From Onchidella celtica (Eukaryota; Mollusca; Gastropoda; Systellommatophora; Onchidiidae): DNA of 64,000 bases. The position numbers and the translations under genes are program-made. This document shows, piece after piece, positions 1 to 64,000 of the stretch. Positions within the stretch are counted from its first letter, which is position 1, and every line of letters starts with the position of its first letter. The stretch spans positions 12,195,582 to 12,259,581 of the forward strand of contig OZ007576.1 in assembly GCA_963931925.1 (NCBI GenBank), written 5' to 3'. The notes below the pieces were generated by a model, which saw nothing but the letters and a program-made list of their open reading frames with translations, ran no database searches and was not told where the DNA came from.

Positions 1-350
1 AGTTTAGGAGGTTCTCTGCCCTTGGCATTTACACCTCACTTTTTCTTGTTTTTATTTATTCTCGTTGTGGTAGGGTCAGTATTTTAGAATTTTGCCCGTT
101 CAGCGGCCTTGTACGGCTCGCTCTTCACGATTTCCCAGAGGCGAAGGTATCTTTGACGTGCGCAACATGCACATGGGCCCTCCGAATTTTTGGTCCGTAT
201 CCGAGAAGACTAGGTGCTCGATCCTACCTACCATAGGATCATGGACGAAAAAATATGAGAAAAATCCCAAAATTCCAACATGCCTGCATCGACCGGGATT
301 CGAACCCGGTACCCTCGGCATGAGAGGCGAGCACCACGGTGTCCGTGAAG
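1..350 (-). mobile_element. tRNA-derived SINE, copy 1, cut by window edge
   Basis: Read on the minus strand, a tRNA-like head contains GCTCGCCTCTCATGCCGAGG and a B-box-like GGTTCGAATCC. It is followed by GCAGGCATGTTGG and a body with GTAGGATCGAGCACCTAGTC, CTCGGATAC and GGAGGGCCC. The tail is TGTAAATGCCAAGGGCAGAG. The 5' head lies at the right (about 290-350) and the 3' tail runs off the left edge. The tRNA head is a Pol III promoter relic and not a functional tRNA gene. The same layout recurs six more times in the window. Confidence 0.9.
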
Positions 351-640
351 CCTTTTTTTCTTTTTTTTTTGTTCTCTCGGTTTTAAGTTAATTTAATGTG
401 AAATGTGAACTGTATGGCGTTAAAGGGGACCTCGCGTACTGGCGCGACCGATACGTCTGTCTCACTAGTCTGGGCGCGTCAAACGTATTGGAGCCAGCTG
501 GCAGAAAGAGACACTTCGTGCATTGAGTCAAAACAGATGCAATGTAGACTTGAGTCAGTGCGCCATCAGGCTTACCGAATTTTCCAAGTTCACTATTACA
601 TTTGTATTAGAACAATGTACAACACTGAGGATAGAATCTG

Positions 641-928
641 CAGGCCTGTTTACACTGGTAGGTTTTAGGAATAGAAAAAAGGAGTGGGGGACTGTGTGGG
701 AAGAACTCTCCTGGCTTTCCGACTTTTGCTTTCTGATATCCACCTTCGAAACATGACCAAAACAAACGATGCGCATCGTTTCTCATTCAGGAAATGGACC
801 AATGTAAACAAACAGCGTTTCGAAGGGGGAAATCGGAAAACAAAAGACGGAAAGCCAGGAGAGTTCTTCCCACACAGTCCCCCATTGCTTTTTTCTATTC
901 CTAAAACCTGCTAGTTTAAACAGGCTTG
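641..928. mobile_element. Foldback MITE with about 110-bp arms
   Basis: The left arm (641-750) and the inverse of the right arm (820-928) share GGTTTTAGGAATAGAAAAAA, TGGGGGACTGTGTGGGAAGA, ACTCTCCTGGCTTTCCG and CTTCGAAAC. About 70 bp lies between them. No target duplication was found. Confidence 0.85.
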
Positions 929-1564
929 TAAGACACGACTGCGATCGGACAGCAAGTTGAATCTGTGCAACGTAGAGGTGATTTTTGTCATAACATAGTT
1001 TATGACATGTAGCAAGGAGAAGTAACTTCATTGTATGAAATAATATCATCTCATATCTGTGGCGAAACAGCATAGTGAGTAATGTACCAGGATGAGTATG
1101 CGTGAATGAGTAGTGAACTAATGTGCGTGTGATTGAATGAGAGAATGAGGAAACGGGTATACCTGTGTGAGCGTCTGAGTGTATAATTGAATGAGGAAGG
1201 GTGCTAAAGCGTGAGGAAGTGAGGGTCGGGAGCATGCAAGCGAATGAAATATTGAAGAATAGAGTAATTGAGCTTACCTGATTAGATGAGACCAGTGAGG
1301 ATGCATGGCGAAAATCCAGTGATGAGTCAAGCAACAGCTGGCTTGTGGTAACTGATAACCGGCCTGGGAAACCATCATGAAACACCCACGCACGTGGAAC
1401 ATTGTTGCGCTAGGGCCATGGTATTTCTGGAAATCTAGTGTGGACAGAACGGAGATGGACGCACATGCGAGACACGGGCATGTTATAGAGTCGATGTGAA
1501 CGTGGCACTAAGGTACAACTGCGACACTTCAGCGGGCTTCAGACGGTTTTTGTGAAAAAGAAAA
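929..1564. other. No gene seen; GAAT-like degenerate DNA
   Basis: A weak GAATGAG-like periodicity runs through 1080-1260. No coding pattern on either strand; the minus-strand frame across it is uninterrupted only by chance. Confidence 0.5.
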
Positions 1565-1762
1565 AAATATGTTGTGTTTAGGTCTTTAGTTTAGGAGGTT
1601 TCGCTGCTCTTGGAATTTACACCTCACTTTAAATATGTTGTGTTTAGGTCTTTAGTTTAGGAGGTTTCGCTGCTCTTGGAATTTACACCTCACTTTAAAT
1701 ATGTTGTGTTTAGGTCTTTAGTTTAGGAGGTTTCGCTGCTCTTGGAATTTACACCTCACTTT
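1565..1762 (-). repeat. Three perfect 66-bp tandem units of the SINE 3' tail
   Basis: Each unit runs from AAATATGTTGTGTTTAGG to ACACCTCACTTT on the plus strand. The three copies are identical by eye. Confidence 0.93.
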
Positions 1763-2097
1763 CCTTCTTTCTTAAATTTTTCTTCTTCTTGTTTCTGTGT
1801 GATCAGGGATCAGTTTTTGTTGTTGTTGTTATTTTAGAATTTTGCTCGGATAGTGGCATTGGTCGGCCTGCTCTTCTCGATTTCCAACTGCCAAGGTATC
1901 TTTAACGTGGGCAACGTGCACACAGGCCCTCAGAGATTTTTGTCCTTATCGAGTAGACTAGGTGCTCGATCCTACCTGCCATATTATGATCAGGGACAGG
2001 AAAATGTGAGAAAAGTCCCAAAATTTCATCAAGCCTGCACCGACGGGGAATCGAACCCGGTACCTTCGGCATGAGAGGAGAGGACATTGCCTCTAGG
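1565..2097 (-). mobile_element. tRNA-derived SINE, copy 2, with triplicated 3' tail
   Basis: Same family as 1-350. The tRNA-like head lies near 2035-2097 (GGTTCGATTCCCCGTCGGTG on the minus strand) and the body with GTAGGATCGAGCACCTAGTC near 1955-1980. The 3' tail is present as three tandem 66-bp units (1565-1630, 1631-1696, 1697-1762). Confidence 0.9.
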
Positions 2098-2472
2098 CCG
2101 AAGTATTATGTTATTTAATGAGGGGTAGTTTAATAATCATGCTCGTAGTGTTATTGTGGAGACTGTTATCCTCTCAGCTGCAGAGTGTCGAGGTGAAAGA
2201 CTATAAAAAGACAGAACTGTGCTGCCTCATTCAGCACGAAACGCTACGAACGCAGGAGTAACAGGTGCTTGTTTCGATTCCATCGTTACTGCAAACAATG
2301 CAGCCAACAATATATTTATTATCACTATTCCGTCTTGTGTTTCTGGATACGTTCACGAGTGAACTTAAATCTGCGATATTTTTTTTTGTTTCTTTACTTT
2401 CCTGCAATTCGGGTGGAGCTGAACACATAAAGTAATGCGCATGCTCCATTTCGATTTCGCTTTAAGCTTTAA

Positions 2473-2706
2473 CCCTCCCTCTTAGCTCCCTCCCCATTGC
2501 TGCTTTTGGACGAATTCTGATTTCGCGAGAATTTGTTTCTAGGGGCATAATTTAGGGATTTTCATGACCATTTAGTTTGGTTTGTTGTGTTTATTGTAGA
2601 AAACATCAAAAATAACTTACAGTTCTCTCTCTGAGTTCTTGTGGGAACTGCAACAGAATGATAAATGTCTCTGTATCACTGGTAATACATTATGATGCCT
2701 AGAGGG
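2473..2706. mobile_element. TTAA-type (piggyBac-like) MITE
   Basis: TTAA at 2469-2472 precedes CCCTCCCTCTTAGC. The right end is GCCTAGAGGG followed by TTAC, a one-base decay of TTAA. It aligns with 55350-55497 through GGGATTTTCATGACCATTT and TCTGTGTATCACTGGT-like segments. Confidence 0.65.
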
Positions 2707-2710
2707 TTAC

Positions 2711-4247
2711 GTGATGAAACTGGCAGGGCAATGTGCAAGTGCCTAAAGGCCAGAAAGTAAGACTGTCACGAGTGGAGTGAGCGATAGTTAATAATTACGG
2801 GGGGAAAGGAGGAGAGTAAAATTAACGCACGTAGACAAGTAAGGGAAAGCGTGCATGTTATGAGTGGTGGGGGTCTGAAGGAGGCGAGGGCGCTGTATTA
2901 CTATCACTGCAAGTTAGAACGTCCTAAAGAGCGGACGCAAGAGAAAGCCCAGTGGGCGAACATAAGGGGAGCAGTCGGAAGACTAGTGAGAGAGTTTTTT
3001 CCAGTGATGACTGGTAGGTGAAACAATGATTGATAATTATGATTGATGTATTATATTCGTCTATTACCATGATGTAAATAAGTATATGCGAGGAATGTGG
3101 AAGTCCTTGATATCGGATATAGCAATGTGCGCCATGAGCGATAGATGAAAGTTGAGTTCATGGATTTGTAGCACGAGTGGGTACTGTGTACTACGGTGGA
3201 GGTGTGTTACCGTAAGATGTTTGGTGAGTGAAAGGTGAACTATTGTGTGTACGCTTCATGAGTTGTAAGGAGGGGTGAAGTGAATAGAAGTGGTATGGTA
3301 TTATACCAATGTAATGTTATTCTTGTAGGTGTCGGGGACGGGCCGAAGAGCCACCTCGGTGAGCACAAGGGATAGGCCAGCATAGGGCCGGGGCCACACA
3401 TAGGCCAAGAGTGAGGCTGTCGGTGCAGGACAGTAGAGGCACATAAAGTCGTGGCAGTCTGGCCACGGACAGGGACGTAGATATGAGCGTGAATGTGCTA
3501 ATTGAAATGATAATGTACTATTGCCATGTTGATGGGCTATTGAAATGATAATGTACTGTTGCCATGTTGATGGGCTATTGAAATGATAATGTGCTATTGC
3601 CCTGCTGAGGTGCTAGTGGAATGCTAAGGTGTTAGGGCAATAGGAAGGTGATATTGAGAGACTGCGGTGCCAGTGAATTATTAATGTGCTATTAAGACCC
3701 TGAGGGGAGAGGCTGAGGCCGAAGTGTCTTTAGGAAGTAACTACCGGGTTGTGGATCCGAGGAAGAGTGCATGTGGGAATAAGGCCGTTGTACGGCAGTT
3801 AAATTCAATAATATAATGTATGTAATTGCGCTACTATCTGTATAATTATGTTTAATAAATGTGTGAGTCTGATGTGTTGTTCTGTTAAGTGTTATACTTG
3901 TCGTTCGTGATTGTTGTCCCGTCATAACTTATTACATCTCCCAGTCTGGGATTTGTGACAAAGACGCCATGCTTGCAAAGTTTTTACTATCTCTTTAGGG
4001 TAAGCAACGTTTGCCATGATAGATCTTGGTGCTCTAACTTGGACTGATCACGCTGTGCTCATCTCTTTGTGGAGAGGAGCTTCAAAACATACAGCAAAGT
4101 TTAAAATGTAATAATCATATTGGTGTTGTTATCTATTGACGTCGTGATCATTCTTGAATCAAAACATGACTGGCTCAGGTAACATGTTTGTGTTTAAAGA
4201 ATCTGCATTACCGGGCATTCAAATACGTAGATCAATAAAGACAAGCT
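2711..4247. other. No gene seen apart from one short tandem repeat
   Basis: Apart from the 3499-3612 repeat, the stretch has no frames, inverted repeats or family matches that I can find. Confidence 0.5.
3499..3612 (+). repeat. Short tandem repeat, about 42 bp, 2.7 units
   Basis: GCTATTGAAATGATAATGTA followed by CTGTTGCCATGTTGATGG, repeated from 3499 onwards and decaying toward 3612. Confidence 0.85.
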
Positions 4248-4608
4248 GGGGACACGTTGATCTACAGGCAAAGCGCACGCCTGTCATGCCGAAGATACCG
4301 GGTTCGATCCTCGGTGGGTACATGCATGTTGGAATTTTTTTGGAGGAAAAATTCTTGTCCCTAATCCTATGGCAGGTAGGATCGAACATCTAGTCTTCGC
4401 GGATAAGGAAGGGCGAAAAACTCGGAGGGCCCGTGTGCACGTTAAAGGTACCTTGGCAGTTGAAAGTCGAGAAGAGCAGGCCGAACAAGGCAAAATTTAA
4501 AAAAAAGCCAATCCTTACCACAAAAACACACAGAAACAAGAAGAAGAAAAATCAAAACAAGAAACAGGAGGTGTAAATGCCAAGGGCAGAGAACTCCCTG
4601 AAATAAAG
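4248..4608 (+). mobile_element. tRNA-derived SINE, copy 3, full length
   Basis: Plus orientation. The head has GGGGACACGTTGATCTA (A box), CATGCCGAAGATACC and GGTTCGATCCTC (B box). The body has GTAGGATCGAACATCTAGTC, GGAGGGCCCGTGTGCACGTT and ACCTTGGCAGTTGAAAG. The tail is GGTGTAAATGCCAAGGGCAG. Its head and tail match copies 1 and 5. Confidence 0.9.
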
Positions 4609-5182
4609 AGCTACACACAGATAGAGAGAAGAACCAGAGGAAAGAATACATGCAGCACAAACATTGATAGTGTAAATTATTTCACATCGGAAATCAAATT
4701 ATTAATTTAAACAGCCATAATGTCCCTTACGTCATTGTTTTGAGAAGTTGGAGACTTTCAGCGTATATTAAGCCAGTCCTTTTTGTCATTGGCCATGGGC
4801 TATTCAGAGGGATAGGAACAATATAGTTTTAAAAATAAAAAGACACCCCCGCCCCCCCGCAAAAAAAAATAATTAATGAATGAATTGGAGTGCCCAAAGC
4901 ACGCAAAAGTACAGAAATAATGAAATTGAAAATAATAAAGAAAACAACTCAAATTCAAATAGAGGTATTTCTTACACAGCTTAATGTCTCTATCACGACA
5001 CTACATTACAGTCCCAAGTATTGACTGAAGCTCCACTTAAATTTGAATCGACAATGCCGGCACTCTGAACTGAAAACGCCTTTTTTTACAACTCCGCCCA
5101 CGTCACACTGTCAATGTAAAGTGAACTGAAAAGGGAAGAAAGGACAGCTGATGCCGCCTTGTAAAGCAACATTCCCCTAACG

Positions 5183-5649
5183 CAGTGGTTCTCAACCTTT
5201 TTCAGAAAAACGGCCCCTTAGACTCCAAATTTTGTGTCATCTTCTCCTTCCCCTCTCTCTCTCTCTCTCTCTCTCTCTCCCCCCCCCCCCTTCTAAACAA
5301 AAAACCTAACCAGGATCACTCTCACAGATTATGATGTCAAGTTCTGTTGTTTTTTTTTAAAAGTCTTTTTGGGTGTGTTGAATATTCAGTATACATGTAT
5401 AATATAACAAAGCATTCTTTTAAATTAAAAAAAAAAGCTAGGACGTTTCCCTTCACAAAACCCACCTACGAGGGCTGTTGAATAATAATTATGTCAGTGG
5501 CTGCTCTGTATTTTGCCCCCCCCCCCCAATCGATTGCCCCTTCATCGTTTTCGCCCCCCTGTAACCCTTTTCTTTGCTCCCCCCGCCTCCGGAAATTAAA
5601 ATCGCCGACGGGGGGGGGGGGGCAATATAGCCCACGTTGAGAACCACTG
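5183..5649. mobile_element. hAT-type non-autonomous element
   Basis: Starts CAGTGGTTCTCAACC and ends GTTGAGAACCACTG, the reverse complement. It is flanked by CCCTAACG (5175-5182) and CCCTAAGG (5650-5657), an 8-bp duplication with one mismatch. The 5'-CAG end and 8-bp duplication are hAT hallmarks. The interior has CT and poly-C/poly-G tracts and no coding capacity. Confidence 0.88.
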
Positions 5650-5825
5650 CCCTAAGGTTTCCGAGATTGCCAAACAAGGCCCAGATCCAGTGCTGTTCCG
5701 CCGTGTGATTAGCAGTAAGCTAAACGATGAATAGCAATGAATAGAATGGGGGCATTGATCTCGAGGTTCACAGGCGGACAAGTACTTTCTGTAGTGTTTG
5801 TTGTCTTGTCACACGTTTTGTAGCG

Positions 5826-5990
5826 AGGATTTTATTTTTGGAGGGGGGGGGGGAGAAGGAAGGAGAGAGAGAGAGAGAGTGGAGGGGAGACGGAGACAAA
5901 GGTAGAGAGAGGAATGTGGGAGAAAGAGAGAGTGAGAGAGAAAAAGACAGAGAGGGAGAGAAAGAGAGAGACACACACAAAGAACAGCCA
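5826..5990 (+). repeat. GA-rich tract
   Basis: Poly-G followed by imperfect (GA)n and AC units. Confidence 0.9.
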
Positions 5991-5992
5991 CA

Positions 5993-6099
5993 GCCCAGAG
6001 ACTGCAGCAACCGTGGCAGTGCTCGATAGGACGAGAAATCCCTTAGCCGATGACCTGTGTTTGGGGGTGTGTTGCTGCCCCGTTCCTGAATTTGCTGGT
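5993..6099 (+). repeat. Partial copy of the 41.8-kb foldback MITE
   Basis: Shares TCGATAGGACGAGAAATCCC, TTAGCCGATGACCTGTGTTT and GGGTGTGTTGCTGCCCCG with 41934-42031. The other arm is missing. Confidence 0.85.
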
Positions 6100-6364
6100 C
6101 TGCACTGCAATCGGCAAACACGCGACCGGGCCCAATGTGATACCTCCCAAAGTATATCATAAAATATCCTACGCTTAATGGTTCATTTTATGAATTTAAA
6201 AAAAAATGTTACCCACATTAGCAAATTGATTCAAATTTGAGAAATCAGAGAAATCAGAAAGAGCTAATGTACTAAAATGTACTAAAAACTAGCTGACTTA
6301 ATGGGTTCATCCGGAGCAAAAGATGTTAAGGGGTTTTAAACATTTCATTTGGATAAAAAGAAGG

Positions 6365-6397
6365 GTACAAAGAGAGAAAGAGAGAGAGAGAAAGCGA

Positions 6398-6483
<86 letters not shown>

Positions 6484-6496
6484 GAGAGAGAGAAAG
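6365..6496 (+). repeat. GA microsatellite
   Basis: (GA)n with scattered AAA, CA and CG interruptions. A second purine tract lies at 5830-5970. Confidence 0.95.
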
Positions 6497-7184
6497 CGGA
6501 GACTAAGATGCTCAATAGCTGCTGTAGAAACATAAAGAACTCATTTGGCGTCCAAACGATGGATAGAAATGAAAAAGAAGGGAGAGTTGAAAAATGGAGC
6601 AGAGCAACAGGATATTATGGCGTCAGGTTCTAGAAGCTCCGCGAGTAATTTATCATGTAAAGAACTAATGACGCGAATGCAAGGAAGCATAATATTTCTT
6701 GTAAAGCATTCAACGATAATTTCAGCAAGGGGAGAGAGAGGGAGGGGGGGGGGGAGGTGGAAAGAAGAGAAAGGAAAATTCAGAGAGAGGAGATTTACCT
6801 ATGGATCAACAACAACAGCAACAGCAACAGCAACACCACTACCACCAACGACAACAGAGAAGAGCGAGGGACAAAACGATACCTTTGATGAAAGTGGGTC
6901 TGGGCATTGCTTTTATGAGAAGGTTTTTGGTTTAAGTTTTCTCTATAACTGGAAAGACAAACGAGCTTACGCTGAATACTTTTAAAGGACAAAGATGGAA
7001 AATCGTTGGGGGGGGGGGGTGATGAATTTTTAGGACAAGGTTTAGGGCTAGGCTGTAGGTAATATGCATAAGAAACTGGCACAGGCTATATGTTTTAATA
7101 AAGCCACTAATTCTGCCTGCCCTTTAAAACAAAATTTACCACAAAAAGATAAATTATAGCCTTTATGCGAAACACGAACGGCAT

Positions 7185-7818
<634 letters not shown>

Positions 7819-8394
7819 ATGGGTGATTATCTTTAGCTCAGAATACCAGTGCGTTACACCCATCGCCTCTGTAATTTTTTTTTATCTGTAAATCAAAATC
7901 CAGAAGTTTTTGTAACTCGATCCTCCTTCATTCCTAAGGCAGCTACAGAACCCGCTGTAAAGAATAAAAGCAAAGCATGATTATTTCAGCTCGTTACATT
8001 TACGCTTTCCATAGGCCGTGACTTGACTTTGATCTGGTATTATGTAATCACCACGCCGTCTACATTTCCAGCCAGTCCCGACATTTTTTACCTGCAAATC
8101 TGCAGGTACAAGGCACACATAAGGAAAGAGCCTGAAAGAACTCGGAGCCGTGTTTTCCTGGTCATTATACCCAGAACCTTCGGATGTAATGTGACATGTT
8201 CGCTATTATCCACTCCTGATTAGCAGAGATGAAAGCACGTAACTATAATGTATCCCGTTCCAGTGCTATTCCACTGAAGATCTTCCATAGATCGGTAGGT
8301 ATTTTGCACGGAAATGTCGCTTTCATGCAGCCTATTGAGATCTTGCTGGCAGCGATTTTAAAAGATAACCACTCTGGAGAATAGTTTGAATATG

Positions 8395-8690
8395 TACTCT
8401 CCTCCCCTCCCCCACCGCCCCTTTCTCCCCCCCCTCCTTTCTCCTTTCACCTCTCTTTCTTCTTTCTCTGTCTCTCTCTTACTCGTTCTCTTCTCTCTCT
8501 CTCTCGCCCATACATACTCTATTTTCTCCCACCCCCTCTCTCTCTCTGTTCTCTACCACTCTCTCGCTCTCATACTCTCTTTCCCTTTCGCGTTCTCTCC
8601 TCTCTCTCCTCTTTCACTTTCTCTCCTCTCTCTCACATACTTTCTCTTCTCTCCCCCCCCCCCCCCCCCACCCACCCACCCAGCCTGTCG
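8395..8690 (+). repeat. CT-rich tract with C and CCCA runs
   Basis: Imperfect (CT)n, ending in a poly-C run and CCCA units near 8655-8682. Confidence 0.93.
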
Positions 8691-8699
8691 ATAAGTTGT

Positions 8700-11600
8700 C
8701 GAATGAGACATTCCTATTCTCTGAAACGATGCTGAGAATTGCATAAAACAATTGTTGGATATAATAAAACAGTCTGCCCTGTCAGAGTCTTGTCAAATAT
8801 TCATGACATAGCCATGGAATGTGTGGAAATAGCAGACCATGTGACTCTGGTGGTATAAAAATCGGAGTATGTTTCATTGGCCTACATGGAACTCACCATA
8901 AAATGCCCCATGGCGAACTGTCATTCATAGAGATGTATTACAACACAGCGAGGGTGAAAACATCAAAAGCAGGTCAAACGGCATGGAAGGACAGACGAGC
9001 CACTTTGGAAGGCTTGAACTGCAACCAATCCTGCTGGAATAACGGATTCCCATTGTCGCTGCCAGCCGAGTAGCTGAACATAAACGAGGGGCATAGTTCT
9101 GTGTGGTAACAACGTCAGAAAATGCGAACACCGAGATATTGAGCAAAAATTGTCCAGAGTATATTCTTCGATCCTGAAGACTTCAGCTCTTTCAAGTTTG
9201 CCTCACTCAAGTTAAACGGTCCTGGGCTAATGTTCTATGCACAGAAATTATTTTATTCTTCAATCCTTTTGCACAATGCTTTTTTTCCTCTTAAAATTCA
9301 GATGGACTTACGAATCTTTTAGTAATAGAGCGCATCCCTTCAAATATTGTGTCTTTGTATACACTGCAATTTGGAGCCCTTTCAAAGACCATTAGGTCGA
9401 AGAAAGAGGAGTACAGACAGACATGAACAGAAACTGTTGAGAAGAAATTGTACCAGAATGTGAGAGCAAGTAGACGGTTTGAAAAGGTCGTTGGAAGATC
9501 CTAAGCTATCGGGATAGCGAGATCTTTCTGAAAACTTTATAAAAAGACAAACTCAACTCATTCGAACAACACAGATCATAGAAACTCATCAGTGACCATG
9601 TTTCATATTTGATAGTTTGTCTGAGTTTGATAATGAAGACGAAATCGATTGTTTTCTGTTCTGTATTGTGGATTTGTGTCAAATAACGATAAAATAGCCC
9701 TTATCAGACCGAGTTGAGCATCACTATAGATGGCGTGTATATTGCTTACTTCTGTCCCATTCACACGTTTTTCCCAGAGATAGCCAAGGCTCGAGGTTTT
9801 CCTATCCACATTACAAGAGACTAGGATCCAGCTCATGTTTCCAGCCTTTCAAATATTCAATAGTTCCATGCAAACAGCACCCATTCATCCCAAGATACCT
9901 GCGTGCAACTTGGCACATATTGCGAGGAGATCAGACATTTTGAAGATTACAACGGCTGAAACAGAATCCGTCAAATTACCACAACATTCATCCCGCACTG
10001 GGACATGAAAAGGGTGGGAGGAAATTGCTCGTCATTACTTTCTGCTTTCTCTTTTTGCATTTCCCTTTGGAAAATTGTCGCAAAGAAATGTGTCATCTCT
10101 TTCATTTTCACGTCAGTTCAACAACCCTCCACCCTTCTTTATTCTTTCTCCTAGCTCAAGGTTTATAATTCTGGATGTATGTGTCTAAAAGGTTTTGTAG
10201 AATCAATTACCATAGGGAAACATACATATATTAATAAGTTTCGAATACAATAGGTCTGTCTCTGCAAATAAACAGCATCGGTTAAAGTAGTTATCTCACA
10301 TTTTGTTCCTATGATTTCTTTGGTAATAATGGTCGACCTTGTAAGATTGGATAAGGCAAGCAGACAAGGCAACTGTTGCTCTTGAATATAATTAGTACTA
10401 TAAGAAGTAAATAGAAATACTTGGCACCCTTTGTGTTCTTTATGCCTTAATTTGTTATGTGTGACACATAACTGTGAAATCATCATTAATAATTTGCCAG
10501 TATAGTTAACACAGGTACTGTGTAAAGTTGTCATTTCTTGTGCTGTGATTATTGACACCTTGTTGTTGGGGATGTGTTGGAGACGGATGGAACTCTAAAA
10601 GTGGCATGCAGACATGTTATTATAGATGACATCAATAATCAGACTCGGAACAGGAGCTACTTGGAACCCTACAGTTAGGTTTACAGAGGGAATGAAATTT
10701 TCTATGTATGCAACAGTAATGGTGACTTCTTCAGCATCTTAGCTCAAGATCCACGAATAGTTTTGGTCGCCACCACAGCTACAGCTGCTATTAATATTAC
10801 CTGTGTTATGAAAACAACAACAACAACAACAGAAGTTATACATACCCCAGGTGACATCTGAACATCGTTACTCTTAATACTAATTTGAATTTAGGCCACT
10901 TTTCATGAGGTGTATCTTTTTTTTACGTACATATTTTCTCCCATGCATGCTTCTTGCAGAAGACGTGCTTACTTTTCATTCCTGTGTTGCGTTTTTCTAC
11001 ATGCCCCACGGAAATGTCCACAATGAAATCGTAGGAAGCATATTTTAAATGACGATAGACTCCAATATTACAAAGCATAGAAGGCGTTGAGCTGTACAAG
11101 CTGCCAAAGGACAGATGGCCAGCTAACAACCAACCGAGCTGCCAAACTTACATTTTTCATTCTTCAGTGCCAAACGCAGTGCCTACACATTTGATCTGTT
11201 CAAACTAAGTGGATTTTTCGGAACTATGGACTTGGAAATGTGTTTTCTGTTTATGACCTAGATCCACAAACCTCTTCTCTCACTCAGTTCCTCTGCTACC
11301 TTCCCCTCGCATGTACGAATCCCTGGCACAGAAATAAAAGCTTTTACTCCTGTTCGTCGTTCAATATCCACAACCAAAGTAGCACAAATAATATAAGGTA
11401 TTTTCCATAGCATTGTACCAATACAATGGCGGGCGCAAGTAAAAAAAAGGCTGGCATGTGACGTCATGCTGATTCAACCTATTCGTATTTAAAAATACAG
11501 ACCGTGGAAAGGGGGCCGCTAATTCCAGTCCTGACTTTCTCTTGTCTGGAAGAAACATCTTTCTCGAAAGAATATGATATGTATCGAGCTGCTCATTCTG

Positions 11601-11950
11601 GACAACACTGATAATCACTTTATATCGAACTCGCCCGATTCCCGACTCAGAATTAGCGAGCACATGCAGGGGTAATTATTATGGATTTAAAAAACGCACC
11701 CCAAAAATCGCAGTAGATGATAAAAATATAAATTCTTTCATCAAAGGAAGAAAATTACACTGTATTGCGAAAGATTACATCCCATAAAAATACCTTTAAA
11801 AATGCCAGCAATTGGAGATGCTGTGAAATTACAGAAAAATGTAAGGATTTTGTCTTGCCTTGCTTAATACGCAGGCAATCAGGAGAAGGACGGACACGTG
11901 ATACAACACGCTGATCAACAGGTGCATTGGGCATAATGTGAATTATCCAG
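8700..11950. other. Longest apparently low-repeat stretch
   Basis: No microsatellite, SINE or paired inverted repeat was found by eye. Short frames occur on both strands (for example 10163-10558 and 9603-9836, minus), but none shows recognisable domains or convincing splice context. It could be intronic or intergenic unique DNA. Confidence 0.5.
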
Positions 11951-11954
11951 CCAG

Positions 11955-12126
11955 CCAGTCACCCATGGATGAAAATAAAAGAAATTTGAATTTCAGAAGA
12001 ATGAAAGTAAAAGAAATTAAATTTTCTAAAGAATGAATATAAAAGAAAAGAATTTTGAATTTCAGAAGAATCAAAGTAAAAGAAAGTTCAATTATTTCAG
12101 AAGAATGAAAATAAAAAGAAACATGC
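11955..12126 (+). repeat. A-rich degenerate minisatellite, 32-37 bp, about 4.5 units
   Basis: Units of the form GAATGAAAATAAAAGAAATT, TGAATTTCAGAA repeated with small changes. Confidence 0.8.
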
Positions 12127-12278
12127 AATTTCTTTCGGAATTTGTTGTATGGGTTTCTTGTTGTTCATTTCTGACGCTAGTTTTTTAGAAGTAGTTTTGC
12201 TTGCCATATTTTAACTTTAAAACCTTCAAGCAGTGAAAGAAAGAATGATTCAAAGAAGCAGAGAAACATAATATAGGC

Positions 12279-12965
12279 CAGTGTTTCTCATCGCATGGCG
12301 TGGCAATATTTTGGTACGGGTGAGACTTCAGAATGAGGAGGCGGGATTTTTCATAAGAAATTTTAATTTCATAATGTACTTTAACCAAAGATACTACAAT
12401 TGACAAGATAAGACAGCTAGTGCTTTTAGCGTGCACAGATTTCGCACCGCCACCTAGCGGCACGCCCGCGGAAGTCATGAAAAGCGCCGTATTTTACAAA
12501 GCCAAATAGGGAAAATACTGAATTTTTTTCACTGTTCAGCTTATCGCCATAGGCCTTGATTGACGTCACTTATTGTGGAACGATAACGTCAATCGCTGTG
12601 GGAAGACTTCGTCTATTTTCTCTCTCTCTTTTTTTTTTTTTGTCGTAGTAGCACTGACACAATGTTGCATCATAAATTTACCATTATATCTAGCATTCTT
12701 TTCATGCTGTGCACCATGAGCCCCGCCCCCGATCAACGCGCAAATTGTGTGCACATTTTTTTTTTTTTTTAGTGGTGCGAAGAGGACAGTGTCTCATCTT
12801 ATCGTTTCTAGTATCTTTGCTTTAACTACTAAATAAATTGGTGTTTGTTTATGTTTTGTTTTGTTGTTTGTAATATACATGTACTGTATACTATCTTTGT
12901 CTGATCATGGTGGTTGTTTGAAAATTGATGCGGAGCATGGGACAACAAGGGTTGAGAAAACATTG
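12279..12965. mobile_element. hAT-type non-autonomous element, interrupted by a nested element
   Basis: Starts CAGTGTTTCTCATCG and ends GGGTTGAGAAAACATTG. Flanks ATATAGGC and ACATAGAC match at 6 of 8. The ends and GATCATGGTGG segment match 22313-22732. A CAAAGATAC-ended element (12386-12819) sits inside it. Confidence 0.78.
12386..12819. mobile_element. CAAAGATAC-ended MITE nested in a hAT element
   Basis: Ends CAAAGATACTACA and, on the opposite strand, CAAAGATACTAGAAACGATA. It is flanked by an exact CTTTAAC (7 bp) on both sides. The interior holds CGCACCGCCACCTAGCGGC and TTCTTTTCATGCTGTG, shared with 54245-54629 in inverse orientation. Confidence 0.8.
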
Positions 12966-13413
12966 ACATAGACGGAAGGATGGATAGAGTGACGGACAGA
13001 TGGAGGAAGAAATGTTACCTTTATTATTTTCATGATAAGAGTGACAAATAATGCCAAACCCACTACGATTGGTTACTTGGCTTACATTTTTATACATTGT
13101 CAACCAGGAGTTTGCCAGGTAAATAAAGTGGCATGTTTTTGTTTCCGCTTTGAACCAAGTCCAATCCAAATTTTCCCCCCATGATGTTGAGAGAGACAAA
13201 TGGGAGGTGACTGGCACGGGGAAATGGATTGGCATCTGTTTTCTTTGTCCTGTTTTCCTCTCTGTGCTTGCCCAAGGATAACCCAGATCAGTTTCGTTTT
13301 TTCTGTGTGGTGTCGAAGAGAGAGAGAGAGAACGCCTGTAAGGCTTTTGTGCACCTTAAATGATTCATATTCACGCTAAATGTAAGGAATTGGTATATAT
13401 TTCTTATTATTAT

Positions 13414-13745
13414 CAGAGAGTATAGATGTATAGAGAGGGTTCACTTCCGCCAAATCGCGAAACTAGGTCGCTGCGGTAAACAAGAAATTGAAGAATTGAA
13501 AGAGGCCGTCTTCACCAAAGATAGTGTGCATATCTGTTTACTATGGGTTGTCCATATTTTTGGGCTTACTGAAACTATTTAGAGCCGTTTGTGAGTTCTC
13601 ATGCCCTGTGGAAATGCACAAACCGATTTTGTTTACCGCAGCGACCTACTTTCGGCCCCATTGTTCTATGGTTTCGCGGCGCCTCCCGTGTCTCGCAGTG
13701 CAAATCGACCAATAGTGAACCCTCTCTATACATCTATACTCTCTG
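13414..13745. mobile_element. MITE with perfect 32-bp inverted repeats
   Basis: CAGAGAGTATAGATGTATAG and the next 12 bases (13414-13445) are repeated exactly in inverse at 13714-13745. The flanks TTATTAT and TTATTAT agree but lie in low-complexity DNA. The interior has a second inverted pair, AGGTCGCTGCGGTAAACAA. Part of the right half (AGCGACCTACTTT, CTCGCAGTGCAAAT) resembles 34215-34280 in the THAP-bearing elements. Confidence 0.87.
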
Positions 13746-13799
13746 TTATTATTAAAAACAACAACAACAAGAACTTGCGGGATTTTTAACAAGACCTAC

Positions 13800-14600
13800 C
13801 GCCGCTCACACAGCTCGGATTTGCCTAAAATTTTATAGGTGCCTTCCTTTTGGCTCGCAGAAGGTTCTAATTTTAGATTTGGAGACTTGAAATGGTGGGG
13901 GGGGGGGGGGTGTATTTTTTCTGAGTTTGCATTGTGTCGCTACTTTCGCCCAATGACCCTTTCTTGTCCAAGAACACATGGCGTTATCACTTTTTGCGAT
14001 GTGTTCACTACTATACTTTTTCTAAACTCGATGCCCAGGGCGCAGATTATTGCCATTTCTTGAATGCTGACGGGATGTGTATGGTATTAGCGTGCAAAGG
14101 GGCCGCAGCTAGACTTATCTAAAACCAAACAAACAAACACACAACAACAATAAGGAACGGGCAAGGTAAAGCAGATCCATTCTAATCCCCACAGACTAAA
14201 ACTAAGCAACAGATTTATCCCGGGCAGGGCCGAGCACCTCAGCTAGTGTTTCTATATATAATCCACAAATTCTCCTCCTTTGAATGCATAAAGGCTTTTT
14301 TACTAGGCCACCTCCAGTAACGAAATTTTGCATGAAGGTTTCAAATACCGTGGAGGGTGCACGGAAGTTTGGACTTTTTGATTGCTTTGTTTTTCAGTTT
14401 TGTTGGGTTTGCTTTGTGTCGCTGACTGCTCGCCCCAGATCCTTTTCTTTTCACGAGCACATGAACACTCCTTGCCGTCTGTTTAAACTATTCGACGTGC
14501 TCACGGCTAAAATTAGAACCAAGGAATATCCTGCTGCATGCTTCGGGAATTATTTGGGTTTGCCGAGACAAATGTAGAGAGGGTAGCTAGTGACGTGCGG
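13800..14600 (+). repeat. Two diverged direct repeats
   Basis: Segments near 13930-13990 and 14410-14470 share TTTG(C)..TTGTGTCGCT, CGCCC.A, TTCTT and ACACATG in the same order about 475 bp apart. The similarity is partial. Confidence 0.4.
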
Positions 14601-15013
14601 GGCAGTGCTTGGAGGGCCCGCGCGGAGTGCGGCTTTTAAACTTATTGCAGATAAAACATTTTGTACTAAATTCATAGGATGGAACCAGAGACGTAAGCAT
14701 TTTCCATGTGACCTGGATTCTGTTTTGAAAAAGAACCAATGCCTTCAATACACGGTGGAGAAAGAGACGGTAAATACCCGCCTTATCATCCGTTTCATGG
14801 TTTTATGGCTTGGATTAGGTGTAGCGTATTGGTCACACAAACCCTGTTGTCTTAGTTTGGCGACATGAACGCTAAAAGCTTTTCCAGAAATTGGCCACAT
14901 GCTGGCAACAAAAATCCTGTGGTGAGCAATTTGGCTACCTGGTTGTGAAAACAGCTGTAACGAGTGGACGGAAACGCAAAAAAAAAGTATCATTATCGCC
15001 ATTCTTTGTTGAA

Positions 15014-15310
15014 TGTTTAACAAGTACGTACGTCCCCCGTATTTTTTTGCGCTAGGGGCACGTATTTTATAGCCTTTCGTGACTCCAGTGCTAGAGAGTT
15101 CCTCCCGAAATCCTGCCGAAATACTCTTATCAACAACTTTAATTAATTATTCTTTCAGATTTTCTTTTTGTTTTCCTCAGTTTTGTAGTTGAAAAGGTAG
15201 GGGGGGGGGGGGGGGTTAGGAATTCCATAAGATTTAAGGACGAGGTTAGGGATAGGTACGCTTGAGGGGCGGGGGGGGGGGCGAGGAGAGGGTATGTACT
15301 TATAACAACA
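15014..15310. mobile_element. GTTGTTATAAGTACGTACG-ended MITE, copy 1
   Basis: Left end TGTTTAACAAGTACGTACG and right end GTATGTACTTATAACAACA. It contains GCGCTAGGGGCACGTATT, TAGAGAGTTCCTCCCGAAAT and poly-G. It is inverted relative to 19745-20045 and 28532-28864. Confidence 0.8.
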
Positions 15311-15689
15311 GTCTTCTTTGTTACGTGTTTATTGATATTTTGGTGTCACTCACATTTTTGTTTAATGATAATCTTTCATATTCATTTTTCATTCCTGATT
15401 CTTCTACCCTTGCTAGAACACTCCATCCGGAATTTCTGAGAACGAATTTCGAGATGAGAATCATTTTTCTTTCAGAGTTTGGGAATGGGGTTAGATTTGT
15501 AGTGGTGTTGTGTGTGATGGTCATACGTGCTATGACTTGCTCATGGCTGGTCGTTCGACCAGGGTCCTCGTGTTGTGAAGCGAAGCCTCCAGCCTGGTGA
15601 AGAGGAAATTGGTATCAGTAAAGTGATTTGATGGGTGTGTATTGCTTGCATACGGAATGCAGCCTGGCACGAGAGGGAGGATTTTCCCG

Positions 15690-15950
15690 GTCATTTCTCT
15701 CTCTCTCTCTATCTATCCCTGTCTCTCTGTCACTCACTCCTCCCTCTCTGTCTGTCTCTCTGTTTGCATGTGTCTCTGTGTGTGACTCTCTCTCCCTCCC
15801 TGTCTGTCAGGCTTTCTGTCTCTCTCTGTTACTATAAGTCTGTCTGTTTCTCTCCCTTTCTCCCCTCTTTCTCAGCCTTTGTTTGTCTGTCTGTCTGTCT
15901 ATCTGTCTGTCTGTCCGTTTGTCTGTCTGTCTTCTCCTCTCCCTGCCCCC
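15690..15950 (+). repeat. CT and CTGT microsatellite
   Basis: Imperfect (CT)n to about 15880, then (CTGT)n at 15885-15930. Confidence 0.94.
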
Positions 15951-15959
15951 TCCCCCAAT

Positions 15960-16870
15960 AATTTAAAATTAGATTATGAAATATGTTTTCGTCTTCCTTT
16001 TGTCTTCCATCTCTCCATCTCTCCATCTCTCTCTTACTCGTTTATCTTTTGCTCTCACACGTGCCACGCAGCAATGTTCAGTTGCATATCAAACAAGCTG
16101 CTATCGTTAAGCTTTCTTTGTTTGGCAGTTCACGCTTGCTTTGAAACAACTTATTCATAACTGGAGACAGACAGATATGATATTCCAATATCGTGCCATT
16201 TGTTTGTTTTTTTTCTTTCTATATTTTTGCCTCCATCATCCTGCAGACGTCCACTTGAATGCTGCGCCGGCACTATTTTATATTCGCTCGCCGGTCCACC
16301 TCATCAGTACATCATTTCTCTCAATGTTTCCGATATTAATACAGACATTCGCCTCGTGCCGCATTTCGAAACTTGTTTCCAGGGGAATAAAATGGCAATG
16401 GGAGGCTTCTCTACGTGACAACTGGAGGGGGGGGGGGGGGTTAGATTTTTGATGGCAAGAATTCTCAGACGTAGAAAATAATAGACATCGATCAGTACGA
16501 GACCCGTCTGCCAAAAAAAAAAACTTTCATTCAATTTGGGTCATAAATAAAGCGCTTAAGACTATAATAATGACCACTTTCACAAATAATTATTGAAATG
16601 TAACCTATATTTAGAAGCTGTTCGCTGCCACTCCTAGGATATCTAAGTGTATTCCTGACCAGAGCCCGATCTACCAAAGCAAAATCCAAGAAGCAAGTTT
16701 GGCAAGACTTTTCGATACATGTACTTTTCAGTTAAAGACAGACATCCCCGTCTGTCAGCCACAGTGCAGTAAAAATCGGATGTCTGTTTGCACCATGTGA
16801 CCAAGCTGGGGTTTGTTTTGCATGTTGTTGTTTTTTTTTTTTGTGTGTGGAAAGTTCGAGGTTTAGGGCT
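15960..16870. other. No gene seen
   Basis: Mixed sequence with one poly-G run near 16430. No motif or repeat match recognised. Confidence 0.45.
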
Positions 16871-16877
16871 TGGATTA

Positions 16878-17052
16878 AGCTGTGTTTTCTTGTGTACGAA
16901 AACGTCAAAAATCTATCAATGAGTAGTTAAGAGAGTGTTTCCATGTGTACGGAGACGGCGTTGCCTCACACATAGAAACAATCTTTCTATTTCATTACTT
17001 AAAGGGTTTTTGACATTTCCGTTGCCATTTCCGTACACATGAAAACGCAGAT
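16878..17052. mobile_element. Harbinger-type MITE, copy 1
   Basis: Starts AGCTGTGTTTTCTTGTGTAC and ends CGTACACATGAAAACGCAGAT. It is flanked by TTA on both sides (16875-16877, 17053-17055). The interior shares the TTGACRTTTCCGTTGCC segment with the other copies. Confidence 0.82.
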
Positions 17053-17177
17053 TTAGGATCAGGATTGGGATTACTTATTTGGTCACAACAACCTTTGCCA
17101 TCTGTGACAATCTCCAAGGTAACGTTTTATGAAATTGGTAAGAAGCTGGTAACAAGAAGAAGGATGAATAATTATTA

Positions 17178-17376
17178 TTTCCGAGTTCTTCGTCCTCACC
17201 GGAGAAGACAAGGTGCTTGATCCTATCTACCACAGGATCAGGGACAGGACCTCCCCCCCTCAAAAAAAAAATAAATATATATATAAAAATCTAACATGCC
17301 TGCATCGACCGGGGATTGAACCCGGTATCTTCGGCATGAGAAGCGAGCACCTTGTCTCTTGACCAACATGTCCCTT
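17178..17376 (-). mobile_element. tRNA-derived SINE, copy 4, 3'-truncated
   Basis: Minus orientation. The head at about 17300-17376 holds GGTTCAATCCCCGGTCGATG. The body reaches only to TCTTCTCCGGTGAGGACG near 17195, so the 3' half is missing. It abuts a truncated CAAAGATAC-family element on its right. Confidence 0.85.
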
Positions 17377-17409
17377 GATGTTTACCACTCTTCCTTCAGA
17401 CTGGAGTTT

Positions 17410-17585
17410 TTTTTAGTCGCAGTAGCACTGCAACAAATCCGCATAAATAGTTTATCATTATATCAAGCATTCTTTTCATGCAAAGCGCAATGGGCCCTTC
17501 CCCCGAACAGCGCGCAAACTATGTGCTCGATGTTTTTAGAGGTGCGAAGAGGGAGTGTCTCATCATATCGTTTCTAGTATCTTTG
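17410..17585. mobile_element. CAAAGATAC-ended MITE, truncated
   Basis: Only the right part is present: AGTAGCACTG, TTCTTTTCATGC, AACAGCGCGCAAACTATGTG and the end TCGTTTCTAGTATCTTTG. It aligns with 12640-12819. The left end is missing near the junction with SINE copy 4. Confidence 0.75.
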
Positions 17586-17997
17586 ATTATAGGACCATAC
17601 ATTTTGAAGGGTTGACAGTTGCACGTGCCGTGATCTGTGGAGTGATCGATCTGTTCACGCTAAGATAGGTCAAGGGCTCTTAGTGTGATAGTTTTAGGAC
17701 ACGCACAGTGCGACCGGTGGCATCTCGTTGTCATGGGAGGGTTAGCAGAGCCTGTTCAAGTTAGATTGATTGCTTCAACTTCTCTTGGGATTGTCGAATG
17801 GACAGATGGATAGATGAAGAGACAGACTGGTGGATAGCCTGGTGGATGTCATAACGTATCCGTTTCATGTACTGGCGTTTCGATAATTTTGGTGGTTTTG
17901 AGTCACGAGTACTTTATAATTGCTCGTGGTGAGACCCATATTCTCACAAAGTAACGTATCGACATCTTTAATAGTTGTTAACTTAGAAGCTGAAACC

Positions 17998-18223
17998 CGA
18001 GACACAGGATACCGAGACGGTTCAGTTCGCCAAATTCCGTCCGTCGATTTGCGCTCGTATCATTCATGTCAACAATACAACAATTTATTCGCACCACACC
18101 CCCTCTTAACTGAACGAAAAAGAGTAGTACCACAGTGAGCAGTATTCACCGTGTTTATACGCGCGCAAGTTGTAGACATAATGGTGAAAGAAGGAATGGA
18201 CCGTTTCGGTATTCTGTATCTCG
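17998..18223. mobile_element. MITE with 9-bp target duplication, copy 1
   Basis: Inverted ends CGAGACACAGGATACCGA and, on the opposite strand, CGAGATACAGAATACCGA. It is flanked by an exact 9-bp repeat GCTGAAACC (17989-17997 and 18224-18232). A 9-bp duplication fits Mutator-like elements, but the superfamily is inferred. The interior aligns with three other copies. Confidence 0.85.
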
Positions 18224-18639
18224 GCTGAAACCTTTTTGACACATCCAGGAATAACTGAAGTGGGCCAACCTTGAAACGCTCTTCTACAACATCAGAAAAC
18301 TGTTGATACGGCGGTACGTGAAATGGACGGCAGTACAAAGTAACAAAGAAGCGAACAGAAACACCGCAGTATTTTAGTGTTTTAACTTGTGTAACATTGG
18401 AAAACTGCTCGAAAACAATAGATACATAGATAGGTAGTCAGGGGAACTGACAGACAAGAACGGACTGACCGATGGGCGAGTGGGTGGATGTAGGGATGGA
18501 CAGATGGAAGGATGGATGTTTGAAGGAGTATCCATGGAACGAGTTGAGTATGAGTTTGAGTTCTACGACACCGGCACGCTGATGGACATTTTTCGCCTTT
18601 CACCTTCTATTTGTTGACAGAAAGAGAAATTTGGTGAAG

Positions 18640-18685
18640 GAGGGAGAGAAGAAGAGGGAGAGAAAGAGAGAGAGCGTCAGAGAAC

Positions 18686-18747
<62 letters not shown>
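18640..18747 (+). repeat. GA microsatellite
   Basis: Imperfect then pure (GA)n, purest at 18695-18747. Confidence 0.95.
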
Positions 18748-18849
18748 ACAAGGAAGAGGAGGCAAAAGGTGAACGGAAATGTAGGACTGAAGATCTTCAA
18801 GTGCTCGTGCCAGTTGGGGTAATTTGACGAGACAACCATAGTCAAGGCT

Positions 18850-19740
18850 GTATTCCACCAGAACCTAATGGTCCGACAATGAAATTAAATCATTTTCTTG
18901 TTTTTAAATCGGTAACCCAGGCTGGCCAGGGTCTTTGAAAAAAAAAAAAAAGGCAGTTGAATATTAATTTTGCTTTTGGACTATTTTTGGCAAAGACAAT
19001 GACACAACAGCAACTTCAACAACAACTACTACAACAACAAAGCAATCATTGAAACACAAGAGGCATTATGATGAAGGCTCACAGATTAAAGAATTACATA
19101 TATATCGTTTAATCTAATTCGTAAAACTTTGAGAGGGTTAAATTGTTATAATATTAATAGGTCTTCATAGCGTTTTGAACAGTATTATTATTGAAACGTA
19201 GGGTTTCATCAAAACCATGCACATTTTTAGCGAAGTACGTGTACGTACGCATTCCTAGCGCAAATCGCTTGGAGTAGGTACGTCAAGTAGCAACAGCCAT
19301 TTAATTAACATCACATGATTACAGAAATCTAGTAAATTCGTAGTTTAGGAAAAGTCTGCACTGCTTTTCGGGTTTCCTCCAGAAACTAAACACCTTGAAC
19401 TAACACTACACAAGTGCCAGTTTTGCACTAAAATGGAAATGACGTCGCCTGCCGCGCGCGCCCAGAACACTTTTATAATTTCCCTGAAGATTTCCCCAAT
19501 TCGCCAGTCAAGTCTCCGTCGGAGGTCAACTCGTTGGCTTCAGAGAAAACGGTTGCTGTGTGCGTAAACCATTTTGGCGTGTCTTTTTGTGGCTAGAATT
19601 ATCATCACGATCGACTTTTTTTTTTTTTTTTTACCAAGTCTTGTCTTTCATAACTTTCTTTTCCGTTTGCCTTCAAAGTCTAACGATCTCTATCCTGTTT
19701 TTTACTTTTTTTTCGGGGGGGGGGGGGCATATTTTTTTCA
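18850..19740. other. No gene seen; possible MITE fragment
   Basis: Near 19230-19300, GTACGTGTACGTACGCATTC and CTAGCGCAAA resemble the ends of the GTTGTTATAAG MITE family but in degraded form. Confidence 0.4.
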
Positions 19741-19744
19741 AAGG

Positions 19745-20045
19745 CTGTTGTTATAAGCACGTACGTTCACCAAGCGTACTGCGCTAGGGGCGTCTATGAA
19801 TAAATCTACCCCTAACCCCGTCCTTATCCTCAACTCTAAATCTTATCGAATCCCCAACCCTGCTCCCCTACCTTTTCAACCAAAAAACTGGACGAAAAAA
19901 AAGAGAAAATCTGAAAGAATAATCAATAAAGGCTGTTGTTATGAGTATTTCGCGAGGATTTCTGGAGGAGCTCTCTAGCTCTGGAGTCAAAAAAGGCTTT
20001 AAAATACGTACCTGTCCCGCAATAAACGTACGTACTTGTAACAAA
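19745..20045. mobile_element. GTTGTTATAAGTACGTACG-ended MITE, copy 2
   Basis: Left end TGTTGTTATAAGCACGTACG and right end CGTACGTACTTGTAACAAA. The interior has AACTCTAAATCTTATCGAAT and GGAGCTCTCTAGCTCTGGAG. It is followed directly by the 22-bp array. Confidence 0.82.
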
Positions 20046-20065
20046 ATTCTTTTTGAAAAACTCTG

Positions 20066-20470
20066 ATTCTGTTCATCTTTCTGTAAGGTTCTATCCATAA
20101 TTTTGGAAGGTCCTGCCCATCATTTTGTAAAGTCCTGTCCATCATTTTATAAGGTTCTGTCCATCATTTTGTAAGGTCCTATCCATCATTTTGCAAGGTC
20201 CTGTCCATCATTTTGTAAAGTTCTATCCATCATTTTGTAAGGTTCTGTCCATCATTTTGTAAGGTCCTGTCCATCATTTTGTAAGGTTCTGTCCATCATT
20301 TTGTAAGGTTCTGACCATCATTTTGTAAAGTCCTGTCCATCATTTTGTAAGGTTCTGTCCATCATTTTGTAAGGTCCTGTCCATCATTTAGTAAGGTTCC
20401 GTCCATCATTTTGTAAAGTTCTGTCCATCATTTTGTAAAGTTCTGTCCATCATTTTATAAGGTTCTGTCA
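20066..20470 (+). repeat. 22-bp minisatellite, about 18 units
   Basis: Unit TCTGTCCATCATTTTGTAAG plus GT, with C/T and A/G variants. It starts degenerate at 20066 and directly follows a GTTGTTATAAG-ended MITE. Confidence 0.93.
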
Positions 20471-20994
20471 TTATTTCAATTTTATACGTTCCTTATTTCA
20501 TGTTATTGCGTTTAAACTTTTATATATATATTGTCTAGTGAGAAGGCGATTAGGGAACAGAATATTCTCTCGGAAATATATTTTTGCAAGACTGGAATAA
20601 TTATGCGTCTCGAAACGAAACGGGTTTGGACAAAAATCAGTTTCAAGCAAAAAAATAAAAAAATAAAAAATGGAAAGCATACCCAAGTACATCACCGTGA
20701 GTGTCTGCGTCGGGGAAAGTGCAGAGAATCCCAATGTCTCCTGTATGATCAGATAAGTCCTTTGATGATATTCATCAGCGGAGTGGGAACAACAATGTCT
20801 AGCATGCCCCAGTGTCATTAATTCGGCGACATCAAAATCTTCCAGGATCATCTTATCGATGTTCTCACGGAATGCCACTGTTCATTTCTGGTTGTTGTTT
20901 TTATTATGGCTGTCCTTTCCCCACCCTGTCCTTCGTCAGTGCATTTCTCCTCTCCGGGACTTCGTTATCTTTCAAATTTTTCACAGTATGTGTT

Positions 20995-21150
20995 TCTCTC
21001 TTTCTCATTCTGTCGCTCTCTCTCTTTCTCACTCTCTCCATTTGTCTCCCTCTCTGTCTCTCTCTCTGTCTCTCCCTCTTTCTCCCCCTCTCTCTCTTTC
21101 TCAGTCTCTCACTTTCTCTCTCTTTCTTTCTCTCTCCCCATGCATGCCAA
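20995..21150 (+). repeat. CT microsatellite, imperfect
   Basis: (CT)n with TTTC and CCC interruptions. Confidence 0.94.
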
Positions 21151-22312
21151 TCTCCACCTTCACTCTCTAATTCATTCTCGTCGTTAAACATTCCCTCCCA
21201 CAGTATCACCCCCCCTCCCCTGACATCACTCACTCTTTTCCCCCCCTAAACTCGCGTGTTTTAAGTATCACACTAAACTGTCCCCTTGTTGCTGTTCAAC
21301 AGTGAGGGAAATGTAGGCAGTCCTATGAGGACAAATTCAATTACCGCTAACATCGGAGGCAGTAGAAGAGCAATAGGAGGCCGGGGGAAAATGTCTACCG
21401 ATGCCAACATTGCCAGTTTGCTGGGCCAGGCCAGTGGTTCTTGGCCTTTTCACACCTGTCCCCCCCCCCCCCCCACACACACACATTCACATGTCACTGG
21501 ATTTTCAACGTTTTCGAAATTATTGTTTTGTTCATTTCGGATATATTTTCAGCACAAAGAGTGCATGAGAGACAAGGCCTGGGCTTTAGTCAGGCCGCTG
21601 AAGAGTGAATAAATTCTTAAACCCACTGCCCTTTCGCATTCGTGTAGAACGCTCTAGCTGATGGTTGGTGAGCACTGCTTGTAGGTTCTCCTTCTGTCCT
21701 ATTACTGTTATATCCTGTCTGTTGTGCTTTTTCCTAGCACGTTGTGACACGCTTTCTCCAAAACTAGAAACTCGAAGAAAGCTCTAAATATTGAGTCGCT
21801 ACACTAGTTTTTTTGGATGGAGATGATGTATAATTGCAAGCCCATACATATTATGTTGATGTGAACAATTAATCACCACATTTGCCATGTTAACGCTGCA
21901 TTTGCAGCCATGAAAAGGCGTGTTATTCTTTAATTTGTCTCTTTGCGACATGCAAAATGAATCTTCCGGCAAATCTGAACACACATGATCTCAATACCAA
22001 GTCAGAATTATAGCTTACACTTGGTTGGCATCCTCTGTGTTAATTTGTAACATCTGCCATTGAAACATTCCTAATTCCAGCAGTGCATTGTCCTGAATGA
22101 TTATAGAAAATATCCCAACCAGTCTCTGCATATATGGGATATTTTCTCCTAGAAAATGAGTCATTTTTGGTATTGAAATGAAGCTATAATCTATCTTGCT
22201 GCTGCCATAATGAGACTGGAGTGAGCAGCTCAAAACAACGTAATTCAGCCTTAATGTCTATTTCGCCAACGAATTTGTTGCCGGAGAGCAAACTGAAATC
22301 CTAACCCTAAAC

Positions 22313-22732
22313 TAGTGTTTGTCAAGGTAGGGCATGGCAATATTTTAGTGGGGTGTGGGAGTTCAGAATGGGTCGCGCGGATTTTTCATTGTACTGCAAC
22401 TTAACTGTGTAGATAGACCTTACCAATAGGCATCTGAGGGCTGAAAACTAGCCCAGAAAGAGGTAACGTAAATAACGTGGTACAGTGGTGGTCGTTATTA
22501 TGCCGACGCGCCGTTAAACCCAAACTCAAACTCTAACTGAGAAGTATAGATAGACTGTTTTGTTTGTTTGTGTCGTACTGATGATTTCCTTGTTTCGCTC
22601 GGATTAAAACATCAAACTTAGCAGAGACACGACTTTAATAGTAAGTTATGTCCGATCATGGTGGGGCGCACGTTTTTTTTTTTTAAATATTGAAAGTATA
22701 GGGTGTATGACCAAAAAGGTTGAGAAACACTG
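22313..22732. mobile_element. hAT-type non-autonomous element, second copy of the 12279 family
   Basis: Starts TAGTGTTTGTCAAGG and ends GGTTGAGAAACACTG. Flanks CCCTAAAC and GCCTACAC match at 6 of 8. It shares the GGCATGGCAATATTTT and GATCATGGTGG segments with 12279-12965. Confidence 0.76.
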
Positions 22733-23404
22733 GCCTACACTTTTATTACTATTATTAATGGTAGAAATAGGTGAATGAATCGAAGAACATAGGCTGTTTA
22801 GATAGACGGTTGGTTAGGCGGACACAATAATTAACATTGTTCAGAAAATCACCGAAGTACAGGACGATTAAGCAAGGCTTAATGTTCCCAGCTTTTATTT
22901 TCTATATATATATATACATCACTTTAACCTTTTGATTGCTGTTGTCAAAATTATGTACAGTTTATTGTGCTGTCCACAATTAGAACTGGTCGCTGTCACC
23001 AATCTAAAGCTAGAGGAGATTTGCTCTTTTGTCTTAGTTTCATGTTCCCGTTGACTCCGAGTGTTGCCTGTACGTGCCTCTTCATCCAGTGGCCTAGAGT
23101 TGCAGAAAATGAGCCGTGACTTGGACGCTACTGCAACATAACAAAGTGGCGTGTGTGCGCATTTCCATTCAGTAGTCTAATTTTTTTTTTTAATGCGATG
23201 CTTCTGGCTAAATGCTATTTTGAATCTCAAAAAAACCAACTTAAACTGACCAGCAGAGCCGTCACTTGACATCTGCTTCGACCGTAGATCTTTGATCACC
23301 CTCCGACTTCAGCATCCAGAAGGTCAAACCTTTACGGAACTAAAAGTACAAGCCCACACAAAATTGAGATGATCAAGAAGTGTGGTTTGAAAACACCCCT
23401 GGTT

Positions 23405-23527
23405 CCCTGGCTAAGGGATGAGTCAGAGCAAGGCTGGTGTATTAGTATGATGCATAATTTACGGGCGGCGAGCCACTAGTCTGGCGCCTGCACCAGCCTT
23501 TCTCTGTTTCATCCCTAAGCCTTCTCC
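23405..23527. mobile_element. Short MITE with 31-bp arms, copy 1
   Basis: GGCTAAGGGATGAGTCAGAG plus CAAGGCTGGTG pairs with the inverse CACCAGCCTTTCTCTGTTTC plus ATCCCTAAGCC. The middle CGGGCGGCGAGCCACTAG is shared with 61465-61690. Confidence 0.75.
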
Positions 23528-23984
23528 TGCAATGAAAGTACCGGATATGTTGTGGTAGCACAAATGGCTGGCAGAAACAGGTGGTTCTGTTAGCGACGCG
23601 TATTATTTCTTCTTCTCATATCTAATTGTTGATGTGACCCATGAATAAAGGATTACTTGCTGAACTTGAATAATTGGCCGGCTGATTCATTATTTTAAGC
23701 TGATAAAATCCCTTTTTATTCGACCAAAGTAAGCTCGAATTATAGCAGTATTAAGTGGTACGAAAACATGTAAGTCTGTAATGCTAGGAGTGAAAAAAAC
23801 AACAACAACAAAAGAAAACAAGAGAAACAGAAGTTTTGTGAAAGATGATAATTATTTGTGGATCTGCATAGAGAAAGGTCAGTGCACGCTGGGAGAAAAT
23901 GTCGCCTGATTATGTACTGGTCAGCATCTTGTGAAGTTAGCTTCTGTGTCCCCCGATTACTGTTCAAACTATCAACAGGGTCCT

Positions 23985-23986
23985 GA

Positions 23987-24033
<47 letters not shown>

Positions 24034-24055
24034 GGAAAGGGAGAGAGAGGGGCGA
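23985..24055 (+). repeat. GA microsatellite
   Basis: (GA)n followed by GGG interruptions. Confidence 0.93.
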
Positions 24056-24168
24056 AGGGGAAACACTCGCGCGAGATTAAACGAAGGATGGAGAATCGGG
24101 TAGAAAAGACGGGGATTAGGACAATAATAATGATGATGATGGTGCTCTTTCCACATTTGTAGTTCTGG

Positions 24169-24169
<1 letters not shown>

Positions 24170-24239
<70 letters not shown>

Positions 24240-24247
24240 GCAACAAT
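24170..24247 (+). repeat. CAA microsatellite
   Basis: About 25 uninterrupted CAA units. Confidence 0.97.
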
Positions 24248-24859
24248 AAAAAACCGAAGCCACAAAAAGAAAGCACGGTAGAGCTGCACAGATTAGTGAG
24301 AATAGTGAAATTCTGGGGCCGGGGGGGGGGGGGGTAACCTTATGGAATTCGATCATTTCCTGCCTCACCATATTCCAAGAAATGAAAAGATGACAGACAG
24401 TTACATACAATGATTTTGAGTGGGGAATTTGGCTGATCTTTGTCCATCAGCATGACGCCGACTACGGAGTTTGTGTATCGGGAAAAGCTGGGAAATTTCA
24501 GCCCAAAGAAATAATTGTGGTGGGGGGGGGGGGGGTTGCATTGATATGGAAAGAGCAAGAGAAGTGAGACAGGAAAGGGGAGGGGAAGGAGGAAATTCTT
24601 GTAGATTGGGAGATCCAGCATTTCTGCTGCTGGTACCACCAACCAGTGTTGGATCGAATAGCCAAGTGTGTAATTCGAACGAATATCGAATATTCGCAAA
24701 TCGTTATTCAAATAATTTATACCTCACTGTTTCAAATACCTAGCCTAGGCCCTAACCTTACCAAGGTTGGTAAGTGTTGGGCAGTGACTGGTGCTGGGTG
24801 ACTCCTCCCCAGACCAGCGGAATCCTCGTATCGTCATTGCTCTATGCCAGTGGTATAGG

Positions 24860-25085
24860 TCATTTTTGACACTTTTGAGATAGTAAAAACTTGTTTCTAT
24901 TCCCCTCATTCCCTGACTTATGCCGTCATGATTCTATTGGTTTATTACATTTTCATGCTAGAGCATTTAAAAAAAATTATTATTATTATCTGATAGCCCT
25001 CATGCTCAGGAATACAATGAACCGTAAGCTGCTTTTTAGTATAAGTCTGAGATATTTATATGTCATCCTCGTAGAACAGTGACGG
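24860..25085 (+). repeat. 'CCCTCATGCT' interspersed repeat, copy 1
   Basis: Contains TTTTGAGATAGTAA, CGTCATGATTCTATTGGTTT, TATCTGATAGCCCTCATGCT and CAATGAACCGTAAGCTGCTT. It aligns with the two copies at 52-53 kb. The element class is unknown. Confidence 0.75.
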
Positions 25086-25202
25086 TATTTCTTGCTTCTT
25101 CCCTTCAATAATTCATACTACTCGATGACTTTCTTTGTAATTGGGCAAATGTTCAGAGGAATGTGTTAAAATTCGAAATTATCCCTCCATCGACTGCCTA
25201 TC

Positions 25203-25292
25203 CACGACGACGAAGACAACGACGACGACAACAATAACAATAACGACAACAACAACAACAACAGCAACAGCAACAACAACAACAACGATAAA
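25203..25292 (+). repeat. GAC/CAA compound microsatellite
   Basis: ACGACGAAGACAACGACGAC running into CAA-rich units. Confidence 0.92.
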
Positions 25293-26490
25293 CGTGTCAG
25301 ACCAGAATGTCGAAAACTAGTCAAACTATTGAAATGAATATTGGACACAGGTCGCTATTCGAATCTCGAACTCTTGTGTCCAATGCCCCAACACTACCAA
25401 TAGCCATCGTCCACTGGTGAAGTTTCTGATTGCTTTGGTGACGTGGGTGCTGACAGATGCCATGTTGACCTACGTTCCATTTGGATAGAGTGGTTTGGGG
25501 GGGTGGGGTGGAGAGATTGAGGAGATAGGTTTGGTTGTCAGATTGGAATGGCGTTTGTCGAGTGAGGCGTGGGTACTTGGGATGGTATGTGGATATATTG
25601 ATGTAGCTGTCTTGACGTGCTCGTGGAAGTAGATAAATAGACAGGCAAGCAGGCAGACGTACAGGCAGATCAGATACACCAATATATTTTTCCATTACCA
25701 GATGGGGATAAACCGGTGTTCCAACCCTTCTCTCTCCCTCTCTCTGATCTAGACGATTTCCCATAGTAATCTACAGTCTTTGCTTCAGACCTCTGATGTG
25801 GCAGGGCACTACGCACTAACTGAACGCGTGTCAAGTATAATCTTCCCGTGCGGTAGGGCTTATCAAAGGGGAGCACAGAAAGAGATCACTGCATTCTACA
25901 TTTTTACAACTTTTTTTTTTTTTTAAAGAATTGCCTGAAACTTGCCATAATCGGTCGATACAGAAGTGATTGGGTTAGATTAGTTGACACCTAAGAGAAT
26001 TAATGTTATAATTTTTGAAACTGACGTTATTAGACTGCAGCATCGCACGCAAAAAAACAAAAAAAGGGGGAGAGGGGAGAGGGGGGGGGGGCAAAATTGC
26101 ACCCCAGTCAATCACTCCCGCCACTATTTTTTTTATATTCCAAAAGATGCATGGCATTGGCATAATGTATGAAAAATATATACCAGAATGGAAATGAATG
26201 CGTAGGAAAATAATTGAAGTAGTCACTAGTCAGTAGACTAAACTGTCAGAATATCAACCAGCGCTGCTCTCAAGGCTTTAATCCCCAAGCTCTATCCATT
26301 TTTAATGGCTTCCTTCCTTAGATACTTCAAACCTGTGACAGTGCCAATATTTTGGCCATCTAGTGGTACGTTTTCGGTGAAGACTTATCGCCCATCCGAA
26401 ATGATGAAATAGAACACAGCACTCAAATTGATGTTGGTGTTGCTACCACTCTATCCTGGGCGGGATGATATGTGCAGTGAGTGTGATAGA
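25293..26490. other. No gene seen
   Basis: Contains a G-rich patch near 26065-26090. Frames are short and unremarkable. Confidence 0.45.
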
Positions 26491-26494
26491 TGGA

Positions 26495-26521
26495 AAGACA
26501 GATAGATAGAGGAAATATATA

Positions 26522-26553
<32 letters not shown>

Positions 26554-26695
26554 CGTGAATGAGAGAAAGGGAAGGAGAGATGGAAAGAGAGAGGGAGGGA
26601 GGGAGGTAGAGTGAGAGCGAGAGAGAGACAGAAAGAAAGAAAGAGAGTGAGAGAGAGAAAGAGAGACACAGAGAGAGAGAGAGAGAGAGAGGTGA
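26495..26695 (+). repeat. GA-rich microsatellite cluster
   Basis: Imperfect (GA)n with GGGA and AAAG units. A shorter GA run follows at 26990-27015. Confidence 0.93.
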
Positions 26696-27221
26696 ATGGT
26701 GGAGGAATATGAACAATTAGAAATACCTGAATCAAAATTTGAGAGACACGGTATAGGATAAGAGTGAAAAGTAAGGATAAGTAGAATTTTTTGTTTGATT
26801 GGAAAGAAAGAAAAGACAAGAGGCACAGACAGAAAGAACGTGAGTCGCAAAGGAATTCAAGGGAAACAAAAGAGTGAAATGAATACCATTATGTATATTT
26901 TTGGAGTCTCACAAATAAGACGGAGCTTGAGATGGCGTGACAAAAGAGTGCTGTGCAAAGGGGAGGGAGGAGGAGGGAGGTTTTAGACTGATGAGAGAGA
27001 GAGAGAGAGAGAAAGAGAAGTGGGGGGATGGGGGGCACGTGGAGAATTTTGGGTAACAAAGTCAAAGGGCAGACAAAGTAGATTGTCTTGACATTGTCTG
27101 AGAAGTATTTCATTATTGTATGTAGGCTAGAATTCCTGGATGTATGATCATGGTACTCTGCTGGTGTGTATGAGAGAGTGTATGAGTCACTGAATATATA
27201 TAAGACCGAAACCAAATTTAT

Positions 27222-27223
27222 GA

Positions 27224-27279
<56 letters not shown>

Positions 27280-27321
27280 CACTGAATGTATTTAAGACCG
27301 GAGCCGAATTTGTGATATTGA

Positions 27322-27364
<43 letters not shown>

Positions 27365-27369
27365 AGAGA

Positions 27370-27403
<34 letters not shown>

Positions 27404-27512
27404 CACAGAGACAGAGAGAGTCTGAATTTATTTAGACTGGAACCGAATAATGTGTTTGAGAGTGGGACACACACACACACACACAAACACACACCCACAC
27501 ACACACAGAGTA
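27222..27512 (+). repeat. Triplicated GA-tract unit followed by CA tract
   Basis: Three (GA)n tracts. The segments between share GTCACTGAAT or GTCTGAATTTATTTA, AGACYGGARCCGAAT and TGTGA. The same unit begins near 27180. A (CA)n tract lies at 27468-27508. Confidence 0.85.
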
Positions 27513-28029
27513 TTAGTTTAGTGGCAGAGTGACAGCGTATGAGAGAGAATGAAGGACGAGGAACTAGAACATGAACGCAAATATAGCAGAAATTGGAAAA
27601 CTGAGAAAATGTCTCTTGACCATGTACTTTGTCAGCATGTATGGACTTGGGGAAAGTGTGATGAGTATGGCGAGTTGGGACGGTTTGGCTTTCACGGAGC
27701 GTTAAAACAGTAACGAAGAAAGCGACTATTTTGCATTGTTGTTTGATAGAAACATGAAGGCCTTGATGTACGAAAGTGTTGCGTTTGCAACGAAGAGAGG
27801 ACAGACAGACAAACATACAGGCAGGCGGACAGGCAGACAGACTGACTGACCTACCTAGGCAGGTAAGTAGATGACCGTGAGCAATATTACTGGTAGATAA
27901 CATATATTTATATAAATTCATATGAAAGAAAGACAAATATTGAAATATATGAGCAACTACAGTACAAGGGTTTTCATGTACAAAAAAAAACAAACAAACA
28001 ACAACAGCACACAACCGTTACTGTAATAA

Positions 28030-28440
28030 TAATAATAATAATAAAGTTCATCAAAGATGCTCTATGCGCTTTACAAAACATGCAGAAACAGAACAAATCT
28101 CATTCCTAACAACTGACAACACACACAAAGGCAAACACACACACAAACACTATCTCTCCCTCCTCTCTCTCTCTCTCTCTCCTTCACACACACGCACAAA
28201 ACACCAATACATATCAGACTATACATCAAAGTGTTTTCTGAAGAGATAGGTTTTCACTTCAGATCTAAAAAGTGCCTCGCTTTCTATGTTTCGAATATTT
28301 GGTGGCAAGGAGTTCCATACAGCTGGTGCGCACACAGAATGCGCTCTCTCTACAATTTTTTTTGTTTTAGCAAATTTAGATTCTAGTAGTTTTTTTATCA
28401 GAAGATCTTAATGCTCTAGATGGTTTATATGTAACCTCTC
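28030..28440 (+). repeat. AAT-microsatellite-headed 'GCGCTTTACA' interspersed repeat
   Basis: An AAT run followed by GATGCTCTATGCGCTTTACA, CA/CT-rich DNA and then TTCTGAAGAGATAGGTTTTC and GGCAAGGAGTTCCATACAGC. This arrangement is common in marine invertebrate genomes (general knowledge). Shorter relatives lie at 50793-50862 and 59968-60052. Confidence 0.7.
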
Positions 28441-28531
28441 GGATCTTTCTTCCAAAGTAAATTAAAGTAAATTACGTTTGCAGAGGGTATAAAAAGACAA
28501 CAAGGAAAGAGCAACAACAAAAAGTAAAGGT

Positions 28532-28864
28532 AGTTGTTATAAGTACACACGCACCCCAGGCGTTTTGCACTAGGGGCACGTACGCACACGTACCTATCCC
28601 TTATCCCGTCGTTATTCTCAACCCTAAATCTTATCGAATCTCTAACCGTGACCCTATCCTTTCAACCAAAAAAAAAGGAAAAAAAAAAAGAAAATCTGAA
28701 AGAATAAATTAATCATAATTAATTAAGGCTGTTGTCAGGAGCATTTCGGGGAGAGTTCTCTAGCTCTGGCATCACACAAGGCTTTAAAATACGTACACTT
28801 AGCGCAAAAACAACAACCACAACAACAACAAAAAACTAGGGGGACTTACGTACTTGTAACAACA
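28532..28864. mobile_element. GTTGTTATAAGTACGTACG-ended MITE, copy 3
   Basis: Left end AGTTGTTATAAGTACACACG and right end TTACGTACTTGTAACAACA. It shares AACCCTAAATCTTATCGAAT and GAGTTCTCTAGCTCTGGCAT with copy 2. Confidence 0.82.
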
Positions 28865-28949
28865 TCCAAAAAGTAAACCCTTCGTCGTAGTCTCTAATCC
28901 AGTGTTAAAAATGAAACTTGGGGGGTTTTTCCGCAAACTGGATACAAGC

Positions 28950-29167
28950 CGAGACAGAATACCGAGACGAACCATTCTTTCTTCCACTATATTATGTCCA
29001 CAAATTGGGGCGCGTATTATAATACTAATACGGTAAGTACAACTCTTTTTTCATTCAATTATGAAGGGGTGTGATGCGAATTGTTGTATTGTTGACATCG
29101 ATGATGCTGGCGCACGTCGACGGACAAAATTATGACGAATTGATTCGTCTCGGTAGGCTAGGTCTCG
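28950..29167. mobile_element. MITE with 9-bp target duplication, copy 4 (reverse orientation)
   Basis: Ends CGAGACAGAATACCGAGACG and, on the opposite strand, CGAGACCTAGCCTACCGAGA. The interior contains ATGAAGGGGTGTGATGCGAA and TTGTTGTATTGTTGAC, the reverse complement of the other copies. The flanks GATACAAGC and AACACAACC match at 6 of 9 positions, so the copy is old. Confidence 0.75.
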
Positions 29168-29354
29168 AACACAACCAATAAAAAATAAGCCGGACGGTCA
29201 TGCATACAAAACTTATGGGTAACTATGTTCAGACTGGAATCCTGGATGATTATGTAAATGACTAGAAAGATGTTTGGACTTTCGGTGGGAAAGCTGGTTA
29301 GATGGATAGATAAAGAGATGTGTGAATTAATTATTGGACAGGTGAGTAGATAGA

Positions 29355-29700
29355 TTTGATGAAAGAGGTTGGGCAGACAGACAGACAGACAAGGCAGTTA
29401 CGATTATCAGATGAAAGAAGAGTTACTAAAGCTGCAGTGGAGGGGGGAGGGGGGGTGGCGGTGTGTGGGTGTATGTGTATGGTGGGGGGGGCGTGGGGGC
29501 GAGGAGGGGAGCGACAGAGCGGTAGAAAGAGAGGAAGAAAAAGGAATAGGAGGGAGAGAGTAGAGATCGATACAAGAAAGAGGGAGAGAAAGAAAGAAGA
29601 AAAAAGGAAACTAAGGGAAAGAGAGCGAGAGACAGGAAAGAGAAAGAGAGGTTGGTGGAAAAGAAAATAAAAGAAGGAGAGAGAGAGAGAGAGAAGGTGG
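29355..29700 (+). repeat. Purine-rich tract with CAGA units
   Basis: (CAGA)n at 29375-29390, poly-G/GT at 29440-29500 and imperfect GA/GAAA to 29696. Confidence 0.9.
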
Positions 29701-30054
29701 GGTTGAAGAGTAGAGTGCAGAGACAATCGAGTAAAAGAGAGGACATGACAAGAGTAATGTATCCAAAGGGATACCGCGGTAATTGGAACCCTGTGGTCAG
29801 CGGTATGGATGACCGGGAGATGACCACTGTCCACGTCTCAAGGGAAGGGAATAAAGAGGTTAACCGGAAAGCTGCATGCCGGAAAGGAGGAGTGAGAGGG
29901 AGGATGATTTGCTGCTGTAGAGAAAAAACATGATCTAGTCTGGAAAGCAGGGGCTTAAGGGCAAGTCATGACGCTGTGGTGCTGCTGCTGGGAGCTACAT
30001 CATTCTATAAAGTACGTATGCTCGAGTTTGGCAAGTTTTGATACTCCCCTCCCT

Positions 30055-30478
30055 GTGTTTAGGTCTTTATTTTTAGAAGGTTCACTGCCCTTGGCAATTA
30101 CATCTCACTTTTCGTGTTTTTATTTTTCTTGTTCCTGTCTCTGTGAGTTTTGTGGAAGGGAACGTTTTTTTGTTTTTTGTTTTGGAATTTTGCCCAGGCA
30201 GCGGCGTTGTTCGGCCTGCTCTTCTCGACTTTCAACTGCCAAGGTACCGTTAACGTGCGCAACGTGCACACAGACCCTCCGGGTTTTACGTCATTATCCA
30301 AGAAGTCTAGGTGCTCGATCCTACCTACCATAGGATCAGGAGTAGGAATTGCCCCCCCCTCCCCCCCCCCACCAAAAAAAAATAAAAAAATCCAACATGC
30401 CGGCACCGACCGGGGATCGAACCCGGTACCTTCGGTCTGGGAGGCGAGCATCTCACCTCTAGACCAACGTGTCCCTTG
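30055..30478 (-). mobile_element. tRNA-derived SINE, copy 5, full length
   Basis: Minus orientation. The head at about 30400-30478 reads AGGGACACGTTGGTCTAGAG and GGTTCGATCCCCGGTCGGTG. The body contains the GTAGGATCGAGCACCTAGAC motif and GTTGCGCACGTTAACGG. The tail matches AAGGGCAGTGAACC and TAAAGACCTAAACAC. This is one of the most complete copies. Confidence 0.9.
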
Positions 30479-30821
30479 ATCACTTCTTTTCCCAACCCCG
30501 TACGCTTTTCACATGAGCCTATGCAAAATTTCAGATAAATCCAACAAACAAACAGTTTTCGAGAAAATCCCGCCCATTCTAAAGAAGGACGCGCTATAGT
30601 TTTAAAAAAAGACGAAAAAGGAGAATCATAATTTAATTATTAATAACACCAGATAAAGTGGTTGACTGAGGACGCTGGATTGGTTGAACACCCTGTTTTT
30701 GATGGTGTCCATACTGGACATTACTGCAGTAAACTGTGTGTGATGAGTTTGTTGTATACAAAAGCATTCTTGAAGGCTGACGTATGAAGTAACAAAATAT
30801 AAATATTCGATTTCGGCTAGT

Positions 30822-31231
30822 CACAGATCAGTAGAGCCAATGCCAGTCAGGTTCATTTGTGACACTGACTCGGTCACAGATCAGTAGAGTCAATGCCGGT
30901 CAGGTTCAGTTGTGACACTGACTCGGTCACAGATCAGTAGAGCCAATGCCAGTCAGGTTCATTTGTGACACTGACTCGGTCACAGATCAGTAGAGTCAAT
31001 GCCGGTCAGGTTCAGTTGTGACACTGACTCGGTCACAGATCAGTGGAGTCAATGCCGGTCAGATTCAGTTGTGACACTGGCTCGGTCACAGATCAGTAGA
31101 GTCAATGCCGGTCAGGTTCAGTTGTGACACTGGCTCGATCACAGATCAGTAGAGTCAATGCCGGTCAGGTTCAGTTGTGACACTGGCTCGGTCACAGGTC
31201 AGTAGAGTCAATGCCGGTCAGGTTCAGTGTA
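30822..31231 (+). repeat. 53-bp minisatellite, about 7.7 units
   Basis: Unit TCACAGATCAGTAGAGTCAA, TGCCGGTCAGGTTCAGTTGT, GACACTGACTCGG. Two unit types occur, with GAGCC/CCAGTC/CATTTG or GAGTC/CCGGTC/CAGTTG, in the order A, B, A, B, then B-like. Confidence 0.95.
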
Positions 31232-31374
31232 GACAGACTCTCGTAACAAATGGAATGAGCAAAGAAATTCACCTTGCTGGTTTCTGGACCTCTGCCTGGA
31301 TTAATGGCCAATGTATAGATGATACATGTGCAACATAGATTATATAGATAATTAAGTGACAAAATGTTTGGATG

Positions 31375-31520
31375 GAATGGTGGATAGATGGATGGATGGA
31401 TGGATGCATGCATGCATGCACGAATGTAAGGGTGGATGAATGATATTCGTTGATGTATGAATGAATTACCGGCAGAGGTTGGATGGGTGAACACATGGCT
31501 GGGTGGATGCGTCACTGACT
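31375..31520 (+). repeat. GGAT-rich microsatellite, imperfect
   Basis: (GGAT)n and (GCAT)n near 31385-31418, then degenerate GGATG repeats. Confidence 0.88.
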
Positions 31521-31740
31521 GAAAATGGATGGGTTAAGGGATGAATGGTAATACATAAAAAGATAGATGGTGTTGGGGGAATGGCTGGTTGGCTGGTTTG
31601 GGGATGCGTCATACATGATGGATGGGCGGTAGACAGCACAGATAAGTAGATAGACAGAATGTGTAAAGGAAAAGAGTTAATATTTGAATGAAGACTTGCG
31701 CGAATCCAGGGGATACTTACTGTATTGTGATAGATTTGGG

Positions 31741-31921
31741 CAGTGGCTGATCTACTATGAAACTAATAAAACGCCAGGGCCTTAATGGGAGGGGTGGCGG
31801 GAGGGGAAGAGGAGACCAAAGAAACACTTTTTTAATGAGTGAATTTTGGAACGTTGCCCTATTGTTGCTGGGCCCCATAACAGCTCAGGCTTCAGGGCCC
31901 CAAAAGTGCAGGTCCGCCATG
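31741..31921. mobile_element. hAT-type MITE, 'CAGTGGCGGAT' family, copy 1
   Basis: Starts CAGTGGCTGATCTACTATG and ends AGTGCAGGTCCGCCATG. It shares TTAATGAGTGAATTT, GGGCCCCATAACAG and CAGGGCCCC with 44469-44658. The target duplication is not visible. Confidence 0.72.
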
Positions 31922-32654
31922 TAGACATTTAGGTGTTGTTGTTTTTTGGAAGGGGGGGGGGGTGAAGGTGTTAAATGGAAAAAGAACTATGTGAAGGAAA
32001 AAATAAAGTGCTGTCGATAATTTTAGATTTAAAAATCGGGGGGGGGGGCGAGGGGGAGAAAGAGAAGGACGAGACAGACAGACTGATCAAGTTTTGTACA
32101 AGGATGACGCAAACAAGCTAATTAGTGGCCTTTCTCTCACAAGGTTAATTTGTGATTAACGACCATCTATTACACGTGAACCTTTCAGCCCGCCACCCCT
32201 ACCACCCCGCGAATCTCATTACCCGGTTCGCAAAGGGCATTTACAACTCAGGCGCCGACGGGGAAACCAATAACCCGAGCTTACGGCCAGGAAGGAAAAA
32301 AAAAAATCAAATATCTCCCAGAATATTGATGATAAATCATGTTTTTGCTGCCGGAGCCCCCTGAACAGAATAATTTTATTACAGCCGTTCAGCCATTACG
32401 GCAACGGAAGTGCTCGGCTATAGAGCGGCAGTGACGTCACGGGAGAAATGTCCAATTAGAAGGCAGTGTTATATTTCACGAGGCGGACTATTCGCACGTT
32501 GTTTTTTTTTACCTTGCGTGGACTACTCTCCGATGTAACCAGATGAATTATGAATCTTGATGGTATAAAACCAATTTTCAATGATTTTTTTCTCGACGAC
32601 CTCATTGAAAGCCCTGATTCTCCAATTTATCTCCGGTTGCTGTTACTATTGACT

Positions 32655-33230
<576 letters not shown>

Positions 33231-33940
33231 CGTGTGATAATAACAAAACAGACTTTTCACTACACACTGGTCAAAAGCCACTCTGCCGTAATAAGCAGCC
33301 CTGGGAAAACGTCTGCGTAATTTAGTGTAATTGACATTTCTTGTCTAAGAACATATCTACATCTATATATGAGATTACACAAGCTTAATTAAATGTAATG
33401 AGTGTTTCTGTAATGGCTCTGGTTTTTTTCTTCCGCTTTCTTGAAGCCGTCCGGAATGTTCTACTTGTTGTAGCATTAACGCAATGAGACGTCTGGTTTC
33501 CGTAAACAGTTTCCTTAATCCCCAGTAGATTTATATGGAATGTTTTTGGATTAATGCCACAGAATCAAGGTATCTGCGTTCACTTCTTTCCTCCAGAACT
33601 CAGCAAATGGGATAAATCGAATATTTTTGCTATTATATTTGCAGGTTTCACGCATGTGGTCTGTACAAAACCAGAAATGTTGAAAAATAATGTACTTTTT
33701 TCTTTCCGAATGACCAGTTTTAGGCCCGCATGGTAAGCTATCGGAATTTGACTTTTTCTTTTTAATTAAAAAATTGAGATGGTTGGCGTGCACGCAGTCA
33801 TTCACAGCCCGCAGGAAAGAAAAGCATTCTCCCACGTGCCAACATGTGACGTCAAAAGCACTTCAGGGGAAGTTTTATCTTCTACTTTTATCACTCGTTC
33901 AATATTATATACAAAGGTATCATATTTGCTTCACGTTGTA

Positions 33941-34354
33941 TAGGTTGAATGCGCATGACATCACAGAGTGTTTTATTTTGATCTTCCGCCGCTAAAGATG
34001 ACCGGTGGATCAGCTGATTAGTGTAACTTCGTGATACCTCTAAGCGGTTAAAATGCCTGCTAGCTGCATTGTATTTGATTGTAATGACAGGGGTGGAAAG
34101 GATGGATCCAAGCTGGTCAGATTCCCTGCCACCGGTGTATACAAGGGAAAGGAAGTGAAAGAATTGACCGAACGTCTCCCATTGACCATGTACACACGTG
34201 CTATTGTTTCCAGTAGCGACCTACTTTGAGCTCGTCGCCGGTTGGTTCGTAGCTCGCAATGCAAATAAACCAACGAATCAAAATCAGTGCCACAATCGCC
34301 ATGGAGATGCGTGGGTCCGGATAGTAAAGATGGCGGATATGCTCATTCCACCTA
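33941..34354. mobile_element. P-like non-autonomous element with THAP exon, copy A
   Basis: Ends TAGGTTGAATGCGCAT and, on the opposite strand, TAGGTGGAATGAGCATAT form a short imperfect inverted repeat. The interior aligns throughout with 34975-35404, for example GGTGGATCAGCTGAT, GTAACTTCG, AAGCGGTTAAAATGCC and ATCGCCATGG. It encodes a short THAP-like frame. THAP zinc fingers are the DNA-binding domain of P-element transposases, so a P-type origin is likely. I found no clean target duplication. Confidence 0.6.
34053..34229 (+). pseudogene. Truncated THAP-type zinc-finger exon remnant
   Basis: The 58-codon frame opens MPASCIVFDCNDRGG. This gives the M-P-x-x-C-x4-C start of a THAP domain, followed by LVRFP at the usual spacing, then KEVKELTERL and YTRAIVSSSDLL before a TGA. 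The distal Cys and His zinc ligands are absent, because the segment that should carry CSxHF is lost. It cannot form a complete zinc finger. The paired sequence at 35088 supports descent from one coding exon. Confidence 0.65.
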
Positions 34355-34447
34355 CTGTAAATTCCAGAATAAACACATGACCGACGTGGTGTACTATTTT
34401 TAATGGAAAACAAAAAATACCACGTCTAAATAGTTGATGATCCATTC

Positions 34448-34679
34448 CGAGACACAGGATACCGAGACTGTTCAATTCGCCAAATTCCGTCCGTCGACTT
34501 GCGCGCATATCATCTGTGTCAACAATGCAACAATTGGCACAATACCCCTTCATAATTGAACGAAAAAGACTAGTACCACAGAGCTCTGAGAAGTACTCAC
34601 CGTGTTTATACGCACGCAGGTTGTGGACAATGCAGTGAAAGAAGAAATGGTCAATCTCAGCTCTGTATTCTGTGTCTCG
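34448..34679. mobile_element. MITE with 9-bp target duplication, copy 2
   Basis: Ends CGAGACACAGGATACCGA and, on the opposite strand, CGAGACACAGAATACAGA. The flanks are GATCCATTC and GGTCCAATTC, a mutated duplication. It lies between the two THAP-bearing elements. Confidence 0.82.
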
Positions 34680-34974
34680 GGTCCAATTCTGAAAACTAAA
34701 GATAACTTTTTTTACTTTATTTTTTTTTAAATGTCGTAAAAATTAAGCTAATTAGCCACAATGGCGTTTTCGATGGCATTCACACAACAACTGTCCCAGG
34801 AAATTAGGCCACTCGTTGGTAACACTGTTTTCTTGTTGTAATTTGGTTAAATGGTCCAAGTAGCCTTGACCATTATTTCGTGACCATTTCTCAAGGCTAG
34901 TAACTCAAAAAATCGGAAAAATCAATATTTGTATATTCAACTACATTCGAAGTCACATCGAATGATCTTGGTTA

Positions 34975-35404
34975 TAGGCCCATCGCGAATGACGTCACAG
35001 AATGTTTTTGTTTTGTTCTTCCGACACCCAAGATGGCCGGTGGATCAGCTGATGAGTGTAACTTCGAGATGTGTCTAAGCGGTTAAAATGCCGTCTGGTT
35101 GCATTGCAGTTGACTGTTATGACAGGTGGAAAGGATGGATGCAAGCTGATCAGATTCCCTACCATCCGTGTAAACAAGGGAAAGGAAGTGAAATAAATGA
35201 CCGAACGTCTCCCCTGTGCATGTACACACGTACGTGCCATTGTTTACTGGAGTGAACATTTTTTTTTAGCTCGCCACCGGTTGATTCGCGATGCCTCAAG
35301 TGCTCGCAGTGCAAATCAGCTAACGAATCAAAATCAATGCTACCATCGCCATGGGGATGCGTCTGTCCTTACAACAAAGATGACCGATATGCGCAATGGG
35401 CCTA
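34975..35404. mobile_element. P-like non-autonomous element with THAP exon, copy B
   Basis: Ends TAGGCCCATCGCGAATGA and, on the opposite strand, TAGGCCCATTGCGCATAT form an inverted repeat. It aligns with 33941-34354 along its length in the same orientation, about 620 bp downstream. Confidence 0.6.
35088..35190 (+). pseudogene. THAP-type zinc-finger exon remnant, frameshifted
   Basis: Starts MPSGCIAVDCYDR, with the C-x4-C of a THAP domain. A frame change within the AGGTGGAAAGG segment separates this from the LIRFPT continuation, and GTGAAATAA gives a stop soon after. It parallels 34053-34229. Confidence 0.6.
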
Positions 35405-36550
35405 GATCTATAGACTTCTAAGCCGTAAAAATAACGGAACAGCGAACTTTCAAAAACTTGGTCATAACTAGACCAGTTGTGCTAAATTAAAACAGCTATT
35501 TGCTTGTCCTGAAAACAAGGCAAAGCCGATCACTATAACTGCCGGGAACGGTGAGGATTTTTCCCCCATGGATTGCGTCAGTCAGGGCGTCGCGCCCATC
35601 GTTGGAGATTCCAGAGTTGCTCAAACCGTAACTTTGTTTTTGTGATTATGGTTTTCATAAAGGCTCGTAGGTATTGAAATGGCCGTAACTGGCATAATTT
35701 AGTGTCATCTTCCTTACACGACGAAATCAGGGTAGCCTGGCAGTAGTAGAGTATCAGTGGAAAACAGATGTTTGTCTAGGTCGCGTATTTCTTGTCGATT
35801 CCATGCAGGTTGACTGACTCACGAGTATAAGCCACTACCAGCGGTTATCCGAAAAACGCCCACTACAAAGAGTATATAAAGATCACACCGTGAAATGTTC
35901 TTTATTAAATGATCAATAATTAGGCATTTTGCTACATTTTTTAAAAAAAGTTTGAACGCATCAAACCAACACCATCTTTCAAAGATGACAGAATGAGAAC
36001 TCTTGTTTCCTGAGAGGAGCTCGCTGGTAAAAAATCAGTTAGGTGAAAGAACCTAGTGGATACAGAAAACATGGTGAGCTAATGTATGTCAGTATTACTT
36101 TTGGAAACAAGACAGGAATATTAATCCGAAGTCAATAGCAACCTATGCTATCCAAATTGAACAGTTGGTTTGAAAAATCCTTCCCGTCCTTTACCAATCG
36201 GCCAGCGCTACTTACACGTCCGCGCACACATACTGGCGTAAACGCACACACGAGATACACCCACCCAGACACCCATATCAGAGCGCCTCTGTGTTTACCC
36301 ACCCGTGTGATGTCTTATTTATGCTTGTTGACTGTGTCCGAAATTGGTTCTCGCGCCTGGAGATCACACAAGTTCAGTCCTGGCAACATTACTTTCTCAC
36401 TCGCTCTGTTTGTTTTTACTGGCTCCCTCACTCTTCCATTTACTTATTCCTTCACTCTCTCATGTACTTGTAATATTAATAATATATTATGTATTCTTCT
36501 TTCTCATTCATGCACTGCTACACACTCAAGCACTCTTCTTCTAGCTCTCT
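35405..36550. other. No gene seen
   Basis: Sequence downstream of the second THAP-bearing element. It may include more of that element's interior, but I could not pair it with anything. Confidence 0.4.
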
Positions 36551-36554
36551 TACA

Positions 36555-36855
36555 CACTCACACATTCTCTCAGTCACTCACTCACTCTTTCACTCGCTCA
36601 CTCACTCACCCACTCACCTACTTATCAACTCACTCACTCACTCATTCACTCACTCACTCACTTACCTACCTATCCACTCACTGACTCACTAACTCACTCT
36701 CTCACTCACTCACTCTCTCTCTCACCTACTCACTCACTCACTCACTCACTCACTCACTCACTCACTCACTCACTCACTCACTCTCTCTCTCTTTCACTCA
36801 CTCACTCTCTGTCTCTCTCACTTACTCACTCTCTCATTCACCCTCTCATTCACTC
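36555..36855 (+). repeat. CACT microsatellite, imperfect
   Basis: (CACT)n with CT-rich interruptions. The purest section is about 36725-36782. Confidence 0.95.
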
Positions 36856-37392
36856 ACACGGCAGTCCACTTTTGTAACAACTCACATAATTATTCACTCA
36901 TCCACCCAAACTGCCAATCGATACATGAATAAACTGCGCCCCCCCCCCCACCCCCCTTTCCCGCCCCTACTTGATCCCAACATCAAACCTCATCTACACT
37001 AGCAACTCACCGAGATGAAAGTCTAATACCCTGTGATGTTATATTTATTTATGTTTGTTGACAAGTGGCCTAGGTTAGCTTGTACGTTGACTCACGTCAT
37101 TGCCAGTCAGGAGGTGATGGATTTAGCTGTCCAGCCGCTTGACCAGCAGGACAAAAACACAATAATGAAGAAAGAGCAGAATTAATGTGATCTTTGTGCC
37201 CCATGCAGACCCAGTTTGACCTTTGTCTATTTGTTTATGTCATGGAGTATTGTCTAGATTTATCTTCGTTATGTCCCATCGAAGATTAGATTTGTTGTTT
37301 ATTGTTACTGTTTAGTTGTTGTTGCTTGTCCCAATTTTACTGTTGACCTACATCGTCATTAATATCAGAGCATCATTTTTCTTACTGGTGTT

Positions 37393-37584
37393 GTCCACAG
37401 CATCCGCTCCGCTCCGCTATTTACGGAAAATGACGTATGAAAAAGTAAAACGCTTTTTGCCTCTATAGCAATGAGGAGCGGAGCGGAAGGGATGCTGTGG
37501 ACAAGTATACAGAGGCAAAGAGTGTGTCACTTTTTCATACATCTTTTTCTGCAAAAATAGCAAAGCCGAGCGGATGCTGTGGAC
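37393..37584. mobile_element. Three-arm foldback element
   Basis: Arm A GTCCACAGCATCCGCTCCGC (37393-37422) recurs inverted at 37475-37502 and again at 37558-37584. The stretches between carry ATGAAAAAGT/ACTTTTTCAT and TGCCTCTAT/ACAGAGGCA in inverse. It lies 290 bp left of the Harbinger element. Confidence 0.82.
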
Positions 37585-37871
37585 GAGACCATATTGACTT
37601 TCAACATTAGTGTTATTACTCCCGTGTGTTGTTTGTATATCATTCATACCTCGAATGGCAACAGAACACTGCATGAGATTTATGTCACTTTTGAAGTTCT
37701 GGGTTGACGTAACAGAACATAGCAACAATCAAAGGGATGGTTTCTTTGTGCCCGACAGCGAAGAGGGTACGCTTCCACGAATTTGAAAAATTATTTGTGC
37801 CCAAAATGGGTAGAGGTGGAGAGGAGAGGGGCAGTTGCAGAAAGATTTACATCACAGTTTCAATGATATTA

Positions 37872-37887
37872 AGGGCCCATACACGAT
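37872..37887 (+). repeat. Left terminal inverted repeat of Harbinger element
   Basis: AGGGCCCATACACGAT, preceded by target duplication TTA (37869-37871). Followed by AT-rich palindromic repeats of TCAAAATTTTGA type to about 38100, which are candidate transposase-binding sites. Confidence 0.92.
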
Positions 37888-38165
37888 AAAAAAAGTCGTC
37901 AAAATTTTGATTCAAATTTTTGACATCAAAATTTTGATGAGAAATTTGATCGTGTGTAGGGTGTTTTGATGTCAAAAAAAATTTGAATCAAAATTTTGAC
38001 GGATCAACTTCAGTTGATATTTTTTGATGAGTTGTCAAATTTTTGATACGAGCTATCAAATTTTTGATTCGTTTGTGGGCTCGTGTCAAAATTTTGATCA
38101 AATAAATTTCTTTTTCCTAGTTGACAACCAAGACGGCAGGACAAGAAATTAAATAAGAAATCACA

Positions 38166-40546
38166 ATGTCTTCAAAGAAAGAGAATGAAAAGAAATTTTT
38201 AATAGAACTGCTTGAGGTGTATCAGATTGCCGGCACTGTGGAAAATCAAGTCGGAGGACTATCACAACCGGTTTAAAAAAGCTGAATCCTACAACACCCT
38301 TTTGAGGAAATATCAGGAATTTTTTAAACAAGGATCAATGGAAGAAATGAAAAAAAAGCTTAACAATATGCGAACAAACTTTAGAAACGAGCTACGAAAG
38401 ATCGAGAAAAGTTCAAGATCAGAAGCTGGCAGTGACGAACTATAGGAGTCAAGGGCATGGTTCATGTCTGCGATGATGTTCTTAAAAGACCAAGAGACCC
38501 CTGCCAGGTCAAGAAGTACCCTGCCGGATGTAAGCAACACTGAACAAGACACAATTGATGTAAGTAAATTGTATTTATTATTGTCCCCCAATTTCTTCTA
38601 GCCATGAAAACTGCAATTGATCCATAAGCCCAGGAAATCTTGACATTCTATTCCAGTTGACTATTGTGAAGTCAACCCTGCACCAAATCGCGTTCAGCTT
38701 CATTTTATCCATTAACCATACACAGGCCACACAGTCTCATTTTGATGCACATAAAGTCTGTTTGTATGAAACCATTACGCAATTCTGGCATCTTGCCATG
38801 GAACTTGTCCTTGTGTGCAAAAGTGTTGGCGGTAAGAATCTCGTACACCGCGTACCATCGCTCCAATGTTTCTACTTCTGCATGTCCTCAAACTTTCAAT
38901 TAGATGTTGTTCTTCTCGCCAGTCCGCTGGGTGGATCTCGTGATTAGCATCTTCCCAGTCCACACTTCCAGCTCTCAAGTAGTGTTTTGATTTCTTGCGA
39001 AGGAAATTGTGCAGATAACAGCATGCTAGCGTAATAGTTGCAGCTTTTTCAGGGGCAAGTTGTATGGGGCTTCGAAATACCCCAAACCTGGCGGAAAGTA
39101 TTCCAAAAGCATTTTCTGACACCCGCCTCGCTCTGCTCAAGCGATAGTTGAACACGCGTTGGTCATGCTCTAATTTGTCCCCTCCGTATGGCTTTAAAAG
39201 ATTTTCTGTCATTCCAAATGCATCATCTGCGACGAAAACAAACGGCATTTTGCTTCCGTTCTGAACTATTGGCTCTGGTTGCGGAAGGTTCAAAGCGGCT
39301 TCTTCAAGGCGTCGGCCGAATTCAGTCACTGCTATCACCCCTCCATCGGAAACGCGCCCATTAACGCATGCATCGGCCATAATGAATTCATAATTGTCAT
39401 TGACAACTGCCATGAGTACGATGCTGAAGAATTTCTTGTAATTGAAGTAAAATGAACCGGATCCGACAGGTTTTTTGATAGCAATGTGCTTTCATCTATA
39501 GCACCTAAGCAGTGCGGAAAATTCCAGGCCGACTTGAAGGCTTCACTCGTCAGTCTCCATTCTTCTGGTGTTGTTGGAATCTGAAAAATGAATTAAATCT
39601 TGCTATTAAAAATTCAAAAACTCCCCCCCCCCCCCTATTTGAACTCATTTTTTGTTTTATTTTGATTGGCATGTGTATTTAGTGTAGTGATTAGGAGAGT
39701 GCTGTTGAGGATTGAAGTATTTATCCTACTTATTAAGACAGCTTGTTTTAGTTAAATTTATCTGGAGTTTACATTACTAAAAGCTACTAACAGTGGTTAC
39801 TTTGGGTTACATTGAGTAAACATAAAGTAAAAGGGAACATTTTAGCCTTTAAAACACGAGTAAATCAATAAAACAAATGTCCTTATGAAGCCTGGCACAT
39901 AGATCTGAGCAAAAAAAAAATTATTAAAAAACTTACGATTGTTGAAATATCGATACCAAACAAAGTCTAATCAAATTCGTGTGTGATTCTATTCCAGGAT
40001 GAAGGTTGCCCACAAGAAAGTACTAAAGATGGAGAAGCAGAAGACAGCGAGGAACCATCTACATCTACAGCGATAACACGCCCACTGCCCAGACCGACAA
40101 CGCCGTCATCCTCCAATCAGTCTGTGCCTACTACTACTATCAGAAAACGAAAATCAGCCCCGGAAGCCGAGAAAGCGGAGCTCCTGTCGTTGGCCAAAGC
40201 ACGCTTAGCTGAGCCGGACGACCCGTACCTGAGCCAAGCCAAGACATGGGCACATGAATTGAAAAGTATGGATCCCAGGCTACAGCTGTGGGCGAAGAAG
40301 AAAGCCGTAAATGACATCTTATTTGAAGGTCGATGCGGAACGCTGCACAAACATTCAGTCCAAATTAATTGTGACACTCCCACACCGCACAGCAGTCGAT
40401 GCAGTACACCATATTATTCTCAGACGGAATCTGCCTCCTTCTTGAAGAATGACCAAGGCGGACACTTTTCGCAAGAGCCAAATGAATGCATTGGAAACCA
40501 AAGCAGTCTCGCTCAGTTTTGCAGCAATTTCAACCCTAACGTTTAA
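38166..40546 (+). pseudogene. Harbinger MADF (Myb/SANT-like) DNA-binding protein, two exons, broken
   Basis: Exon 1 (38166-38559) starts at ATG as MSSKKENEKKFLIELLEVY. After a one-base insertion at about 38223 it continues with LPALWKIKSEDYHNRF, TLLRKYQEFF, MKKKLNNMRTNFRNELRKIE and SEAGSDEL, the order of motifs in a MADF domain. A TAG stop at 38443-38445 replaces what should be an aromatic residue in the DELYESRAWF context. The frame then stays open to a donor GTAAGT at 38560. Exon 2 (39998-40546) follows acceptor ATTCCAG. It encodes an acidic Ser/Thr/Pro-rich linker, a basic patch (IRKRKSAPEAEK) and a C-terminal helix-like segment ending near KKAVNDILFEG, which resembles the BESS-like tail of these proteins. 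The full product would be about 314 residues. It is probably the DNA-binding and nuclear-import partner of the transposase. Confidence 0.87.
38560..39997 (+). other. Predicted intron of MADF gene containing transposase exon 2
   Basis: Donor GTAAGT at 38560 and acceptor ATTCCAG ending at 39997 join GAT to GAT in the same frame. The 1438-bp intron contains the whole minus-strand transposase exon 2 (38775-39580). Confidence 0.75.
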
Positions 40547-41342
40547 GAAGATTGTGAAAATCGACATTTCTTATGGTGTGCATTCTGCTTTTGCTTTTTT
40601 GCTTAGATTCCCTTTTTCTTTCATTTGTCATATCATACCAATGTCACTTCATTTTGATGTTCAATACTTTGGTTTAATAACAAACTTTCAAATTTCAAAA
40701 ACAGTTACATCATGTTGAATTTGTCATTGTATTTCCGTTTTAAAAAAGGCATTGATTTATAAAAGGTACAGGTGTGCCCACCCTCTTGATTCCTGAGGCT
40801 AGTTAAAGAGTCTTATTTTTAAACTTGCGCCATGAAGCTTCCTTTTCTGTTATAGCGTTTTCACAGTTCTTAAAAGACAAAGACCAACACATTAACAACA
40901 ATATCGTACAATGTAAATTCACCTCACCTTTATAACCCCCTGACGCTTCAGACAAACGATAATGGCCTCGCATGTTTCGATGACCAACTTTCCTATCGCT
41001 TGTGGCGATGTTGCTGTCAGGAATTTCAAGTCTTCAAAGGAATTTCCAGACGCCAGGTACCTCAGTGTGATGGACAAGCGTTCACTTGGTGAAATGGATG
41101 AACGCATTACTGTGTCTTTTTTCCTTACCAATGGCTCCGAGTAACTCATCAAACGATTGCGCATCCATTCGTAGGAAGTTACGGAAGTCCTCAGGTTCGC
41201 TAATACGTAATTCTTTTAGAAGATTAGCATGCCCGTAGGTTCCGCGCTGTAATAACCAGTTCTTGGACCATTTCCGCCGTTTACGAGGTCTTTCATCCGA
41301 GTCCAAGGCAATTACAAGTGCTATGGCCACTGATACGTCCAT
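38775..41342 (-). pseudogene. PIF/Harbinger DDE transposase, two exons, two frameshifts
   Basis: Exon 1 is about 41342-40928. It begins MDVSVAIAL, continues with a basic KRRKWSKNWLLQRG segment and the family motifs NFLRMDAQSFDELL, RKKDTVMRSSISPSERL and ITLRYLASG. It ends at GVIK before a donor GTGAGG. Exon 2 (39580-38775) follows an acceptor TTTTTCAG and starts IPTTPEEWR, so the two exons join in phase. The DDE triad is visible: D in GAID (about 39494-39505), D in VADDAFG and E in SENAFG. The predicted product is about 400 residues, normal for the family. Two lesions break it: a frame change near 41136-41143 between LL and EPLV, and a one-base loss near 39493 directly after GAID. The product would cut and join transposon ends in the nucleus with the MADF partner. 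The intron holds exon 2 of that partner on the other strand. Confidence 0.92.
39581..40927 (-). other. Predicted intron of transposase gene containing MADF exon 2
   Basis: Read on the minus strand, the donor is GTGAGG after GTTATAAAG and the acceptor is TTTTTCAG before ATTCCAAC. Splicing gives GVIK-IPTT, which matches the family context. The 1347-bp intron contains the plus-strand MADF exon 2 (39998-40546). Confidence 0.75.
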
Positions 41343-41473
41343 GTCGAAGATTTTGACAAAACTGAATTTTGATTAAAAAAAAACGTGGATACGTGTGTGG
41401 GAAATTGTACATCAAAATTTTGAATCAAAATTTCCCATCAAAAATTTGAATCAAAATTTTGACGACTTTTTTG

Positions 41474-41490
41474 ATCGTGTATGGGCCCCT
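41474..41490 (-). repeat. Right terminal inverted repeat of Harbinger element
   Basis: ATCGTGTATGGGCCCCT on the plus strand, the reverse complement of the left end with one extra base, followed by target duplication TTA at 41491-41493. The adjoining 41400-41473 repeats the left subterminal TCAAAATTTTGA motifs in inverse order. Confidence 0.92.
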
Positions 41491-41791
41491 TTAGTCTTAC
41501 AGGTTTCTACGCTTTCCTCAGTGGCATGCAGAGATTTGTTGATACCCGGAACCAACACTCCTTGACTGTATTCCCCAAGACTCAAGTGTACTGCCTGGTA
41601 GTGAGAAATGTTAGAAAGGAAGACAGTATTGACGTGTAATAGGTTCTCTACCCTGGTCTCGCTTATTAAAACACGGATCCTCATTCATACCAGCTTGTGG
41701 GACTGTATAATATGGCAGCTGTACAACCAAGTTAATGGCGATAATTTTAAAGTTCACAAAATTTAATTTTTATTTCACTCTTTGATTGGAT

Positions 41792-42066
41792 GCCCGGGAG
41801 CATGATTTTTTTACGTACGAGCTTTAGCAAATATTCAGGACCGGGGCAGCAACACACCCCCTAAACACAGGACAGCTCCAACACATCCCAGGGATTTTCG
41901 GGGACGTTCAGAGTCATATCAGGCACAGTCCAGAGATTGCAGCACCCAGGGCAGTGTTCGATAGGACGAGAAATCCCTTAGCCGATGACCTGTGTTTGAG
42001 GGTGTGTTGCTGCCCCGCTCCTGAATTTGCTAAAGCTCGTACGGGAAAAAATCACGCTTCCCGGGG
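41792..42066. mobile_element. Foldback MITE with about 90-bp arms
   Basis: The left arm starts CCCGGGAGCATGATTTTTT and continues ACGTACGAGCTTTAGCAAAT and GGGGCAGCAACACACCC. The right arm is its inverse, ending TCACGCTTCCCGGG. It begins 300 bp right of the Harbinger element. Confidence 0.83.
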
Positions 42067-42842
42067 CCGTCACCCCCTGCCCCCCTTTCTGCACGACACT
42101 GCTCTTCTCCTGTTCCTGTTGTCCTCCCAATCGTGTGCTTCCTCCCAGGTTGTCTGTCGTATGATATATCAGCTGATGATGTGATCACGATACCGCACCG
42201 ATATATACTTTCTCTATAGCTGTATTGTTTGACCAGTTGTTACAATTTAAGCCATATCCGGCTATTAGCACCTCTAAACTCTGTTTAGTACCATACAAAA
42301 TTAGCGCTTAAAAGTTTCAGGGCTTAACAGAGTCAGCCAGAATATTTTACAAGACAGATCTATGTATACATTATATGTATATAAGTGCATGTGTGATTCA
42401 AATGTAAAGTAGTATTAATTACTTTACAAAATATTGTACAATAGCAAGGATTTATTATAGTTGTTTTTTTTTTTACTAGTCCGTGTCCTCTGGAAACACC
42501 AGCATGCTAACTGAAAAATGGTAACTTTTTATAATCATCTTTCAAATGGCGAAATAGACAATGATCTTTTTCATCACAGTAAAAGGACGACGCAGACCAT
42601 CAGTTTCGTAACAAGAAGTAACAAGCCACAGACACATAATCCGCCAAAGTTGTATACCGGTACTCTCACATTCACGGACTAATGAAATATTATTCCTACA
42701 ACAAAAAACTAGTGTAAAGACCCATCTTTTCCAGAAACACTTCTAGTGTTGAAGTCTTTTATTCCCAATCCAGGTATTTTCTCAGTTCAATTTATTTTGG
42801 CTGTTTTGTTGTTTGATTTCTGCCTTTTTAATCTCGATGATA

Positions 42843-42935
42843 ATTATGTCTATGATATGTGTGTGTGTGTGTGTGTAAGGATGGCGAGCATAAGAGTGTA
42901 TGCAATGGAGTGTGCATGAGAGAGAGAGAGAGAGG

Positions 42936-42999
<64 letters not shown>

Positions 43000-43028
43000 G
43001 AGAGAGAGAAGGAGAGAGAGAGAGGGGG
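42843..43028 (+). repeat. GT then GA microsatellite
   Basis: (GT)n at 42858-42877 and (GA)n with GGGA interruptions at 42917-43026. Confidence 0.96.
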
Positions 43029-43029
43029 T

Positions 43030-44460
43030 TGAGTACAGATGGAGAGTACAAGACTTTCTGTAAAGTAGCCTAGAGTATTTTTTTTTTGTATTTGTTCCCA
43101 AAGTAAATTATCTTCATTATTATAATTATTATTATAATTGTTATTATGATTATTATCAACTGACACAAAGATTGCAATACAATTTTGTTCAGTCACACAC
43201 ACATACATATATCTGAATAGTCTAAAGGCGTTACCTGTCACCAAAAATGCCAACGATTATGGCGTGGCCCCCGTCCAGTACTCCTATGTTATGCGTTTCT
43301 CACCCACGCACTCCCTCCCCCCACTCATTCCCACGTCAAAATGCTCCACACCCACGCCAGATTTACCAATTCCTTGAATACATCGAACGCAAACAAACCC
43401 CATGATGTGACTAATTGGCTTTGGCCACTTTTAGCCCACCTGCAACACCAACGTCATTTAGCAAATGCTTCAGATCAGCGCACTACTATTAAAGGCCGAA
43501 CCTTTCCTTGAACTACCAAGACAATAGTGAATAGACATGCGTAGGCTGGAGTCCGTGATGAGCTATGGTGGAAAACACTGGACCAGCGGACCGATGTCTG
43601 TCATACAAGGGAAACGTGCCGGAAACTTATTAAACACTCTTCAGCTAGTACGAAGAAAGGCATGAGGATCTGTCTCCATGGATACAGGGTAAACAATGGT
43701 TCTGTGTAAAATTATGGTCTTCAGGCAAGACATAATTGTTGCTATTTTGTTTCCTTTCTTTCATTTTATGAGGAAGATAGGTTGGGACATGGATTTAAGG
43801 GATTGAATGAAAAAACAACAACAGCATTGAGCCATAAATGAATATAAGCAAGTCAAGTAATAAAGATTGTTAACGCAAGGACGGTCAGAATATATAAACT
43901 ACTGGAGTTCTATTTATAGTTTAAATATTTAGAGACTTAACGATAGGAAAGAGGAGAAGCAGAATAATGAGGGGAGAGAGAGAGAAAAACAAGTATGACC
44001 AGATATGGAAGGCGAGCAGCCTAGACAGGTAGACATGCCATTTAAAACTGAAGAACAGGGAGTGAACCAGCTCGTGTTTCATCAGCATTACCAATTTTGT
44101 CTCACTCTAGATAATTCCAGATTATTTTGACTGAGGTCACATGACACAAACAAGGAAAAAGATGCACGTGGGACCCTCTTTTGAAAATAACAAAAGAAGA
44201 AGAAGAAGAAAAGAAAGGAATATGAATTTCCTCCATTTTCCAGAAAAAAAAAACGAATGCCTGACTGCACCAGTCGTGGAATATTGTCATTTGCATTGGA
44301 TCACATTAATTCTGCCCCAGTTACCTATGCTGGGAGTATTTCTCTCCTCAACCCACTTCACCCCAGTAGCAAAAAAAAAACAAAACAACCCAACAACACC
44401 AACAACCTTGCGCGCTTCCTTCCTGGTTTTGGCTCACTCATTTCTCTTTGTCCAGGTCTA
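43030..44460. other. No gene seen
   Basis: Includes an ATT-rich patch near 43110-43155. No coding or repeat match recognised. Confidence 0.45.
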
Positions 44461-44468
44461 CCCTTTGT

Positions 44469-44658
44469 CAGTGGCGGATCTGCCATGAAACGAATGAAAC
44501 TTAAGCTTCAGGGCCCCTGATCCCGGAGGGGCCCCGAAGAAACGTTCTTAATGAGTGAATTTGAGACGTTGCTCTATTGTTTGCTGGTTGCGAAGGGGCC
44601 CCATAACAGTTCAAGCTCCAGGGACCCCTCCCCCCCCCCAAAAGTAGGCCCACCACTG
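44469..44658. mobile_element. hAT-type MITE, 'CAGTGGCGGAT' family, copy 2
   Basis: Starts CAGTGGCGGATCTGCCATG and ends AGTAGGCCCACCACTG. Flanks CCCTTTGT and CCCTCTGG match at 6 of 8. It aligns with 31741-31921. Confidence 0.8.
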
Positions 44659-44757
44659 CCCTCTGGTTCAAATCACTGTACCACTTAGGCGTTCTAATTA
44701 CACTTCTGAACGCCTTTGCTGTACCACTCTTCGGTGATCGGAGAAAAGGGGAGTTTG

Positions 44758-44818
44758 AGTTTGAGTTTAGAGAAAGCACGTCGACACGGTAACGGTCACG
44801 TTGTGCTAGGAGGAAGCC
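44758..44818 (-). repeat. 'TAGCACAATGTGACCGTTA' interspersed repeat, inverse copy
   Basis: On the minus strand CCTAGCACAACGTGACCGTT and GTCGACGTGCTTTCTCTAAA followed by CTCAAACTCAAACTC. The CAAACT repetition resembles a SINE-like 3' tail. Confidence 0.7.
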
Positions 44819-45237
44819 AAGATGATAGGCAGAGTGTAACACAATGATAGGACAGGGGAGACACCCTACCAGACACGCCAACCAACCACCCGTTGTTAAA
44901 CCTGCTCGCGTTTTAATGTGGTTCATTTGAATATCATTTATGTTGAAATCACAGTCTGTTATTTTGCCACAGAGCAATTAAATGTTTGTCACTGACACCT
45001 CAGTGGAAAGGGACTTGAGATTCTGATCTTTTCATCAAGCTCCGCTTATGAACATAATCAGACCATGGTATTCGTGGCCACTCTTGAGAGGGGCAGGACA
45101 CAGAACAAATAATGGCCCATCTATAAGGTATTATGCTCCGGGGGGTGGCGGCGAGGGAAGGGTGAGTTCAACGTTTGAAAAACTTACATGGTGAAAAGGG
45201 GGGGGGGGTGTTAAAAATAGGCAAAAAATCAAGCGTG

Positions 45238-45774
45238 CAAGGGATTCAAGTGTTCCTGGTCCATACAAGTGATTCAAGTGTTCCTGGTCCATACAAGTGA
45301 TTCAAGTGTTCCTGGTCCATACAAGTGATTCAAGTGTTCCTGGTCCATACAAGTGATTCAAGTGTTCCTGGTCCATACAAGTGATTCAAGTGTTCCTGGT
45401 CCATACAAGTGATTCAAGTGTTCCTGGTCCATACAAGTGATTCAAGTGTTCCTGGTCCATACAAGTGATTCAAGTGTTCCTGGTCCACACAAGTGATTCA
45501 GGTGTTCCTGGTCCATACAAGTGATTCAAGTGTTCCTGGTCCATACAAGTGATTCAAGTGTTCCTGGTCCATACAAGTGATTCAAGTGTTCCTGGTCCAT
45601 ACAAGTGATTCAAGTGTTCCTGGTCCATACAAGTGATTCAAGTGTTCCTGGTCCATACAAGTGATTCAAGTGTTCCTGGTCCATACAAGTGATTCAAGTG
45701 TTCCTGGTCCATACAAGTGATTCAAGTGTTCCTGGTCCATACAAGTGATTCAAGTGTTCCTGGTCCATACAAGT
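45238..45774 (+). repeat. 28-bp minisatellite, about 19 units
   Basis: Unit AAGTGATTCAAGTGTTCCTG plus GTCCATAC. Nearly all units are identical. One unit near 45480-45510 differs (CACACAAG, TTCAGGTG). No stop codons in one minus-strand frame, but this is a consequence of the repeat and not a gene. Confidence 0.97.
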
Positions 45775-45921
45775 TTTATCCAGTTCTTTAAGTTCCGAAA
45801 AAAAAAGAAGGGGGGGGGGGGACTGGAAATGCCAAGCAATTTTTTGCACAAGAGACAAAAACTCACAATGCATTGCGCTCCGCAGTATATTTTGTCCAAT
45901 TATCACCAAAAGAAGTGATTA

Positions 45922-46107
45922 AGCTGGGTTTTCATCTGTACCGAAACGGAAACGGTAACGGAAACGTCAAAAACGTTCAGTAGTGAAATAGATAGAATGC
46001 TTTCATTTCCACGCGAACGCCGTTTCCGTACACATGGAACCACTCTCTCTTTTTACTTTTTGGTAGACTTTTGACGTTTCCGTTTCCGTTCACATGAAAG
46101 CCCAGCT
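45922..46107. mobile_element. Harbinger-type MITE, copy 2
   Basis: Starts AGCTGGGTTTTCATCTGTAC and ends GTTCACATGAAAGCCCAGCT. It is flanked by TTA (45919-45921, 46108-46110). The ends extend inward as ACGGAAACGTCAAAA-like arms, so the element can fold into a long hairpin. Confidence 0.88.
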
Positions 46108-46110
46108 TTA

Positions 46111-47530
46111 GTCGTTCAAAATTTACAACCTGCAAAGAAAGACAGAGCTAATATTTTTGCATGAAATGATGTTGGAAGAGAATATTTTCGACCTAGATTG
46201 GCTTACCGTCTTTTTCCCTAACCAGGCAGCGAACATTTCATAATTCTGTAAATCAAGCTTGACTAAGTTTTTCTCTAGCCTTCCTCACGATCTGCTGCCA
46301 ACGAATCATTCACTGATTCACCCTTAATGTCCAAATCAACAGCTTGGAAAATCGTTCCTAATGGCCGTGAATTTTCTGCGAATGAGGAGCCACAACTCGG
46401 GAACTCGTGATATCAAAATAAGGAAACGGACGCTTTTTGATTTTCTCTTTATGTTGTATTATTGGGTGCAGAGGCTGCATTTCAAGGTCGTGGTAGAAGG
46501 TTCAGTTTTCTTCATTAGCAGTCAAGTTGGTTTTCATTACACTTATCCTTCCCCGTACATCGTGGGTCAAATGGCACCAGAAGCAGTTAAAAACATGTGT
46601 AGCCGCCTGACAAAATGAAGCACATTTCGGCTCTGCCAGATTCGAGAAAGTCGTTAAAAGGCATCATAGGGTCAATTTGATTGGTTTTGCCTTTTCGGTA
46701 TTTTTGAAACGTTTAACCTCTTTACTATTCCTTTTCCAAATGATAATCCTGTTTGAGAAGGGTATTAATGCCTGAAAACTGACTTTGAATCCAGTCACCA
46801 TCAATAATTTTGATGACAAGCTGAAACCTTAAAAGCGTTTTGCTGAAAACCATGGTTCTGTCACTTCCATAATTATCCTCTCTGCTAATTAAATTACATT
46901 TTTTATTTATTTTTTTTACCAAAGGATAGGACTGAATAACCTATTTGGTGATACAGAATATCCCCATACCACCAAAAAATGCACGAAGTGCCTCATTTTG
47001 TCTTGTACCTACACATTTTATTTCTGGGACTTTATTCTTGAAATTCCAAGCTATTCCCCAGCGACGTCATTAAGATTTGCACGTCATGCTGACCCACATA
47101 CGCACATGCATTTTTTTTACTATTCCTACCAGGGCATCCCGAGATCACACAGACACCATAGTTTTAAAGAGTTTTAATTTATTGTCCTTCTAATGAGGAT
47201 TTTATTGTCATACCAGTAGTCGTACGTAATGGGGTTTCACTTTCAGATACATCACACTCTAGAAGATGATTTTATTGTTACATCGCAACACTCAGTTCCA
47301 TTCCTCCCCCCCCCTCCCCCGCCCCCTTGCTATTTGCTTTTGTTTTTTGAAATTGGTTCCGAGATTTTCGTTTTTATAAGTGGCAGTCAATCAATCTGCT
47401 CCAGTTCTGCCAAGCCCTTTTTTCTCTTGGGTCCATTACTTGGTGTGTACAGCTCTACAGTTTTAAATTTCATGATTATCAGATTATTTCAAATGGCGCT
47501 CGGCTTCGACTGTCAACCGGACCTGAGCTA
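46111..47530. other. No gene seen
   Basis: One pyrimidine patch near 47305-47325. No coding domain or repeat family recognised. Confidence 0.45.
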
Positions 47531-47531
47531 G

Positions 47532-47705
47532 ACAGACAGTTAGATAGATAGATAGATATAAGATAGATAGATAGATAGATAGATAGTTAGATAGATAGAT
47601 AGATAGATAGATTTCAGCATTGCTCCCCCTATACACACATATACACACGCTCTTTCTCTCTCTCCCTGTCTCCCCCCCCCCGTCTCTCTTTCTCTCTCTC
47701 TCTCT

Positions 47706-47764
<59 letters not shown>
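47532..47764 (+). repeat. GATA then CT microsatellite
   Basis: (GATA)n at 47542-47612 and (CT)n at 47650-47763. Confidence 0.96.
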
Positions 47765-47769
<5 letters not shown>

Positions 47770-48382
47770 AGTGGACATGAGATACCATAAATCATTGCAG
47801 GGCGAAGTGCCCAGATCTCCGCCTCGCACCACTGTGTTTGTTATTGTTGTAAACCCGTGTACTCACGCAAGCCTAAAGAACTCCTCCTGGCGAGTAGAGC
47901 GAGAGAGACAAAGAGAGAAGATTTACAGCGTCTGACGTTCTCCTGATGGTCCCAGATCGATGGAGAATTAATTGTCTCCGCTTCGTTATCGCTGGACACT
48001 GCAGCTGATTACAGGTAGAGACTGGGAGGTCAGGCTAATCAAACTCAACAGTGGACGGTGTGGAAGGTGATGTGAGGGTCCAACATGAGGTCAAGGGGAA
48101 GTAATTTTGACAGCCTGCCCTATCGCGCGCAAGCCTTCACTCCCTTGATTACTCTGAATGTAATACTGGATGAATAAATTTTTGGGTGTAGGGACACGGC
48201 AGTGGGTAAGGGGGGGGGGGTAGGGAGAGGAGACATGAAGGAATGGACAGAATCAGAACAAGAACAAGAAAGGAACAACAGACAGACAGGAAGATGAACA
48301 GACAGAGAAAGTTGAGGGTAGGCTGATTGTCCGAGAGTGTGAGATACTCTTGTTTGAGAATGTTAAAAATGCCTCAAACATT

Positions 48383-48540
48383 GGGGGACACCGTGGTCTA
48401 GGGGGGTAGGATCCAGCACCTAGTCTTGTCGGGTAAGAACGAAAAACTCGGAGGGCCCGAGTTAAAGATACCTTGGCAGTTGGAAATCGAAAAGAGCAGG
48501 CCGAACAGGCCGCTGCCAGGGCAAAATTAAATAAAATTCA
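48383..48540 (+). mobile_element. tRNA-derived SINE, copy 6, internally deleted head
   Basis: Begins GGGGGACACCGTGGTCTAG (A box) and then jumps directly to GGGGGGTAGGATCCAGCACC in the body, so the B box and linker are missing. The body continues with AAAGATACCTTGGCAGTTGG and GAGCAGGCCGAACAGGCCGC. Confidence 0.88.
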
Positions 48541-48909
48541 TCCCTACCAGTACCACTCCCTTCCCTCGTCCCCCCCCCCCCAAAACAACAACAACAACAA
48601 CAACGACAACACAAAAACCCGCCGGCCGGCGCTGCACCATGGCGACGACGTACCTGCTCCAGTTGTAACTGGGCTGCAATGACACAAAGGTAGATTTCCC
48701 AAATGGGATTAAAGAAGTTTACAAAATACGAAACACAAATACAAAAATACCAGCAAGTTGGTACAGATGAGGATGACAGGCGACTAAAAAGTCAAGGAAG
48801 AGCGGATAATCACAGGAGAATAGGAATTATAATCATCAGCATCGTTATGATTTTGAGAGTGTTATGGACGAAGAGCTGTTTTCGTAGGTGGAAGATGGTT
48901 AGGCCCAAG

Positions 48910-49115
48910 CAAGACACAGGATACCGAGATGAATCAATTGGTCACATTCCGTTGGTTGACTTGCTCGCGTATCATCTGTGTCAACAATGCAACAGTTCGC
49001 AGCACACCCCTTCATAATTGAACGAAAAGGAATAGCCGTCACTGTATTTATATGTGCGAAATTTGTGGACATATACTGGGAGAAGGAATGGTCCTTGTCG
49101 GTATTCTGTGTCTCG
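48910..49115. mobile_element. MITE with 9-bp target duplication, copy 3
   Basis: Ends CAAGACACAGGATACCGA and, on the opposite strand, CGAGACACAGAATACCGA. Possible flanks are GGTTAGGCC (separated by a CAAG duplication) and GGTTGGGCT. The interior has ATCTGTGTCAACAATGCAAC, as in copy 2. Confidence 0.8.
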
Positions 49116-49558
49116 GGTTGGGCTATGTAGCCAAAATACTTACAATATAAAATCTTATGGCCAAATTCCATATTCGTCATCGTTGTCATGTCGCCAAGGA
49201 AAATGTTCTCGTAGTCAATTAGCCAAACTTAATTCTAAGCCTAATCCTAAGGAAAACTCAAATTGGCGACATGAAACAGTTAATAGCCCCCCCGGCTCCC
49301 CACTTCCCTATTTTGGGGAGGGGAGGGAAATGCAGAGATCCTTACGGCGAGAGTGAATCGTGTAACTTTACGAGAACAGGAAGTTGGCGTCTTGCTACAT
49401 TATTCTCGTCCATGGAAGCTCAGCAGGTGCCGTGTGTTGTTCATTGCGAAGAAGTCCTAGTTTTCCGACCTCTGGTATACTCCGTCGAACGACCTACCGG
49501 TTTGAAAATCGGGCCACATAGCGTCTGGATTTGAAGGAAGCGGAGGAGTGAAGTGGGC

Positions 49559-49559
<1 letters not shown>

Positions 49560-49592
<33 letters not shown>
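49560..49592 (+). repeat. GA microsatellite
   Basis: Uninterrupted (GA)n. Confidence 0.95.
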
Positions 49593-49593
<1 letters not shown>

Positions 49594-50194
49594 CAGAATC
49601 AGATGGTAGCATTTCAAGTTTTGGGAAAACAGTTAATAGTACACCAAAGTGTCTAATACTAGTAGTGCGACTTTGTTTACTCCTGCATGCAAGACTCGAT
49701 ACAAAGAGGGAGAAAGAGGGGCAGGCAGATAAAAAGATTAGAAGACATCGCTGAATGGAAAAGCATGGCGCTCAGCCACTTTCTGAGAAAGTCAGAGGGC
49801 CGAAAGGGGTAGATGGAACTGGTGGCCATGTCATTAGTGGCGCCCTAAACGGTCAGCCGGATAGACAAGACAGGGCAGAACGTTAAACCGATTTGTTATT
49901 AATTGAACATTCATTCACAGTTGTATAAGAACCGTTGATAAGAGCTGGCCCGCTGAGGCAGAATACAAAAATAGTATTATTTAGTGGTACGTGATTGGTA
50001 ATGAGAGAAGCTTTGACACAGCCCGGCTAATGAACGGCGGGTTTAAGTTTTGCTTTCTGACGTCATTAATTATTTCTCCGCATATACGGAAATTAGTTGG
50101 GCGTAGTACATCGATCACCAGCCATTGTTCACCTGTTCAGGTGTCTTTAGACCTCAGACAATAAGAATTCTAGCTTTGTTTACTGTCTTCACAT

Positions 50195-50483
50195 TGGGGG
50201 ACAAGGTGGTCTAGAGGCAAGGTGCTCGCCTCTCATGCCAAGGGTCCCGGGTTCTAAACCCGGGCAGTGCAGGCATGTTGGAAATTGGATTTTTCTCATA
50301 TTTTCAAGTCCCTGGTCCTATTGGGGGGTAGGATCGAGTACCTAGTCTTCTCGGATAAGGACGAAAAAATTCGGAGGGCCCGTGTGCACGTTGCGCACGT
50401 TAAAGATACCTTGGCAGTTGGAAATCGTAAAGAGCAGGCCGAAAGGCCGCTGCCCGGGCAAAATTGAAAATTGAAATTAATAG
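50195..50483 (+). mobile_element. tRNA-derived SINE, copy 7
   Basis: Plus orientation with an intact-looking head: GGGGGACAAGGTGGTCTAGA, GCTCGCCTCTCATGCC and GGGTTCTAAACCCGGG. The body holds GTGCACGTTGCGCACGTTAA and AGATACCTTGGCAGTTGG. It ends near GGGCAAAATTGAAAATTG. Confidence 0.9.
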
Positions 50484-50593
50484 ATTAAAATTTATCCATA
50501 TCACACCCCCACCCCCCCCCCCTCCCCAACCAGCAACAACAAAATCATATATATATTGTTATTAATAAATATTCAAATATTATTTGAGTTGTT

Positions 50594-50660
50594 TGTTGTG
50601 TGAACTGATGTGAGTTGTGAACTGATGTGAGTTGTGAACTGTTGCGAGTTGTGAACTGCG
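50594..50660 (+). repeat. 18-bp tandem repeat, about 4 units
   Basis: GTGAACTGATGTGAGTT repeated with minor change (GTTGCGAGTT). Confidence 0.85.
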
Positions 50661-50792
50661 CCTAACAGGCTGCGTTACAATTTGCTCTGAGATAGAGAGA
50701 GAGAGTGAACGAGACAGGGAGAGAGAAAGAAGCAGTGCAGTGTGTTGAGCGCTTCGCAGGGAGCTCCATTCTGCTCTGTGGTTGACATGTTG

Positions 50793-50862
50793 TTTCTGTA
50801 AAGCGCATAGAGCATTTTAAATGGATATGCGCTATATAAATGCTATACATTATTCACATTGG
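50793..50862 (-). repeat. 'GCGCTTTACA' repeat fragment
   Basis: TCTGTAAAGCGCATAGAGCA and TGCGCTATATAAATGCTAT, the reverse of the 28-kb and 60-kb copies. Confidence 0.7.
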
Positions 50863-52129
50863 TACTTTGCCTCAAATAGAGACATCAGGTTTTGTTTGCG
50901 CTGTGAACTGTTTGGAAAATCTTAGGGTTTGAGGACGTTCAAATATAATCTTACACCTTTTTTGAGATTTTTGATCCCCCCCCTTCCTTCTTACACTTTT
51001 CTTAGCTTTGCTTCTTCCCCCCCCCCCCCACCCCATCCCGTAATATTACAATAATACATGTAATAATTATACATTGCACACGTACCCTTTCTTACAAATG
51101 AGGGAAAAATGAGACCCATGTCAAAGTCTATGTCAAAATTGCCTTAAATTAGTTATCATCAACAAAGTGGTTTTTCTTCATATAAATGTCAAAGATATTT
51201 CTAAAAACAGGGGCATCTGCTGAGCTATCTTGAAAATCCGGGTCTTGTTCCTGCTCTTTCTCCTCTTCCTCTTCTTCTACCACCTCCAATTCTTCCTCCA
51301 TCCTGTATATTCTCACCTCACAAAAGTGTAATATTACATTGCTTCAAGACCCCCTCTCCCCCTTTCTTACACTTTTTTTACAGGAGCCAAACACCCCCCC
51401 TCCCCCCTCCGAGGCGTAAGATTATATTTGAACGTCCCCCTTGGGTAAAAGTTAGGGATTTGGTTAACTAACATTTATCACAACTACCAGTTTTGGGGGC
51501 GGGGGGCGACATGGCCCTAAAACACATTCTTCGTGAATTGGCCACAGGCTGGTAACAAAAACTAATCTGTTGTGTTTGGCTACATAGCTCAGCAGCTATC
51601 CATTAGACTACACCTTTTCTTACCATACAGTTAACTTAAACTTTGGCGGGCGCACTCAGATTCTTGAGTCTATACTAACACTTTACATTGACAGTCTTTA
51701 CTTATTGTCTCGAGTAATTATTGTCTTTCATCATTAACTTAATTATTGTCATTCATCATTAACTTGATATCCTGTGGAGCTCGTTTTTTTTTATCTTGAG
51801 GACATTTTGGGGGGGGGGGGGGAGGAGAGAGGGAGGGGAAGGAAGGAGAAGGGAGACAACAAAAGCAAACAAAACTATCCTACTCGAGTTGGGTTTCCAT
51901 TATGTTCGTACCGTACAGTGTTGTGTTCTACTGGATCCACCGTGTTTATGGGCTGGGCGCGCACATGCGACCCTCTGTCCTGGTGCTGTCGTGTCTCAGT
52001 TTCATGTTCCCGGCCGTTGACTCTGAAATGAGCCAGATTGTCGCAAGTGTGTCTATCTCCATTCATTCACTTACATTTCGAAAAAGAGAGATGTTTTTTT
52101 CTTTGGGTTTTTATTTCCGTGGGGGGGGG
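50863..52129. other. No gene seen; pyrimidine and poly-G patches
   Basis: CATGGCCCTAAAACAC and AATTGGCCACAGGCTGGTAA near 51510-51555 resemble 14857-14946, a possible low-copy repeat. Poly-G runs lie near 51810 and 52122. Confidence 0.4.
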
Positions 52130-52680
52130 GGGGCAGTTACTGACATAACTTCGTCACTGCTCAAGGCTAATGACATACGTCATTTTTTGAGATATTAAGA
52201 AAACACTGTTTCTTTTCCTGTTAATTGGTGATTTATGCCATTATGATTCTGTTGGATTATTACATTAATTCTGATTGGCGCGTTTCTTTTGCTATGATAT
52301 TATCTGAAAGCCCTCATGCTCAGGGTTGCCATGAACCGTCAGTTGTCTTTTGGCGTAAGTTTAACTCTTTCGGGGCATATGCCCGATTTATCGGCGCCAA
52401 TGAAAAACGCGTTTGGACGTATCGCCGATTTATATTTTATTCTACATTCAGTTCTCTTTTATTTGATAATGATATATAACATTTACTTTACTATCAATAC
52501 TTTTTTTTTCTGTAAGCGTTTTTCTGAACCATGTTTTTTTTTTTCTCAAAGAGGGAAAAATTAAATACGTCCAGACTTGACCGAAGCTCCTAACACTAAG
52601 ATCCTGAAAGAGTTAACTATGCCATTATCGTAGACCAATGACGACTATGAAACGGGAAGTTACACCTTCAGTGATCAGAG
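52130..52680 (+). repeat. 'CCCTCATGCT' interspersed repeat, copy carrying a TTAA insertion
   Basis: Shares TATGATTCTGTTGGATTATT, GATATTATCTGAAAGCCCTC, ATGAACCGTCAGTTGTCTTT and GCCATTATC..AGA.CAATGA with 24870-25085 and 52940-53130. It is split by the TTAA element at 52365-52612. Confidence 0.8.
52365..52612. mobile_element. TTAA-type (piggyBac-like) MITE with an empty-site relative
   Basis: Flanked by TTAA at 52361-52364 and 52613-52616. Ends CTCTTTCGGGGC and, on the opposite strand, CTCTTTCAGGATC. It interrupts the CCCTCATGCT repeat. The related copy near 53065-53100 shows the same repeat without the insertion. Confidence 0.85.
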
Positions 52681-52886
52681 CTCTTGAGATTGACTACCTT
52701 TTCCACTTTGGAGTCCTGCCCAAAGTCTTTTTCTGAGAAATGCGTGATCCTCAACACTGACAACTTTGACTCCCCCAAGATTCAAGCTGTCTACAACCTC
52801 CACTTCCCGCTGGGATTAAATGGGTTCGCGCGGACTGATTATTGAAAGAAAACGAACGTGTGGTGCAGAAGTAGTTGGAACTGTTA

Positions 52887-53245
52887 AGCTAGGTTTGCAT
52901 GTGTCCGGAAACGAGAACAACAATGGAAGCGCCAATAATCCGTCAAGTAATACCATTCTGAGTCTGTTGGAGTATTACATTTTCTTATTGGCGTGTTTTC
53001 TTTTTCTATAATATTATCTGACAGCCCTCATGCTGAGGCTTGCAATAAACCGTCAGCTGTCTTTTGGCATAAGTCCAACACGTGCCATTATCTTAGAGCA
53101 ATGAAGGCTTTGAATGGAAGAGTTTTTCCTTGTGTCCAGAAACGGCGTTAATGTACACGAGAGAACGTTCTTTCTATTTCACTATCTGCAGGGTTTTTGA
53201 CGTTTCCGTTGCCGTTTCCTTTTCCGTACACACGGACACATGGCT
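52887..53245. mobile_element. Harbinger-type MITE, copy 3, with an inserted repeat
   Basis: Starts AGCTAGGTTTGCATGTGTCC and ends CACGGACACATGGCT. It is flanked by TTA (52884-52886, 53246-53248). About 170 bp of the CCCTCATGCT repeat family occupies 52940-53105, which explains its greater length. Confidence 0.8.
52940..53130 (+). repeat. 'CCCTCATGCT' interspersed repeat, uninterrupted copy
   Basis: Contains ATTATCTGACAGCCCTCATG, CAATAAACCGTCAGCTGTCT and GGCATAAGTCCAACACGTGC. It runs through the site that is filled by a TTAA element in the 52.1-kb copy. It lies inside the Harbinger-type MITE 52887-53245. Confidence 0.8.
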
Positions 53246-53809
53246 TTACACGTCCACGTGAGAAAAGAACTGTTTTGATCCCAGATGTAAAAAAAGAAAC
53301 AAAACGTAGAAGCTGCGACCCAAGCATAATTTGTCCTTGTCTTGCATCTGGGGCACCTCATCTAGAAGTAACGGTTGAGCCGACACGGATAACCTTTCCT
53401 ACAGTAAGGGCGAGACTTGAAAAATGTGAGGAAGGAGAGGGCCGGGTACTCTCACCTCATATTAGAAGCCCCTCAATGAGGGACATGCTGTTTATTTGGA
53501 TGTTGATTTTTAAAGACACAATACTCGTTAGATTTTCGTTCTTGTTTTTAATTTTTTTTCGAGGAGTTTGGGGGGGGGGGGGGGGAAGAGGAGGAAGAAA
53601 AGGAATATTTATTTAGTTTTCTTTGTAGCTCTAGCCCAGTGATCGATGTGTAATTTTCAATCAAAATCAGGAACCCGCCAAAATTGCTTGTCGGACTAGG
53701 TTGCCTATGATGTCTGTAGAGAAAGGGTCGAGCCTGAGACAAAATAGAAGTCCGCCCGAAATTACAATCAGACGACATCAGAATAACACCAACGAAAAAC
53801 AAAACGATA

Positions 53810-54149
53810 GCAACAAACTTTAAACGGCTGTAACTTTTGAGCGAATTAGGTTAATTAAAGATATTTTTAAAATGAAATAAACAAAGACTATTCCCGTGAA
53901 ATAAAAAGCGTTCATTTTCCTAATGACTTGGTGTCCTGTCTTGGACAACCAAACAACGAGGTTCAAAACCATCATGGTGTTTCAGCCTGTCGGATCAAGT
54001 GTTTTGACAGTTTCTGTCTTGCCTGAAGCCAATTCAGATGTAGTTTATTTATAGGATCAATATAACTTGAATTAAAGGTGACACGGCTTTTTATTTCACT
54101 CAGTTATCTCCAGCGGTTCAAAAGTTAGAGCCGTTTAATAGTTTGTCGC
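53810..54149. mobile_element. MITE with about 34-bp inverted ends
   Basis: Starts GCAACAAACTTTAAACGGCT and ends AGCCGTTTAATAGTTTGTCGC, with TAACTTTTGA continuing the pairing. No clear target duplication. Interior not coding. Confidence 0.78.
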
Positions 54150-54244
54150 AAGAGTTATGCTTGGAGAATGAAAATAAAATAATGTAAGTATCTCCTCAGA
54201 CTGGAACACAAGAATGCTACTAATGTTACAGTTGTCAGTGTAGC

Positions 54245-54629
54245 CAAAGATACTAGAAACGATAAGAAGGGAAATCTCTTCTTCGCACTTCTAAGAAAAA
54301 TCGTCCACACATTTTGCGCGCAGATCGGGGGCGTGGCCCATTGTTCACAGCATGAAAAGAATGCGTGATGTAACAATAAATTAAATGATGCTGATTTATT
54401 GCATTGCTACTGCCACTAAAAAGTTCAAGTTAGAATAACGAAATGAGTGACGACAATCAAGGTCCACAGCGATAGCTGAACAGTGAACAAAATTCAGTGT
54501 TTTCCTTATTTGGCTTTTTAAAAAACTGCATTGTTCACGGCTTCCGCGCATTCGCCGCTAGGTGGCGGTGCGAAATATGTACACGCTAAAAGCCCTAGCT
54601 GTCGCATCTTATTGTTTGTGGTATCTTTG
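54245..54629. mobile_element. CAAAGATAC-ended MITE, reverse orientation
   Basis: Starts CAAAGATACTAGAAACGATA and ends TTTGTGGTATCTTTG. It contains CGCCGCTAGGTGGCGGTGCG. Flanks GTGTAGC and GTATAAC match at 5 of 7. Confidence 0.8.
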
Positions 54630-55349
54630 GTATAACTGCAGGATACTTTGTATTTTCCTGTGGGGCTCGCCTGGTTTGCCTTGAGCAGACATAAAAGCGC
54701 GTGAAAGACCGAACATAATACGGCGGCCAGACGACACTTGCCAGGTTTCGAGGTGAAGCATGAAAAGCTGTCCAGGGTTGCCAGGAAGGCAAGTCTCGCA
54801 ACTTCAAACAATCGTCCGAACATCTCTCTCTCACTCTTTCTCTGTCTCTCTCTCTCTCACACACACACACACGCACTTACACACTACATGCATGCGCTAA
54901 AAGCTAATTTAATTAGGGCTGTAACAGCTCTGTCGTTTGTATTATTAATAAGATATTACGCAACATCTTTCAGTAGCCGACCACAGGTGACCAAAGCCAA
55001 CTGATGACAAAAACTCATTAATTTGTACCATTTCCGACAGTGTAGTGTGCGGAGAAAACCATCCTGATTAATTCTGTGTTATTAATTACCTTTTAAGCGC
55101 GTGTGGGTATGTATGTGTATGCGTGCGCGCCTAAGTGAGGGACAGTTGAAATACTGACGTCCATTGCTTTCAAACCCTAGAGTTTTGGGTTAAAATTTTT
55201 AAAATGATCATGGCGTGTTGTATCTAATGCGACACAATTTAATATTTCCATAACCTTTACATTCTAGGCCCTGCCCCAGTTTCTGGTTGCGGGAAAATTC
55301 TATGGGGTTTTTTTTGGGGGGGGGGGGGGGAGGGATTTGTTAACTTTCT

Positions 55350-55497
55350 TAGGGCCATGATTAAGGGGTTTTCATGATCATTTGGTTGATTTAGTGTATA
55401 GTGTAGAAATTATTAGAAATAACCTTTGTTCTTGTGGGAAATGCAGGCCAAGTGATACATATCTGTGTATCACTGGTGATACATGGGGCCTAAACAG
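55350..55497. mobile_element. Repeat homologous to the 2473-2706 element
   Basis: Shares GGGGTTTTCATGATCATTT, GTTCTTGTGGGAA and TCTGTGTATCACTGGTGATA with 2543-2706. It ends GGGGCCTAAACAG before TTAA (55498-55501). The left end is degraded by a poly-G tract. Confidence 0.7.
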
Positions 55498-55712
55498 TTA
55501 ATCAATGAAATGCCTGCAGTCAGGAAGAATTCATATTTCTATATTTCCTCTGTGGGACGCTTAGGTCTGACCTACAATTTGTAATAATGACCTACTTACA
55601 CATACAGTGGTCTTCCAAAATCGTGTTTCTCTCTTTCTTCGATACTTTCTGTTTGCATTTCCCTCAGTCTTCTTTACCACTTCAGCCACCTCTTTGTCGC
55701 ATTATCCCTTAA

Positions 55713-55932
55713 CCCTGTAGGTCCCGCGAGTGGATTGGGGGCATTTAGTATTTTAGATTATGAACTGTTTTATGACCGGGATTTCAGTGCAGTAAACTGT
55801 TTTATCCGCGTAAGAAAATGACACCAGGAGAGTGTTATGCAAAATCATGATCCTGCAAAATGGAACTGTGTTAAAAATTCGATATCTGTGAACGAAAACA
55901 GCATCATATTTGGTACTTTGGACGCTAAAGGG
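55713..55932. mobile_element. TTAA-type (piggyBac-like) MITE
   Basis: Flanked by TTAA (55709-55712, 55933-55936). Ends CCCTGTAGGTCC and, on the opposite strand, CCCTTTAGCGTCC. CCCT starts and TTAA targets are typical of piggyBac-like elements. Confidence 0.8.
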
Positions 55933-56177
55933 TTAAAGCATGCTACCAGTTTCTCGTCTGTCTTACCTACTGTACGCATAAGGAAGGCTTCGTGAGTGAT
56001 CTGTAAAAGCATGGGCTGTTGGCGTTATTTTCAAATAGAAAATGTTACATTCTTTCTGTAATTCCTGAAATCAATTCACATTTAATCTCGGTAGCAAAAA
56101 ACCAGGTACAATAGTTTATCAACAGTGAGGTGTTACCGTCGAATGAAAGATTTTGTTGTGCTTCTTTGGCTACCAGA

Positions 56178-56185
<8 letters not shown>

Positions 56186-56211
<26 letters not shown>
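56186..56211 (+). repeat. CT microsatellite
   Basis: Uninterrupted (CT)n. Confidence 0.93.
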
Positions 56212-56549
56212 CACATCATGGGAACGCAGTCTCGTAACAATCTTTCCCAACCAGCTCTGTCTGCATTCTGGTTCTTGAAACGTGGCGAAAGACACACAAA
56301 AAAGGAAGTTTGTCTGATTGAAGATTTAGAAAAAAAAAATGAAAGAAAATTAATTTCACCGTCGCGTTGGGTAATTAATTAAAATAGTGTTTCTTCTATT
56401 TTCGAAATGAAGTGTATCTTAGGAATATTTGTTTGTTCGTGTGTTTGTTTGTCTGGAAGATTAAAATGAACAGCTTAACAATTGTTTTTTGTTCTGTATT
56501 AGAGTGGACTGGTTTGTCTATGTCTGTTTGTTTGTCGTGATTTTTATAT

Positions 56550-57000
56550 TGAAAGATTAGAGTGTGCATTGCTCAGTGAGTTAGGTTTGACCGTTCATTG
56601 GTTTGAAAAATTAGAATAGGCATTGGGCAAAGAAAGGTTTTACTATTAATTTGTTTGAGAGATAAGAGTAGGCATAGTGCAAAGAACAGGTTTTACTGTT
56701 AATTTGTTTAAAAGATTAACGTAGGTATTGCTCAGAGAGCAGGTTTGACCGTTTATTTGTTTGAAGGAATAGAGTAGAAATTGCCCAGAGAACAGGTTTG
56801 ACTGTTAATTAATATTGGACAGATGAGAATAGTCATTGCCCAAAGAACAAGTTTGGCTGTTAATTAATTTGACAGATTGGAGTAGGCATTGCGGAAAAGA
56901 ATAGGTTTCACTGTTAATTTGTTTGAAAGATAAGAGTCAGCATTGCTCAAAGAACATGTTTGACCATATCATTTATTGATTTGAAAGATTAGAGTTAGGC
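56550..57000 (+). repeat. Degenerate minisatellite of about 54 bp, about 8 units
   Basis: Units share TTTGAAAGATTAGAGTAGGC, ATTGCTCAAAGAACAGGTTT and TACTGTTAATTTG with many substitutions and small indels. Confidence 0.88.
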
Positions 57001-57354
57001 GTTACTCACGGATTGGGTATAATTCTGTTGTTGTCTTTTTTCTTTCGTGCCTGTCTCACCACGTTTTTTCTGATAACTGCCTTCGTATGTCTTGGTGTGG
57101 CAACCAGTGGTCAGGACTCACCCGCTTATCCTTGTTATTGACGGGGAGGGAAGGGAAGGTGGGTGGGGTGGGGGAAGGGGGGGGGGAAGGAACACTCCTC
57201 ATGCCAGTTCGATCAGGTCATGCCACTTGTCCGTGTCTCCTGTAATTATACCTCACTTTGACCCTCAAGTCTGACGCAGCATGGGGTCGATTTTCCGCAG
57301 CTGACGCGTTCAGACCTTAACAGAAACCCCGTTGTCATTAACTGTGACACCGAG

Positions 57355-57870
57355 GAGGGGGGGGGGGGAGAAAAATAAGGATGGTATGGAAGAGGAGAAT
57401 TAAGAAGATACCAAGGAGGGAGGACGGTGCGGGAGAGGAGGAATGTAGAGAAATAAGGACGGTGTGGGAGAGGAGAACTGAGAGGTGGCTAAGATGAGGG
57501 GACGGTGCGGGACAGGAGGTGGAAGAATAATGTCGAGAAACATGGAAGGTGCAGGAGAAGAGGTGGAGGAATATGAGATAATAAAAAAGTGCTGAGGAGA
57601 GCTGAAGGTGCAGGAGAGGAGGGGGATTGTGGAGAAATACGAGGATGCTGAGAAGGGGCAAGGGTGCGAGAGAGGAGGTATATATTAAAAATATGGAGGA
57701 TGTGGGAGAGGAGAAGTAATGTGAATAAATTAGAGAGTGCTGGAAAGAGTGCGTGGAAGAGGAGGAATGTTAAGAAATGTGGAGGACCAGGAAAGGAAGA
57801 GTAATGTGAATAAATAAGAGGGTGCTAAGGAGGGACAGGAGGAACGTTAAGAAACAAGAAAGTATTAATG
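57355..57870 (+). repeat. Purine-rich degenerate minisatellite
   Basis: Recurring GGTGCGGGAGAGGAGGAATG, AGAAATAAGGACGG-type blocks, period uneven (about 55-65 bp). Almost all pyrimidines are confined to short islands. Confidence 0.75.
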
Positions 57871-59194
<1,324 letters not shown>

Positions 59195-59198
59195 TTAA

Positions 59199-59386
59199 CC
59201 TTTTCAATACTGAAACAGCGTTGCTGAGAACTCTTTATTGTTCCATCAGTTTCAGGTACTGTTTCTCAGTAGCTTGATTTTGAGTCACATTTACCATTTA
59301 TAATAACTGAAATAAGTGGCTCTAAATGTTAACTGGATTTGAGAAAATCTAGTTTTCACAGCATTCGTCAGATCGTAGTCAAAGGG
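59199..59386. mobile_element. TTAA-type (piggyBac-like) MITE
   Basis: Flanked by TTAA (59195-59198, 59387-59390). Ends CCTTTTCAATACTG and, on the opposite strand, CCCTTTGACTACGATCTG. No coding capacity. Confidence 0.75.
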
Positions 59387-59967
59387 TTAACATCCTTGAG
59401 GTATATATTCATACTATAATGGAGAGAGGGTGAACATGAAGGCACGTAAAACTTATTGACTACGTGACCAAAAGTTATCGAATTTTGCGCATTGTCTCAA
59501 CTTTTTATGATAGATCACGTGACCACATGATTTTTGGACCAAAAAAAAAAAAGTCTTTAATGTAATTCACTGACGATTTTGGGGGGGGGGGGGGACCTGC
59601 TGCAAAACAGACGCGTTTCCATGGAATAGAAACGAAAAGCATGTTTGGAAATGAAATTTTGTTTTTGACCACTCTTTACACATTGCTGGTCTAAAATCAA
59701 CTTAGTCACATCTGTGTATTCTGCAAGAAATTGTGATGTATAAATCAGTTTTAGTAGCCGTTTGCAGCGACTCCAAGCACCTTTATGAATGAATGTGGAC
59801 TATATATATCTGGATACACGGTCGGCTAGTAACAGTAACAGTGTACACTGCTGGATTCTGATGTGCCGTGGACGGTGCCATTCTGTCATAGTCTCCAGAT
59901 CAGATCGCGACCTCAATTCCTGTCTGCTCCAACTCCACTTTTTTACACAACTGAGAGACTGTTGTTA

Positions 59968-60052
59968 CATAATAATAATAATAATAATGAAGATCATTTA
60001 TATAGCGCCCAATCCAAACCGTTTGCTCTAGGCGCTTTACAGAAAGTCGTGT
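59968..60052 (+). repeat. 'GCGCTTTACA' repeat fragment with AAT head
   Basis: AATAATAATAATAATAATGA followed by TCATTTATATAGCGCCCAAT and CTCTAGGCGCTTTACAGAAA. Confidence 0.75.
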
Positions 60053-60883
60053 TCTCTCCATTTGCATCTCTCTCACTCTCTCTCACCCTCTCTCTGCTAT
60101 ACACACATTGTATACATAGATACACACACATAACATACTATAAGACATGTTACACGTTTGTGGTTTCAGTATTATGAAAGAGAGTTAGAGTAAACCGGAA
60201 CTGTGAAACAGCTTGTTAAGTGCCACAGTGCATTTTAAAAGTGTCAAAGTGCGCATTTGTCATACCTCTTCGACATACCAAATGATCTCTAGTTTTTGAG
60301 ATAATTTGGGATAGAACAAATCGCGGGTATAGAGCAAAATTTGTTGTATCTCCAGTGATATGAATAATGGGAGCTTACTCGGAAATACCACAACATTGGT
60401 CTCAATGATCTCATTTTTAAGGGAGATACAACAACACTGTTTCTCTGTAACTTGGAACTGGTTAAAGACAGCGGAATAACGAAAAACTTGCAAGAAGCAG
60501 TTTGTCATTATTACAGTATTGCCATTATGAACCCCAATTCATAAAACTGGACATGCAACAATTTCACTGTATACCCGCGAAATAAGAACTAAGGTCGTGA
60601 AAGACAGTCCAGATCATTAAGCTGCAGGAAGGATGACATTCAATGACCTGACGCTCTATCAGGTGGTCTTGTTGATTCTGACAAGCCAGGGTCTCGTCAT
60701 TTGTCAGTCACAACCGGGCACTCGCGCCGAGCTGTTGGCCTGCCTACTGGACAGTTCTAACTAAACCTGGGAAATTTGGAACCTGCCTCGCCTGGGACAT
60801 GGCTGTTCTGATGTCGGGTGAAATATTTTGTGCCCCAAGTCACCTGATGAGTTAATATTAGTGGCAGTTAGGGGGGGGGGGGG

Positions 60884-61092
60884 TAATCATACTAAACCCG
60901 GTCAGACACAGTCAAATGTTGCCAGCAAAATGAATAGCAAAGAAATAATGGCAGAAGCTGACTGTGTTTGACCGGGCTTGTTATGATACGGTCTTGCTGA
61001 TTTACCAAGAAACTACAGGACTTTATTGGTGTGCACTTCTTGTCTGCCAGCATAAATGACTGTGACTGACAGGGCTTCGTATGATACCTCCG
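60884..61092. mobile_element. Inverted-repeat element with three related arms
   Basis: ACCCGGTCAGACACAGTCAAA (60896-60916) pairs with the inverse GACTGTGTTTGACCGGGCTT at 60960-60979. A third, degenerate arm GACTGTGACTGACAGGGCTT follows at about 61060-61079. Each inverted arm ends near GTATGATAC-like sequence. Confidence 0.68.
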
Positions 61093-61464
61093 TTGGAGGA
61101 CTTGAACTGAATCTCTTGCATACGCTTACTAGGAAATTACAAAAAAGTGGTCTGTAAAGCTAAGGGCATTAATAATTGGCCTTTAAAATCAGAATTAAAA
61201 AAAAAAAAAAACTGAAAAAAAAGTAAAAAAAAAAAAAAGTAATGTTGATTCATCGCGCGTTCGAATTGAATCTCTGTGTGTCCGGACTTGTTGAAAATTG
61301 AACCAAACTTAATATTCAGATTAAAATGTTTTGGACAAGACGAAAACAAGATAATAAGAAATGTTTGTTGTTTTTTTTAAATTAAACATTCTGTCAGACA
61401 TCAGGAATACTCTCACTTTGCATTCAAAGATAATAATGAGGAGGATGGCCCTTTAGTGTCACGG

Positions 61465-61690
61465 TTTTAGGAGTGGAGCAGACCAAGGCTGCTGTAGGTG
61501 CCAGACCGGTGACTCGCCGCCCATAAATGTTGCCTCACACAAGCACAATAGGCACTGTCCCTGGCGTCCTGCTAGATCGCGGAGTGGGCAGTGTCTGTTA
61601 TGTTAGTGTGAAGCAAAATTCATGGCCGGGCAAGCCACCGGTCTGGCACCTACGCGAGCCTTGATCTGTTTCAGTCCTTATGCTTGGCAA
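61465..61690. mobile_element. MITE with about 70-bp arms, copy 2 of the 23.4-kb family
   Basis: The left arm GACCAAGGCTGCTGTAGGTG, CCAGACCGGTGACTCGCC (61470-61541) is repeated inverted at 61611-61680. It sits about 240 bp upstream of the LINE fragment. Confidence 0.8.
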
Positions 61691-61928
61691 CCCAGTGAGC
61701 GGTTAGTGGACACCGCTCATGGAATGAACTTTCTCCTATACCAATACTGACATTTGTTCACATTCTTCTGGCCTGGTTGTCTTTTTGCCCAGTCACAGAA
61801 TGAAGGGCATGGAGTTAGTACGTCGCTGATACATTCAGTCTCCTTCACACACTATTCGTGTCCCTGTCTCAAATTCTCCTTCGTTGTTGTTGTTGTGGTG
61901 AATGATGTTTTCTTTCTTTTTTCCTTCC

Positions 61929-62289
61929 GACATATCGCTGACTGGTTTTTAAGGAAACTCCGAAATAGGTTCATGGAAGGAAAGGAAATCGAATGAAATG
62001 GTCACGAAAGACGCCAACACGGAACGATCACGAATAAAAAACAGTCAGGAGAAGACAATTGCAGTTCATGGGACACCTGAATGGACACAAAGGTCTTGAA
62101 CATCTTGCTCTAACTGGAGAAATAGAGAGCAAAACGAGCAGAGGTAGACAAAGAATAACATATCTAGAGAGTTTGAGCAGATGGGCGACAGGGAAAAGCC
62201 AGGACAACGTGGGCTTTTTGAGAGCATCCGAGCGGAGAAATGAGTGGCGAACAGCGATCGTCGATATCTGTTCCAGATCCGGCACTTGA
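61929..62289 (+). pseudogene. LINE (non-LTR) reverse-transcriptase polyprotein, decayed C-terminal fragment
   Basis: Three short frames align in order to the C-terminal tail common in invertebrate non-LTR retrotransposons. These are ADWFLRKL (about 61938-61961), a frame-shifted TKDANTERSRIKN piece (about 62005-62043), and a longer open segment from RRRQLQFMGHL to the end. The last piece continues KGLEHLALTGEIESK, RGRQRITYLESL, WATGKSQDN, FLRASERRNEWRTAI and ends CSRSGT before a stop at 62287-62289. The RT and endonuclease domains are absent, as expected for a 5'-truncated insertion. At least two frameshifts separate the pieces. I recognise the motif series from family knowledge but cannot fix the clade. 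Confidence 0.72.
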
Positions 62290-63116
62290 AGAGAGTGAGA
62301 GATCACTGACCTGTATATGTCACTATCAATTGCCTTATGTATTAATGTAGTAAATAATATAAAATGGTGTTATTGTGTTGGATATGGCCCGAAGTGTCCA
62401 TAAGAGTACGGTAGCAGTACTAGTGTCTAGTATCTACAGTGCTTGGCAAACAGTGATGTAATACATGACACAGTAGAGGTAATCGTAACAATGAAACTAT
62501 AAATAATCATATTTTGAAAGAGCTTTTGCAAAAACTCTTTGAGAAAGGAAGAAGGAAAGAGAATTGTAAGGTTATTAAAAAACAGCACCTGTATAGCCTA
62601 ATACCTACAGTAATGGAACATTAGCGGCGGTTAGTAAGACTGGTGACTGACGTAGATGCTGTAGTTGGGTGACGCTTGTTACCATATGTATAGTGTTAAC
62701 TGCAGTGCCGTTTAACTAGAGCGTTTGTTCACAGAGTAAGCTATACTGTAACATAAATAACAATAGCAGATGGTGCCTGATAGAAGTCATGGTAAACATA
62801 GTTGTAATAGTAGCAGCAGCAGCAGTTGGGGGGGGGGGGGGGGAGGGGGTTTGGTGGTCGCATCTGGTGAAGTCTCCTCCTGTCCTATCATTCTCTTATG
62901 ATATCATGGGGTCATATTGTTGCCTGCGACATTTTTTTTGGATTCTCAGATGTTATGAAAATGGTTCTTTCACTGCTAATTTCATTTTGTATAAGTGTCA
63001 TTCACACCAGTTTAACAACTTTTCGAGGCATGTGTTTGTGGCGTAATGTTGTCCTCTGATTTCACACAACTTTTCAAAGTCCCGATCCTCATTTTCTTGA
63101 AAAGAAAAAAATGCAC
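62290..63116. other. No gene seen; sequence after the LINE fragment
   Basis: 62290-62400 may include the 3' untranslated part of the LINE, but no poly-A or simple-repeat tail marks its end. A GCA and poly-G run lies at 62812-62845. Confidence 0.4.
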
Positions 63117-63373
63117 ATATCGTCGCTGCAGTATTCTAAACGGCTAACTCGGTTTTTGTAAATTTTACAGAAGAGTGAAAAAACTGAAAAGCAAGTCTAT
63201 TATACACATTTTGGAGCTGTGAATCGATACTGATACTAAAAATGTTTCCCATTACATATCTAGGGCTTATTTTATTTATAGGGTGTGTCATGTGATGTCG
63301 CTCTTAATTCCGGAAAAAAACCAACACACTGAATTTTCAGAGTTAGCTGTTTAGAATCCTGCAACGACGATAT
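63117..63373. mobile_element. MITE with about 45-bp inverted ends
   Basis: Starts ATATCGTCGCTGCAG and ATTCTAAACGGCTAACTC, and ends with the inverse GAGTTAGCTGTTTAGAATCC, TGCAACGACGATAT. Confidence 0.78.
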
Positions 63374-63414
63374 AACAAACTGGAAAATACACGACGATAT
63401 TCTGTCTTTCATCT

Positions 63415-63476
63415 TGCTTTTTCCTAGCACAATGTGACCGTTATAGGGTCGACGTGCTTTCTCTAAACTCAAACTG
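63415..63476 (+). repeat. 'TAGCACAATGTGACCGTTA' interspersed repeat
   Basis: TTTTTCCTAGCACAATGTGA followed by GTCGACGTGCTTTCTCTAAA and CTCAAACT. Relatives lie at 44758-44818 (inverse) and 21728-21765, and possibly 22511-22545. Confidence 0.7.
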
Positions 63477-64000
63477 TAGCAGCAGCAACTATGAAAGCAG
63501 TAGCTGTAGTGATGAGAGTAGAACTATAAACTACTGTAGTAATATAAATACATTGAAGAGAGAAATGGCATCACATAGAAAATTAGGTCACAAATAGGTC
63601 GAGTTTTAGAAATGTTATTTACATTATTGTGGTAATTTATTCACTGATTCCGCTTAATTCAGTCCTTCGTTCTCAGGTTCCTTTGTTCGGTTAATGACAT
63701 TAGCTAACACATAGGCTAGAATTCCCTCTTACTCAAATAATGATCAGTTAGTTATTGGGGATCTAACATTCAGTATTACAGGAGCCTTGCATTACCATTA
63801 TTATTTGATTTATCTACTCCTACTTTCATCCTCATCTTAATCATCTCTCATTATTTTATGTTTGCTTCAGGCATACGTCATTCCAAACCTTATAAATATC
63901 TTTCACCCTTCTTATACAATTTCCCCCTGGGGTCCAATCTCTCTTTAACCGTGCTAATGTCGCTCTCATCTTCTCCTGCTGTTAGAAAGTGCCCGCCACA

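Follow-up and report, generated by a model that had tools for sequence, protein, structure and literature searches.

The window, by which we mean the whole analysed stretch of 64,000 nucleotides from Onchidella celtica, holds what we read, with a probability of roughly 0.8, as the degraded copy of a once autonomous cut-and-paste PIF/Harbinger transposon, in which two convergent and separately spliced genes are interlocked in a layout that arose once and has persisted as a lock-in. One phase-0 intron is found in each gene, and the second exon of each lies within the intron of its partner on the opposite strand. PIF/Harbinger elements are represented by zebrafish Harbinger3_DR, rice Ping/Pong and insect PIFs with a MADF gene. 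The element resembles this superfamily in its PIF-type DDE transposase, in its second gene for a Myb/SANT/MADF-domain protein, in its terminal inverted repeats and in a 3-bp duplication of TTA/TAA, all of which were found.

The inverted arms, an end motif and the alignment with 16 other copies show that the element spans positions 37872-41490 of the window (3,619 bp). The first-pass annotation was right to see a Harbinger element at 38166-41342, but the arms, the flanking TTA and the copy alignment extend it on both sides. The left terminal inverted repeat (37872-37950, plus strand) and the right one (41411-41490, minus strand) are defined by arms of 78 nt at 37873-37950 and 41411-41488, which match at 85%. 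Outside the repeats, a target site duplication TTA can be read at 37869-37871 and again at 41491-41493, and TTA or TAA stands at the equivalent site in other copies. The element end motif occurs twice within the window against an expectation of zero. Inverted repeats and TTA/TAA are likewise present in the more divergent families D, E and F. In L014, a copy of the window's own family A, the motif TCAAAATTTTGA (up to two mismatches allowed) was counted seven times in the left 300 nt and twice in the right 150 nt, with none in between; these end regions correspond to about 37872-38170 and 41360-41490 of the window. Families D, E and F carry different repeated palindromic motifs at the equivalent place. 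The MADF protein may bind these repeated end motifs, both those of L014 and those of families D, E and F.

On the plus strand, exon 1 of the MADF gene (38166-38559) encodes the MADF domain (Pfam PF10545; E 5.5e-10 on the window piece, E 2.6e-11 on the L014 protein). It is followed by an intron at 38560-39997, which holds the opposite-strand exon 2 of the transposase, and by exon 2 at 39998-40546, which has a weak BESS-like stretch and ends with a stop codon at 40544-40546. In the joined L014 protein this stretch scores E 0.022 for BESS (PF02944), below the cut-off. The transposase gene runs on the minus strand from a start at 41342, with exon 1 at 40928-41342, an intron at 39581-40927 that holds MADF exon 2, and exon 2 at 38775-39580, which encodes the DDE domain and stops at 38777-38775. 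The domain belongs to DDE_Tnp_4 (PF13359; E 3e-26 on the window piece, E 2.6e-27 on the L014 protein), and the L014 transposase also matches PF04827 (E 3.8e-06). A search of transposase exon 2 against viral contigs found no relative. In family A the two proteins are 313 aa (MADF) and 409 aa (transposase) long. All four splice sites proposed in the first-pass annotation are present in the window sequence exactly where it had placed them: the MADF donor GTAAGT from 38560 and acceptor TTCCAG ending at 39997, and the minus-strand transposase donor GTGAGG from 40927 and acceptor TTTTTCAG ending at 39581. Both introns thus read GT..AG, and their positions are kept across the other families.

The window copy itself is not a working gene pair, which the first-pass annotation did not see, although its two-exon models hold. 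Frame shifts disrupt MADF exon 1, which also contains an in-frame stop, and both exons of the transposase; MADF exon 2 is the only exon left open. Because both genes are broken in the window, the gene models rest on other copies. The 1.14-Gb genome gave at least 52 matches to the element, and we aligned the window copy with 16 near-full-length family A copies (L010-L025) in 17 rows. MADF is intact in six of these rows and the transposase, with GT..AG, in eight; a ninth open transposase, that of L011, has a donor that reads AT. L014 is among the copies whose transposase exon 1 is open. Four rows (L014, L016, L019, L020) have both genes intact across the predicted junctions, so that the comparison with intact genomic copies advised in the first-pass annotation yielded genes that stay open across precisely the junctions it had drawn. 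The transposase alone is intact in four further rows and MADF alone in two. Since the mean pairwise distance among the 17 rows is only 1.7% (136 pairs), family A looks young.

Some family A copies have a structure of their own. In L018 (reverse-complemented, about 5022-5747) a full copy has as its immediate neighbour a short, internally deleted one, in which window positions 37873-38373 are joined to 41266-41491. In two other copies, L032/L036 on C1 and L033/L035 on C5, transposase exon 2 is interrupted at the identical point by about 770-790 bp of inserted sequence, bordered by a 17-bp repeat (window 39386-39402), and because they share this point a common source copy is probable.

To see how far the layout reaches beyond family A, relatives were grouped by transposase identity. 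From 2,635 candidates of the transposase search 102 were scored, and these fall into family groups A (mostly 95-99% identity), B (about 85%), C (about 81%), D (59%), E (53-54%) and F (47-53%). Most complete matches to the second transposase exon begin at query positions 138-141, which is the intron position. Counting the window copy (L009), 47 loci could be compared, and 30 of them have all four exons in the order MADF exon 1 (plus), transposase exon 2 (minus), MADF exon 2 (plus), transposase exon 1 (minus). By family this is the case for 18 of 30 loci in A, five of nine in B, two of two in C, the single locus in D, both in E and two of three in F, where the MADF exon 1 match of L054 comprises only 29 codons. 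The queries for D, E and F included pieces of their own loci, which aids detection but not the order. The remaining 17 loci are partial and do not contradict the order, the script's label 'partial, consistent' being a weak one that the more distant loci L052 and L053 pass too. In the partial B loci L039 and L040, transposase exon 1 lies just past the locus end, at the expected place and on the expected strand, and the F locus L055 is partly covered, with exon 2 of both genes and neither first exon seen. The mutually nested, opposite-strand two-exon genes first noticed in a single element are therefore seen across six families.

The representatives of all six families have GT..AG splice sites in phase 0 in both genes. 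Mutual nesting follows from complete coordinates in A (two copies), B, C and F. In the D and E loci (L049, L050) the first transposase exons are frame-broken, which made the script misplace the stop, so that nesting there rests on homologous blocks. Among the other representatives, the B locus L042 has both genes open (304 and 409 aa), the C locus L048 has a MADF frame without a start codon, and the MADF frame of the F locus L051 stops early.

Eight loci from a first family search (L001-L008) gave no match to the window proteins; three of them stood in a first tree and were left out of the second. In three B loci (L039, L040, L045) transposase exon 2 and MADF exon 2 lie farther apart and the start of MADF exon 2 is altered, perhaps owing to a shared insertion. 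At G000:C8:25625385-25626191, one open frame of 287 aa combines residues 2-123 and 257-409 of the transposase (about 75% identity), apparently because the intron region was lost by internal deletion together with the second MADF exon.

One might object that the gene models are wrong, i.e. that each second exon is a gene in its own right or is joined at another site, and that the nesting is a mere adjacency of reading frames. Several other donor- and acceptor-like sites do exist, among them three GTRAG per strand. However, the phase-0 junctions are homologous in six families, intact copies read through them, intronless relatives are continuous across the homologous transposase column, and the joined plus-strand protein continues from its MADF domain into a weak BESS-like stretch, so that we regard this objection as very improbable. 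No intronless MADF retrocopy, of the kind that would prove splicing, was seen among 40 scored of the 77 candidate genomic matches to the joined exon ends, since all 40 end at the junction.

The reading frames are also those on which selection acts. Comparing A, B and C with one another gives dN/dS values of 0.11-0.20 for the transposase exons and 0.20-0.34 for MADF exon 2; for MADF exon 1 the value is 0.09 in one of three pairs, dS being saturated in the other two. When A is compared with D, dS is saturated in three of the four exons, and transposase exon 1 of D is frame-broken. When the non-coding gaps of A were set against those of B, C and D, nine comparisons yielded two short alignments (33 and 24 nt); one of the nine, D gap 1, was mis-cut because of that frame-broken exon. 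The exons are thus under purifying selection in the stated frames, the gaps drift and the nesting stays.

Intact intronless relatives, on which the first-pass annotation would have foundered, do not occur among the A-F loci examined; distant PIF loci with an intronless transposase do exist in the same genome. The more distant PIF loci have whole-match identities of 36-39%, and in two of them, L052 and L053 (38% and 44% in the second half of the transposase), the transposase is one open frame of 533 and 457 aa, respectively. They share with the interlocked families a related DDE_Tnp_4 transposase and an opposite-strand MADF gene, but their genes stand side by side, tail-to-tail, instead of being nested; the MADF frame of L052 is cut by the locus end, and element ends, looked for at both loci, were not found. 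In the alignment the transposase intron occupies one column in all eight interlocked rows and is absent from L052 and L053. A tree of these ten transposases separates the eight from the two with a support of 100/100, given a root assumed outside the interlocked rows and two contrast loci, one of them on a long branch. The more distant intronless PIF loci fall outside the A-F families and so show at what point the layout changes. These sequences are most simply explained if the interlock arose once. The interlocked layout would have arisen out of the tail-to-tail one, for example by a tandem duplication of both second exons followed by reciprocal loss.

How the two genes might be expressed is suggested by putative poly(A) signals. 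A candidate signal of the transposase, AATAAA at 38574-38579 (minus strand), lies in the MADF intron beside the MADF donor. Families A, B, C and F all have this hexamer within the MADF intron, at a distance of about 19 nt from the donor in A. A putative AATAAA for MADF lies within the transposase intron of families A, B and C, and in A it is seen in L014 and L016. These candidate hexamers were looked for in A, B, C and F and stand in AT-rich stretches. The transposase intron of the window copy lacks the MADF AATAAA, and in the F locus L051 neither AATAAA nor ATTAAA occurs within 1 kb of the early MADF stop. Because the signals lie within the partner's intron, the mature mRNAs should hardly overlap: if the signals are used, they would abut or nearly so, while the primary transcripts of family A would share about 2.1 kb. 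The overlap of more than 2 kb that the first-pass annotation put forward for the primary transcripts is thus retained as a prediction; that the spliced mRNAs would be nearly free of it had not been seen there.

The predicted pre-mRNA overlap could itself be what selection maintains, if complementary stretches of about 2 kb formed dsRNA or interfered with each other, fed small-RNA silencing and thereby capped the copy number; this would turn the dsRNA idea of the first-pass annotation into an adaptive one. We consider this unlikely, because any convergent read-through pair would be capable of the same effect, sequence outside the exons is not conserved within the shared stretch, and the exon placement leaves the mature mRNAs with hardly any overlap. 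Pairing of the pre-mRNAs would likely be a by-product.

A second possibility is that the interlock was selected because an internal deletion hits both genes, which would keep solo-gene derivatives from arising as competitors for the transposition proteins. In its favour, Harbinger variants with a solo ORF are multi-copy in sea kraits (PMC8437027), which also makes the idea testable, and an informal look at 30 family A loci brought up no copy that had lost one gene by deletion and kept the other intact. On the other hand, partial copies are few, many being interrupted by insertions or truncated at the locus end, and point changes still let the genes decay separately, as the rows with only one intact gene show. 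We regard selection for linkage as possible but doubtful.

We prefer persistence by lock-in. A DDE transposase and a MADF/Myb-like DNA-binding protein are encoded on opposite strands; promoters near each inverted repeat would drive convergent transcription, each pre-mRNA would cross the partner's second exon as part of an intron and then be spliced, and each transcript would end at a poly(A) signal in the partner's intron, giving two nearly non-overlapping mRNAs. Both proteins would presumably act on the element ends. Since no single simple inversion or deletion undoes the interlock, the layout, once formed, would tend to stay.

In rice and zebrafish elements both proteins are needed and act together in transposition, and in domesticated insect PIF pairs the second gene lies beside the transposase in either direction (available text of PMC9710019); for PIF/Harbinger elements the second gene is described as placed before or after the transposase (available text of PMC2213677). 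The layouts described in these parts of the two papers differ from the one found here in having no mutually nested second exons. The same two protein types make up HARBI1/NAIF1 and other co-domesticated PIF pairs, but those are host genes, whereas the element described here is mobile. HARBI1 has two introns (5' UTR and coding) and NAIF1 one (coding), which the consulted part of PMC3257199 interprets as gained. It would be a bolder step to suppose that a single animal PIF lineage has long kept the interlock as a selected device, one that combines deletion-proof linkage with mutual antisense control ahead of splicing, and that some co-domesticated host pairs retain remnants of it in their coding introns, which would then not be later gains; this we think quite improbable. 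Titles and abstracts brought up by full-text searches of open papers yielded no description of mutual nesting, and Repbase or closed journals, which lie outside that search, may record it. We file the interlocked layout as a new structural variant of the known PIF/Harbinger superfamily.

Mutually nested exons on opposite strands, kept in families down to 47% transposase identity, would be an unusual layout for a mobile element. The interlock represents a natural test of how two-gene transposons retain both genes, and also of whether convergent pre-mRNAs matter for silencing.
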